From the NCBI GenBank assembly GCA_963931865.1, contig OZ007517.1, forward strand, positions 5,035,707 through 5,099,706: a stretch of DNA of 64,000 nt, given 5' to 3'. Below the pieces are notes generated by a model, which was not told where the DNA came from, ran no database searches, and worked only from the letters and a program-made list of their open reading frames with translations. Position 1 is the first letter of the stretch, and each line of letters begins with the position of its first letter. Made by a program: the position numbers and the translations under genes. The DNA is from Axinella damicornis. Lineage: Eukaryota; Porifera; Demospongiae; Axinellida; Axinellidae. Below are positions 1-64,000 of this stretch, in pieces.

Positions 1-191
1 CCCCACGGGGCCGGCCATGACCCCACGGGGCCGGCAAGGCCCCCACGGTGCCGGCCAGGCCCCCACCGGACAGGCCCGGCCCCCACTGGGCCGGCCCGGC
101 CCCCACGGGGCCGGCCAGGCAACCACGGGGCCACCCGGCCCCCACGGGGCCGGCCAGAACCCCACGGGGCCGGCCAGGCCCCCACGGGGCC

Positions 192-239
192 GGCCCGGCC
201 CCCACGTCCCGGCCCCCACGGCCCGGCCCCCACAGGGCC
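192..239. repeat. Phase-breaking 48-bp block (three truncated units)
   Basis: Three consecutive units occupy 48 bp instead of 60. Each keeps the CGGCCCCCAC core but loses part of the following GGGGCC, giving CACGTCCC, then CACGGCCC, then CACAGGGCC. This is the first example of a landmark that recurs with the same internal order throughout types A and B, for instance at about 1379, 2099, 3211 and 4328, and again beyond 9.6 kb. It shifts the 20-bp register by 12 bp. Identical repetition shows it spread by copying of longer blocks and not by independent deletion. Confidence 0.85.
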
Positions 240-2380
240 GGCCAGGCCCCCACGAAGCCGGCCCGGCCCCCACGGGGCAGGCCAGGCCCTTACGGGGCCG
301 GCCCGGCCCCCACGGGGCCGGCCAGGACCCCACGGGGCCGGCAAGGCCCCCACGGTGCCGGCCAGGCCCTCACCGGACAGGCCCGGCCCCCACTGGGCCG
401 GCCCGGCCCCCACGGGGTCGGCCCGGCCCCCACGGGGCCGGCCAGGCCCCCACGGGGCCGGCCAGGCCCCCACGGGGCCGGCCAGGCCCCCACGGGGCCG
501 GCCAGGCCCCCACGGGACCGGCCCGGCCCCCACGGGGCCGGCCAGGACCCCACGGCGCCGGCAAGGCCCCCACGGTGCCGGCCAGGCCCCCACCGGACAG
601 GCCCGGCCCCCACTGGGCCGGCCAGTCCCCCCCGGGGCCGGCCAGGCCCCCACGGGGCCGGCCAGGCCCCCACGGGGCCGGCCAGGCCCCCACGGGGCCG
701 GCCAGGCCCCCACGGGGCCGGCCAGGCCCCCACGGGCCCGGCCAGGCCCCCACGGGGCCGGCCAGGCCCCCACGGGGCCGGCCAGGCCCCCACGGGGCCG
801 GCCAGGCCCCCACGGGGCCGGCCAGGCCCCCACAAGCCCGGCCAGGCCCCCACAAGCCCGGCCAGGCCCCCACGGGGCCGGCCAGGCCCCCACGGGCCCG
901 GCCAGGCCCCCACGGGGCCGGCCAGGCCCCCACGGGGCCGGCCAGTCCCCCACGGGGCCGGCCAGGCCCCCACGGGGCCGGCCAGGCCCCCACGGGGCCG
1001 GCCAGGCCCCCACGGGGCCGGCCAGGCCCCCACCGGGCCGGCCAGGACCCCACGGGGCCGGCCAGGCCCCCACGGGGCCGGCCAGGCCCCCACAAGCCCG
1101 GCCAGGCCCCCACGGGGCCGGCCAGGCCCCCACGGGGCCGGCCAGGCCCCCACGGGGCCGGCCAGGCCCACACGGGGCCGGCCAGGCCCCTACGGGGCCG
1201 GCCAGGACCCCACGGGGCCGGCCAGGCCCCCACGGGGCCGGCCAGGCCCCCACAAGCCCGGCCAGGCCCCCACGGGGCCGGCCAGGCCCCCACGGGGCCG
1301 GCCCGGCTCCCACGAGGCCGGCCAGGACCCCAAGAGGCCGGCCAGGACCCCACGGGGCCGGCCAGGCCCCCACGGGGCCGGCCCGGCCCCCACGTCCCGG
1401 CCCCCACGGCCCGGCCCCCACAGAGCCGGCCAGGCCCCCACGGGGCCGGCCCGGCCCCCACGGGGCCGGCCCGGCCCCCACGGGGCCGGCCAGGCCCCCA
1501 CGGGGCCGGCCAGGCCCCCACGGGGCCGGCCAGGCCCCCACAAGCCCGGCCAGGCCCCCACGGGGCCGGCCAGGCCCCCACGGGCCCGGCCAGGCCCCCA
1601 CGGGGCCGGCCAGGCCCCCACGGGGCCGGCCAGGCCCCCACGGGGCCGGCCAGGCCCCCACGGGGCCGGCCAGGCCCCCACGGGGCCGGCCAGGCCCCCA
1701 CGGGGCCGGCCAGGCCCCCACGGGGCCGGCCAGGACCCCACGGGGCCGGCCAGGCCCCCACGGGGCCGGCCAGGCCCCCACAAGCCCGGCCAGGCCCCCA
1801 CGGGGCCGGCCAGGCCCCCACGGGGCCGGCCAGGCCCCCACGGGGCCGGCCAGGCCCCCACGGGGCCGGCCAGGCCCACACGGGGCCGGCCAGGCCCCCA
1901 CGGGGCCGGCCAGGACCCCACGGGGCCGGCCAGGCCCCCACGGGGCCGGCCAGGCCCCCACAAGCCTGGCCAGGCCCCCACGGGGCCGGCCAGGCCCCCA
2001 CGGGGCCGGCCCGGCTCCCACGGGGCCGGCCAGGACCCCACGGGGCCGGCCAGGACCCCACGGGGCCGGCCAGGCCCCCACGGGGCCGGCCCGGCCCCCA
2101 CGTCCCGGCCCCCACGGCCCGGCCCCCACAGAGCCGGCCAGGCCCCCACGGGGCCGGCCCGGCCCCCACGGGGCCGGCCAGGCCCCCACGGGGCCGGCTT
2201 GGCCCCCACGGGGCCGGCCAGGCCCCCACGGGGCCGGCCAGGCCCCCACGGGGCCGGCCCGGCCCCCACGGGGCCGGCCAGGACCCCACGGGGCCGGCAA
2301 GGCCCCCACGGTGCCGGCCAGGCCCCCACCGGACAGGCCCGGCCCCCACTGGGCCGGCCCGGCCCCCACGGGGCCGGCCA

Positions 2381-5300
2381 GGCAACCACGGGGCCACCCG
2401 GCCCCCACGGGGCCGGCCAGGACCCCACGGGGCCGGCCAGGCCCCCACGGGGCCGGCCCGGCCCCCACGTCCCGGCCCCCACGGCCCGGCCCCCACAGGG
2501 CCGGCCAGGCCCCCACGAAGCCGGCCCGGCCCCCACGGGGCAGGCCAGGCCCCCACGGGGCCGGCCAGGCCCCCACGGGGCCGGCCCGGCCCCCACGGGG
2601 CCGGCCAGGACCCCACGGGGCCGGCCGGGCCCCCACGGGGCCGGCCAGGCCCCCACGGGGCCGGCCAGGCCCCCACGGGGCCGGCCAGGCCCCCACAAGC
2701 CCGGCCAGGCCCCCACGGGGCCGGCCAGGCCCCCACGGGCCCGGCCAGGCCCCCACGGGGCCGGCCAGGCTCCCACGGGGCCGGCCAGGCCCCCACGGGG
2801 CGGGCCAGGCCCCCACGGGGCCGGCCAGGCCCCCACGGGGCCGGCCAGGACCCCACGGGGCCGGCCAGGCCCCCACGGGGCCGGCCAGGCCCCCACAAGC
2901 CCGGCCAGGCCCCCACGGGGCCGGCCAGGCCCCCACGGGGCCGGCCAGGCCCCCACGGGGCCGGCCAGGCCCCCACGGGGCCGGCAAGGCCCACACGGGG
3001 CCGGCCAGGCCCCCACGGGGCCGGCCAGGACCCCACGGGGCCGGCCAGGCCCCCACGGGGCCGGCCAGGCCCCCACAAGCCTGGCCAGGCCCCCACGGGG
3101 CCAGCCAGGCCCCCACGGGGCCGGCCCGGCTCCCACGGGGCCGGCCAGGACCCCACGGGGCCGGCCAGGACCCCACGGGGCCGGCCAGGCCCCCACGGGG
3201 CCGGCCCGGCCCCCACGTCCCGGCCCCCACGGCCCGGCCCCCACAGAGCCGGCCAGGCCCCCACGGGGCCGGCCCGGCCCCCACGGGGCCGGCCAGGCCC
3301 CCACGGGGCCGGCTTGGCCCCCACGGGGCCGGCCAGGCCCTCACGGGGCCGGCCAGGCCCCCACGGGGCCGGCCCGGCCCCCACGGGGCCGGCCAGGACC
3401 CCACGGGGCCGGCAAGGCCCCCACGGTGCCGGCCAGGCCCCCACCGGACAGGCCCGGCCCCCACTGGGCCGGCCCGGCCCCCACGGGGCCGGCCAGGCAA
3501 CCACGGGGCCACCCGGCCCCCACGGGGCCGGCCAGGACCCCACGGGGCCGGCCAGGCCCCCACGGGGCCGGCCCGGCCCCCACGTCCCGGCCCCCACGGC
3601 CCGGCCCCCACAGGGCCGGCCAGGCCCCCACGAAGCCGGCCCGGCCCCCACGGGGCAGGCCAGGCCCCCACGGGGCCGGCCAGGCCCCCACGGGGCCGGC
3701 CCGGCCCCCACGGGGCCGGCCAGGACCCCACGGGGCCGGCCAGGCCCCCACGGGGCCGGCCAGGCCCCCACGGGGCCGGCCAGGCCCCCACGGGGCCGGC
3801 CAGGCCCCCACAAGCCCGGCCAGGCCCCCACGGGGCCGGCCAGGCCCCCACGGGCCCGGCCAGGCCCCCACGGGGCCGGCCAGGCTCCCACGGGGCCGGC
3901 CAGGCCCCCACGGGGCGGGCCAGGCCCCCACGGGGCCGGCCAGGCCCCCACGGGGCCGGCCAGGACCCCACGGGGCCGGCCAGGCCCCCACGGGGCCGGC
4001 CAGGCCCCCACAAGCCCGGCCAGGCCCCCACGGGGCCGGCCAGGCCCCCACGGGGCCGGCCAGGCCCCCACGGGGCCGGCCAGGCCCCCACGGGGCCGGC
4101 AAGGCCCACACGGGGCCGGCCAGGCCCCCACGGGGCCGGCCAGGACCCCACGGGGCCGGCCAGGCCCCCACGGGGCCGGCCAGGCCCCCACAAGCCTGGC
4201 CAGGCCCCCACGGGGCCGGCCAGGCCCCCACGGGGCCGGCCCGGCTCCCACGGGGCCGGCCAGGACCCCACGGGGCCGGCCAGGACCCCACGGGGCCGGC
4301 CAGGCCCCCACGGGGCCGGCCCGGCCCCCACGTCCCGGCCCCCACGGCCCGGCCCCCACAGAGCCGGCCAGGCCCCCACGGGGCCGGCTTGGCCCCCACG
4401 GGGCCGGCCAGGCCCCCACGGGGCCGGCTTGGCCCCCACGGGGCCGGCCAGGCCCTCACGGGGCCGGCCAGGCCCCCACGGGGCCGGCCCGGCCCCCACG
4501 GGGCCGGCCAGGACCCCACGGGGCCGGCAAGGCCCCCACGGTGCCGGCCAGGCCCCCACCGGACAGGCCCGGCCCCCACTGGGCCGGCCCGGCCCCCACG
4601 GGGCCGGCCAGGCAACCACGGGGCCACCCGGCCCCCACGGGGCCGGCCAGGACCCCACGGGGCCGGCCAGGCCCCCACGGGGCCGGCCCGGCCCCCACGT
4701 CCCGGCCCCCACGGCCCGGCCCCCACAGGGCCGGCCAGGCCCCCACGAAGCCGGCCCGGCCCCCACGGGGCAGGCCAGGCCCCCACGGGGCCGGCCAGGC
4801 CCCCTCGGGGCCGGCCCGGCCCCCACGGGGCCGGCCAGGACCCCACGGGGCCGGCAAGGCCCCCACGGTGCCGGCCAGGCCCTCACCGGACAGGCCCGGC
4901 CCCCACTGGGCCGGCCCGGCCCCCACGGGGCCGGCCCGGCCCCCACGGGGCCGGCCCGGCCCCCACGGGGCCGGCCCGGCCCCCACGGGGCCGGCCCGGC
5001 CCCCACGGGGCCGGCCAGGCCCCCACGGGGCCGGCCATGCCCCCACGGGGCCGGCCCGGCCCCCACGGGGCCGGCCCGGCCCCCACGGGGCCGGCCAGGA
5101 CCCCACGGCGCCGGCAAGGCCCCCACGGTGCCGGCCAGGCCCCCACCGGACAGGCCCGGCCCCCACTGGGCCGGCCAGTCCCCCACGGGGCCGGCCAGGC
5201 CCCCACGGGGCCGGCCAGGCCCCCACGTGGCCGGCCAGGCCCCCACGGGGCCGGCCAGGCCCCCACGGGGCCGGCCAGGCCCCCACTGGGCCGGCCAGGC

Positions 5301-6125
5301 CCCCACGGGCCCGGCCAGGCCCCCACGGGGCCGGCCAGGACCCCACGGGGCCGGCCAGGCCCCCACGGGGCCGGCCCGGCCCCCACGTCCCGGCCCCCAC
5401 GGCCCGGCCCCCACAGGGCCGGCCAGGCCCCCACGAAGCCGGCCCGGCCCCCACGGGGCAGGCCAGGCCCCCACGGGGCCGGCCAGGCCCCCTCGGGGCC
5501 GGCCCGGCCCCCACGGGGCCGGCCAGGACCCCACGGGGCCGGCAAGGCCCCCACGGTGCCGGCCAGGCCCTCACCGGACAGGCCCGGCCCCCACTGGGCC
5601 GGCCCGGCCCCCACGGGGCCGGCCCGGCCCCCACGGGGCCGGCCCGGCCCCCACGGGGCCGGCCCGGCCCCCACGGGGCCGGCCAGGCCCCCACGGGGCC
5701 GGCCATGCCCCCACGGGGCCGGCTTGGCCCCCACGGGGCCGGCCAGGACCCCACGGCGCCGGCAAGGCCCCCACGGTGCCGGCCAGGCCCCCACCGGACA
5801 GGCCCGGCCCCCACTGGGCCGGCCAGTCCCCCACGGGGCCGGCCAGGCCCCCACGGGGCCGGCCAGGCCCCCACGGGGCCGGCCAGGCCCCCACGGGGCC
5901 GGCCAGGCCCCCACGGGGCCGGCCAGGCCCCCACTGGGCCGGCCAGGCCCCCACGGGCCCGGCCAGGCCCCCACGGGGCCGGCCAGGCCCCCACGGGGCC
6001 GGCCAGGCCCCCACAAGCCCGGCCAGGCCCCCACGGGGCCGGCAAGGCCCCCACGGTGCCGGCCAGGCCCCCACCAGACAGGCCCGGCCCCCACTGGGCC
6101 GGCCCGGCCCCCACGGGGCCGGCCA
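2381..6125. repeat. Higher-order repeat, 1,115-bp and 1,515-bp periods
   Basis: The rare unit GGCAACCACG followed by a 19-bp shortened unit (GGCCACCCGG) occurs at 2381, 3496, 4611 and 6126. The spacings are 1,115, 1,115 and 1,515 bp. Other landmarks keep pace: the CACGTCCC block, CACGAAGCC with GGGGCAGGCC, and CCCTCACGGGG at 3340 and 4455 (also 1,115 apart). This is a second-order repeat made of about 55-76 basic units. The 1,515-bp interval appears again in the second type A domain (20566 to 22081), so both lengths are stable forms of the repeat and not random drift. Confidence 0.85.
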
Positions 6126-9100
6126 GGCAACCACGGGGCCACCCGGCCCCCACGGGGCCGGCCAGGACCCCACGGGGCCGGCCAGGCCCCCACGGGGCCG
6201 GCCCGGCCCCCACGTCCCGGCCCCCACGGCCCGGCCCCCACAGGGCCGGCCAGGCCCCCACGAAGCCGGCCCGGCCCCCACGGGGCAGGCCAGGCCCCCA
6301 CGGGGCCGGCCAGGCCCCCTCGGGGCCGGCCCGGCCCCCACGGGGCCGGCCAGGACCCCACGGGGCCGGCAAGGCCCCCACGGTGCCGGCCAGGCCCTCA
6401 CCGGACAGGCCCGGCCCCCACTGGGTTGGCCCGGCCCCCACGGGGCCGGCCCGGCCCCCACGGGGCCGGCCCGGCCCCCACGGGGCCGGCCCGGCCCCCA
6501 CGGGGCCGGCCCGGCCCCCACGGGGCCGGCCAGGCCCCCACGGGGCCGGCCATGCCCCCACGGGGCCGGCCCGGCCCCCACGGGGCCGGCCAGGACCCCA
6601 CGGCGCCGGCAAGGCCCCCACGGTGCCGGCCAGGCCCCCACCGGACAGGCCCGGCCCCCACTGGGCCGGCCAGTCCCCCACGGGGCCGGCCAGGCCCCCA
6701 CGGGGCCGGCCAGGCCCCCACGGGGCCGGCCAGGCCCCCACGGGGCCGGCCAGGCCCCCACGGGGCCGGCCAGGCCCCCACTGGGCCGGCCAGGCCCCCA
6801 TGGGCCCGGCCAGGCCCCCACGGGGCCGGCCAGGCCCCCACGGGGCCGGCCAGGCCCCCACAAGCCCGGCCAGGCCCCCACGGGGCCGGCCAGGCCCCCA
6901 CGGGCCCGGCCAGGCCCCCACGGGGCCGGCCAGGCCCCCACGGGGCCGGCCAGGCCCCCACGGGGCCGGCCAGGCCCCCACGGGGCCGGCCAGGACCCCA
7001 CGGGGCCGGCCAGGCCCCCACGGGGCCGGCCAGGCCCCCACAAGCCCGGCCAGGCCCCCACGGGGCCGGCCAGGCCCCCACAAGGCCGGCCAGGCCCCCA
7101 CGGGGCCGGCCAGGCCCCCACGGGGCCGGCCAGGCCCACACGGGGCCGGCCAGGCCCCCACGGGGCCGGCCAGGACCCAACGGGGCCGGCCAGGCCCCCA
7201 CGGGGCCGGCCAGGCCCCCACAAGCCCGGCCAGGCCCCCACGGGGCCGGCCAGGCCCCCACGGGGCCGGCCAGGCCCCCACGGGGCTGGCCAGGCCCACA
7301 CAAGGCCGGCCAGGCCCCCACGGGGCCGGCCAGGACCCCACGGGGCCGGCCAGGCCCCCACGGGGCCGGCCAGGCCCCCACAAGCCCGGCCAGGCCCCCA
7401 CGGGGCCGGCCAGGCCCCCACGGGGCCGGCCAGGCCCCCACGGGGCCGGCCCGGCCCCCACAAGGCCGGCCAGGCCCCCACGAAGCCGGCCCGGCCCCCA
7501 CGGGGCAGGCCAGGCCCCCACGGGGCCGGCCAGGCCCCCACGGGGCCGGCCCGGCCCCCACGGGGCTGGCCAGGACCCCACGGGGCCGGCAAGGCCCCCA
7601 CGGTGCCGGCCAGGCCCTTACCGGACAGGCCCGGCCCCCACTGGGCCGGCCCGGCCCCCACGGGGCCGGCCCGGCCCCCACGGGGCCGACCCGGCCCCCA
7701 CGGGGCCGGCCCGGCCCCCACGGGGCCGGCCCGGCCCCCACGGGGCCGGCCAGGCCCCCACGGGGCCGGCCAGGCCCCCACGGGGCCGGCCAGGCCCCCA
7801 CGGGGCCGGCCAGGCCCCCACGGGGCCGGCCAGGCCCCCACGGGGCCGGCCAGGACCCCACGGCGCCGGCAAGGCCCCCACGGTGCCGGCCAGGCCCCCA
7901 CCGGACAGGCCCGGCCCCCACTGGGCCGGCCAGTCCCCCACGGGGCCGGCCAGGCCCCCACGGGGCCGGCCAGGCCCCCACGGGGCCGGCCAGGCCCCCA
8001 CGGGGCCGGCCAGGCCCCCACGGGGCCGGCCAGGACCCCACGGGGCCGGCCAGGCCCCCACGGGGCCGGCCAGGCCCCCACAAGCCCGGCCAGGCCCCCA
8101 CGGGGCCGGCCAGGCCCCCACGGGGCCGTCCAGGCCCCCACGGGGCTGGCCAGGCCCACACGGGGCCGGCCAGGCCCCCACGGAGCCGGCCAGGACCCCA
8201 CGGGGCCGGCCAGGCCCCCACGGGGCCGGCCAGGCCCCCACAAGCCCGGCCAGGCCCCCACGGGGCCGGCCAGGCCCCCACGGGGCCGGCCAGGCCCCCA
8301 CGGGGCCGGCCCGGCCCCCACAAGGCCGGCCAGGCCCCCACGAAGCCGGCCCGGCCCCCACGGGGCAGGCCAGGCCCCCACGGGGCCGGCCAGGCCCCCA
8401 CGGGGCCGGCCCGGCCCCCACGGGGCCGGCCAGGACCCCACGGGGCCGGCAAGGCCCCCACGGTGCCGGCCAGGCCCTCACCGGACAGGCCCGGCCCCCA
8501 CTGGGCCGGCCCGGCCCCCACGGGGCCGGCCCGGCCCCCACGGGGCCGTCCCGGCCCCCACGGGGCCGGCCCGGCCCCCACGGGGCCGGCCCGGCCCCCA
8601 CGGGGCCGGCCAGGCCCCCTCGGGGCCGGCCAGGCCCCCACGGGGCCGGCCAGGCCCCCACGGGGCCGGCCCGGCCCCCACGGGGCCGGCCAGGACCCCA
8701 CGGCGCCGGCAAGGCCCCCACGGTGCCGGCCAGGCCCCCACCGGACAGGCCCGGCCCCCACTGGGCCGGCCAGTCCCCCACGGGGCCGGCCAGGCCCCCA
8801 CGGGGCCGGCCAGGCCCCCACGGGGCCGGCCAGGCCCCCACGGGGCCGGCCAGGCCCCCACGGGGCCGGCCAGGCCCCCACTGGGCCGGCCAGGCCCCCA
8901 CGGGCCCGGCCAGGCCCCCACGGGGCCGGCCAGGCCCCCACGGGGCCGGCCAGGCCCCCACGGGGCCGGCCAGGCCCCCACGGGCCCGGCCAGGCCCCCA
9001 CGGGGCCGGCCAGGCCCCCACGGGGCCGGCTAGGCCCCCACGGGGCCGGCCAGGCCCCCACGGGGCCGGCCAGGCCCCCACGGGGCCGGCCAGGCCCCCA

Positions 9101-9480
9101 CGGGGCCGGCCAGGACCCCACGGGGCCGGCCAGGCCCCCACGGGGCCGGCCAGGCCCCCACAAGCCCGGCCAGGCCCCCACGGGGCCGGCCAGGCCCCCA
9201 CGGGGCCGGCCAGGCCCCCACGGGGCCGGCCAGGCCCCCACGGGGCCGGCCAGGCCCACACGGGGCCGGCCAGGCCCCCACGGGGCCGGCCAGGACCCCA
9301 CGGGGCCGGCCAGGCCCCCACGGGGCCGGCCAGGCCCCCACAAGCCCGGCCAGGCCCCCACGGGGCCGGCCAGGCCCCCACGGGGCCGGCCAGGCCCCCA
9401 CGGGGCCGGCCAGGCCCCCACGGGGCCGGCCCGGCCCCCACGGGGCCGGCCAGGCACCCACGGGGCCGGCCCGGCCCCCA

Positions 9481-12400
9481 CGGGTCCGGCCAGACCCCCA
9501 CGGGGCAGGCCAGGCCCCCACGGGGCCGGACCGGCTCCCACTGGGCCGGCCAGGACCCCACGGGGCCGGCCAGGCCCCCACGGGGCCGGCCCGGCCCCCA
9601 CGTCCCGACCCCCACGGCCCGGCCCCCACAGGACCGGCCAGGCCCCCACGGGGCCGGCCCGGCCCCCACGGGGCCGGCCAGGCCCCCACAAGCCCGGCCA
9701 GGCCTCCACGGGGCCGGCCAGGCTCCCACGGGGCCGGCCAGGCCCCCACGGGGCCGGCCAGGCCCCCACGGGGCCGGCCCGGCCCCCACGGGGCCGGCCA
9801 GGCACCCACGGGGCCGGCCCGGCCCCCACGGGTCCGGCCAGACCCCCACGGGGCAGGCCAGGCCCCCATGGGGCCGGCCAGTCCCCCACGGGGCCGGCCA
9901 GGCCCCCACGGGGCCGGACCGGCTCCCACTGGGCCGGCCAGGACCCCACGGGGCCGGCCAGGCCCCCACGGGGCCGGTCCGGCCCCCACGTCCCGGCCCC
10001 CACGGCCCGGCCCCCACGGGGCCGGCCAGGCCCCCACGGGGCCGGCCCGGCCCCCACGGGGCCGGCCAGGCCCCCACGGGGCCGGCCCGGCCCCCACGGG
10101 GCCGGCCCGGCCCCCACGGGGCCGGCCAGGCCCCCACGGGGCCGGCCCGGCCCCCACGGGGCCGGCCAGGACCCCACGGGGCCGGCAAGGCCCCCACGGT
10201 GCCGGCCAGGCCCCCACAAGCCCGGCCAGGCCCCCACGGGGCCGGCCAGGCCCCCACGGGGCCGGCCCGGCCCCCACGGGGCCGGCCCGGCCCCCACGGG
10301 GCCGGCCAGGCCCCCACGGGGCCGGCCCGGCCCCCACGGGGCCGGCCAGGACCCCACGGGGCCGGCAAGGCCCCCACGGTGCCGGCCAGGCCCCCACCGG
10401 ACAGGCCCGGCCCCCAGTGGGCCGGCCTGTCCCCCACGTGGCCGACCAGGCCCCCACGGGGCCGGCCAGGACCCCACGGGGCCGGCAAGGCCCCCACGGT
10501 GCCGGCCAGGCCCCCACCGGACAGGCCCGGCCCCCAGTGGGCCGGCCAGTCCCCCACGGGGCCGACCAGGCCCCCACGGGGCCGGCCAGGACCCCACGGG
10601 GCCGGCAAGGCCCCCACGGTGCCGGCCAGGCCCCCACCGGACAGGCCCGGCCCCCAGTGGGCCGGCCAGTCCCCCACGGGGCCGACCAGGCCCCCACGGG
10701 CCGGCCAGTCCCCCACGGGGCCGGCTCGGCCCCCACGGGGCCGGCCTGGCCCCCACCGGGCCTGCCAGGCCCCCACGGGGCCGGCCCGGCCCCCACGGGG
10801 CCGGCCAGGCCCCCACGGGGCCGGCCAGGCCCCCACGGGGCCGGCCAGGCCCCCACGGGGCCGGCCAGGCCCCCACGGGGCCGGCCAGGCCCCCACGGGG
10901 CCGGCCAGGCCCACACGGGGCCGGCCAGGCCCCCACGGGGCCGGCCAGGACCCCAAGGGGCCGGCCAGGCCCCCACGGGGCCGGCCAGACCCCCACAAGC
11001 CCGGCCAGGCCCCCACGGGGCCGGCCAGGCCCCCACGGGGCCGGCCAGGCCCCCACGGGGCCGGCCAGGCCCCCACGGGGCCGGCCCGGCCCCCACTGGG
11101 CCGGCCCGGCCCCCACGGGGCCGGCCAGGCACCCACGGGGCCGGCCCGGCCCCCACGGCTCCCACGGGGCCGGCCATGACCCCACGGGGCCGGCCAGGAC
11201 CCCACGGGGCCGGCCAGGCCCCCACGGGGCCGGCCCGGCCCCCACGTCCCGGCCCCCACGGCCCGGCCCCCACAGGGCCGGCCAGGCCCCCACGGGGCCG
11301 GCCCGGCCCCCACGGGGCCGGCCAGGCCCCCACGGGGCCGGCCCGGCCCCCACGGGGCCGGCCAGGCCCCCACGGGGCCGGCCAGGCCCCCACGGGGCCG
11401 GCCCGGCCCCCACGGGGCCGGCCAGGACCCCACGGGGCCGGCCAGGCCCCCACGGTGCCGGCCAGGCCCCCACAAGCCCGGCCAGGCCCCCACGGGGCCG
11501 GCCAGGCCCCCACGGGGCCGGCCCGGCCCCCACGGGGCCGGCCCGGCCCCCACGGGGCCGGCCCGGCCCCCACGGGGCCGGCCCGGCCCCCACGGGGCCG
11601 GCCAGGCCCCCACGGGGCCGGCCAGGCCCCCACGGGGCCGGCCAGGCCCCCACGGGGCCGGCCAGGCCCCCACGGGGCCGGCCCGGCCCCCACGGGGCCG
11701 GCCAGGACCCCACGGGGCCGGCAAGGCCCCCACGGTGCCGGCCAGGCCCCCACCGGACAGGCCCGGCCCCCAGTGGGCCGGCCTGTCCCCCACGGGGCCG
11801 ACCAGGCCCCCACGGGGCCGGCCAGGACCCCACGGGGCCGGCCAGGCCCCCACGGGGCCGGCCCGGCCCCCACGTCCCGGCCCCCACGGCCCGGCCCCCA
11901 CAGGGCCGGCCAGGCCCCCACGGGGCCGGCCCGGCCCCCACGGGGCCGGCCAGGCCCCCACGGGGCCGGCCCGGCCCCCACGGGGCCGGCCAGGCCCCCA
12001 CGGGGCCGGCCAGGCCCCCACGGGGCCGGCCCGGCCCCCACGGGGCCGGCCAGGACCCCACGGGGCCGGCAAGGCCCCCACGGTGCCGGCCAGGCCCCCA
12101 CAAGCCCGGCCAGGCCCCCACGGGGCCGGCCAGGCCCCCACGGGGCCGGCCCGGCCCCCACGGGGCCGGCCCGGCCCCCACGGGGCCGGCCAGGCCCCCA
12201 CGGGGCCGGCCCGGCCCCCACGGGGCCGGCCAGGCCCCCACGGGGCCGGCCAGGCCCCCACGGGGCCGGCCCGGCCCCCACGGGGCCGGCCAGGACCCCA
12301 CGGGGCCGGCAAGGCCCCCACGGTGCCGGCCAGGCCCCCACCGGACAGGCCCGGCCCCCAGTGGGCCGGCCTGTCCCCCACGGGGCCGACCAGGCCCCCA

Positions 12401-15400
12401 CGGGGCCGGCCAGGACCCCACGGGGCCGGCAAGGCCCCCACGGTTCCGGCCAGGCCCCCACCGGACAGGCCCGGCCCCCAGTGGGCCGGCCAGTCCCCCA
12501 CGGGGCCGACCAGGCCCCCACGGGGCCGGCCAGGACCCCACGGGGCCGGCAAGGCCCCCACGGTGCCGGCCAGGCCCCCACCGGACAGGCCCGGCCCCCA
12601 GTGGGCCGGCCAGTCCCCCACGGGGCCGACCAGGCCCCCACGGGGCCGGCCTGTCCCCCACGGGGCCGGCTCGGCCCCCACGGGGCCGGCCTGGCCCCCA
12701 CCGGGCCTGCCAGGCCCCCACGGGGCCGGCCCGGCCCCCACGGGGCCGGCCAGGCCCCCACGGGGCCGGCCAGGCCCCCACGGGGCCGGCCAGGCCCCCA
12801 CGGGGCCGGCCAGGCCCCCACGGGGCCGGCCCGGCCCCCACGGGGCCGGCCAGGACCCCACGGGGCCGGCAAGGCCCCCACGGTGCCGGCCAGGCCCCCA
12901 CCGGACAGGCCCGGCCCCCAGTGGGCCGGCCTGTCCCCCACGGGGCCGACCAGGCCCCCACGGGGCCGGCCCGGCCCCCACGGGGCCGGCCAGGCCCCCA
13001 CGGGGCCGGCCAGGCCCCCACGGGGCCGGCCAGGCCCCCACGGGGCCGGCCAGGCCCCCACGGGGCCGGCCCGGCCCCCACGGGGCCGGCCAGGACCCCA
13101 CGGGGCCGGCAAGGCCCCCACGGTGCCGGCCAGGCCCCCACCGGACAGGCCCGGCCCCCAGTGGGCCGGCCTGTCCCCCACGGGGCCGACCAGGCCCCCA
13201 CGGGGCCGGCCAGGACCCCACGGGGCCGGCAAGGCCCCCACGGTTCCGGCCAGGCCCCCACCGGACAGGCCCGGCCCCCAGTGGGCCGGCCAGTCCCCCA
13301 CGGGGCCGACCAGGCCCCCACGGGGCCGGCCAGGACCCCACGGGGCCGGCAAGGCCCCCACGGTGCCGGCCAGGCCCCCACCGGACAGGCCCGGCCCCCA
13401 GTGGGCCGGCCAGTCCCCCACGGGGCCGACCAGGCCCCCACGGGGCCGGCCAGTCCCCCACGGGGCCGGCTCGGCCCCCACGGGGCCGGCCTGGCCCCCA
13501 CCGGGCCTGCCAGGCCCCCACGGGGCCGGCCCGGCCCCCACGGGGCCGGCCAGGCCCCCACGGGGCCGGCCAGGCCCCCACGGGGCCGGCCAGGCCCCCA
13601 CGGGGCCGGCCAGGCCCACACGGGGCCGGCCAGGCCCCCACGGGGCCGGCCAGGACCCCAAGGGGCCGGCCAGGCCCCCACGGGGCCGGCCAGGCCCACA
13701 CGGGGCCGGCCAGGCCCCCACGGGGCCGGCCAGGACCCCAAGGGGCCGGCCAGGCCCCCACGGGGCCGGCCAGGCCCCCACAAGCCCGGCCAGGCCCCCA
13801 CGGGGCCGGCCAGGCCCCCACGGGGCCGGCCAGGCCCCCACGGGGCCGGCCAGGCCCCCACGGGGCCGGCCCGGCCCCCACGGGGCCGGCCAGGCACCCA
13901 CGGGGCCGGCCCGGCCCCCACGGCTCCCACGGGGCCGGCCAGGACCCCACGGGGCCGGCCAGGACCCCACGGGGCCGGCCAGGCCCCCACGGGGCCGGCC
14001 CGGCCCCCACGTCCCGGCCCCCACGGCCCGGCCCCCACAGGGCCGGCCAGGCCCCCACGGGGCCGGTCCGGCCCCCACGGGGCCGGCCCGGCCCCCACGG
14101 CTCCCACGGGGCCGGCCAGGACCCCACGGGGCCGGCCAGGACCCCACGGGGCCGGCCAGGCCCCCACGGGGCCGGCCCGGCCCCCACGTCCCGGCCCCCA
14201 CGGCCCGGCCCCAACAGGGCCGGCCAGGCCCCCACGGGGCCGGCCCGGCCCCCACGGGGCCGGCCAGGCCCCCACGGGGTCGGCCCGGCCCCCACGGGGC
14301 CGGCCAGGCCCCCACGGGGCCGGCCCGGCCCCCACGGGGCCGGCCCGGCCCCCACGGGGCCGGCCAGGACCCCACGGGGCCGGCAAGGCCCCCACGGTGC
14401 CGGCCAGGCCCCCACCGGACAGGCCCGGCCCCCACTGGGCAGGCCCGGCCCCCACGGGGCCGGCCAGGCAACCACAGGGCCACCCGGCCCCCACGGGGCC
14501 GGCCAGGACCCCACGGGGCCGGCCAGGACCCCACGGGGCCGGCCAGGCCCCCACGGGGCCGGCCCGGCCCCCACGTCCCGGCCCCCACGGCCCGGCCCCC
14601 ACAGGGCCGGCCAGGCCCCCACGGGGCGGGCCCGGCCCCCACGGGGCCGGCCAGGCCCCCACGGGGCCGGCCCGGCCCCCACGGGGCAGGCCAGGCCCCC
14701 ACGGGGCCGGCCCGGCCCCCACGGGGCCGGCCAGGCCCCCACAAGCCCGGCCAGGCCCCCACGGGGCCGGCCAGGCCCCCACAAGGCCGGCCAGGCCCCC
14801 ACGGGGCCGGCCAGGCCCCCACGGGGTTGGCCCGGCCCCCACGGGGCCGGCCAGGCACCCACGGGGCCGGCCAGGCAACCACGGGGCCACCCGGCCCCCA
14901 CGGGGCCGGCCAGGACCCCACGGGGCCGGCCAGGCCCCCACGGGGCCGGCCCGGCCCCCACGTCCCGGCCCCCACGGTCCGGCCCCCACAGGGCCGGCCA
15001 GGCCCCCACGGGGCTGGCCCGGCCCCCACGGCTCCCACGGGGCCGGCCAGGACCCCACGGGGCCGGCCAGGACCCCACGGGGCCGGCCAGGCCCCCACGG
15101 GGCCGGCCCGGCCCCCACGTCCCGGCCCCCACGGCCCGGCCCCCACAGGGCCGGCCAGGCCCCCACGGGGCCGGCCCGGCCCCCACGGGGCCGGCCAGGC
15201 CCCCACGGGGTCGGCCCGGCCCCCACGGGACCGGCAGGCCCCCACGGGGCCGGCCCGGCCCCCACGGGGCCGGCCCGGCCCCCACGGGGCCGGCCAGGAC
15301 CCCACGGGGCCGGCAAGGCCCCCACGGTGCCGGCCAGGCCCCCACCGGACAGGCCCGGCCCCCACTGGGCCGGCCCGGCCCCCACGGGGCCGGCCAGGCA

Positions 15401-17260
15401 ACCACAGGGCCACCCGGCCCCCACGGGGCCGGCCAGGACCCCACGGGGCCGGCCAGGCCCCCACGGGGCCGGCCCGGCCCCCACGTCCCGGCCCCCACGG
15501 CCCGGCCCCCACAGGGCCGGCCAAGCACCCACGGGGCCGGCCCGGCCCCCACGGGGCCGGCCAGGCCCTTACGGGGCCGGCCCGGCCCCCACGGGGCAGG
15601 CCAGGCCCCCACGGGGCCGGCCCGGCCCCCACGGGGCCGGCCAGGCCCCCACAAGCCCGGCCAGGCCCCCACGGGGCCGGCCAGGCCCCCACGGGGCCGG
15701 CCAGGCCCCCACGGGGTTGGCCCGGCCCCCACGGGGCCGGCCAGGCACCCACGGGGCCGGCCCGGCCCCCACGGGTCTGGCCAGACCCCCACGGGGCAGG
15801 CCAGGCCCCCATGGGGCCGGCCAGTCCCCCACGGGGCCGGCCAGGCCCCCACGGGGCCGGACCGGCTCCCACTGGGCCGGCCAGGACCCCACGGGGCCGG
15901 CCAGGCCCCCACGGGGCCGGCCCGGCCCCCACGTCCCGGCCCCCACGGCCAGGCCCCCACAGGGCCGGCCAGGCCCCCACGGGGCCGGCCCGGCCCCCAC
16001 GGGGCCGGCCCGGCCCCCACGGGGCCGGCCCGGCCCCCACGGGGCCGGCCCGGCCCCCACGGGGCCGGCCAGGACCCCACGGGGCCGGCAAGGCCCCCAC
16101 GGTGCCGGCCAGGCCCCCACAAGCCCGGCCAGGCCCCCACGGGGCCGGCCAGGCCCCCACGGGGCCGGCCAGGCCCCCACGGGGCCGGCCCGGCCCCCAC
16201 GGGGCCGGCCCGGCCCCCACGGGGCCGGCCCGGCCCCCACGGGGCCGGCCCGGCCCCCACGGGGCCGGCCAGGCCCCCACGGGGCCGGCCAGGCCCCCAC
16301 GGGGCCGGCCAGGCCCCCACGGGGCCGGCCCGGCCCCCACGGGGCCGGCCAGGACCCCACGGGGCCGGCAAGGCCCCCACGGTGCCGGCCAGGCCCCCAC
16401 CGGACAGGCCCGGCCCCCACTGGGCCGGCCCGGCCCCCACGGGGCCGGCCAGGCAACCACGGGGCCACCCGGCCCCCACGGGGCCGGCCAGGACCCCACG
16501 GGGCCGGCCAGGCCCCCACGGGGCCGGCCCGGCCGCCACGTCCCGGCCCCCACGGCCCGGCCCCCACAGGGCCGGCCAGGCCCCCACGGGGCCGGCCCGG
16601 CCCCCACGGCTCCCACGGGGCCGGCCAGGACCCCACGGGGCCGGCCAGGACCCCACGGGGCCGGCCAGGCCCCCACGGGGCCGGCCCGGCCCCCACGTCC
16701 CGGCCCCCACGGCCCGGCCCCCACAGGGCCGGCCAGGCCCCCACGGGGCCGGCCCGGCCCCCACGGGGCCGGCCAGGCCCCCACGGGGTCGGCCCGGCCC
16801 CCACGGGGCCGGCCAGGCCCCCACGGGGCCGGCCAGGCCCCCACGGGGCCGGCCCGGCCCCCACGGGGCCGGCCCGGCCCCCACGGGGCCGGCCAGGACC
16901 CCACGGGGCCGGCAAGGCCCCCACGGTGCCGGCCAGGCCCCCACCGGACAGGCCCGGCCCCCACTGGGCCGGCCCGGCCCCCACGGGGCCGGCCAGGCCC
17001 CCACGGGGCCGGCCAGGCCCCCACGGGGCCGGCCCGGCCCCCACGGGGCCGGCCAGGCACCCACGGGGCCGGCCCGGCCCCCACGGGTCCGGCCAGACCC
17101 CCACGGGCAGGCCAGGCCCCCATGGGGCCGGCCAGTCCCCCACGGGGCCGGCCAGGCCCCCACGGGGCCGGACCGGCTCCCACTGGGCCGGCCAGGACCC
17201 CACGGGGCCGGCCAGGCCCCCACGGGGCCGGCCAGGCCCCCACGGGGCCGGCCCGGCCCC
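9481..17260. repeat. 20-bp satellite, type B domain (first)
   Basis: The same 20-bp unit continues, but with variants rare or absent in type A. These are CGGGTCCGGCCAGACCCC followed by GGGGCAGGCC, the GGACCGGCTCCCACTGGG pair, CAGTGGGCCGGCC followed by TGTCCC or AGTCCC, GGGCCGACCAGG, and a tail of GGCTCGG, GGCCTGG and CACCGGGCCTGCC. The start is placed at the first CGGGTCCGGCC variant and the end just before type A landmarks return at about 17.3 kb. The block matches 28971-36975 in variant order. No gene or unique sequence is visible. Confidence 0.9.
12341..12720. repeat. Type B cassette: three 120-bp hexamers plus tail
   Basis: Three successive 120-bp subrepeats (six basic units each) are read from the landmark CCGGACAGGC at 12341, 12461 and 12581. 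The first carries GGCCTGTCCC and the next two GGCCAGTCCC, each followed by GGGCCGACCAGG. A fixed tail follows, with GGCTCGG, GGCCTGG and CACCGGGCCTGCC. The cassette recurs with starts near 10.39, 13.14, 29.83, 31.50, 32.84, 33.66, 39.42, 43.49, 44.57 and 47.32 kb, with shorter versions near 45.2 and 46.0 kb. It defines type B satellite and is confined to those domains. Confidence 0.88.
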
Positions 17261-18600
17261 CACGGGGCCGGCCAGGACCCCACGGGGCCGGCAAGGCCCC
17301 CACGGTGCCGGCCAGGCCCTCACCGGACAGGCCCGGCCCCCACTGGGCCGGCCCGGCCCCCACGGGGCCGGCCCGGCCCCCACGGGGCCGGCCAGGCCCC
17401 CACGGGGCCGGCCAGGCCCCCACGGGGCCGGCCAGGCCCCCACGGGGCCGGCCCGGCCCCCACGGGGCCGGCCAGGACCCCACGGCGCCGGCAAGGCCCC
17501 CACGGTGCCGGCCAGGCCCCCACCGGACAGGCCCGGCCCCCACTGGGCCGGCTAGTCCCCCACGGGGCCGGCCAGGCCCCCACGGGGCCGGCCAGGCCCC
17601 CACGGGGCCGGCCAGGCCCCCACGGGGCCGGCCAGGCCCCCACTGGGCCGGCCAGGCCCCCACGGGCCCGGCCAGGCCCCCACGGGGCCAACCAGGCCCC
17701 CACGGGGCCGGCCAGGCCCCTACGGGGCCGGCCAGGCCCCCACAAGCCCGGCCAGGCCCCCACGGGGCCGGCCAGGCCCCCACGGGCCCGGCCAGGCCCC
17801 CACGGGGCCGGCCAGGCCCCCACGGGGCCGGCCAGTCCCCCACGGGGCCGGCCAGGCCCCCACGGGGCCGGCCAGGCCCCCACGGGGCCGGCCAGGCCCC
17901 CACGGGGCCGGCCAGGACCCCACGGGGCCGGCCAGGCCCCCACGGGGCCGGCCAGGCCCCCACAAGCCCGGCCAGGCCCCCACGGGGCCGGCCAGGCCCC
18001 CACGGGGCCGGCCAGGCCCCCACGGGGCCGGCCAGGCCCCCACGGGGCCGGCCAGGCCCACACGGGGCCGGCCAGGCCCCCACGGGGCTGGCCAGGACCC
18101 CACGGGGCCGGCCAGGCCCCCACGGGGCCGGCCAGGCCCCCACAAGCCCGGCCAGGCCCCCACGGGGCCGGCCAGGCCCCCACGGGGCCGGCCCGGCTCC
18201 CACGGGGCCGGCCAGGAACCCACGGGGCCGGCCAGGACCCCACGGGGCCGGCCAGGCCCCCACGGGGCCGGCCCGGCCCCCACGTCCCGGCCCCCACGGC
18301 CCGGCCCCCACAGAGCCGGCCAGGCCCCCACGGGGCCGGCCCGGCCCCCACGGGGCCGGCCCGGCCCCCACGGGGCCGGCCAGGCCCCCACGGGGCCGGC
18401 CAGGCCCCCACGGGGCCGGCCAGGCCCCCACAAGCCCGGCCAGGCCCCCACGGGGCCGGCCAGGCCCCCACGGGCCCGGCCAGGCCCCCACGGGGCCGGC
18501 CAGGCCCCCACGGGGCCGGCCAGGCCCCCACGGGGCCGGCCAGGCCCCCACGGGGCCGGCCAGGCCCCCACGGGGCCGGCCAGGCCCCCACGGGGCCGGC

Positions 18601-21600
18601 CAGGCCCCCACAAGCCCGGCCAGGCCCCCACGGGGCCGGCCAGGCCCCCACGGGCCCGGCCAGGCCCCCACGGGGCCGGCCAGGCCCCCACGGGGCCGGC
18701 CAGGCCCCCACGGGGCCGGCCAGGCCCCCACGGGGCCGGCCAGGCCCCCACGGGGCCGGCCAGGCCCCCACGGGGCCGGCCAGGACCCCACGGGGCCGGC
18801 CAGGCCCCCACGGGGCCGGCCAGGCCCCCACAAGCCCGGCCAGGCCCCCACGGGGCCGGCCAGGCCCCCACGGGGCCGGCCAGGCCCCCACGGGGCCGGC
18901 CAGGCCCCCACGGGGCCGGCCAGGCCCACACGGGGCCGGCCAGGCCCCCACGGGGCCGGCCAGGACCCCACGGGGCCGGCCAGGCCCCCACGGGGCCGGC
19001 CAGGCCCCCACAAGCCTGGCCAGGCCCCCACGGGGCCGGCCAGGCCCCCACGGGGCCGGTCCGGCTCCCACGGGGCCGGCCAGGACCCCACGGGGCCGGC
19101 CAGGACCCCACGGGGCCGGCCAGGCCCCCACGGGGCCGGCCCGGCCCCCACGTCCCGGCCCCCACGGCCCGGCCCCCACAGAGCCGGCCAGGCCCCCACG
19201 GGGCCGGCCCGGCCCCCACGGGGCCGGCCAGGCCCCCACGGGGCCGGCTTGGCCCCCACGGGGCCGGCCAGGCCCTCACGGGGCCGGCCAGGCCCCCACG
19301 GGGCCGGCCCGGCCCCCACGGGGCCGGCCAGGACCCCACTGGGCCGGCAAGGCCCCCACGGTGCCGGCCAGGCCCCCACCGGACAGGCCCGGCCCCCACT
19401 GGGCCGGCCCGGCCCCCACGGGGCCGGCCAGGCAACCACGAAGCCACCCGGCCCCCACGGGGCCGGCCAGGACCCCACGGGGCCGGCCAGGCCCCCACGG
19501 GGCCGGCCCGGCCCCCACGTCCCGGCCCCCACGGCCCGGCCCCCACAGGGCCGGCAAGGCCCCCACGAAGCCGGCCCGGCCCCCACGGGGCAGGCCAGGC
19601 CCCCACGGGGCCGGCCAGGCCCCCACGGGGCCGGCCCGGCCCCCACGGGGCCGGCCAGGACCCCACGGGGCCGGCCAGGCCCCCACGGGGCCGGCCAGGC
19701 CCCCACGGGGCCGGCCAGGCCCCCACGGGGCCGGCCAGGCCCCCACAAGCCCGGCCAGGCCCCCACGGGGCCGGCCAGGCCCCCACGGGCCCGGCCAGGC
19801 CCCCACGGGGCCGGCCAGGCCCCCACGGGGCCGGCCAGGCCCCCACGGGGCCGGCCAGGCCCCCACGGGGCCGGCCAGGCCCCCACGGGGCCGGCCAGGC
19901 CCCCACGGGGCCGGCCAGGACCCCACGGGGCCGGCCAGGCCCCCACGGGGCCGGCCAGGCCCCCACAAGCCCGGCCAGGCCCCCACGGGGCCGGCCAGGC
20001 CCCCACGGGGCCGGCCAGGCCCCCACGGGGCCGGCCAGGCCCCCACGGGGCCGGCAAGGCCCACACGGGGCCGGCCAGGCCCCCACGGGGCCGGCCAGGA
20101 CCCCACGGGGCCGGGCAGGCCCCCACGGGGCCGGCCAGGCCCCCACAAGCCTGGCCAGGCCCCCACGGGGCCGGCCAGGCCCCCACGGGGCCGGCCCGGC
20201 TCCCACGGGGCCGGCCAGGACCCCACGGGGCCGGCCAGGACCCCACGGGGCCGGCCAGGCCCCCACGGGGCCGGCCCGGCCCCCACGTCCCGGCCCCCAC
20301 GGCCCGGCCCCCACAGAGCCGGCCAGGCCCCCACGGGGCCGGCCCGGCCCCCACGGGGCCGGCCAGGCCCCCACGGGGCCGGCTTGGCCCCCACGGGGCC
20401 GGCCAGGCCCTCACGGGGCCGGCCAGGCCCCCACGGGGCCGGCCCGGCCCCCACGGGGCCGGCCAGGACCCCACAGGGCCGGCAAGGCCCCCACGGTGCC
20501 GGCCAGGCCCCCACCGGACAGGCCCGGCCCCCACTGGGCCGGCCCGGCCCCCACGGGGCCGGCCAGGCAACCACGGGGCCACCCGGCCCCCACGGGGCCG
20601 GCCAGGACCCCACGGGGCCGGCCAGGCCCCCACGGGGCCGGCCCGGCCCCCACGTCCCGGCCCCCACGGCCCGGCCCCCACAGGGCCGGCCATGCCCCCA
20701 CGAAGCCGGCCCGGCCCCCACGGGGCAGGCCAGGCCCCCACGGGGCCGGCCAGGCCCCCTCGGGGCCGGCCCGGCCCCCACGGGGCCGGCCAGGACCCCA
20801 CGGGGCCGGCAAGGCCCCCACGGTGCCGGCCAGGCCCTCACCGGACAGGCCCGGCCCCCACTGGGCCGGCCCGGCCCCCACGGGGCCGGCCCGGCCCCCA
20901 CGGGGCCGGCCCGGCCCCCACGGGGCCGGCCAGGCCCCCACGGGGCCGGCCATGCCCCCACGGGGCCGGCCCGGCCCCCACGGGGCCGGCCAGGACCCCA
21001 CGGCGCCGGCAAGGCCCCCACGGTGCCGGCCAGGCCCCCACCGGACAGGCCCGGCCCCCACTGGGCCGGCCAGTCCCCCACGGGGCCGGCCAGGCCCCCA
21101 CGGGGCCGGCCAGGCCCCCACGGGGCCGGCCAGGCCCCCACGGGGCCGGCCAGGCCCCCACGGGGCCGGCCAGGCCCCCACTGGGCCGGCCAGGCCCCCA
21201 CGGGCCCGGCAAGGCCCCCACGGGGCCGGCCAGGCCCCCACGGGGCCGGCCAGGCCCCCACAAGCCCGGCCAGGCCCCCACGGGGCCGGCCAGGCCCCCA
21301 CGGGCCCGGCCAGGCCCCCACGGGGCCGGCCAGGCCCCCACGGGGCCGGCCAGGCCCCCACGGGGCCGGCCAGGCCCCCACGGGGCCGGCCAGGCCCCCA
21401 CGGGGCCGGCCAGGACCCCACGGGGCCGGCCAGGCCCCCACGGGGCCGGCCAGGCCCCCACAAGCCCGGCCAGGCCCCCACGGGGCCGGCCAGGCCCCCA
21501 CGGGGCCGGCCAGGCCCCCACGGGGCCGGCCAGGCCCCCACGGGGCCGGCCAGGCCCACACGGGGCCGGCCAGGCCCCCACGGGGCCGGCCAGGACCCCA

Positions 21601-23920
21601 CGGGGCCGGCCAGGCCCCCACGGGGCCGGCCAGGCCCCCACAAGCCTGGCCAGGCCCCCACGGGGCCGGCCAGGCCCCCACGGGGCCGGTCCGGCTCCCA
21701 CGGGGCCGGCCAGGACCCCACGGGGCCGGCCAGGACCCCACGGGGCCGGCCAGGCCCCCACGGGGCCGGCCCGGCCCCCACGTCCCGGCCCCCACGGCCC
21801 GGCCCCCACAGAGCCGGCCAGGCCCCCACGGGGCCGGCCCGGCCCCCACGGGGCCGGCCCGGCCCCCACGGGGCCGGCCAGGCCCCCACGGGGCCGGCTT
21901 GGCCCCCACGGGGCCGGCCAGGCCCTCACGGGGCCGGCCAGGCCCCCACGGGGCCGGCCCGGCCCCCACGGGGCCGGCCAGGACCCCACTGGGCCGGCAA
22001 GGCCCCCACGGTGCCGGCCAGGCCCCCACCGGACAGGCCCGGCCCCCACTGGGCCGGCCCGGCCCCCACGGGGCCGGCCAGGCAACCACGAAGCCACCCG
22101 GCCCCCACGGGGCCGGCCAGGACCCCACGGGGCCGGCCAGGCCCCCACGGGGCCGGCCCGGCCCCCACGTCCCGGCCCCCACGGCCCGGCCCCCACAGGG
22201 CCGGCAAGGCCCCCACGAAGCCGGCCCGGCCCCCACGGGGCAGGCCAGGCCCCCACGGGGCCGGCCAGGCCCCCACGGGGCCGGCCCGGCCCCCACGGGG
22301 CCGGCCAGGACCCCACGGGGCCGGCCAGGCCCCCACGGGGCCGGCCAGGCCCCCACGGGGCCGGCCAGGCCCCCACGGGGCCGGCCAGGCCCCCACAAGC
22401 CCGGCCAGGCCCCCACGGGGCCGGCCAGGCCCCCACGGGCCCGGCCAGGCCCCCACGGGGCCGGCCAGGCCCCCACGGGGCCGGCCAGGCCCCCACGGGG
22501 CCGGCCAGGCCCCCACGGGGCCGGCCAGGCCCCCACGGGGCCGGCCAGGCCCCCACGGGGCCGGCCAGGACCCCACGGGGCCGGCCAGGCCCCCACGGGG
22601 CCGGCCAGGCCCCCACAAGCCCGGCCAGGCCCCCACGGGGCCGGCCAGGCCCCCACGGGGCCGGCCAGGCCCCCACGGGGCCGGCCAGGCCCCCACGGGG
22701 CCGGCAAGGCCCACACGGGGCCGGCCAGGCCCCCACGGGGCCGGCCAGGACCCCACGGGGCCGGCCAGGCCCCCACGGGGCCGGCCAGGCCCCCACAAGC
22801 CTGGCCAGGCCCCCACGGGGCCGGCCAGGCCCCCACGGGGCCGGCCCGGCTCCCACGGGGCCGGCCAGGACCCCACGGGGCCGGCCAGGACCCCACGGGG
22901 CCGGCCAGGCCCCCACGGGGCCGGCCCGGCCCCCACGTCCCGGCCCCCACGGCCCGGCCCCCACAGAGCCGGCCAGGCCCCCACGGGGCCGGCCCGGCCC
23001 CCACGGGGCCGGCCAGGCCCCCACGGGGCCGGCTTGGCCCCCACGGGGCCGGCCAGGCCCTCACGGGGCCGGCCAGGCCCCCACGGGGCCGGCCCGGCCC
23101 CCACGGGGCCGGCCCGGCCCCCACGGGGCCGGCCAGGACCCCACGGGGCCGGCAAGGCCCCCACGGTGCCGGCCAGGCCCCCACCGGACAGGCCCGGCCC
23201 CCACTGGGCCGGCCCGGCCCCCACGGGGCCGGCCAGGCAACCACGGGGCCACCCGGCCCCCACGGGGCCGGCCAGGACCCCACGGGGCCGGCCAGGCCCC
23301 CACGGGGCCGGCCCGGCCCCCACGTCCCGGCCCCCACGGCCCGGCCCCCACAGGGCCGGCCATGCCCCCACGAAGCCGGCCCGGCCCCCACGGGGCAGGC
23401 CAGGCCCCCACGGGGCCGGCCAGGCCCCCTCGGGGCCGGCCCGGCCCCCACGGGGCCGGCCAGGACCCCACGGGGCCGGCAAGGCCCCCACGGTGCCGGC
23501 CAGGCCCTCACCGGACAGGCCCGGCCCCCACTGGGCCGGCCCGGCCCCCACGGGGCCGGCCCGGCCCCCACGGGGCCGGCCCGGCCCCCACGGGGCCGGC
23601 CAGGCCCCCACGGGGCCGGCCATGCCCCCACGGGGCCGGCCCGGCCCCCACGGGGCCGGCCAGGACCCCACGGCGCCGGCAAGGCCCCCACGGTGCCGGC
23701 CAGGCCCCCACCGGACAGGCCCGGCCCCCACTGGGCCGGCCAGTCCCCCACGGGGCCGGCCAGGCCCCCACGGGGCCGGCCAGGCCCCCACGGGGCCGGC
23801 CAAACCCCCACGGGGCCGGCCAGGCCCCCACGGGGCCGGCCAGGCCCCCACTGGGCCGGCCAGGCCCCCACGGGCCCGGCCAGGCCCCCACGGGGCCGGC
23901 CAGGCCCCCACGGGGCCGGC
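18601..23920. repeat. Tandem duplication, 2.65-kb period
   Basis: The copies are about 18601-21250 and 21251-23920, with similarity continuing to about 24350. Rare variants occur as pairs at fixed spacing: GGACCCCACTGGGCCGGCAA at 19331 and 21981 (2,650 bp); the AAGCCACCCG variant at 19441 and 22091 (2,650); CCATGCCCCCACGAAGCC at about 20692 and 23362 (2,670); GGTCCGGCTCCC at 19058 and 21688 (2,630). The small differences are whole 20-bp units, for example extra units at about 21841 and 23101. Each copy contains one 1,135-1,155-bp and one 1,515-bp subperiod, so this is a third-order repeat. Confidence 0.9.
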
Positions 23921-24686
23921 CAGGCCCCCACAAGCCCGGCCAGGCCCCCACGGGGCCGGCCAGGCCCCCACGGGCCCGGCCAGGCCCCCACGGGGCCGGC
24001 CAGGCCCCCACGGGGCCGGCCAGGCCCCCACGGGGCCGGCCAGGCCCCCACGGGGCCGGCCAGGCCCCCACGGGGCCGGCCAGGACCCCACGGGGCCGGC
24101 CAGGCCCCCACGGGGCCGGCCAGGCCCCCACAAGCCCGGCCAGGCCCCCACGGGGCCAGCCAGGCCCCCACGGGGCCGGCCAGGCCCCCACGGGGCCGGC
24201 CAGGCCCCCACGGGGCCGGCCAGGCCCACACGGGGCCGGCCAGGCCCCCACGGGGCCGGCCAGGACCCCACGGGGCCGGCCAGGCCCCCACGGGGCCGGC
24301 CAGGCCCCCACAAGCCCGGCCAGGCCCCCACGGGGCCGGCCAGGCCCCCACGGGGCCGGCCAGGCCCCCACGGGGCCGGCCAGGCCCCCACGGGGCCGGC
24401 CAGGACCCCACGGGGCCGGCCAGGCCCCCACGGGGCCGGCCAGGCCCCCACAAGCCCGGCCAGGCCCCCACGGGGCCGGCCAGGCCCCCACGGGGCCGGC
24501 CAGGCCCCCACGGGGCCGGCCCGGCCCCCACAAGGCCGGCCAGGCCCCCACGAAGCCGGCCCGGCCCCCACGGGGCAGGCCAGGCCCCCACGGGGCCGGC
24601 CAGGCCCCCACGGGGCCGGCCCGGCCCCCACGGGGCCGGCCAGGACCCCACGGGGCCGGCAAGGCCCCCACGGTGCCGGCCAGGCC

Positions 24687-27600
24687 CTCACCGGACAGGC
24701 CCGGCCCCCACTGGGCCGGCCCGGCCCCCACGGGGCCGGCCCGGCCCCCACGGGGCCGACCCGGCCCCCACGGGGCCGGCCCGGCCCCCACGGGGCCGGC
24801 CCGGCCCCCACGGGGCCGGCCAGGCCCCCACGGGGCCGGCCAGGCCCCCACGGGGCCGGCCAGGCCCCCACGGGGCCGGCCCGGCCCCCACGGGGCCGGC
24901 CAGGACCCCACGGCGCCGGCAAGGCCCCCACGGTGCCGGCCAGGCCCCCACCGGACAGGCCCGGCCCCCACTGGGCCGGCCAGTCCCCCACGGGGCCGGC
25001 CAGGCCCCCACGGGGCCGGCCAGGCCCCCACGGGGCCGGCCAGGCCCCCACGGGGCCGGCCAGGAACCCACGGGGCCGGCCAGGCCCCCACGGGGCCGGC
25101 CAGGCCCCCACAAGCCCGGCCAGGCCCCCACGGGGCCGGCCAGGCCCCCACGGGGCCGGCCAGGCCCACACGGGGCTGGCCAGGCCCACACGGGGCCGGC
25201 CAGGCCCCCACGGGGCCGGCCAGGACCCCACGGGGCCGGCCAGGCCCCCACGGGGCCGGCCAGGCCCCCACAAGCCCGGCCAGGCCCCCACGGGGCCGGC
25301 CAGGCCCCCACGGGGCCGGCCAGGCCCCCACGGGGCCGGCCCGGCCCCCACAAGGCCGGCCAGGCCCCCACGAAGCCGGCCCGGCCCCCACGGGGCAGGC
25401 CAGGCCCCCACGGGGCCGGCCAGGCCCCCACGGGGCCGGCCCGGCCCCCACGGGGCCGGCCAGGACCCCACGGGGCCGGCAAGGCCCCCACGGTGCCGGC
25501 CAGGCCCTCACCGGACAGGCCCGGCCCCCACTGGGCCGGCCCGGCCCCCACGGGGCCGGCCCGGCCCCCACGGGGCCGGCCCGGCCCCCACGGGGCCGAC
25601 CCGGCCCCCACGGGGCCGGCCCGGCCCCCACGGGGCCGGCCCGGCCCCCACGGGGCCGGCCAGGCCCCCACGGGGCCGGCCAGGCCCCCACGGGGCCGGC
25701 CCGGCCCCCACGGGGCCGGCCAGGACCCCACGGCGCCGGCAAGGCCCCCACGGTGCCGGCCAGGCCCCCACCGGACAGGCCCGGCCCCCACTGGGCCGGC
25801 CAGTCCCCCACGGGGCCGGCCAGGCCCCCACGGGGCCGGCCAGGCCCCCACGGGGCCGGCCAGGCCCCCACGGGGCCGGCCAGGCCCCCACGGGGCCGGC
25901 CAGGACCCCACGGGGCCGGCCAGGCCCCCACGGGGCCGGCCAGGCCCCCACAAGCCCGGCCAGGCCCCCACGGGGCCGGCCAGGCCCCCACGGGGCCGGC
26001 CAGGCTCCCACGGGGCTGGCCAGGCCCACACGGGGCCGGCCAGGCCCCCACGGGGCCGGCCAGGACCCCACGGGGCCGGCCAGGCCCCCACGGGGCCGGC
26101 CAGGCCCCCACAAGCCCGGCCAGGCCCCCACGGGGCCGGCCAGGCCCCCACGGGGCCGGCCAGGCCCCCACGGGGCCGGCCCGGCCCCCACAAGGCCGGC
26201 CAGGCCCCCACGAAGCCGGCCCGGCCCCCACGGGGCAGGCCAGGCCCCCACAGGGCCGGCCAGGCCCCCACGGGGCCGGCCCGGCCCCCACGGGGCCGGC
26301 CAGGACCCCACGGGGCCGGCAAGGCCCCCACGGTGCCGGCCAGGCCCTCACCGGACAGGCCCGGCCCCCACTGGGCCGGCCCGGCCCCCACGGGGCCGGC
26401 CCGGCCCCCACGGGGCCGACCCGGCCCCCACGGGGCCGGCCCGGCCCCCACGGGGCCGGCCCGGCCCCCACGGGGCCGGCCAGGCCCCCACGGGGCCGGC
26501 CAGGCCCCCACGGGGCCGGCCAGGCCCCCACGGGGCCGGCCAGGACCCCACGGCGCCGGCAAGGCCCCCACGGTGCCGGCCAGGCCCCCACCGAACAGGC
26601 CCGGCCCCCACTGGGCCGGCCAGTCCCCCACGGGGCCGGCCAGGCCCCCACGGGGCCGGCCAGGCCCCCACGGGGCCGGCCAGGCCCCCACGGGGCCGGC
26701 CAGGCCCCCACGGGGCCGGCCCGGCCCCCACAAGGCCGGCCAGGCCCCCACGAAGCCGGCCCGGCCCCCACGGGGCAGGCCAGGCCCCCACGGGGCCGGC
26801 CAGGCCCCCACGGGGCCGGCCCGGCCCCCACGGGGCCGGCCAGGACCCCACGGGGCCGGCAAGGCCCCCACGGTGCCGGCCAGGCCCTCACCGGACAGGC
26901 CCGGCCCCCACTGGGCCGGCCCGGCCCCCACGGGGCCGGCCCGGCCCCCACGGGGCCGGCCCGGCCCCCACGGGGCCGACCCGGCCCCCACGGGGCCGGC
27001 CCGGCCCCCACGGGGCCGGCCCGGCCCCCACGGGGCCGGCCAGGCCCCCACGGGGCCGGCCAGGCCCCTACGGGGCCGGCCCGGCCCCCACGGGGCCGGC
27101 CAGGACCCCACGGCGCCGGCAAGGCCCCCACGGTGCCGGCCAGGCCCCCACCGGACAGGCCCGGCCCCCACTGGGCCGGCCAGTCCCCCACGGGGCCGGC
27201 CAGGCCCCCACGGGGCCGGCCAGGCCCCCACGGGGCCGGCCAGGCCCCCACGGGGCCGGCCAGGCCCCCACGGGGCCGGCCAGGACCCCACGGGGCCGGC
27301 CAGGCCCCCACGGGGCCGGCCAGGCCCCCACAAGCCCGGCCAGGCCCCCACGGGGCCGGCCAGGCCCCCACGGGGCCGGCCAGGCCCCCACGGGGCTGGC
27401 CAGGCCCACACGGGGCCGGCCAGGCCCCCACGGGGCCGGCCAGGACCCCACGGGGCCGGCCAGGCCCCCACGGGGCCGGCCAGGCCCCCACAAGCCCGGC
27501 CAGGCCCCCACGGGGCCGGCCAGGCCCCCACGGGGCCGGCCAGGCCCCCACGGGGCCGGCCCGGCCCCCACAAGGCCGGCCAGGCCCCCACGAAGCCGGC

Positions 27601-28566
27601 CCGGCCCCCACGGGGCAGGCCAGGCCCCCACGGGGCCGGCCAGGCCCCCACGGGGCCGGCCCGGCCCCCACGGGGCCGGCCAGGACCCCACGGGGCCGGC
27701 AAGGCCCCCACGGTGCCGGCCAGGCCCTCACCGGACAGGCCCGGCCCCCACTGGGCCGGCCCGGCCCCCACGGGGCCGGCCCGGCCCCCACGGGGCCGGC
27801 CAGGCCCCCACGGGGCCGGCCAGGCCCCCACGGGGCCGGCCAGGCCCCCACGGGGCCGGCCCGGCCCCCACGGGGCCGGCCAGGACCCCACGGCGCCGGC
27901 AAGGCCCCCACGGTGCCGGCCAGGCCCCCACCGAACAGGCCCGGCCCCCACTGGGCCGGCCAGTCCCCCACGGGGCCGGCCAGGCCCCCACGGGGCCGGC
28001 CAGGCCCCCACGGGGCCGGCCAGGCCCCCACGGGGCCGGCCAGGCCCCCACTGGGCCGGCCAGGCCCCCACGGGCCCGGCCAGGCCCCCACGGGGCCGGC
28101 CAGGCCCCCACGGGGCCGGCCAGGCCCCCACAAGCCCGGCCAGGCCCCCACGGGGCCGGCCAGGCCCCCACGGGCCCGGCCAGGCCCCCACGGGGCCGGC
28201 CAGGCCCCCACGGGGCCGGCCAGTCCCCCACGGGGCCGGCCAGGCCCCCACGGGGCCGGCCAGGCCCCCACGGGGCCGGCCAGGCCCCCACGGGGCCGGC
28301 CAGGCCCCCACTGGGCCGGCCAGGCCCCCACGGGCCCGGCCAGGCCCCCACGGGGCCGGCCAGGCCCCCACGGGGCCGGCCAGGCCCCCACGGGGCCGGC
28401 CAGGCCCCCACAAGCCCGGCCAGGCCCCCACGGGGCCGGCCAGGCCCCCACGGGCCCGGCCAGGCCCCCACGGGGCCGGCCAGGCCCCCACGGGGCCGGC
28501 TAGGCCCCCACGGGGCCGGCCAGGCCCCCACGGGGCCGGCCAGGCCCCCACGGGGCCAACCAGGCC
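24687..28566. repeat. Higher-order repeat, 820-840-bp period
   Basis: CCCTCACCGGACAGG with its neighbours recurs at 24687, 25507, 26347, 26887 and 27727. The spacings are 820, 840, 540 and 840 bp, all whole multiples of 20. Each period also carries GGGGCCGACCCGG, CACGGCGCCGGCAAGG, AGGCCCACACGG, CACAAGGCCGG and CACGAAGCCGG in the same order. The 540-bp copy lacks 15 basic units. A similar spacing of 860 bp is seen at 7617 to 8477 in the first type A domain. The right edge is approximate because the last copy grades into ordinary type A units. Confidence 0.82.
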
Positions 28567-31500
28567 CCCACGGGGCCGGCCAGGACCCCACGGGGCCGGC
28601 CAGGCCCCCACGGGGCCGGCCAGGCCCCCACAAGCCCGGCCAGGCCCCCACGGGGCCGGCCAGGCCCCCACGGGGCCGGCCAGGCCCCCACGGGGCCGGC
28701 CAGGCCCCCACGGGGCCGGCCAGGCCCCCACGGGGCCGGCCAGGCCCACACGGGGCCGGCCAGGCCCCCACGGGGCCGGCCAGGACCCCACGGGGCCGGC
28801 CAGGCCCCCACGGGGCCGGCCAGGCCCCCACAAGCCCGGCCAGGCCCCCACGGGGCCGGCCAGGCCCCCACGGGGCCGGCCAGGCCCCCACGGGGCCGGC
28901 CAGGCCCCCACGGGGCCGGCCCGGCCCCCACGGGGCCGGCCAGGCACCCACGGGGCCGGCCCGGCCCCCACGGGTCCGGCCAGACCCCCACGGGGCAGGC
29001 CAGGCCCCCACGGGGTCGGACCGGCTCCCACTTGGCCGGCCAGGACCCCACGGGGCCGGCCAGGCCCCCACGGGGCCGGCCCGGCCCCCACGTCCCGGCC
29101 CCCACGGCCCGGCCCCCACAGGACCGGCCAGGCCCCCACGGGGCCGGCCCGGCCCCCACGGGGCCGGCCAGGCCCCCACAAGCCCGGCCAGGCCCCCACG
29201 GGGCCGGCCAGGCCCCCACGGGGCCGGCCAGGCCCCCACGGGGCCGGCCAGGCCCCCACGGGGCCGGCCCGGCCCCCACGGGGCCGGCCAGGCACCCACG
29301 GGGCCGGCCCGGCCCCCACGGGTCCGGCCAGACCCCCACGGGGCAGGCCAGGCCCCCATGGGGCCGGCCAGTCCCCCACGGGGCCGGCCAGGCCCCCACG
29401 GGGCCGGACCGGCTCCCACTGGGCCGGCCAGGACCCCACGGGGCCGGCCAGGCCCCCACGGGGCCGGCCCGGCCCCCACGTCCCGGCCCCCACGGCCCGG
29501 CCCCCACGGGGCCGGCCCGGCCCCCACGGGGCCGGCCCGGCCCCCACGGGGCCGGCCAGGCCCCCACGGGGCCGGCCCGGCCCCCACGGGGCCGGCCAGG
29601 ACCCCACGGGGCCGGCAAGGCCCCCACGGTGCCGGCCAGGCCCCCACAAGCCCGGCCAGGCCCCCACGGGGCCGGCCAGGCCCCCACGGGGCCGGCCCGG
29701 CCCCCACGGGGCCGGCCCGGCCCCCACGGGGCCGGCCAGGCCCCCACGGGGCCGGCCCGGCCCCCACGGGGCCGGCCAGGACCCCACGGGGCCGGCAAGG
29801 CCCCCACGGTGCCGGCCAGGCCCCCACCGGACAGGCCCGGCCCCCAGTGGGCCGGCCTGTCCCCCACGGGGCCGACCAGGCCCCCACGGGGCCGGCCAGG
29901 ACCCCACGGGGCCGGCAAGGCCCCCACGGTGCCGGCCAGGCCCCCACCGGACAGGCCCGGCCCCCAGTGGGCCGGCCAGTCCCCCACGGGGCCGACCAGG
30001 CCCCCACGGGGCCGGCCAGGACCCCACGGGGCCGGCAAGGCCCCCACGGTGCCGGCCAGGCCCCCACCGGACAGGCCCGGCCCCCAGTGGGCCGGCCAGT
30101 CCCCCACGGGGCCGACCAGGCCCCCACGGGCCGGCCAGTCCCCCACGGGGCCGGCTCGGCCCCCACGGGGCCGGCCTGCCCCCCACCGGGCCTGCCAGGC
30201 CCCCACGGGGCCGGCCCGGCCCCCACGGGGCCGGCCAGGCCCCCACGGGGCCGGCCAGGCCCCCACGGGGCCGGCCAGGCCCCCACGGGGCCGGCCAGGC
30301 CCACACGGGGCCGGCCAGGCCCCCACGGGGCCGGCCAGGACCCCACGGGGCCGGCCAGGCCCCCACGGGGCCGGCCAGGCCCCCACAAGCCCGGCCAGGC
30401 CCCCACGGGGCCGGCCAGGCCCCCACGGGGCCGGCCAGGCCCCCACGGGGCCGGCCAGGCCCCCACGGGGCCGGCCCGGCCCCCACGGGGCCGGCCAGGC
30501 ACCCACGGGGCCGGCCCGGCCCCCACGGGTCCGGCCAGACCCCCACGGGGCAGGCCAGGCCCCCACGGGGCCGGACCGGCTCCCACTTGGCCGGCCAGGA
30601 CCCCACGGGGCCGGCCAGGCCCCCACGGGGCCGGCCCGGCCCCCACGTCCCGGCCCCCACGGCCCGGCCCCCACAGGACCGGCCAGGCCCCCACGGGGCC
30701 GGCCCGGCCCCCACGGGGCCGGCCAGGCCCCCACAAGCCCGGCCAGGCCCCCACGGGGCCGGCCAGGCCCCCACGGGGCCGGCCAGGCCCCCACGGGGCC
30801 GGCCAGGCCCCCACGGGGCCGGCCCGGCCCCCACGGGGCCGGCCAGGCACCCACGGGGCCGGCCCGGCCCCCACGGGTCCGGCCAGACCCCCACGGGGCA
30901 GGCCAGGCCCCCATGGGGCCGGCCAGTCCCCCACGGGGCCGGCCAGGCCCCCACGGGGCCGGACCGGCTCCCACTGGGCCGGCCAGGACCCCACGGGGCC
31001 GGCCAGGCCCCCACGGGGCCGGCCCGGCCCCCACGTCCCGGCCCCCACGGCCCGGCCCCCACGGGGCCGGCCAGGCCCCCACGGGGCCGGCCCGGCCCCC
31101 ACGGGGCCGGCCAGGCCCCCACGGGGCCGGCCCGGCCCCCACGGGGCCGGCCCGGCCCCCACGGGGCCGGCCCGGCCCCCACGGGGCCGGCCAGGCCCCC
31201 ACGGGGCCGGCCCGGCCCCCACGGGGCCGGCCAGGACCCCACGGGGCCGGCAAGGCCCCCACGGTGCCGGCCAGGCCCCCACAAGCCCGGCCAGGCCCCC
31301 ACGGGGCCGGCCAGGCCCCCACGGGGCCGGCCCGGCCCCCACGGGGCCGGCCCGGCCCCCACGGGGCCGGCCAGGCCCCCACGGGGCCGGCCAGGCCCCC
31401 ACGGGGCCGGCCAGGCCCCCACGGGGCCGGCCCGGCCCCCACGGGGCCGGCCAGGACCCCACGGGGCCGGCAAGGCCCCCACGGTGCCGGCCAGGCCCCC

Positions 31501-34500
31501 ACCGGACAGGCCCGGCCCCCAGTGGGCCGGCCTGTCCCCCACGGGTCCGACCAGGCCCCCACGGGGCCGGCCAGGACCCCACGGAGCCGGCAAGGCCCCC
31601 ACGGTGCCGGCCAGGCCCCCACCGGACAGGCCCGGCCCCCAGTGGGCCGGCCAGTCCCCCACGGGGCCGACCAGGCCCCCACGGGGCCGGCCAGGACCCC
31701 ACGGGGCCGGCAAGGCCCCCACGGTGCCGGCCAGGCCCCCACCGGACAGGCCCGGCCCCCAGTGGGCCGGCCAGTCCCCCACGGGGCCGACCAGGCCCCC
31801 ACGGGCCGGCCAGTCCCCCACGGGGCCGGCTCGGCCCCCACGGGGCCGGCCTGGCCCCCACCGGGCCTGCCAGGCCCCCACGGGGCCGGCCCGTCCCCAC
31901 GGGGCCGGCCAGGCCCCCACGGGGCCGGCCAGGCCCCCACGGGGCCGGCCAGGCCCCCACGGGGCCGGCCAGGCCCCCACGGGGCCGGCCAGGCCCCCAC
32001 GGGGCCGGCCAGGCCCACACGGGGCCGGCCAGGCCCCCACGGGGCCGGCCAGGACCCCAAGGGGCCGGCCAGGCCCCCACGGGGCCGGCCAGGCCCCCAC
32101 AAGCCCGGCCAGGCCCCCACGGGGCCGGCCAGGCCCCCACGGGGCCGGCCAGGCCCCCACGGGGCCGGCCAGGCCCCCACGGGGCCGGCCCGGCCCCCAC
32201 GGGGCCGGCCCGGCCCCCACGGGGCCGGCCCGGCCCCCACGGGGCCGGCCAGGCACCCACGGGGCCGGCCCGGCCCCCACGGCTCCCACGGGGCCGGCCA
32301 GGACCCCACGGGGCCGGCCAGGACCCCACGGGGCCGGCCAGGCCCCCACGGGGCCGGCCCGGCCCCCACGTCCCGGCCCCCACGGCCCGGCCCCCACAGG
32401 GCCGGCCAGGCCCCCACGGGGCCGGCCCGGCCCCCACGGGGCCGGCCAGGCCCCCACGGGGCCGGCCCGGCCCCCACGGGGCCGGCCAGGCCCCCACGGG
32501 GCCGGCCAGGCCCCCACGGGGCCGGCCCGGCCCCCACGGGGCCGGCCAGGACCCCACGGGGCCGGCAAGGCCCCCACGGTGCCGGCCAGGCCCCCACAAG
32601 CCCGGCCAGGCCCCCACGGGGCCGGCCAGGCCCCCACGGGGCCGGCCCGGCCCCCACGGGGCCGGCCCGGCCCCCACGGGGCCGGCCCGGCCCCCACGGG
32701 GCCGGCCAGGCCCCCACGGGGCCGGCCAGGCCCCCACGGGGCCGGCCCGGCCCCCACGGGGCCGGCCCGGCCCCCACGGGGCCGGCCAGGACCCCACGGG
32801 GCCGGCAAGGCCCCCACGGTGCCGGCCAGGCCCCCACCGGACAGGCCCGGCCCCCAGTGGGCCGGCCTGTCCCCCACGGGGCCGACCAGGCCCCCACGGG
32901 GCCGGCCAGGACCCCACGGGGCCGGCAAGGCCCCCACGGTTCCGGCCAGGCCCCCACCGGACAGGCCCGGCCCCCAGTGGGCCGGCCAGTCCCCCACGGG
33001 GCCGACCAGGCCCCCACGGGGCCGGCCAGGACCCCACGGGGCCGGCAAGGCCCCCACGGTGCCGGCCAGGCCCCCACCGGACAGGCCCGGCCCCCAGTGG
33101 GCCGGCCAGTCCCCCACGGGGCCGACCAGGCCCCCACGGGGCCGGCCAGTCCCCCACGGGGCCGGCTCGGCCCCCACGGGGCCGGCCTGGCCCCCACCGG
33201 GCCTGCCAGGCCCCCACGGGGCCGGCCCGGCCCCCACGGGGCCGGCCAGGCCCCCACGGGGCCGGCCAGGCCCCCACGGGGCCGGCCAGGCCCCCACGGG
33301 GCCGGCCAGGCCCCCACGGGGCCGGCCAGGCCCCCACGGGGCCGGCCCGGCCCCCACGGGGCCGGCCAGGACCCCACGGGGCCGGCAAGGCCCCCACGGT
33401 GCCGGCCAGGCCCCCACCGGACAGGCCCGGCCCCCAGTGGGCCGGCCTGTCCCCCACGGGGCCGACCAGGCCCCCACGGGGCCGGCCCGGCCCCCACGGG
33501 GCCGGCCAGGCCCCCACGGGGCCGGCCAGGCCCCCACGGGGCCGGCCAGGCCCCCACGGGGCCGGCCAGGCCCCCACGGGGCCGGCCCGGCCCCCACGGG
33601 GCCGGCCAGGACCCCACGGGGCCGGCAAGGCCCCCACGGTGCAGGCCAGGCCCCCACCGGACAGGCCCGGCCCCCAGTGGGCCGGCCTGTCCCCCACGGG
33701 GCCGACCAGGCCCCCACGGGGCCGGCCAGGACCCCACGGGGCCGGCAAGGCCCCCACGGTTCCGGCCAGGCCCCCACCGGACAGGCCCGGCCCCCAGTGG
33801 GCCGGCCAGTCCCCCACGGGGCCGACCAGGCCCCCACGGGGCCGGCCAGGACCCCACGGGGCCGGCAAGGCCCCCACGGTGCCGGCCAGGCCCCCACCGG
33901 ACAGGCCCGGCCCCCAGTGGGCCGGCCAGTCCCCCACGGGGCCGACCAGGCCCCCACGGGGCCGGCCAGTCCCCCACGGGGCCGGCTCGGCCCCCACAGG
34001 CCGGCCTGGCCCCCACCGGGCCTGCCAGGCCCCCACGGGGCCGGCCCGGCCCCCACGGGGCCGGCCAGGCCCCCACGGGGCCGGCCAGGCCCCCACGGGG
34101 CCGGCCAGGCCCCCACGGGGCCGGCCAGGCCCCCACGGGGCCGGCCAGGCCCCCACGGGGCCGGCCAGGCCCACACGGGGCCGGCCAGGCCCCCACGGGG
34201 CCGGCCAGGACCCCAAGGGGCCGGCCAGGCCCCCACGGGGCCGGCCAGGCCCCCACAAGCCCGGCCAGGCCCCCACGGGGCCGGCCAGGCCCCCACGGGG
34301 CCGGCCAGGCCCCCACGGGGCCGGCCAGGCCCCCACGGGGCCGGCCCGGTCCCCACGGGGCCGGCCCGGCCCCCACGGGGCCGGCCAGGCACCCACGGGG
34401 CCGGCCCGGCCCCCACGGCTCCCACGGGGCCGGCCAGGACCCCACGGGGCCGGCCAGGACCCCACGGGGCCGGCCAGGCCCCCACGGGGCGGGCCCGGCC

Positions 34501-37500
34501 CCCACGTCCCGGCCCCCACGGCCCGGCCCCCACAGGGCCGGCCAGGCCCCCACGGGGCCGGTCCGGCCCCCACGGGGCCGGCCAGGCCCCCACGGGGTTG
34601 GCCCGGCCCCCACGGGGCCGGCCAGGCCCCCACGGGGCCGGCCAGGCCCCCACGGGGCCGGCCCGGCCCCCACGGGGCCGGCCAGGACCCCACGGGGCCG
34701 GCAAGGCCCCCACGGTGCCGGCCAGGCCCCCACCGGACAGGCCCGACCCCCACTGGGCCGGCCCGGCCCCCACGGGGCCGGCCAGGCAACCACGGGGCCA
34801 CCCGGCCCCCACGGGGCCGGCCAGGACCCCACGGGGCCGGCCAGGCCCCCACGGGGCCGGCCCGGCCCCCACGGTCCGGCCCCCACAGGGCCGGCCAGGC
34901 CCCCACGGGGCCGGCCCGGCCCCCACGGCTCCCACGGGGCCGGCCAGGACCCCACGGGGCCGGCCAGGACCCCACGGGGCCGGCCAGGCCCCCACGGGGC
35001 CGGCCCGGCCCCCACGTCCCGGCCCCCACGGCCCGGCCCCCACAGGGCCGGCCAGGCCCCCACGGGGCCGGCCCGGCCCCCACGGGGCCGGCCCGGCCCC
35101 CACGGGGCCGGCCAGGCCCCCACGGGGTCGGCCCGGCCCCCACGGGGCCGGCCAGGCCCCCACGGGGCCGGCCCGGCCCCCACGGGGCCGGCCCGGCCCC
35201 CACGGGGCCGGCCCGGCCCCCACGGGGCCGGCCAGGACCCCACGGGGCCGGCAAGGCCCCCACGGTGCCGGCCAGGCCCCCACCGGACAGGCCCGGCCCC
35301 CACTGGGCTGGCCCGGCCCCCACGGGGCCGGCCAGGCAACCACGGGGCCACCCGGCCCCCACGGGGCCGGCCAGGACCCCACAGGGCCGGCCAGGCCCCC
35401 ACGGGGCCGGCCCGGCCCCCACGTCCCGGCCCCCACGACCCGGCCCCCACAGGGCCGGCCAGGCCCCCACGGGGCCGGCCCGGTCCCCACGGGGCCGGCC
35501 AGGCCCCCACGGGGCCGGCCCGGCCCCCACGGGGCAGGCCAGGCCCCCACGGGGCCGGCCCGGCCCCCACGGGGCCGGCCAGGCCCCCACAAGCCCGGCC
35601 AGGCCCCCACGGGGCCGGCCAGGCCCCCACGGGGCCGGCCAGGCCCCCACGGGGCCGGCCAGGCCCCCACGGGGTTGGCCCGGCCCCCACGGGGCCGGCC
35701 AGGCACCCACGGGACCGGCCCGGCCCCCACGGGTCCGGCCAGACCCCCACGGGGCAGGCCAGGCCCCCATGGGGCCGGCCAGTCCCCCACGGGGCCGGCC
35801 AGGCCCCCACGGGGCCGGACCGGCTCCCACTGGGCCGGCCAGGACCCCACGGGGCCGGCCAGGACCCCACGGGGCCGGCCAGGCCCCCACGGGGCCGGCC
35901 CGGCCCCCACGTCCCGGCCCCCACAGGGCCGGCCAGGCCCCCACGGGGCCGGCCCGGCCCCCACGGGGCCGGCCCGGCCCCCACAAGGCCGGCCAGGACC
36001 CCACGGGTCCGGCAAGGCCCCCACGGTGCCGGCCAGGCCCCCACAAGCCCGGCCAGGCCCCCACGGGGCCGGCCAGGCCCCCACGGGGCCGGCCCGGCCC
36101 CCACGGGGCCGGCCCGGCCCCCACGGGGCCGGCCCGGCCCCCACGGGGCCGGCCCGGCCCCCACGGGGCCGGCCAGGCCCCCACGGGGCCGGCCAGGCCC
36201 CCACGGGGCCGGCCCGGCCCCCACGGGGCCGGCCAGGACCCCACGGGGCCGGCAAGGCCCCCACGGTGCCGGCCAGGCCCCCACCGGACAGGCCCGGCCC
36301 CCACTGGGCCGGCCCGGCCCCCACGGGGCCGGCCAGGCAACCACGGGGCCACCCGGCCCCCAAGGGGCCGGCCAGGACCCCACGGGGCCGGCCAGGCCCC
36401 CACGGGGCCGGCCCGGCCGCCACGTCCCGGCCCCCACGGCCCGGCCCCCACAGGGCCGGCCAGGCCCCCACTGGGCCGGCCCGGCCCCCACGGCTCCCAC
36501 GGGGCCGGCCAGGACCCCACGGGGCCGGCCAGGACCCCACGGGGCCGGCCAGGCCCCCACGGGGCCGGCCCGGCCCCCACGTCCCGGCCCCCACGGCCCG
36601 GCCCCCACAGGGCCGGCCAGGCCCCCACGGGGCCGGCCCGGCCCCCACGGGGCCGGCCAGGCCCCCACGGGGTCGGCCCGGCCCCCACGGGGCCGGCCAG
36701 GCCCCCACGGGGCCGGCCAGGCCCCCACGGGACCGGCCCGGCCCCCACGGGGCCGGCCAGGACCCCACGGGGCCGGCAAGACCCCCACGGTGCCGGCCAG
36801 GCCCCCACCGGACAGGCCCGGCCCCCACTGGGCCGGCCCGGCCCCCACGGGGCCGGCCAGGCCCCCACGGGGCCGGCCAGGCCCCCACGGGGCCGGCCCG
36901 GCCCCCACGGGGCCGGCCAGGCACCCACGGGGCCGGCCCGGCCCCCACGGGTCCGGCCAGACCCCCACGGGCAGGCCAGGCCCCCATGGGGCCGGCCAGT
37001 CCCCCACGGGGCCGGCCAGGCCCCCACGGGGCCGGACCGGCTCCCACTGGGCCGGCCAGGACCCCACGGGGCCGGCCAGGCCCCCACGGGGCCGGCCCGG
37101 CCCCCACGTCCCGGCCCCCACGGCCCGGCCCCCACAGGGCCGGCCAGGCCCCCACTGGGCCGGCCCGGCCCCCACGGGGCCGGCCAGGCAACCACGGGGC
37201 CACCCGGCCCCCACGGGGCCGGCCAGGACCCCACGGGGCCGGCCAGGCCCCCACGGGGCCGGCCCGGCCCCCACGTCCCGGCCCCCACGGCCCGGCCCCC
37301 ACAGGGCCGGCCAGGCCCCCACGGGGCCGGCCCGGCCCCCACGGGGCCGGCCAGGCCCCCACGGGGCCGGCCCGGCCCCCACGGGGCAGGCCAGGCCCCC
37401 ACGGGGCCGGCCCGGCCCCCACGGGGCCGGCCAGGCCCCCACAAGCCCGGCCAGGCCCCCACGGGGCCGGCCAGGTCCCCACGGGGCCGGCCAGGCCCCC

Positions 37501-40500
37501 ACGGGGTTGGCCCGGCCCCCACGGGGCCGGCCAGGCACCCACGGGGCCGGCCCGGCCCCCACGGGTCCGGCCAGACCCCCACGGGGCAGGCCAGGCCCCC
37601 ATGGGGCCGGCCAGTCCCCCACGGGGCCGGCCAGGCCCCCACGGGGCCGGACCGGCTCCCACTGGGCCGGCCAGGACCCCACGGGGCCGGCCAGGCCCCC
37701 ACGGGGCCGGCCCGGCCCCCACGTCCCGGCCCCCACGGCCCGGCCCCCACAGGGCCGGCCAGGCCCCCACGGGGCCGGCCCGGTCCCCACGGGGCCGGCC
37801 CGGCCCCCACGGGGCCGGCCAGGACCCCACGGGGCCGGCAAGGCCCCCACGGTGCCGGCCAGGCCCCCACAAGCCCGGCCAGGCCCCCACGGGGCCGGCC
37901 AGGCCCCCACGGGGCCGGCTCGGCCCCCACGGGGCCGGCCCGGCCCCCACGGGGCCGGCCCGGCCCCCACGGGGCCGGCCAGGCCCCCACGGGGCCGGCC
38001 AGGCCCCCACGGGGCCGGCCAGGCCCCCACGGGGCCGGCCCGGCCCCCACGGGGCCGGCCAGGACCCCACGGGGCCGGCAAGGCCCCCACGGTGCCGGCC
38101 AGGCCCCCACCGGACAGGCCCGGCCCCCACTGGGCCGGCCCGGCCCCCACGGGGCCGGCCAGGCAACCACGGGGCCACCCGGCCCCCACGGGGCCGGCCA
38201 GGACCCCACGGGGCCGGCCAGGCCCCCACGGGGCCGGCCCGGCCGCCACGTCCCGGCCCCCACGGCCCGGCCCCCACAGGGCCGGCCAGGCCCCCACGGG
38301 GCCGGCCCGGCCCCCACGGCTCCCACGGGGCCGGCCAGGACCCCACGGGGATGGCCAGGACCCCACGGGGCCGGCCAGGCCCCCACGGGGCCGGCCCGGC
38401 CCCCACGTCCCGGCCCCCACGGCCCGGCCCCCACAGGGCCGGCCAGGCCCCCACGGGGCCGGCCCGGCCCCCACGGGGCCGGCCAGGCCCCCACGGGGTC
38501 GGCCCGGCCCCCACGGGGCCGGCCAGGCCCCCACGGGGCCGGCCAGGCCCCCACGGGGCCGGCCCGGCCCCCACGGGGCCGGCCAGGACCCCACGGGGCC
38601 GGCAAGGCCCCCACGGTGCCGGCCAGGCCCCCACCGGACAGGCCCGGCCCCCACTGGGCCGGCCCGGCCCCCACGGGGCCGGCCAGGCCCCCACGGGGCC
38701 GGCCAGGCCCCCACGGGGCCGGCCCGGCCCCCACGGGGCCGGCCAGGCACCCACGGGGCCGGCCCGGCCCCCACGGGTCCGGCCAGACCCCCACGGGGCA
38801 GGCCAGGCCCCCATGGGGCCGGCCAGTCCCCCACGGGGCCGGCCAGGCCCCCACGGGGCCGGACCGGCTCCCACTGGGCCGGCCAGGACCCCACGGGGCC
38901 GGCCAGGCCCCCACGGGGCCGGCCCGGCCCCCACGTCCCGGCCCCCACGGCCCGGCCCCCACAGGGCCGGCCAGGCCCCCACGGGGCCGGCCCGGCCCCC
39001 ACGGGGCCGGCCAGGCCCCCACGGGGCCGGCCCGGCCCCCACGGGGCCGGCCCGGCCCCCACGGGGCCGGCCAGGACCCCACGGGGCCGGCAAGGCCCCC
39101 ACGGTGCCGGCCAGGCCCCCACAAGCCCGGCCAGGCCCCCACGGGGCCGGCCAGGCCCCCACGGGGCCGGCCCGGCCCCCACGGGGCCGGCCCGGCCCCC
39201 ACGGGGCCGGCCCGGCCCCCACGGGGCCGGCCCGGCCCCCACGGGGCCGGCCCGGCCCCCACGGGGCCGGCCCGGCCCCCACGGGGCCGGCCAGGCCCCC
39301 ACGGGGCCGGCCAGGCCCCCACGGGGCCGGCCAGGCCCCCACGGGGCCGGCCCGGCCCCCACGGGGCCGGCCAGGACCCCACGGGGCCGGCAAGGCCCCC
39401 ACGGTGCCGGCCAGGCCCCCACCGGACAGGCCCGGCCCCCAGTGGGCCGGCCTGTCCCCCACGGGGCCGACCAGGCCCCCACGGGGCCGGCCAGGACCCC
39501 ACGGGGCCGGCAAGGCCCCCACGGTGCCGGCCAGGCCCCCACCGGACAGGCCCGGCCCCCAGTGGGCCGGCCAGTCCCCCACGGGGCCGACCAGGCCCCC
39601 ACGGGGCCGGCCAGGACCCCACGGGGCCGGCAAGGCCCCCACGGTGCCGGCCAGGCCCCCACCGGACAGGCCCGGCCCCCAGTGGGCCGGCCAGTCCCCC
39701 ACGGGGCCGACCAGGCCCCCACGGGGCCGGTCAGTCCCCCACGGGGCCGGCTCGGCCCCCACGGGGCCGACCTAGCCCCCACCGGGCCTGCCAGGCCCCC
39801 ACGGGGCCGGCCCGGCCCCCACGGGGCCGGCCAGGCCCCCACGGGGCCGGCCAGGCCCCCACGGGGCCGGCCAGGCCCCCACGGGGCCGGCCAGGCCCCC
39901 ACGGGGCCGGCCAGGCCCACACGGGGCCGGCCAGGCCCCCACGGGGCCGGCCAGGACCCCACGGGGCCGGCCAGGCCCCCACGGGGCCGGCCAGGCCCCC
40001 ACAAGCCCGGCCAGGCCCCCACGGGGCCGGCCAGGCCCCCACGGGGCCGGCCAGGCCCCCACGGGGCCGGCCAGGCCCCCACGGGGCCGGCCAGGCCCCC
40101 ACGGGGCCGGCCAGGCCCACACGGGGCCGGCCAGGCCCCCACGGGGCCGGCCAGGACCCCACGGGGCCGGCCAGGCCCCCACGGGGCCGGCCAGGCCCCC
40201 ACAAGCCCGGCCAGGCCCCCACGGGGCCGGCCAGGCCCCCACGGGGCCGGCCAGGCCCCCACGGGGCCGGCCAGGCCCCCACGGGGCCGGCCCGGCCCCC
40301 ACGGGGCCGGCCCGGCCCCCACGGGGCCGGCCAGGCACCCACGGGGCCGGCCCGGCCCCCACGGCTCCCACAAGGCCGGCCAGGACCCCACGGGGCCGGC
40401 CAGGTCCCCACGGGGCCGGCCAGGCCCCCACGGGGCCGGCCCGGCCCCCACGTCCAGGCCCCCACGGCCCGGCCCCCACAGGGCCGGCCAGGCCCCCACG

Positions 40501-40852
40501 GGGCCGGCCCGGCCCCCACGGGGCCGGCCAGGCCCCCACGGGGCCGGCCCGGCCCCCACGGGGCCGGCCAGGCCCCCACGGGGCCGGCCAGGCCCCCACG
40601 GGTCCGGCCCGGCCCCCACGGGGCCGGCCAGGACCCCACGGGGCCGGCAAGGCCCCCACGGTGCCGGCCAGGCCCCCACCGGACAGGCCCGGCCCCCACT
40701 GGGCCGGCCCGGCCCCCACGGGGCCGGCCAGGCAACCACGGGGCCACCCGGCCCCCACGGGGCCGGCCAGGACCCCACGGGGCCGGCCAGGCCCCCACGG
40801 GGCCGGCCCGGCCCCCACGTCCCGGCCCCCACGGCCCAGCCCCCACAGGGCC

Positions 40853-42361
40853 GGCCAGGCCCCCACGGGGCCGGCCCGGCCCCCACGGGGCCGGCCAGGC
40901 CCCCACGGGGCCGGCCCGGCCCCCACGGGGCAGGCCAGGCCCCCACGGGGCCGGCCCGGCCCCCACGGGGCCGGCCCGGCCCCCACGGGGCCGGCCAGGC
41001 ACCCACGGGGCCGGCCCGGCCCCCACGGCTCCCACGGGGCCGGCCAGGACCCCACGGGGCCGGCCAGGACCCCACGGGGCCGGCCAGGCCCCCACGGGGC
41101 CGGCCCGGCCCCTACGTCCCGGCCCCCACGGCCCGGCCCCCACAGGGCCGGCCAGGCCCCCACGGGGCCGGCCCGGCCCCCACGGGGCCGGCCAGGCCCC
41201 CACGGGGCCGGCCCGGCCCCCACGGGGCCGGCCAGGCACCCACGGGGCCGGCCAGGCCCCCACGGGGCCGGCCCGGCCCCCACGGGGCCGGCCAGGACCC
41301 CACGGGGCCGGCAAGGCCCCCACGGTGCCGGCCAGGCCCCCACCGGACAGGCCCGGCCCCCACTGGGCCGGCCCGGCCCCCACGGGGCCGGCCAGGCAAC
41401 CACGGGGCCACCCGGCCCCCACGGGGCCGGCCAGGACCCCACGGGGCCGGCCAGGCCCCCACGGGGCCGGCCCGGCCCCCACGTCCCGGCCCCCACGGCC
41501 CGGCCCCCACAGGGCCGGCCAGGCCACCACGGGGCCGGCCCGGTTCCCACGGGGCCGGCCAGGCCCCCACGGGACCGGCCCGGCCCCCACGGGGCAGGCC
41601 AGGCCCCCACGGGGCCGGCCCGGCCCCCACGGGGCCGGCCAGGCCCCCACGGGGCCGGCCCGGCCCCCACGGGGCAGGCCAGGCCCCCACGGGGCCGGCC
41701 CGGCCCCCACGGGGCCGGCCCGGCCCCCACGGGGCCGGCCAGGCACCCACGGGGCCGGCCCGGCCCCCACGGCTCCCACGGGGCCGGCCAGGACCCCACG
41801 GGGCCGGCCAGGACCCCACGGGGCCGGCCAGGCCCCCACGGGGCCGGCCCGGCCCCTACGTCCCGGCCCCCACGGCCCGGCCCCCACAGGGCCGGCCAGG
41901 CCCCCACGGGGCCGGCCCGGCCCCCACGGGGCCGGCCAGGCCCCCACGGGGCCGGCCCGGCCCCCACGGGGCCGGCCAGGCACCCACGGGGCCGGCCAGG
42001 CCCCCACGGGGCCGGCCCGGCCCCCACGGGGCCGGCCAGGACCCCACGGGGCCGGCAAGGCCCCCACGGTGCCGGCCAGGCCCCCACCGGACAGGCCCGG
42101 CCCCCACTGGGCCGGCCCGGCCCCCACGGGGCCGGCCAGGCAACCACGGGGCCACCCGGCCCCCACGGGGCCGGCCAGGACCCCACGGGGCCGGCCAGGC
42201 CCCCACGGGGCCGGCCCGGCCCCCACGTCCCGGCCCCCACGGCCCGGCCCCCACAGGGCCGGCCAGGCCACCACGGGGCCGGCCCGGTTCCCACGGGGCC
42301 GGCCAGGCCCCCACGGGACCGGCCCGGCCCCCACGGGGCAGGCCAGGCCCCCACGGGGCCG
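40853..42361. repeat. Tandem duplication, 744-bp period
   Basis: The copies are 40853-41596 and 41597-42340, with matching sequence running to about 42361. Shared rare variants sit exactly 744 bp apart: CCTACGTCCC at 41111 and 41855, and GGCCACCACGGGG with GGTTCCCACGGGG at about 41521 and 42265. Because 744 is not a multiple of 20, each copy must carry the same truncated units, including the CACGTCCC block and the CACGGCTCCCACGG short unit. I found no mismatch in the lines compared, implying recent origin. Confidence 0.88.
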
Positions 42362-43112
42362 GCCAGGCCCCCACGGGGCCGGCCCGGCCCCCACGGGGCC
42401 GGCCAGGACCCCACGGGGCCGGCAAGGCCCCCACGGTGCCGGCCAGGCCCTCACCGGACAGGCCCGGCCCCCACTGGGCCGGCCCGGCCCCCACGGGGCC
42501 GGCCCGGCCCCCACGGGGCCGGCCCGGCCCCCACGGGGCCGGCCCGGCCCCCACGGGGCCGGCCCGGCCCCCACGGGGCCGGCCCGGCCCCCACGGGGCC
42601 GGCCAGGCCCCCACGGGGCCGGCCAGGCCCCCACGGGGCCGGCCCGGCCCCCACGGGGCCGGCCAGGACCCCACGGCGCCAGCAAGGCCCCCACGGTGCC
42701 GGCCAGGCCCCCACCGGACAGGCCCGGCCCCCACGGGGCCGGCCAGTCCCCCACGGGGCCGGCCAGGCCCCCACGGGGCCGGCCAGGCCCCCACGGGGCC
42801 GGCCAGGCCCCCACGGGGCCGGCGGGGCCGGCCAGGACCCCACGGGGCCGGCCAGGCCCCCACAAGCCCGGCCAGGCCCCCACGGGGCCGGCCAGGCCCC
42901 CACGGGGCCGGCCAGGCCCCCACGGGTCCGGCCAGACCCCCACGGGGCAGGCCAGGCCCCCACGGGGCCGGCCAGTCCCCCACGGGGCCGGCCAGGCCCC
43001 CACGGGGCCGGACCGGCTCCCACTGGGCCGGCCAGGACCCCACGGGGCCGGCCAGGCCCCCACGGGGCCGGCCCGGCCCCCACGTCCCGGCCCCGACGGC
43101 CCGGCCCCCACA

Positions 43113-45278
43113 GGGCCGGCCAGGCCCCCACGGGGCCGGCCCGGCCCCCACGGGGCCGGCCAGGCCCCCACGGGGCCGGCCCGGCCCGCACGGGGCCGGC
43201 CCGGCCCCCACGGGGCCGGTCCGGCCCCCACGGGACCGGCCAGGCCCCCACGGGGCCGGCCAGGACCCCACGGGGCCGGCAAGGCCCCCACGGTGCCGGC
43301 CAGGCCCCCACAAGCCCGGCCAGGCCCCCACGGGGCCGGCCAGGCCCCCACGGGGCCGGCCCGGCCCCCACGGGGCCGGCCAGGCCCCCACGGGGCCGGC
43401 CAGGCCCCCACGGGGCCGGCCAGGCCCCCACGGGGCCGGCCAGGCCCCCACGGGGCCGGCCAGGACCCCACGGGGCCGGCCAGGCCCCCACCGGACAGGC
43501 CCGGCCCCCAGTGGGCCGGCCTGTCCCCCACGGGGCCGACCAGGCCCCCACGGGGCCGGCCAGGACCCCACGGGGCCGGCAAGGCCCCCACGGTGCCGGC
43601 CAGGCCCCCACCGGACAGGCCCGGCCCCCAGTGGGCCGGCCAGTCCCCCACGGGGCCGACCAGGCCCCCACGGGGCCGGCCAGGACCCCACGGGGCCGGC
43701 AAGGCCCCCACGGTGCCGGCCAGGCCCCCACCGGACAGGCCCGGCCCCCAGTGGGCCGGCCAGTCCCCCACGGGGCCGACCAGGCCCCCACGGGGCCGGC
43801 CAGTCCCCCACGGGGCCGGCTCGGCCCCCACGGGGCCGGCCTGGCCCCCACCGGGCCTGCCAGGCCCCCACGGGGCCGGCCCGGCCCCCACGGGGCCGGC
43901 CAAGCCCCCACGGGGCCGGCCAGGCCCCCACGGGGCCAACCAGGCCCCCACGGGGCCGGCCAGGCCCCCACGGGGCCGGCCAGGCCCCCACGGGGCCGGC
44001 CAGGCCCACACGGGGCCGGCCAGGCCCCCACGGGGCCGGCCAGGACCCCACTGGGCCGGTCAGGCCCCCACGGGGCCGGCCAGGCCCCCACAAGCCCGGC
44101 CAGGCCCCCACGGGGCCGGCCAGGACCCCACGGGGCCGGACAGGCCCCCACCGGACAGGCCCGGCCCTCAGTGGGCCGGCCTGTCCCCCACGGGGCCGGC
44201 CAGGCCCCCACGGGGCCGGCCCGGCCCCCACGGGGCCGGCCAGGCCCCCACGGGGCCGGCCCGGCCCGCACGGGGCCGGCCCGGCCCCCACGGGGCCGGT
44301 CCGGCCCCCACGGGACCGGCCAGGCCCCCACGGGGCCGGCCAGGACCCCACGGGGCCGGCAAGGCCCCCACGGTGCCGGCCAGGCCCCCACAAGCCCGGC
44401 CAGGCCCCCACGGGGCCGGCCAGGCCCCCACGGGGCCGGCCCGGCCCCCACGGGGCCGGCCAGGCCCCCACGGGGCCGGCCAGGCCCCCACGGGGCCGGC
44501 CAGGCCCCCACGGGGCCGGCCAGGCCCCCACGGGGCCGGCCAGGACCCCACGGGGCCGGCCAGGCCCCCACCGGACAGGCCCGGCCCCCAGTGGGCCGGC
44601 CTGTCCCCCACGGGGCCGACCAGGCCCCCACGGGGCCGGCCAGGACCCCACGGGGCCGGCAAGGCCCCCACGGTGCCGGCCAGGCCCCCACCGGACAGGC
44701 CCGGCCCCCAGTGGGCCGGCCAGTCCCCCACGGGGCCGACCAGGCCCCCACGGGGCCGGCCAGGACCCCACGGGGCCGGCAAGGCCCCCACGGTGCCGGC
44801 CAGGCCCCCACCGGACAGGCCCGGCCCCCAGTGGGCCGGCCAGTCCCCCACGGGGCCGACCAGGCCCCCACGGGGCCGGCCAGTCCCCCACGGGGCCGGC
44901 TCGGCCCCCACGGGGCCGGCCTGGCCCCCACCGGGCCTGCCAGGCCCCCACGGGGCCGGCCCGGCCCCCACGGGGCCGGCCAAGCCCCCACGGGGCCGGC
45001 CAGGCCCCCACGGGGCCAACCAGGCCCCCACGGGGCCGGCCAGGCCCCCACGGGGCCGGCCAGGCCCCCACGGGGCCGGCCAGGCCCACACGGGGCCGGC
45101 CAGGCCCCCACGGGGCCGGCCAGGACCCCACTGGGCCGGTCAGGCCCCCACGGGGCCGGCCAGGCCCCCACAAGCCCGGCCAGGCCCCCACGGGGCCGGC
45201 CAGGACCCCACGGGGCCGGACAGGCCCCCACCGGACAGGCCCGGCCCTCAGTGGGCCGGCCTGTCCCCCACGGGGCCG
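43113..45278. repeat. Perfect tandem duplication, 1,080-bp period
   Basis: Copies 43113-44192 and 44193-45272 (54 basic units each) read identical line by line, with identity continuing to 45278. Diagnostic variants shared at exactly 1,080 bp include GGCCCGCACGGGG (43187/44267), GGTCCGGCCCCC with CACGGGACCGG, GGGGCCAACCAGG (43936/45016), CCCCACTGGGCCGGTCAGG (44047/45127) and CCCTCAGTGGG (44166/45246). The block contains a complete type B cassette. The left edge is marked by CAGGG versus CGGGG and the right edge by GGC versus GAC. Confidence 0.95.
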
Positions 45279-47700
45279 ACCAGGCCCCCACGGGGCCGGC
45301 CAGGACCCCACGGGGCCGGCAAGGCCCCCACGGTGCCGGCCAGGCCCCCACCGGACAGGCCCGGCCCCCAGTGGGCCGGCCAGTCCCCCACGGGGCCGAC
45401 CAGGCCCCCACGGGGCCGGCCAGGACCCCACGGGGCCGGCAAGGCCCCCACGGTGCTGGCCAGGCCCCCACCGGACAGGCCCGGCCCCCAGTGGGCCGGC
45501 CAGTCCCCCACGGGGCCGACCAGGCCCCCACGGGGCCGGCCAGTCCCCCACGGGACCGGCTCGGCCCCCACGGGGCCGGCCTGGCCCCCACCGGGCCTGC
45601 CAGGCCCCCACGGGGCCGGCCCGGCCCCCACGGGGCCGGCCAGGCCCCCACGGGGCCGGCCAGGCCCCCACGGGGCCGGCCAGGCCCCCACGGGGCCGGC
45701 CAGGCCCCCACGGGGCCGGCCAGGCCCCCACGGGGCCGGCCAGGCCCACACGGGGCCGGCCAGGCCCCCACGGGGCCGGCCAGGACCCCACGGGGCCGGT
45801 CAGGCCCCCACGGGGCCGGCCAGGCCCCCACAAGCCCGGCCAGGCCCCCACGGGGCCGGCCAGGCCCCCACGGGGCCTGCCAGGCCCCCACGGGGCCGGC
45901 CAGGCCCCCACGGGGCCGGCCAGGCACCCACGGGGCCGGCCCGGCCCCCACGGGTCCGGCCAGACCCCCACGGGGCAGGCCAGGCCCCCACGGGGCCGGC
46001 CAGGCCCCCACCGGACAGGCCCGGCCCCCAGTGGGCCGGCCAGTCCCCCACGGGGCCGACCAGGCCCCCACGGGGCCGGCCAGGACCCCACGGGGCCGGC
46101 AAGGCCCCCACGGTGCCGGCCAGGCCCCCACCGGACAGGCCCGGCCCCCAGTGGGCCGGCCAGTCCCCCACGGGGCCGACCAGGCCCCCACGGGGCGGGC
46201 CAGTCCCCCACGGGGCCGGCTCGGCCCCCACGGGGCCGGCCTGGCCCCCACCGGGCCTGCCAGGCCCCCACGGGGCCGGCCCGGCCCCCACGGGGCCGGC
46301 CAGGCCCCCACGGGGCCGGCCAGGCCCCCACGGGGCCGGCCAGGCCCCCACGGGGCCGGCCAGGCCCCCACGGGGCCGGCCAGGCCCCCACGGGGCCGGC
46401 CAGGCCCACATGGGGCCGGCCAGGCCCCCACGGGGCCGGCCAGGACCCCACGGGGCCGGTCAGGCCCCCACGGGGCCGGCCAGGCCCCCACAAGCCCGGC
46501 TAGGCCCCCACGGGGCCGGCCAGGCCCCCACAATCCCGGCCAGGCCCCCACGGGGCCGGCCAGGCCCCCACGGGGCCTGCCAGGCCCCCACGGGGCCGGC
46601 CAGGCCCCCACGGGGCCGGCCCGGCCCCCACGGGGCCGGCGAGGCACCCACGGGGCCGGCCCGGCCCCCACGGGTCCGGCCAGACCCCCACGGGGCAGGC
46701 CAGGCCCCCACGGGGCCGGCCAGTCCCCCACGGGGCCGGCCAGGCCCCCACGGGGCCGGCCCGGCTCCCACTGGGCCAGCCAGGACCCCACGGGGCCGGC
46801 CAGGCCCTCACGGGGCCGGCCCGGCCCCCACGTCCCGGCCCCCACGGCCCGGCCCCCACAGGGCCGGCCAGGCCCCCACGGGGCCGGCCCGGCCCCCACG
46901 GGGCCGGCCAGGCCCCCACGGGGCCAACCCGACCCCCACGGGGCCGGCCCGGCCCCCACGGGGCCGGCCCGGCCCCCACGGGGCCGGCCAGGCCCCCACG
47001 GGGCCGGCCCGGCCCCCACGGGGCCGGCCAGGACCCCACGGGGCCGGCAAGGCCCCCACGGTGCCGGCCAGGCCCCCACCGGACAGGCCCGGCCCCCACG
47101 GGGCCGGCCAGGCCCCCACGGGGCCGGCCCGGCCCCCGCGGGGCCGGCCCGGCCCACACGGGGCCGGCCCGGCCCCCACGGGGCCGGCCAGGCCCCCACG
47201 GGGCCGGCCAGGCCCCCACGGGGCCGGCCAGGCCCCCACGGGGCCGGCCCGGCCCCCACGGGGCCGGCCAGGACCCCACGGGGCCGGCAAGGCCCCCACG
47301 GTGCCGGCCAGGCCCCCACCGGACAGGCCCGGCTTCCAGTGGGCCGGCCTGTCCCTCACGGGGCCGACCAAACCCCCACGGGGCCGGCCAGGACCCCACG
47401 GGGCCGGCAAGGCCCCCACGGTGCCGGCCAGGCCCCCACCGGACAGGCCCGGCCCCCAGTGGGCCGGCCAGTCCCCCACGGGGCCGACCAGGCCCCCACG
47501 GGGCCGGCCAGGACCCCACGGGGCCGGCAAGGCCCCCACGGTGCCGGCCAGGCCCCCACCGGACAGGCCCGGCCCCCAGTGGGCCGGCCAGTCCCCCACG
47601 GGGCCGACCAGGCCCCCACGGGGCCGGCCAGTCCCCCACGGGGCCGGCTCGGCCCCCACGGGGCCGGCCTGGCCCCCACCGGGCCTGCCAGGCCCCCACG

Positions 47701-49124
47701 GGGCCGGCCCGGCCCCCACGGGGCCGGCCAGGCCCCCACGGGGCCGGCCAGGCCCCCACGGGGCCGGCCAGGCCCCCACGGGGCCGGCCAGGCCCCCACG
47801 GGGCCGGCCAGGCCCCCACGGGGCCGGCCAGGCCCCCACGGGGCCGGCCAGGCCCCCACTGGGCCTGCCAGGCCCCCACGGGGCCGGCCAGGCCCCCACG
47901 GGGCCGGCCAGGCCCCCACGGGGCCGGCCAGGCCCCCACGGGGCCGGCCAGGCCCCCACGGGGCCGGCCAGGCCCCCACGGGGCCGGCCAGGCCCCCACG
48001 GGGCCGGCCAGGCCCCCACGGGGCCGGCCAGGCCCCCACGGGGCCGGCCAGGCCCCCACGGGGCCGGCCAGGCCCCCACGGGGCCGGCCAGGCCCCCACG
48101 GGGCCGGCCAGGCCCCCACGGGGCCGGCCAGGCCCCCACGGGGCCGGCCAGGCCCCCACGGGGCCGGCCAGGCCCCCACGGGGCCGGCCAGGCCCCCACG
48201 GGGCCGGCCAGGCCCCCACGGGGCCGGCCAGGCCCCCACTGGGCCTGCCAGGCCCCCACGGGGCCGGCCAGGCCCCCACGGGGCCGGCCAGGCCCCCACG
48301 GGGCCGGCCAGGCCCCCACGGGGCCGGCCAGGCCCCCACGGGGCCGGCCAGGCCCCCACGGGGCCGGCCAGGCCCCCACGGGGCCGGCCAGGCCCCCACG
48401 GGGCCGGCCAGGCCCCCACGGGGCCGGCCAGGCCCCCACGGGGCCGGCCAGGCCCCCACGGGGCCGGCCAGGCCCCCACGGGGCCGGCCAGGCCCCCACG
48501 GGGCCGGCCAGGCCCCCACGGGGCCGGCCAGGCCCCCACGGGGCCGGCCAGGCCCCCACGGGGCCGGCCAGGCCCCCACGGGGCCGGCCAGGCCCCCACG
48601 GGGCCGGCCAGGCCCCCACGGGGCCGGCCAGGCCCCCACGGGGCCGGCCAGGCCCCCACGGGGCCGGCCAGGCCCCCACGGGGCCGGCCAGGCCCCCACG
48701 GGGCCGGCCAGGCCCCCACGGGGCCGGCCAGGCCCCCACGGGGCCGGCCAGGCCCCCACGGGGCCGACAAGGCCCCCACGGGGCCGGCCAGGCCCCCACG
48801 GGGCCGGCCAGGCCCCCACGGGGCCGGCCAGGCCCCCACGGGGCCGGCCAGGACCCCACGGGGCTCGCCAAGCCCCCACGGGGCCGGCCAGGACCCCACA
48901 AGGCCGGCCAGGCCCCCACGGGGCTGGCCCGGCCCCCACGGGGCCGGCCAGGCCCCCACGGGGCCGGCCCGGCCCCCACGGGGCCGGCCAGGCCCCCACG
49001 GGGCCGGCCAGGCCCCCACGGGGCCGGCCAGGCCCCCACGGGGCCGGCCAGGCCCCCACGGGGCCGGCCAGGCCCCCACGGGGCCGGCCAGGCCCCCACA
49101 AGGCCGGCCAGGCCCCCACTGGGC
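47701..49124. repeat. Near-homogeneous 20-mer run left of element copy 1
   Basis: Most units here are exactly canonical, in contrast to the variant-rich domains before it. CACTGGGCCTGCC occurs at 47855 and 48235, 380 bp (19 units) apart, hinting at a local 19-mer period. From about 48765 scattered variants appear (GGGCCGACAAGG, GGGCTCGCCAAGC, CACAAGGCC) before the satellite stops at the element. A matching run with the same GACAAGG variant precedes element copy 2. No gene is visible. Confidence 0.93.
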
Positions 49125-49133
49125 CGGCCAGTC
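49125..49133 (+). other. Candidate 9-bp target-site duplication, left of copy 1
   Basis: CGGCCAGTC directly abuts the element's first base and is repeated directly after its last base at 49887-49895. The AGTC form is a minority variant of the usual AGGC, so finding it on both sides is less likely to be chance than a generic satellite match. Deleting the element and one copy gives an unbroken 20-bp unit. Confidence 0.75.
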
Positions 49134-49198
49134 GGTTGCGTGTAAAACCCGGAACGTGGAATGGAACATGGAATGGAACGTGGAACGGATGTAAAATG
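49134..49198 (+). repeat. Left terminal inverted repeat, copy 1
   Basis: The 15-bp terminus is followed by three 12-bp subrepeats of the form GGAACRTGGAAY at 49151, 49163 and 49175, then GGATGTAAAATG. It pairs with 49805-49886. Internal tandem subrepeats in the termini are a known trait of foldback elements. This arm has one 12-bp subrepeat and 5 bp fewer than the right arm. Confidence 0.9.
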
Positions 49199-49411
49199 AA
49201 CTAATAAGCGTGTTAACTAATTGGGGTTGTCGCGAGCGAGCCTGCGCATGCAGTAGTCGGCATAGACAGTGCAAGAGTCGAGTCAAGGGAGATGGTGGCA
49301 GAGGACAATCATCGCGCGAGTGACAACCTGGCTACGCGAGACTACCCGTTGTTATGCCCTGGCCTGGATGGAGTATTTCGCCGATCAGCGAAGTGAAGCA
49401 GGGCTGTTGTA

Positions 49412-49435
49412 ATAATAAACTACGTAGTTTATTAT
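49412..49435. repeat. 24-bp perfect palindrome with AATAAA on both strands
   Basis: The half-site ATAATAAACTAC is followed immediately by its exact reverse complement, with no spacer. It lies at the left side of the loop, off the axis of the large inverted repeat. AATAAA occurs at 49414-49419 on the + strand and at 49428-49433 on the - strand, so it could act as a two-way polyadenylation signal. That role is speculation; the palindrome itself is exact. Confidence 0.9.
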
Positions 49436-49804
49436 CTATGGTAATATTAAAGTGCGAGCAGCATCACTTGTGTAAGCTGTATGAACGTGTACCGTGCTAG
49501 CGCTATAAACCTAGCTAGCTGTGCTGCTATGCTGGCCCGCTCACGCTTATTCGTCACTCGAAGACCGTATGCCGTAAGTACAGTATAGCCCTGCTTCACT
49601 CGGATGGCATAGTCATGTCAACTAGTCTAACATCTTGTTGTCTACCGTGAACTTCTCACATCCAGGGCATACAACCTGCCGGTAGTCTCGCGTGGCCAGG
49701 CGCCTAGGCTGGGCTCTCATGATTGTCACCAAGACTCGAGACTCGCTCGCGCCAGCTCCAATTAACGCCCACCTTAATTAACATGTTTATTGGACTCATT
49801 ACGA

Positions 49805-49886
49805 CATTTTACATCCGTTCCACGTTCCATTCCATGTTCCATTCCACGTTCCATTCCATTCCACGTTCCGCGTTTTACACGCAACC
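49805..49886 (-). repeat. Right terminal inverted repeat, copy 1
   Basis: Read on the - strand it starts GGTTGCGTGTAAAAC and carries four 12-bp GGAACRTGGAAY subrepeats plus a 5-bp partial (GGAAT) before GGATGTAAAATG. It is 82 bp against 65 bp on the left, and the 17-bp difference is one 12-bp subrepeat plus the 5-bp partial. Confidence 0.9.
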
Positions 49887-49895
49887 CGGCCAGTC
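49887..49895 (+). other. Candidate 9-bp target-site duplication, right of copy 1
   Basis: CGGCCAGTC is the direct partner of 49125-49133. The satellite resumes in the unit GGCCAGTCCCTCACGGGGCC, in phase with the unit left of the element. Confidence 0.75.
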
Positions 49896-50740
49896 CCTCA
49901 CGGGGCCGGCCAGGCCCCCACGGGGCCGGCCAGGCCCCCACGGGGCCGGCCAGGCCCCCACGGGGTCAGCCAGGCCCCCACGGGGCCGGCCCGGCCCCCA
50001 CGATGCCGGCCAGGCCCCCACCGGACAGGCCCGGCCCCCACGGGGCCGGCCAGGCCCCCACGGGGCCGGCCAGGCCCCCAAGGGGTCAGCCAGGCCCCCA
50101 CGGGGCCGGCCCGGCCCCCACGATGCCGGCCAGGCCCCCACCGGACAGGCCCGGCCCCCACGGGGCCGGCCAGTCCCCCACGGGGCCGCCCAGGACCCCA
50201 CGGGGTCGGCCCGGCCGGCCCGGCCCCCACGGGGCAGGCCAGGCCCCCACGGGGCCGGCCCGGCCCCCACGGGGAGGGCCCGGCCCCCACGGGGCCGACC
50301 AGGCCCCCACGGGGCCGGCCCGGCCCCCACGGGGCCGGCCAGGCACCCACGGGGCCGGATCGGCCCCCACGGGGCCGGCCCGGCCCCCACGGGGCCGGCC
50401 CGGCCCCCACGGGGCCGGCCAGGCCCCCACGGGGCCGGCCCGGCCCCCACGGGGCCGGCTAGGCCCCCACGGGGCCGGCCCGGCCCCCACGGGGCCGGCC
50501 CGGCCCCCACGGGGCCGGCCCGGCCCCCACGGGGCCGGCCCGGCCCCCACGGGGCCGGCCCGGCCCCCACGGGGCCGGCCAGGCCCCCACGGGGCAGGCC
50601 AGGCCCCCACGGGGCAGGCCAGGCCCCCACGGGGCCGGCCAGTTTCCCACGGGGCCGACCCGGCCCCCACGGGGCCGGCCCGGCCCCCACCGGGCCGGCC
50701 AGGCCCCCACGGGGCCGGCCAGGCCCCCACGGGGCCGGCC
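49896..50740. repeat. Type C satellite, element-proximal variant-rich part
   Basis: 20-bp units with distinctive variants: CCCTCACGGGG, GGGGTCAGCC twice (49965 and about 50085), CACGATGCC twice, GGGGCCGCCCAGGACC, a short GGCCCGGCCGGCCCGG junction, GGGGAGGGCCC, and later CAGTTTCCC. The doubled GTCAGCC/GATGCC segment here is single after element copy 2, showing one extra local duplication in this copy. No gene is visible. Confidence 0.9.
50117..50184. other. Uninterrupted paralogue of the element insertion site
   Basis: This satellite segment carries CACGATGCC, then ACCGGACAGG, then GGGGCCGGCCAGTC running straight on into CCCCACGG. The left flank of element copy 2 (54754-54809) has the same order up to CGGCCAGTC, where the element starts. 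It therefore shows what the site looks like without an insert. Another copy lies at 55651-55720. Confidence 0.7.
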
Positions 50741-51182
50741 CGACCCCCACGGGGCCGGCCAGGCCCCCACGGGGCCGGCCAGGCCCCCACGGGGCCGGCC
50801 AGGCCCCCACGGGGCCGGCCAGGCCCCCACGGGGCCGGCCAGGCCCCCACGGGGCCGGCCAGGCCCCCACGGGGCCGGCCAGGCCCCCACGGGGCCGGCC
50901 AGGCCCCCACGGGGCCGGCCAGGCCCCCACGGGGCCGGCCAGGCCCCCACGGGGCCGGCCAGGCCCCCACGGGGCCGGCCAGGCCCCCACGGGGCCGGCC
51001 AGGCCCCCACGGGGCCGGCCAGGCCCCCACGGGGCCGGCCAGGCCCCCACGGGGCCGGCCAGGCCCCCACGGGGCCGGCCAGGCCCCCACGGGGCCGGCC
51101 AGGCCCCCACGGGGCCGGCCAGGCCCCCACGGGGCCGGCCAGGCCCCCACGGGGCCGGCCAGGCCCCCACGGGGCCGGCCAG
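50741..51182. repeat. Homogeneous 20-mer run in type C satellite
   Basis: About 22 consecutive essentially canonical 20-bp units lie between two variant-rich stretches. A similar but shorter run sits at 56221-56520 in the next compound unit, interrupted by one CTTCCACGG variant. The runs look like local re-amplification of one unit type. Confidence 0.9.
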
Positions 51183-53869
51183 TCCCCCACGTGGCCGGCC
51201 AGGCCTCCGCCGGGCTGGCCAGGCCCCCGCCGGGCCGGCCAGGCCTTCACGGGGCCGGCCAGGCCCCCACGGAGCCGGCCAGGCCCCCACGGGGCCGGCC
51301 AGGCCCCCACGGGGCCGGCCAGGTCCCCACGGGGCCGGCCAGGCCCCCACGGGGCCGGCCAGGCCCCCACCGGGCCGGCCAGGCCCCCACGGGGCCGGCC
51401 AGGCCCCAAAGGGGCCGGACAGGCCCCCACCGGGCCGACCAGGCCCCCACCGGGCCGGCCAGGCCCCCACCGGGCCGGCCCGGCCCCCACGGGGCCGGCC
51501 ATGCCACCACAGGGCCGGCCACGCCACCACGGGGCCGGCAAGGCCCCCACGGGGCCGGCCAGGCCCCCACCGGGCCGGCCAGGCCCCCACGGGGCCGGTC
51601 AGGCCCCCACGGGGCTGGCCCGGCCCCCACGGGTCGGCCAGGCCCCCACGGGGCCGGCCCGGCCCCCACAGGGCCTGCCAGTCCACCACGGGGCCGGCCA
51701 TGCCACCACGGGGCCGGCAAGGCCCCCACGGGGCCGGCATGGCCCCCACCGGGCCGGCCAGGCCCCCACGGGGCCGGTCAGGCCCCCACGGGGCCGGCCA
51801 GGCCCCCACGGGGCCGGCCAGGCCCCCACGGGGCCGGCCAGGCACCCACGTGGCCGGCCAGGCCTCCGCCGGGCAGGCCAGGCCCCCGCCGGGCCGGCCA
51901 GGCCTTCTCGGGGCCGGCCAGGCCCCCACGGAGCCGGCCAGGCCCCCACGGGGCCGGCCAGGCCCCCACGGGGCCGGCCAGGTCCCCACGGGGCCGGCCA
52001 GGCCCCCACGGGGCCGGCCAGGCCCCCACGGGGCCGGCCAGGCCCCCACCGGGCCGGCCAGGCCCCCACGGGGCCGGCCAGGCCCCCAAGGGGCCGGACA
52101 GGCCCCCACCGGGCCGACCAGGCCCCCACCGGGCCGGCCAGGCCCCCACCGGGCCGGCCAGGCCCCCACGGGGCCGGCCAAGCCCCCACCGGGACGGCCA
52201 GGCCCCCACGGGGCTGGCCAGGCCCCCACGGGCCGGCCAGGCCACCACGGGGCCGGCCAGGCCACCACAGCGCCGGCAAGGCCCCCACAGGGCAGGCCAG
52301 GCCCCCACGGGGCCGGCCCGGCCACCACGGGGCCGGCCCGGCCGGCCCGGCCCCCACGGGGCCGGCCCAGCCCCCACGGGGCCGGCCAGGCCCCCACGGG
52401 ACCGGCCCAACCCCCACGGGGCCGGCCCGCCCACCACGGGGCCCGCCCGGCCCCCACGGGGCCGGCCCGGCCCCCACGGAGCCGGCCCGGCCCCCACGGG
52501 ACCGGCCAGGCTCCCACGGGGCCGGCCCAGCCCCCACGGGGAGGGTCAGGCCACCACGGGTCCGGCCCGGCCTCCACGGGGCCGGACCGGCCCCCACGGG
52601 GCCGGCCAGGCCCCCACGGTGCCGGCCAGGCCCCCACGGTGCCGGCCCGGCCCGTACGGGGCCGACCAGGCCCCCACGGTGCCGGCCAGGCCCCCACGGG
52701 GCCGGCCCGGCCCCCAAAGGGGCCGGCCCGGCCCCCACGGGGCCGGCCAGGCCCCCACGGGGCCGGCCCGGCCCCCACGGGGCCGGCCAGTCCACCACGG
52801 GGCGGCCAGGCCACCACGGGGCCGGCAAGGCCCCCACGGGGCCGGCCAGGCCCCCACCGTGCCGGCCAGGCCCCCAAGGGGCCGGTCAGGCCCCCACGGG
52901 GCAGGCCAGGCCCCCACGGGGCCGGCCAGGCCCCCACGGGGCCGGCCAGGCCCCCACGTGGCCGGCCAGGCTTCCGCCAGGCCGGCCAGGCCCCCGCCGT
53001 GCCAACCAGGCCCCCACGGGGCCGGCCAGGCCCCCACGTGGCCGGACAGGCCCCCACTTGGCCGGCCAGGCCCCCACCGGGCCGGCCAGGCCCCCACCGG
53101 GCCGGCCAGGCCCCCACCGGGCCGGCCAGGCCCCCACGGGGCCGGCCAGGCCCCCACCGGGACGGCCAGGCCCCCACGGGGCCGGCCAGGCCCCCACGGG
53201 CCGACCAGGCCACTACGGGGCCGGCCAGGCCACCACGGCGCCGGCAAGGCCCCCACGGGGCAGTCCAGGCCTCCACGGGGCCGGACCGGCCCCCACGGGG
53301 CCGGCCAGGCCCCCACGGTGCCGGCCAGGTCCCCACGGCGCCGGCCCAACCCCCACGGGGCCGGCCAGGCCCCCACGGGGCCGGCCAGGCCCCCACGGGG
53401 CCGGCCAGGCCCCCACGGGACCAACCCGGCCCCCATGGGGCCGGCCAGGCCCCCACGGGGCCGGCCCGGCCCCCACGGGGCCGCCCAGGCCCCCACGGGG
53501 CCGGCCAGGCCCCAACGTGGCCGGCCAGGCCCCCGCTGGGCCGGCCAGGCCCCCACGGGGCCGGCCAGGCCCCCACGGGGCCGGCCAGGCCCCCACGGGG
53601 CCGGCCAGGCCCCCACGGTGCCGGCAAGGCCCCCACGGGGATTGTCAGGCCCCCACCGGGCCGGCCAGGCCCCCACAGGGCCGGCCAGGCCCCCAAGGGG
53701 CCGGACAGGCCACCACGGGGCCGGCCCGGCCCCCACGGGGCCTGCCAGGCCCCCACGGGGCCGGCCCGGCCCCCACGGGGCCGGCCAGGCCCCCACGGGC
53801 CGGCCAGGCCCCCACAAGCCCGGCCAGGCCCCCACGGGCCCGGCCAGGCCCCCACGGGGCCGGCCAGGC
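51183..53869. repeat. Highly diverged type C satellite
   Basis: Unit identity is clearly lower here. Variants include CACGTGGCC with CCTCCGCCGGG and CCCGCCGGG (51191 and about 51850), CCATGCCACCACAGGG, GGGACGGCC, GGGGCCCGCCC, CCGTACGGGG, CCAAAGGGG, and CACGGGGATTGTCAGG at 53637. The 20-bp frame is broken several times by short units such as GGCCGGCCAGGCCACC. The same landmarks occur in the same order after element copy 2, with block-scale length differences. No gene is supported; the open frames still show the satellite period. Confidence 0.9.
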
Positions 53870-54600
53870 CTTCACGGGGCCGGCCAGGCCCCCACGGGGC
53901 CGGCCAGGCCCCCACGGGGCCGGCCAGGCCCCCACGGGGCCGGCCAGGCCCCCACGGGGCCGGCCAGGCCCCCACGGGGCCGGCCAGGCCCCCACGGGGC
54001 CGGCCAGGCCCCCACGGGGCCGGCCAGGCCCCCACGGGGCCGGCCAGGCCCCCACGGGGCCGGCCAGGCCCCCACGGGGCCGGCCAGGCCCCCACGGGGC
54101 CGGCCAGGCCCCCACGGGGCCGGCCAGGCCCCCACGGGGCCGGCCAGGCCCCCACGGGGCCGGCCAGGCCCCCACGGGGCCGGCCAGGCCCCCACGGGGC
54201 CGGCCAGGCCCCCACGGGGCCGGCCAGGCCCCCACGGGGCCGGCCAGGCCCCCACGGGGCCGGCCAGGCCCCCACGGGGCCGACAAGGCCCCCACGGGGC
54301 CGGCCAGGCCCCCACGGGGCCGGCCAGGCCCCCACGGGGCCGGCCAGGCCCCCACGGGGCCGGCCAGGCCCCCACGGGGCCGGCCAGGCCCCCACATGGC
54401 CGGCCAGGCCCCCACGGGGCCGGCCAGGCCCCCACGGGGCCGGCCCGGCCCCCACGGGGCCGGCCAGGCCCCCACGGGGCCGGCCAGGCCCCCACGGGGC
54501 CGGCCAGGCCCCCACGGGGCCGGCCAGGCCCCCACGGGGCCGGCCAGGCCCCCACGGGGCCGGCCAGGCCCCCACAAGGCCGGCCAGGCCCCCACTGGGC
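53870..54600. repeat. Near-homogeneous 20-mer run left of element copy 2
   Basis: About 36 units are mostly canonical, with GGGGCCGACAAGG at about 54279 and CACATGGCC at about 54391. The GACAAGG variant also occurs in the run before element copy 1 (about 48764), supporting homology of the two pre-element runs. From 54591 the units become variable (CACAAGGCC, GGGCCGTCC, GGGCTCGCCC, CACGGTGTCGG, CCAACCAGG) up to the element. Confidence 0.92.
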
Positions 54601-54800
54601 CGTCCAAGCCCCCACGGGGCCGGCCAGGCCCCCACGGGGCCGGCCAGGCCCCCACGGGGCTCGCCCAGCCTCCACGGGGCCAGCTAGGCCCCCACGGGGC
54701 CGGCCAGGCCCCCACGGTGTCGGCCAGGCCCCCACGGGGCCGGCCCGGCCCCCACGATGCCAACCAGGCCCCCACCGGACAGGCCCGGCCCCCACGGGGC

Positions 54801-54809
54801 CGGCCAGTC
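54801..54809 (+). other. Candidate 9-bp target-site duplication, left of copy 2
   Basis: CGGCCAGTC precedes the second element exactly as it does the first. The identical 9-mer at all four element edges favours copying of an occupied site over a second independent insertion. Confidence 0.7.
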
Positions 54810-54874
54810 GGTTGCGTGTAAAACCCGGAACGTGGAATGGAACATGGAATGGAACGTGGAACGGATGTAAAATG
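54810..54874 (+). repeat. Left terminal inverted repeat, copy 2
   Basis: Identical to the left terminus of copy 1: a 15-bp end, three 12-bp GGAACRTGGAAY subrepeats, and GGATGTAAAATG. It pairs with 55481-55562. Confidence 0.9.
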
Positions 54875-55087
54875 AACTAATAAGCGTGTTAACTAATTGG
54901 GGTTGTCGCGAGCGAGCCTGCGCATGCAGTAGTCGGCATAGACAGTGCAAGAGTCGAGTCAAGGGAGATGGTGGCAGAGGACAATCATCGCGCGAGTGAC
55001 AACCTGGCTACGCGAGACTACCCGTTGTTATGCCCTGGCCTGGATGGAGTATTTCGCCGATCAGCGAAGTGAAGCAGGGCTGTTGTA

Positions 55088-55111
55088 ATAATAAACTACG
55101 TAGTTTATTAT
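55088..55111. repeat. 24-bp perfect palindrome, copy 2
   Basis: Exact repeat of the palindrome in copy 1, half-site ATAATAAACTAC, with AATAAA on both strands. Confidence 0.9.
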
Positions 55112-55480
55112 CTATGGTAATATTAAAGTGCGAGCAGCATCACTTGTGTAAGCTGTATGAACGTGTACCGTGCTAGCGCTATAAACCTAGCTAGCTGTGC
55201 TGCTATGCTGGCCCGCTCACGCTTATTCGTCACTCGAAGACCGTATGCCGTAAGTACAGTATAGCCCTGCTTCACTCGGATGGCATAGTCATGTCAACTA
55301 GTCTAACATCTCGTTGTCTACCGTGAACTTCTCACATCCAGGGCATACAACCTGCCGGTAGTCTCGCGTGGCCAGGCGCCTAGGCTGGGCTCTCATGATT
55401 GTCACCAAGACTCGAGACTCGCTCGCGCCAGCTCCAATTAACGCCCACCTTAATTAACATGTTTATTGGACTCATTACGA

Positions 55481-55562
55481 CATTTTACATCCGTTCCACG
55501 TTCCATTCCATGTTCCATTCCACGTTCCATTCCATTCCACGTTCCGCGTTTTACACGCAACC
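55481..55562 (-). repeat. Right terminal inverted repeat, copy 2
   Basis: Identical to the right terminus of copy 1, including the fourth 12-bp subrepeat and the 5-bp partial. Confidence 0.9.
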
Positions 55563-55571
55563 CGGCCAGTC
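55563..55571 (+). other. Candidate 9-bp target-site duplication, right of copy 2
   Basis: CGGCCAGTC follows the last base of the second element and continues as CCCCACGG, in phase with the satellite. Confidence 0.7.
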
Positions 55572-58500
55572 CCCCACGGGGCCGGCCAGGCCCCCACGGG
55601 GCCGGCCAGGCCCCCACGGGGTCAGCCAGGCCCCCACGGGGCCGGCCCGGCCCCCACGATGCCGGCCAGGCCCCCACCGGACAGGCCCGGCCCCCACGGG
55701 GCCGGCCAGTCCCCCACGGGGCCGCCCAGGACCCCACGAGGTCGGCCCGGCCGGCCCGGCCCCCACGGGGCAGGCCAGGCCCCCACGGGGCCGGCCCGGC
55801 CCCCACGGGGAGGGCCCGGCCCCCACGGGGCCGACCAGGCCCCCACGGGGCCGGCCCGGCCCCCACGGGGCCGGCCAGGCACCCACGGGGCCGGCTCGGC
55901 CCCCACGGGGCCGGCCCGGCCCCCACGAGGCCGGCCCGGCCCCCACGGGGCCGGCCAGGCCCCCACGGGGCCGGCCCGGCCCCCACGGGGCCGGCCAGGC
56001 CCCCACGGGGCCGGCCAGGCCCCCACGGGGCCGGCCCGGCCCCCACGGGGCCGGCCCGGCCCCAACGGGGCCGGCCAGGCCCCCACGGGGCAGGCCAGGC
56101 CCCCACGGGGCCGGCCAGTTTCCCACGGGGCCGACCCGGCCCCCACGGGGTCGGCCCGGCCCCCTCCGGGCCGGCCAGGCCCCCACGGGGCCGGCCAGGC
56201 CCCCACGGGGCCGGCCCGACCCCCACGGGGCCGGCCAGGCCCCCACGGGGCCGGCCAGGCCCCCACGGGGCCGGCCAGGCCCCCACGGGGCCGGCCAGGC
56301 CCCCACGGGGCCGGCCAGGCTTCCACGGGGCCGGCCAGGCCCCCACGGGGCCGGCCAGGCCCCCACGGGGCCGGCCAGGCCCCCACGGGGCCGGCCAGGC
56401 CCCCACGGGGCCGGCCAGGCCCCCACGGGGCCGGCCAGGCCCCCACGGGGCCGGCCAGGCCCCCACGGGGCCGGCCAGGCCCCCACGGGGCCGGCCAGGC
56501 CCCCACGGGGCCGGCCAGGCCCCCACGTGGCCGGCCAGGCCTCCGCGGGGCTGGCCAGGCCCCCGCCGGGCCGGCCAGGCCTTCACGGGGCCGGCCAGGC
56601 CCCCACGGAGCCGGCCAGGCCCCCACGGGGCCGGCCAGGCCCCCACGGGGCCGGCCAGGTCCCCACGGGGCCGGCCAGGCCCCCACGGGGCCGGCCAGGC
56701 CCCAAAGGGGCCGGCCAGGCCCCCACCGGGCCGACCAGGCCCCCACCGGGCCGGCCAGGCCCCCACCGGGCCGGCCCGGCCCCCACGGGGCCGGCCATGC
56801 CACCACAGGGCCGGCCACGCCACCACGGGGCCGGAAAGGCCCCCACGGGGCCGGCCAGGCCCCCACCGGGCCGGCCAGGCCCCCACGGGGCCGGTCAGGC
56901 CCCCACGGGGCTGGCCCGGCCCCCACGGGGCCGGCCAGGCCCCCACGGGGCCGGCCCGGCCCCCACGGGGCCTGCCAGGCCACCACGGGGCCGGCCATGC
57001 CACCACGGGGCCGGCAAGGCCCCCACGGGGCCGGCCAGGCCCCCACCGGGCCGGCCAGGCCCCCACGGGGCCGGCCAGGCCCCCACGGGGCCGGCCAGGC
57101 CCCCACGGGGCCGGCCAGGCCCCCACGTGGCCGGCCAGGCCTCCGCCGGGCTGGCCAGGCCCCCGCCGGGCCGGCCAGGCCTTCACGAGGCCGGCCAGGC
57201 CCCCACGGAGCCGGCCAGGCCCCCACGGGGCCGGCCAGGCCCCCACGGGGCCGGCCAGGTCCCCACGGGGCCGGCCAGGCCCCCACGGGGCCGGCCAGGC
57301 CCCCACCGGGCCGGCCAGGCCCCCACGGGGCCGGCCAGGCCCCCGACGGGCCGGACAGGCCCCCACTGGGCCGACCAGGCCCCCACCGGGCCGGCCAGGC
57401 CCCCACCGGGCCGGCCAGGCCCCCACGGGGCCGGCCAAGCCCCCACCGGGACGGCCAGGCCCCCACGGGGCCGGCCAGGCCCCCACGGGCCGGCCAGGCC
57501 ACCACGGGGCCGGCCAGGCCACCACCGCGCAGGCAAGGCCCCCACAGGGCAGGCCAGGCCCCCACGGGGCCGGCCCGGCCCCCACGGGGCCGGCCCAGCC
57601 CCCATGGGGCCGGCCAGGCTCCCACGGGACCGGCCCAACCCCCACGGGGCCGGCCCGGCCCCCACGGGGCCCGCCCGGCCCCCACGGGGCCGGCCCGGCC
57701 CCCACAGAGCCGGCCCGGCCCCCACGGGGCCGGACAGGCTCCCACGGGGCCGGCCCAGCCCCCACGGGGAAGGTCAGGCCACCACGGGGCCGGCCCGGCC
57801 CCCACGGGGCCGGCCCGGCCCCCACGGGGCCGGCCAGGCCCCCACGGGGCCGGCCCGGCCTCCACGGGGCCGGACCGGCCTCCACGGGGCCGGCCAGGCC
57901 CCCACGGTGCCGGCCAGGCCCCCACGGGGCCGGTCCGGCCCATACGGAGCCGACCAGGCCCCCACGGTGCCGGCCAGGCCCCCACGGGGCCGGCCCGGCC
58001 CCCAAAGGGGCCGGCCAGGCCCCCACGGGGCCGGCCAGGCCCCCACGGGGCCGGCCCGGCCCCAACGGGGCCGGTCAGGCCACCACCGGGCCGGCCAGGC
58101 CCTCACCGGGCCGGCCAGGCCCCCACCGGGCCGGCCAGGCCCCCACGGGGCCGGCCAGGCCCCCACCGGGACGGCCAGGCCCCCACGGGGCCGGCCAGGC
58201 CCCCACGGGCCGGCCAGGCCACTACGGGGCCGGCCAGGCCACCACGGCGCCGGCAAGGCCCCCACGGGGCAGGCCAGGCCCCCACGGGGCCGGACCGGCC
58301 CCCACGGGGCCGGCAGGCCCCCACGGTGCCGGCCAGGCCCCCACGGCGCCGGCCCGGCCCCCACGGGGCCGGCCAGGCCCCCACGGGGCCGGCCAGGCCC
58401 CCACGGGGCCGGCACGGCCGGCCCTGCCCCCACGGGGCCGGCCCGGCCCCCCTCGGGGCCGGCCAGGCCCCCACGGGACCGGCCCGGCCCCCACGGGGCC

Positions 58501-58679
58501 GGCCCGGCCCCCACGGGGCCGGCCAGGCCCCCACGGGGCCGGCCCGGCCTCCACGGGGCCGGACCGGCCTCCACGGGGCCGGCCAGGCCCCCACGGTGCC
58601 GGCCAGGCCCCCACGGGGCCGGTCCGGCCCATACGGAGCCGACCAGGCCCCCACGGTGCCGGCCAGGCCCCCACGGGGC
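55572..58679. repeat. Type C satellite after copy 2, homologous to 49896-53000
   Basis: It opens with the landmark series seen after copy 1 (GGGGTCAGCC, CACGATGCC, ACCGGACAGG, GGGGCCGCCCAGG, GGCCCGGCCGGCCCGG) and then a fairly homogeneous run at 56221-56520. Divergence rises afterwards: CACGTGGCC/CCTCCGC at about 56526 and again at about 57126 (600 bp apart), CCATGCCACCAC, GGGGCCCGCCC, and CACAGAGCC. Compared with the first compound unit, the GGGGCCCGCCC landmark is about 450 bp nearer the element, so blocks of units were gained or lost. No gene is visible. Confidence 0.9.
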
Positions 58680-58780
58680 CGGCCCGGCCCCCAAAGGGGC
58701 CGGCCAGGCCCCCACGGGGCCGGCCCGGCCCCCACGGGGCCGGCCCGGCCCCAACGGGGCCGGTCAGGCCACCACCGGGC
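57841..58780. repeat. Local duplication, 689-bp period
   Basis: The paired GGCCTCCACGGGG units near 57857 recur near 58546. The GGTCAGGCCACCACCGGG then CCCTCACCGGG string at 58075 recurs at 58764, a spacing of 689 bp. The period is not a multiple of 20 because a truncated unit (CGGCAGGCCCCC) and other short units lie inside. Edges are approximate. Confidence 0.75.
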
Positions 58781-61595
58781 CGGCCAGGCCCTCACCGGGC
58801 CGGCCAGGCCCCCACCGGGCCGGCCAGGCCCCCACGGGGCCGGCCAGGCCCCCACCGGGACGGCCAGGCCCCCACGGGGCCGGCCAGGCCCCCACGGGCC
58901 GGCCAGGCCACTACGGGGCCGGCCAGGCCACCACGGCGCCGGCAAGGCCCCCACGGGGCAGGCCAGGCCCCCACGGGGCCGGACCGGCCCCCACGGGGCC
59001 GGCAGGCCCCCACGGTGCCGGCCAGGCCCCCACGGCGCCGGCCCGGCCCCCACGGGGCCGGCCAGGCCCCCACGGGGCCGGCCAGGCCCCCACGGGGCCG
59101 GCCAGGCCCCCACGGGGCCGGCACGGCCGGCCCTGCCCCCACGGGGCCGGCCCGGCCCCCACGGGGCCGGCCAGGCCCCCACGGGACCGGCCCGGCCCCC
59201 ACGGGGCCGGCCAGGCCCCCACGGGGCCGGCCCGGCCCCCACGGGGCAGGCCCGGCCCCCACGGGGCCGCCCAGGCCCCCACGGGGCCGGCCAGGCCCCA
59301 ACGTGGCCGGCCAGGCCTTCGCCGGGCCGGCCAGGCCCCCGCCGGGCCGGCCAGGCCCCCACGGGGCCGGCCAGGCCCCCACGGGGCAGGCCAGGCCCCC
59401 ACGGGGCCGGCCAGGCCCCCACGGTGCCGGCAAGGCCCCCACGGGGATTGTAAGGCCCCCACCGGGCCGGCCAGGCCCCCCCGGGGCCGGCCAGGCCCCC
59501 AAGGGGCCGGACAGGCCACCACGGGGCCGGCCCGGCCCCCACGGGGCCGGCTAGGCCCCCACGGGGCCGGCCAGGCCCCCACGGTGCCGGCCAGGCCCCC
59601 ACGGGGCCGGCCCGGCCCCCACGAGGCCGACAAGGCCCCCACGGGGCCGGCCAAGCCCCCACGGGGCCGGTCCGGCCCCCACGGGGCCGGCCAGGCCCCC
59701 ACGGGGCCGGCCCGGCCCCCACGGGGCCGGCCAGGCCACCACGGGGCCGGCCAGGCCCCCAAGGGGCCGGACAGGCCCCCACCGGGCCGGCCAGGTCCCC
59801 ACGGGCTGGCCAGGCCACCAAGGGGCCGGCCAGGCCACCACGGCGCCGGCAAGGCCCCCACGGGGAAGGCCAGGCCCCCACGGGGCCGGCCCGGCCCCCA
59901 CGGGGCCGGTCAGGCCCCCACGGTGCCGGCCAGGCCCCCACGGGGCCGGCCAGGCCCCCACGGGCCCGGCCCGGCCCCCACGGGGCCGGCCAAGCCCCCA
60001 CGGGGCCGGCCAGGCCCCCACGGGGCCGGTCCGGCCGGCCCGGCCCCCACGGGGCCGGCCCGGACCCCACGGGGCCGGCCCGGCCCCCACGGGGCCGGCC
60101 AGGCCCCCACGGGACCGGCCCGGCCCCCAAAGGGGCCGGCCCGGCCCCCACGGGGCCGGCCAGGCCCCCACGGGGCCGGCCCGGCCCCAACGGGGCCGGT
60201 CAGGCCACCACCGGGCCGGCCAGGCCCTCACCGGGCCGGCCAGGCCCCCACCGGGCCGGCCAGGCCCCCACGGGGCCGGCCAGGCCCCCACCGGGACGGC
60301 CAGGCCCCCACGGGGCCGGCCAGGCCCCCACGGGCCGGCCAGGCCACTACGGGGCCGGCCAGGCCACCACGGCGCCGGCAAGGCCCCCACGGGGCAGGCC
60401 AGGCCCCCACGGGGCCGGACCGGCCCCCACGGGGCCGGCAGGCCCCCACGGTGCCGGCCAGGCCCCCACGGCGCCGGCCCGGCCCCCACAGGGCCGGCCA
60501 GGCCCCCACGGGGCCGGCCAGGCCCCCACGGGGCCGGCCAGGCCCCCACGGGGCCGGCACAGCCGGCCCTGCCCCCACGGGGCCGGCCCGGCCCCCACGG
60601 GGCCGGCCAGGCCCCCACGGGACCGGCCCGGCCCCCACGGGGCCGGCCAGGCCCCCACGGGGCCGGCCCGGCCCCCACGGGGCCGGCCCGGCCCCCACGG
60701 GGCCGCCCAGGCCCCCACGGGGCCGGCCAGGCCCCAACGTGGCCGGCCAGGCCTTCGCCGGGCCGGCCAGGCCCCCGCCGGGCCGGCCAGGCCCCCACGG
60801 GGCCGGCCAGGCCCCCACGGGGCCGGCCAGGCCCCCACGGGGCCGGCCAGGCCCCCACGGTGCCGGCAAGGCCCCCACGGGGATTGTCAGGCCCCCACCG
60901 GGCCGGCCAGGCCCCCACGGGGCCGGCCAGGCCCCCAAGGGGCCGGACAGGCCACCACGGGGCCGGCCCGGCCCCCACGGGGCCGGCTAGGCCCCCACGG
61001 GGCCGGCCAGGCCCCCACGGTGCCGGCCAGGCCCCCACGGGGCCGGCCCGGCCCCCACGAGGCCGACAAGGCCCCCACGGGGCCGGCCAAGCCCCCACGG
61101 GGCCGGTCCGGCCCCCACGGGGCCGGCCAGGCCCCCACGGGGCCGGCCCGGCCCCCACGGGGCCGGCCAGGCCACCACGGGGCCGGCCAGGCCCCCAAGG
61201 GGCCGGACAGGCCCCCACCGGGCCGGCCAGGCCCCCACCGGGCCGGCCAGGCCCCCACCGGGCCGGCCAGGTCCCCACGGGCTGGCCAGGCCACCAAGGG
61301 GCCGGCCAGGCCACCACGGCGCCGGCAAGGCCCCCACGGGGCAGGCCAGGTTCCCACGGGGCCGGCCCGGCCCCCACGGGGCCGGTCAGGCCCCCACGGT
61401 GCCGGCCAGGCCCCCACGGGGCCGGCCAGGCCCCCACGGGCCCGGCCCGGCCCCCACGGGGCCGGCCAAGCCCCCACGGGGCCGGCCAGGCCCCCACGGG
61501 GCCGGTCCGGCCGGCCCGGCCCCCACGGGGCCGGCCCGGACCCCACCGGGCCGGCCCGGCCCCCACGGGGCCGGCCAGGCCCCCACGGGACAGGC
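58680..61595. repeat. Tandem duplication, about 1,436-bp period
   Basis: The copies are 58680-60115 and 60116-61595. Landmarks at 1,436 bp are the AAA of CCCAAAGGGG (58693/60129), CACCACCGGG (58770/60206) and GGGGATTGT (59444/60880). After about 61220 the second copy gains 40 bp, seen as two extra CACCGGGCC units, so GGTCCGGCCGG is offset by 1,476 bp (60028/61504). The first copy has GATTGTAAGG where the second and the 53.6-kb homologue have GATTGTCAGG. Confidence 0.88.
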
Positions 61596-62940
61596 CCGGC
61601 CCCCACGGGGCCGGCCCGGCCCCCACGGGGCCCGCCCGGCCCCCACGGGGCCGGCCCGGCCGCCACGGAGCCGGCCCGGCCCCCACGGGGCCGGCCAGGC
61701 CCCCACGGGGCCGGCCCGGCCCCCACGGGGAGGGCCAGGCCACCACGTGGCCGGCCCGGCCCCCACGTGGCCGGCCCGGCCCCCACGGGGCCGGCCCGGC
61801 CCCCACGGGGCCGACCAGGCCCCCACGGTGCCGGCCAGGACCCCACGGGGCCGGCCCGATCCCCAAGGGGCCGGCCCGGCCACCACGGGGCCGGCCCGGC
61901 CCCCACGGGGCCGGCCAGGCCCCCACGGGGCCGGCCCTGCCCCCACGGGGCCGGCGAGGCCACCACGGGGCCGGCCAGGCCACCACGGGGCCGGAAAGGC
62001 CCCCACGGGGCCGGCCAGGCACCCATCGGGCCGGCCAGGCCCCCACGGGGCCGGCCAGGCCCCCACGTGGCCGGCCAGGCCTCCGCCGGGCCTGCCAGGC
62101 CCCCACCGGGCCGGCCAGGCCCCCACGGGGCCGGCAAGGCCCCCACGGGGCCGGCCAGGCCCCCACGGGGCCGGCCAGGCTCCCACGGGCCGGCCCGGCC
62201 CCCACGGGGCCGGCCAGGCCACCACGGGGCCGGCCAGGCCCCCACGGGGCCGGCCAGTCCCCCACCGGGTCGGCCATGCCCCCACGGTGCCGGCCAGGCA
62301 CCCACGGGGCCGGCCCGGCCCTCACGGGGCCGGCTAGGCCCCCACGGGGCCGGCCAGGCCCCCACGGGGCCGGCCAGGCCCCCACGGGGCCGGCCAGGCC
62401 CCCACGGGGCCGGCCAGGCCCCCACGGGGCCGGCCCGGCCCCCACGGGGCCGACCAGGCCTCCACGAGGCCGGCCAGGCCCCCACGGGGCCGGCCAGGCC
62501 CCCACGGGGCCGGCCAGGCCCCCACGGGGCCGGCCCGGCCCCCACGGCGCCGGCCCGGCCCCCACGGGGTTGGCCCGGCCCCCACAAGGCCGACCCGGCC
62601 CCCACGGGGCCGGCCCGGCCCCCACGGGGCCGGCCAGGCCCCCACGGGGCCAGCCTGGCCCCCACGGGTCCGGCCAGTCCCCCACGGGTCCGGCCAGGCC
62701 CCCACGGGGCCGGCCAGGCCCCCACGGTGCCGGCCAGGCTCCCACGGGGCCGGCCCGGCCCCCACGGGGCCGGCCAGGCCCCGACGGGGCCGGCCAGGCC
62801 CCCACGGGGCCGGCCAGGCCCCCACGGGGTTGGCCCGGCCGGCCCGGCCCCCACGGGGCCGGCCCGGCCCCCACAAGGCCGGCCCGGCCCCCACGGGGCA
62901 GGCCAGGCCCCCACGGGGCCGGCCCGGCCCCCACTGAGCC
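61596..62940. repeat. Diverged type C satellite, transition zone
   Basis: 20-bp units with many private variants, for example GGCCGCCACGGAG, CACGTGGCC twice, CCCGATCCCCAAGG, GGCACCCATCGGG, CACGGGTTGGCCC, CACAAGGCC and GGCCTGGCCCCCACGGGTCC. A short canonical run lies at 62341-62430. No gene or unique insert is seen. Confidence 0.88.
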
Positions 62941-64000
62941 GGCCAGGCCCCCACGGGGCCGGCCCGGCCCCCACGGGGCCGGCCAGGCCCCCACGGGGCC
63001 GGCCCGGCCCCCACGGGGCCGGCCAGGCCCCCACGGGGCCGGCCCGGCCCCCACGGGGCCGGCCAGGCCCCCACGGGGCCGACCCGGCCCCCACGGGGCC
63101 GGCCAGGCCCCCACGGGGCCGGCCCGGCCCCCACGGGGCCGGCACGGCCCCCACGGGGCCGGCCAGGCCACCACAGGGCCGGCCCGGCCCCCACGGGGCC
63201 GGCCCGGCCCCCACGGGGCCGGCCCGGCCCCCACGGGGCCGGCCCGGCCCCCACGGGGCCGGCCAGGCCCCCACGGGGCCGGCCAGGCCCCCACGGGGCC
63301 GGCCAGGCCCCCACAGTGCCGGCCCTGCCCCCACGGGGCCGGGCCGGCCCCCACGGGGCCGGCCCGGCCCCCACGGGGCCGGCCCGGCCCCCACGGGGCA
63401 GGCCAGGCCCCCACGGGGCCGGCCCGGCCCCCACGGGGCGGGCCCGGCCCCCACGGGGCCGGCCCGGCCCCCACGGGGCCGGCCAGGCCCCCACGGGGCC
63501 GGCCCGGCCCCCACGGGGCCGGCCAGGCCCCCACGGGGCCGGCCCGGCCCCCACGGGGCCGGCCAGGCCCCCATGGGGCCGACCCGGCCCCCACGGGGCC
63601 GGCACGGCCCCCACGGGGCCGGCCAGGCCACCACGGGGCCGGCCCGGCCCCCACGGGGCCGGCCCGGCCCCCACGGGGCAGGCCAGGCCCCCACGGGGCC
63701 GGCCCGGCCGCCACGGGGAAGGCCAGGCCCCAACGGGGCCGGCCCGGCCCCAAATGGGCCGGCCCGGCCCCCACGGGGCCGGCCCGGCCCCCACAAGGCC
63801 GGCCCGGCCCCCACGGGGCCGGCCAGGCCCCCACGGGGCCGGCCCGGCCCCCACGGGGCCGGCCAGGACCCCACGGGGCCGGCCCGGCCCCCACGGGGCC
63901 GGCCAGGCCCCCACGGGGCCGGCCCGGCCCCCACGGGGCCGGCCAGGCCCCCACGGGGCCGGCCCGGCCCCCACGGGGCCGGCCAGGCCCCCACGGGGCC
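62941..64000. repeat. Satellite shifting to a 40-bp dimer
   Basis: GGCCAGG and GGCCCGG units alternate strictly at 62941-63140 (five dimers), again at about 63481-63580, and at 63801-64000 (five dimers), where the window ends. Between these are unit variants such as GGCACGG, CACAGTGCC, GGGCCGGGCCGG and CCAAATGGG. The dimer is a simple second-order repeat not used in this regular form in types A or B. The array continues past the window edge. Confidence 0.85.

What the first reader, a model, noticed from the sequence alone, without database searches (positions are those of the whole stretch)
49125..49895. Foldback-type transposon inside the satellite, with 9-bp target duplication and restored phase
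Seen: 753 bp with perfect 15-bp inverted termini, flanked by the direct repeat CGGCCAGTC. Removing the element and one repeat joins the flanks into GGCCAGTCCCTCACGGGGCC, a full 20-bp unit in phase. The AGTC variant is a minority form, so its presence at both edges is informative. Known: 9-bp duplications typify Mutator-like and foldback/Rehavkus-type elements, whose long termini often carry tandem subrepeats, as these do. Inference: a non-autonomous element inserted into the array, possibly an undescribed family.
Basis: partly seen in the sequence, partly recalled or inferred. Interest (0 to 1): 0.82.

Follow-up and report, generated by a model that had tools for sequence, protein, structure and literature searches.

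The report
Foldback Mutator-like transposon inside satellite DNA
A short, hairpin-shaped jumping gene without an enzyme of its own landed in a block of repeated DNA and was later copied along with it, and a likely parent that could supply the enzyme was found elsewhere in the same animal genome.

Summary
Window 49134-49886 is a 753-bp element with perfect 15-bp inverted ends and a 9-bp target duplication; removing it restores the 20-bp satellite phase. A second copy (54810-55562, one mismatch) was made by duplication of the array segment, not by a second insertion. The family is dispersed: of 44 distinct places where both ends were found, 38 have an exact 9-bp duplication. Two 787-bp copies on different contigs are identical with different flanks, so it moved recently. 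One 6327-bp member has the same ends, its own 9-bp duplication and an 850-residue DDE transposase frame plus an upstream exon. The transposase belongs to the Mutator-like (MULE) type by conserved D, D, C-x2-H, E residues, by relatives that reach Pfam Mutator models, and by a predicted fold nearest the ISCth4 transposase. The 753-bp element is therefore most likely a non-autonomous MULE foldback moved in trans. In 37 of 40 short copies both ends match the same end of this putative master. The Rehavkus label is mixed: no PHD finger, but a minisatellite lies before the 3' end. It is a new member of a known kind; nematode Tm1 is the closest precedent. Repbase could not be searched.

The parts
49125..49133 (.). 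left copy of the 9-bp target-site duplication CGGCCAGTC
49134..49886 (.). 753-bp non-autonomous MULE-type foldback element (copy A)
49134..49148 (+). left terminal inverted repeat, 15 bp perfect
49872..49886 (-). right terminal inverted repeat, 15 bp perfect
49151..49189 (+). about 12-bp tandem subrepeats (GGAACGTGGAAT) of the left end; inferred transposase-recognition region
   Evidence: this zone is 96-99% conserved per 10-bp block over 84 ends of 42 elements
49814..49858 (-). about 12-bp tandem subrepeats of the right end
49412..49435 (.). 24-bp perfect palindrome inside the foldback
   Evidence: element 278-301 matches itself inverted
49887..49895 (.). right copy of the 9-bp target-site duplication CGGCCAGTC
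54810..55562 (.). second copy (B) of the element, 752 of 753 bases identical, with CGGCCAGTC at 54801-54809 and 55563-55571; made by duplication of the array segment
1..64000 (+). host 20-bp satellite (unit CCCCACGGGGCCGGCCAGGC)

Best explanation
The 753-bp element is a non-autonomous cut-and-paste DNA transposon of the Mutator-like (MULE) superfamily with foldback architecture. It inserted once into an AGTC-variant unit of the 20-bp satellite; a staggered cut, filled in, gave the 9-bp duplication CGGCCAGTC. It is inferred to be moved in trans by the DDE transposase of a master of the kind found on C9 (6327 bp, same termini, own 9-bp duplication), which recognises the conserved outer 80 bp with its 12-bp subrepeats. 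Later the satellite segment holding the element was duplicated about 5.3-5.7 kb away, giving the second copy. Shown: ends, duplications, dispersal, recent spread, a transposase gene of the MULE type between the same ends, duplication of the flanks. Inferred: that this transposase moves the short copies, and that the subrepeats are its binding sites.
Against: The master's own frame is below the Pfam cut-offs (MULE 14.2 of 27.6 bits, Transposase_mut 16.5 of 21). One intact copy of this transposase was found; the others are fragments (up to 95% over 65 residues) or relatives at 48% or less, in a search that scored 53 of 239 candidates. Master and window element share only about 280 bp at one end and 53 bp at the other. 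Six of 44 places lack an exact 9-bp repeat: two 8/9, one exact at 10 bp, one 6/9, one 4/9 shifted by a base, one 2/9. The fold matches have high rmsd (9.4 in Foldseek with target TM 0.39; 7.8 in VIA). No transposition was observed.
Confidence: 0.92

Rival explanations
1. It belongs to the Rehavkus group proper, the sister or outgroup of MULEs, rather than to a MULE clade.
For: 9-bp duplication and TIR length fit the published ranges (9 bp, 26-400 bp), and Rehavkus is described with a minisatellite before the 3' TIR (PMC6446971). The master does have a minisatellite of about 45-54-bp units at L051 1749-1928, between the end of the transposase frame (1984) and the 3' terminus (1218).
Against: No PHD finger at E <= 1 in the master's frames or in four longer relatives that include the upstream exon; an invariant SWIM-like C-x3-C-x8-C-x-H is present. 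The same table gives a minisatellite after the transposase for aphid Phantom MULEs too, so that trait is not exclusive.
Confidence: 0.1
2. The second copy arose by an independent transposition with a preference for the AGTC satellite unit.
For: Both copies have the same 9-mer at their edges.
Against: The copies differ at 1 of 753 bases and their flanks share private 60-mers at offset 5200-5750 (356 of 526; 0 in each of 11 control stretches). 36 insertions, this one included, show no target motif.
Confidence: 0.03
3. The element is mobilised by another transposase, for instance one of the other MULE lineages of this genome, and the L051 gene is not the active master.
For: 51 MULE-domain places exist in the genome and the L051 transposase has one intact copy only.
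Against: Among the terminus places that could be seen (100 of 182 listed), L051 is the only pair more than 3 kb apart that was found, and it has its own 9-bp duplication, an open frame and the residues conserved in the family.
Confidence: 0.12
4. The pattern is an artefact: a mis-assembly or a chance inverted repeat in the array.
For: Long satellites are prone to assembly error (general knowledge).
Against: Copies with the same ends and 9-bp duplications lie on many contigs in flanks that are not satellite; the closest, L003 on C4, is 96% identical.
Confidence: 0.01

Closest known systems
Tm1 of root-knot nematodes (PMC3169594; abstract and passages seen)
   Same: Composite foldback-like TIRs of variable length with internally repeated motifs, 9-bp duplications, many MITE-like copies and a single putative autonomous MULE-encoding member.
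   Different: Tm1-A encodes 496 residues with a FLYWCH finger (Phantom subclass). Here there are at least two exons (850 residues plus an upstream exon), a SWIM-like motif and no FLYWCH match; both ends of most short copies match one end of the master.
Tetris foldback of Drosophila virilis (PMC4079207; abstract and passages seen)
   Same: Foldback, non-autonomous, 8-10-bp duplications, internal tandem repeats in the TIRs, linked to satellite DNA.
   Different: Tetris supplied the satellite repeats and its autonomous partner was not found. Here the satellite is the landing site, and a putative master was found.
ISCth4 transposase (PDB 6xg8, 6xgx; IS256-family membership recalled)
   Same: Closest predicted fold of the master's transposase; MULE domains are said to occur in Mutator and IS256 transposases (PMC3169594).
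   Different: Bacterial insertion sequence; 12-14% sequence identity over the aligned part.
Rehavkus and Phantom groups (PMC6446971; passages, section 6 with Table 1)
   Same: 9-bp (Rehavkus) or 8-10-bp (Phantom) duplications, TIRs of similar length; minisatellite near the 3' end (Rehavkus; aphid Phantom).
   Different: No PHD finger (Rehavkus) and no FLYWCH (one of the Phantom options) detected; no tree could be made. Porifera and sponge are not mentioned in that paper.

Membership tests
Mutator-like elements (MULE superfamily) | target-site duplication of 8-11 bp | tested here: met
   38 of 44 distinct places with both ends exact at 9 bp, one more at 10 bp; definition from PMC6446971
Mutator-like elements (MULE superfamily) | terminal inverted repeats, often long | tested here: met
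   42 of 42 elements scanned show an inverted match between their ends, 33 of 42 of them 80-155 bp long; 48-49 bp in the window copy and the master
Mutator-like elements (MULE superfamily) | DDE transposase of the MULE/IS256 type in an autonomous member with the same ends | tested here: met
   L051 6327-bp element; invariant D, D, C-x2-H, E in 37 of 37 aligned (that these are the MULE signature is recalled); Pfam MULE in 24 of 37; fold nearest ISCth4. The master itself is below the Pfam cut-offs
Foldback (structural class) | long TIRs with internal tandem repeats, able to fold over most of the length | tested here: met
   L059 pairs with itself over 12-808 of 855 bp at 85%
Rehavkus | PHD finger in the transposase | tested here: not met
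   no PHD model at E <= 1 in the 850-residue frame, three other frames of the master or four longer relatives; any further 5' exon of the master was not defined
Rehavkus | minisatellite just before the 3' TIR | tested here: met
   tandem repeat of 45-54-bp units (3.0 and 2.1 copies) at L051 1749-1928, between the transposase frame and the 3' end; also described for aphid Phantom
Phantom (group 20 of PMC6446971) | transposase clusters with Phantom; FLYWCH, SWIM or none | not testable with these tools
   no reference Phantom transposases at hand; no FLYWCH match, SWIM-like motif present

The most novel reading that the evidence does not exclude
An undescribed, recently active MULE lineage in an animal (probably a sponge) whose non-autonomous foldbacks are 'double 3-prime-end' elements: both ends were built from the same end of the autonomous element, downstream of its transposase, so that foldbacks can arise by copying one transposase-binding end twice rather than by gradual TIR elongation.
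Probability: 0.4. Interest if true: 0.5.

Novelty: new member of a known kind. Interest (0 to 1): 0.36.

Why it matters
It links foldback copies to a specific, open-framed MULE transposase gene with the same ends; for Tetris that partner was not found (PMC4079207). The one-sided origin of both ends in 37 of 40 copies gives a testable model of how foldback structures form. The paired copies in the array mark a satellite segment duplication that happened after the insertion.

Tried and rejected
Rejected: chance inverted repeat or assembly artefact (dispersed copies with 9-bp duplications); second transposition into the array; a target motif (at most 0.15 bit per position over 36 sites). A simple internal deletion of the master is not what the ends show: beyond the TIR shared by both of its ends, 37 of 40 short copies match the master's left (3') end at both of their ends and 3 of 40 at one end only, the window copy among these three; no end scored above the best of 200 shuffles (22) against the master's right end. 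I could not separate 'one end copied twice' from 'an ancestral master with long TIRs whose right end was later replaced': two places with transposase fragments (L082, L083) and two with single termini (L084, L085) did not settle it.

Wnt pieces lie at three loci and there are at least 201 SRCR matches, which from recall fits a sponge; that is an inference. Paper searches: sponge and Mutator-like elements; 49 papers hold at least 3 of the 4 terms, 15 listed, none opened; Amphimedon with MuDR; 0 papers. They show only that no title listed reports such elements in a sponge. PMC13359780 (arthropod MULEs, passages seen) was not used further. Repbase is not held.

Limits: the 48 distinct places behind the duplication count are the 30 best matches and 20 regions that I chose (two pairs overlap). 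One search listed 100 of 182 terminus places. Both ends were found at 44 of 48, since L008, L063, L064 and L068 lacked one. Elements were chosen by recognisable ends, which favours high conservation of the outer 15 bp. In one search hAT (Hermes), P element and retroviral integrase chains follow ISCth4; this is a shared RNase H fold, not membership.

Full report
What is there. The second, 54810-55562, is the same element with one mismatch and the same flanking 9-mer. Without the element and one 9-mer the flanks run on in 20-bp phase. The longest ATG frame wholly inside the element is 48 codons.

Structure. The ends carry 12-bp subrepeats and nested inverted repeats run inward. As single-stranded DNA the element folds at -197.7 kcal/mol against -100.0 (sd 4.7) for 20 shuffles. 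Of 42 elements compared with themselves, 33 have a best inverted match of 80-155 bp between their ends, and one (L059) is an inverted repeat over nearly its whole length. Over the 84 ends of these 42 elements the outer 80 bp, subrepeats included, are 94-99% conserved per 10-bp block, falling to 65-69% beyond 140 bp. The elements are related and were chosen by their ends, so this is suggestive only. It is the pattern expected if the subrepeats are recognised by the transposase (inference; PMC4079207, passages seen, cites extra binding sites in the repeats of Galileo TIRs).

Is it a transposon? A genome search returned 146 matching pieces. The 15-bp end with at most one mismatch occurs 91 times forward and 91 reverse, against 12 and 24 for the reversed control pattern. 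I examined 50 loci, which are 48 distinct places. Both ends were found at 44, and 38 of these 44 have an exact 9-bp direct repeat. The six others are two at 8/9 (L014, L055), one exact at 10 bp (L016), one 6/9 (L058), one 4/9 with a one-base shift (L066) and one 2/9 (L061). Two pairs (the window pair; L069/L070) share flanks by duplication, so 36 of 42 insertions counted once are exact. The target shows no motif. L015 and L016, on C10 and C6, are identical over 787 bp with different flanks; L011 and L014 are 99.9% identical; so the family moved recently.

How the short copies relate to it. Beyond the terminal 50 bp, 37 of 40 short copies match the master's left end (downstream of the transposase) at both of their ends. 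3 of 40 (L001, the window copy; L056; L058) do so at one end only, and no end scores above shuffles against the master's right end. The short elements thus look like two inverted copies of one end with unrelated filling. Whether one end was copied twice, or an older master had long TIRs and lost one, is open.

The second copy. Of 526 private 60-mers (exactly two places in the window) in the 1.5-kb flanks of copy A, 356 have their partner at +5200 to +5750; none does in each of 11 control stretches of 3 kb. The array segment was duplicated with the element, and units were gained or lost since (offsets 5676, 5536, 5516, 5476 and others).

Comparison. Tm1 (PMC3169594, passages seen) is the nearest precedent: foldback-like TIRs, 9-bp duplications, MITE-like copies and one MULE-encoding member. 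Rehavkus is described with a PHD finger and a minisatellite before the 3' TIR (PMC6446971): here the minisatellite is present and the PHD finger was not found, so I do not file it there. Aphid Phantom elements also have a minisatellite after the transposase. The case is a new member of a known kind. Whether the family is already named is untested because Repbase is not held.

Host. Wnt pieces at three loci and at least 201 SRCR matches point to an animal; 'sponge' is inference from recall.

Noticed in passing
window 54810-55562: Second, near-identical copy of the element, produced by duplication of the satellite segment.
   Followed up: yes
G000:C13:5,030,300 to 5,200,200 (probes L072-L081): 10 of 11 short probes between 5.03 and 5.20 Mb hold the satellite or a variant of it (the one at 5,029,500 does not); continuity between probes was not checked. 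An exact 36-mer occurs 977 times forward and 548 reverse in the genome, 698 and 0 of them in the window; of the reverse places only one, on C2, was among the 100 listed.
   Followed up: partly
L069 and L070 (C14:5122.8 kb, C4:6791.6 kb): Two copies share the same 20-bp flanking sequence on both sides, so another repeat carrying this element seems to have been copied, as in the satellite.
   Followed up: no
L052 574-3249 (C1): A 2676-bp copy about 98% identical to short copies over 700 bp, apparently with a further insertion inside its left end.
   Followed up: no
L059 480-1334 (C4): An 855-bp copy that is an inverted repeat over nearly its whole length (12-808, 85%).
   Followed up: partly
L051 1749-1928 (C9): Minisatellite of 45-54-bp units between the transposase frame and the 3' end of the master.
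   Followed up: partly
genome-wide: 51 places match Pfam MULE, 25 of 51 in open frames of 616-1336 residues, so several other MULE lineages live in this genome.
   Followed up: partly
P0001: A protein from an ENA contig (longest 98,971 bases) equals the master's transposase at 839 of 845 residues, probably the same species in another assembly.
   Followed up: no
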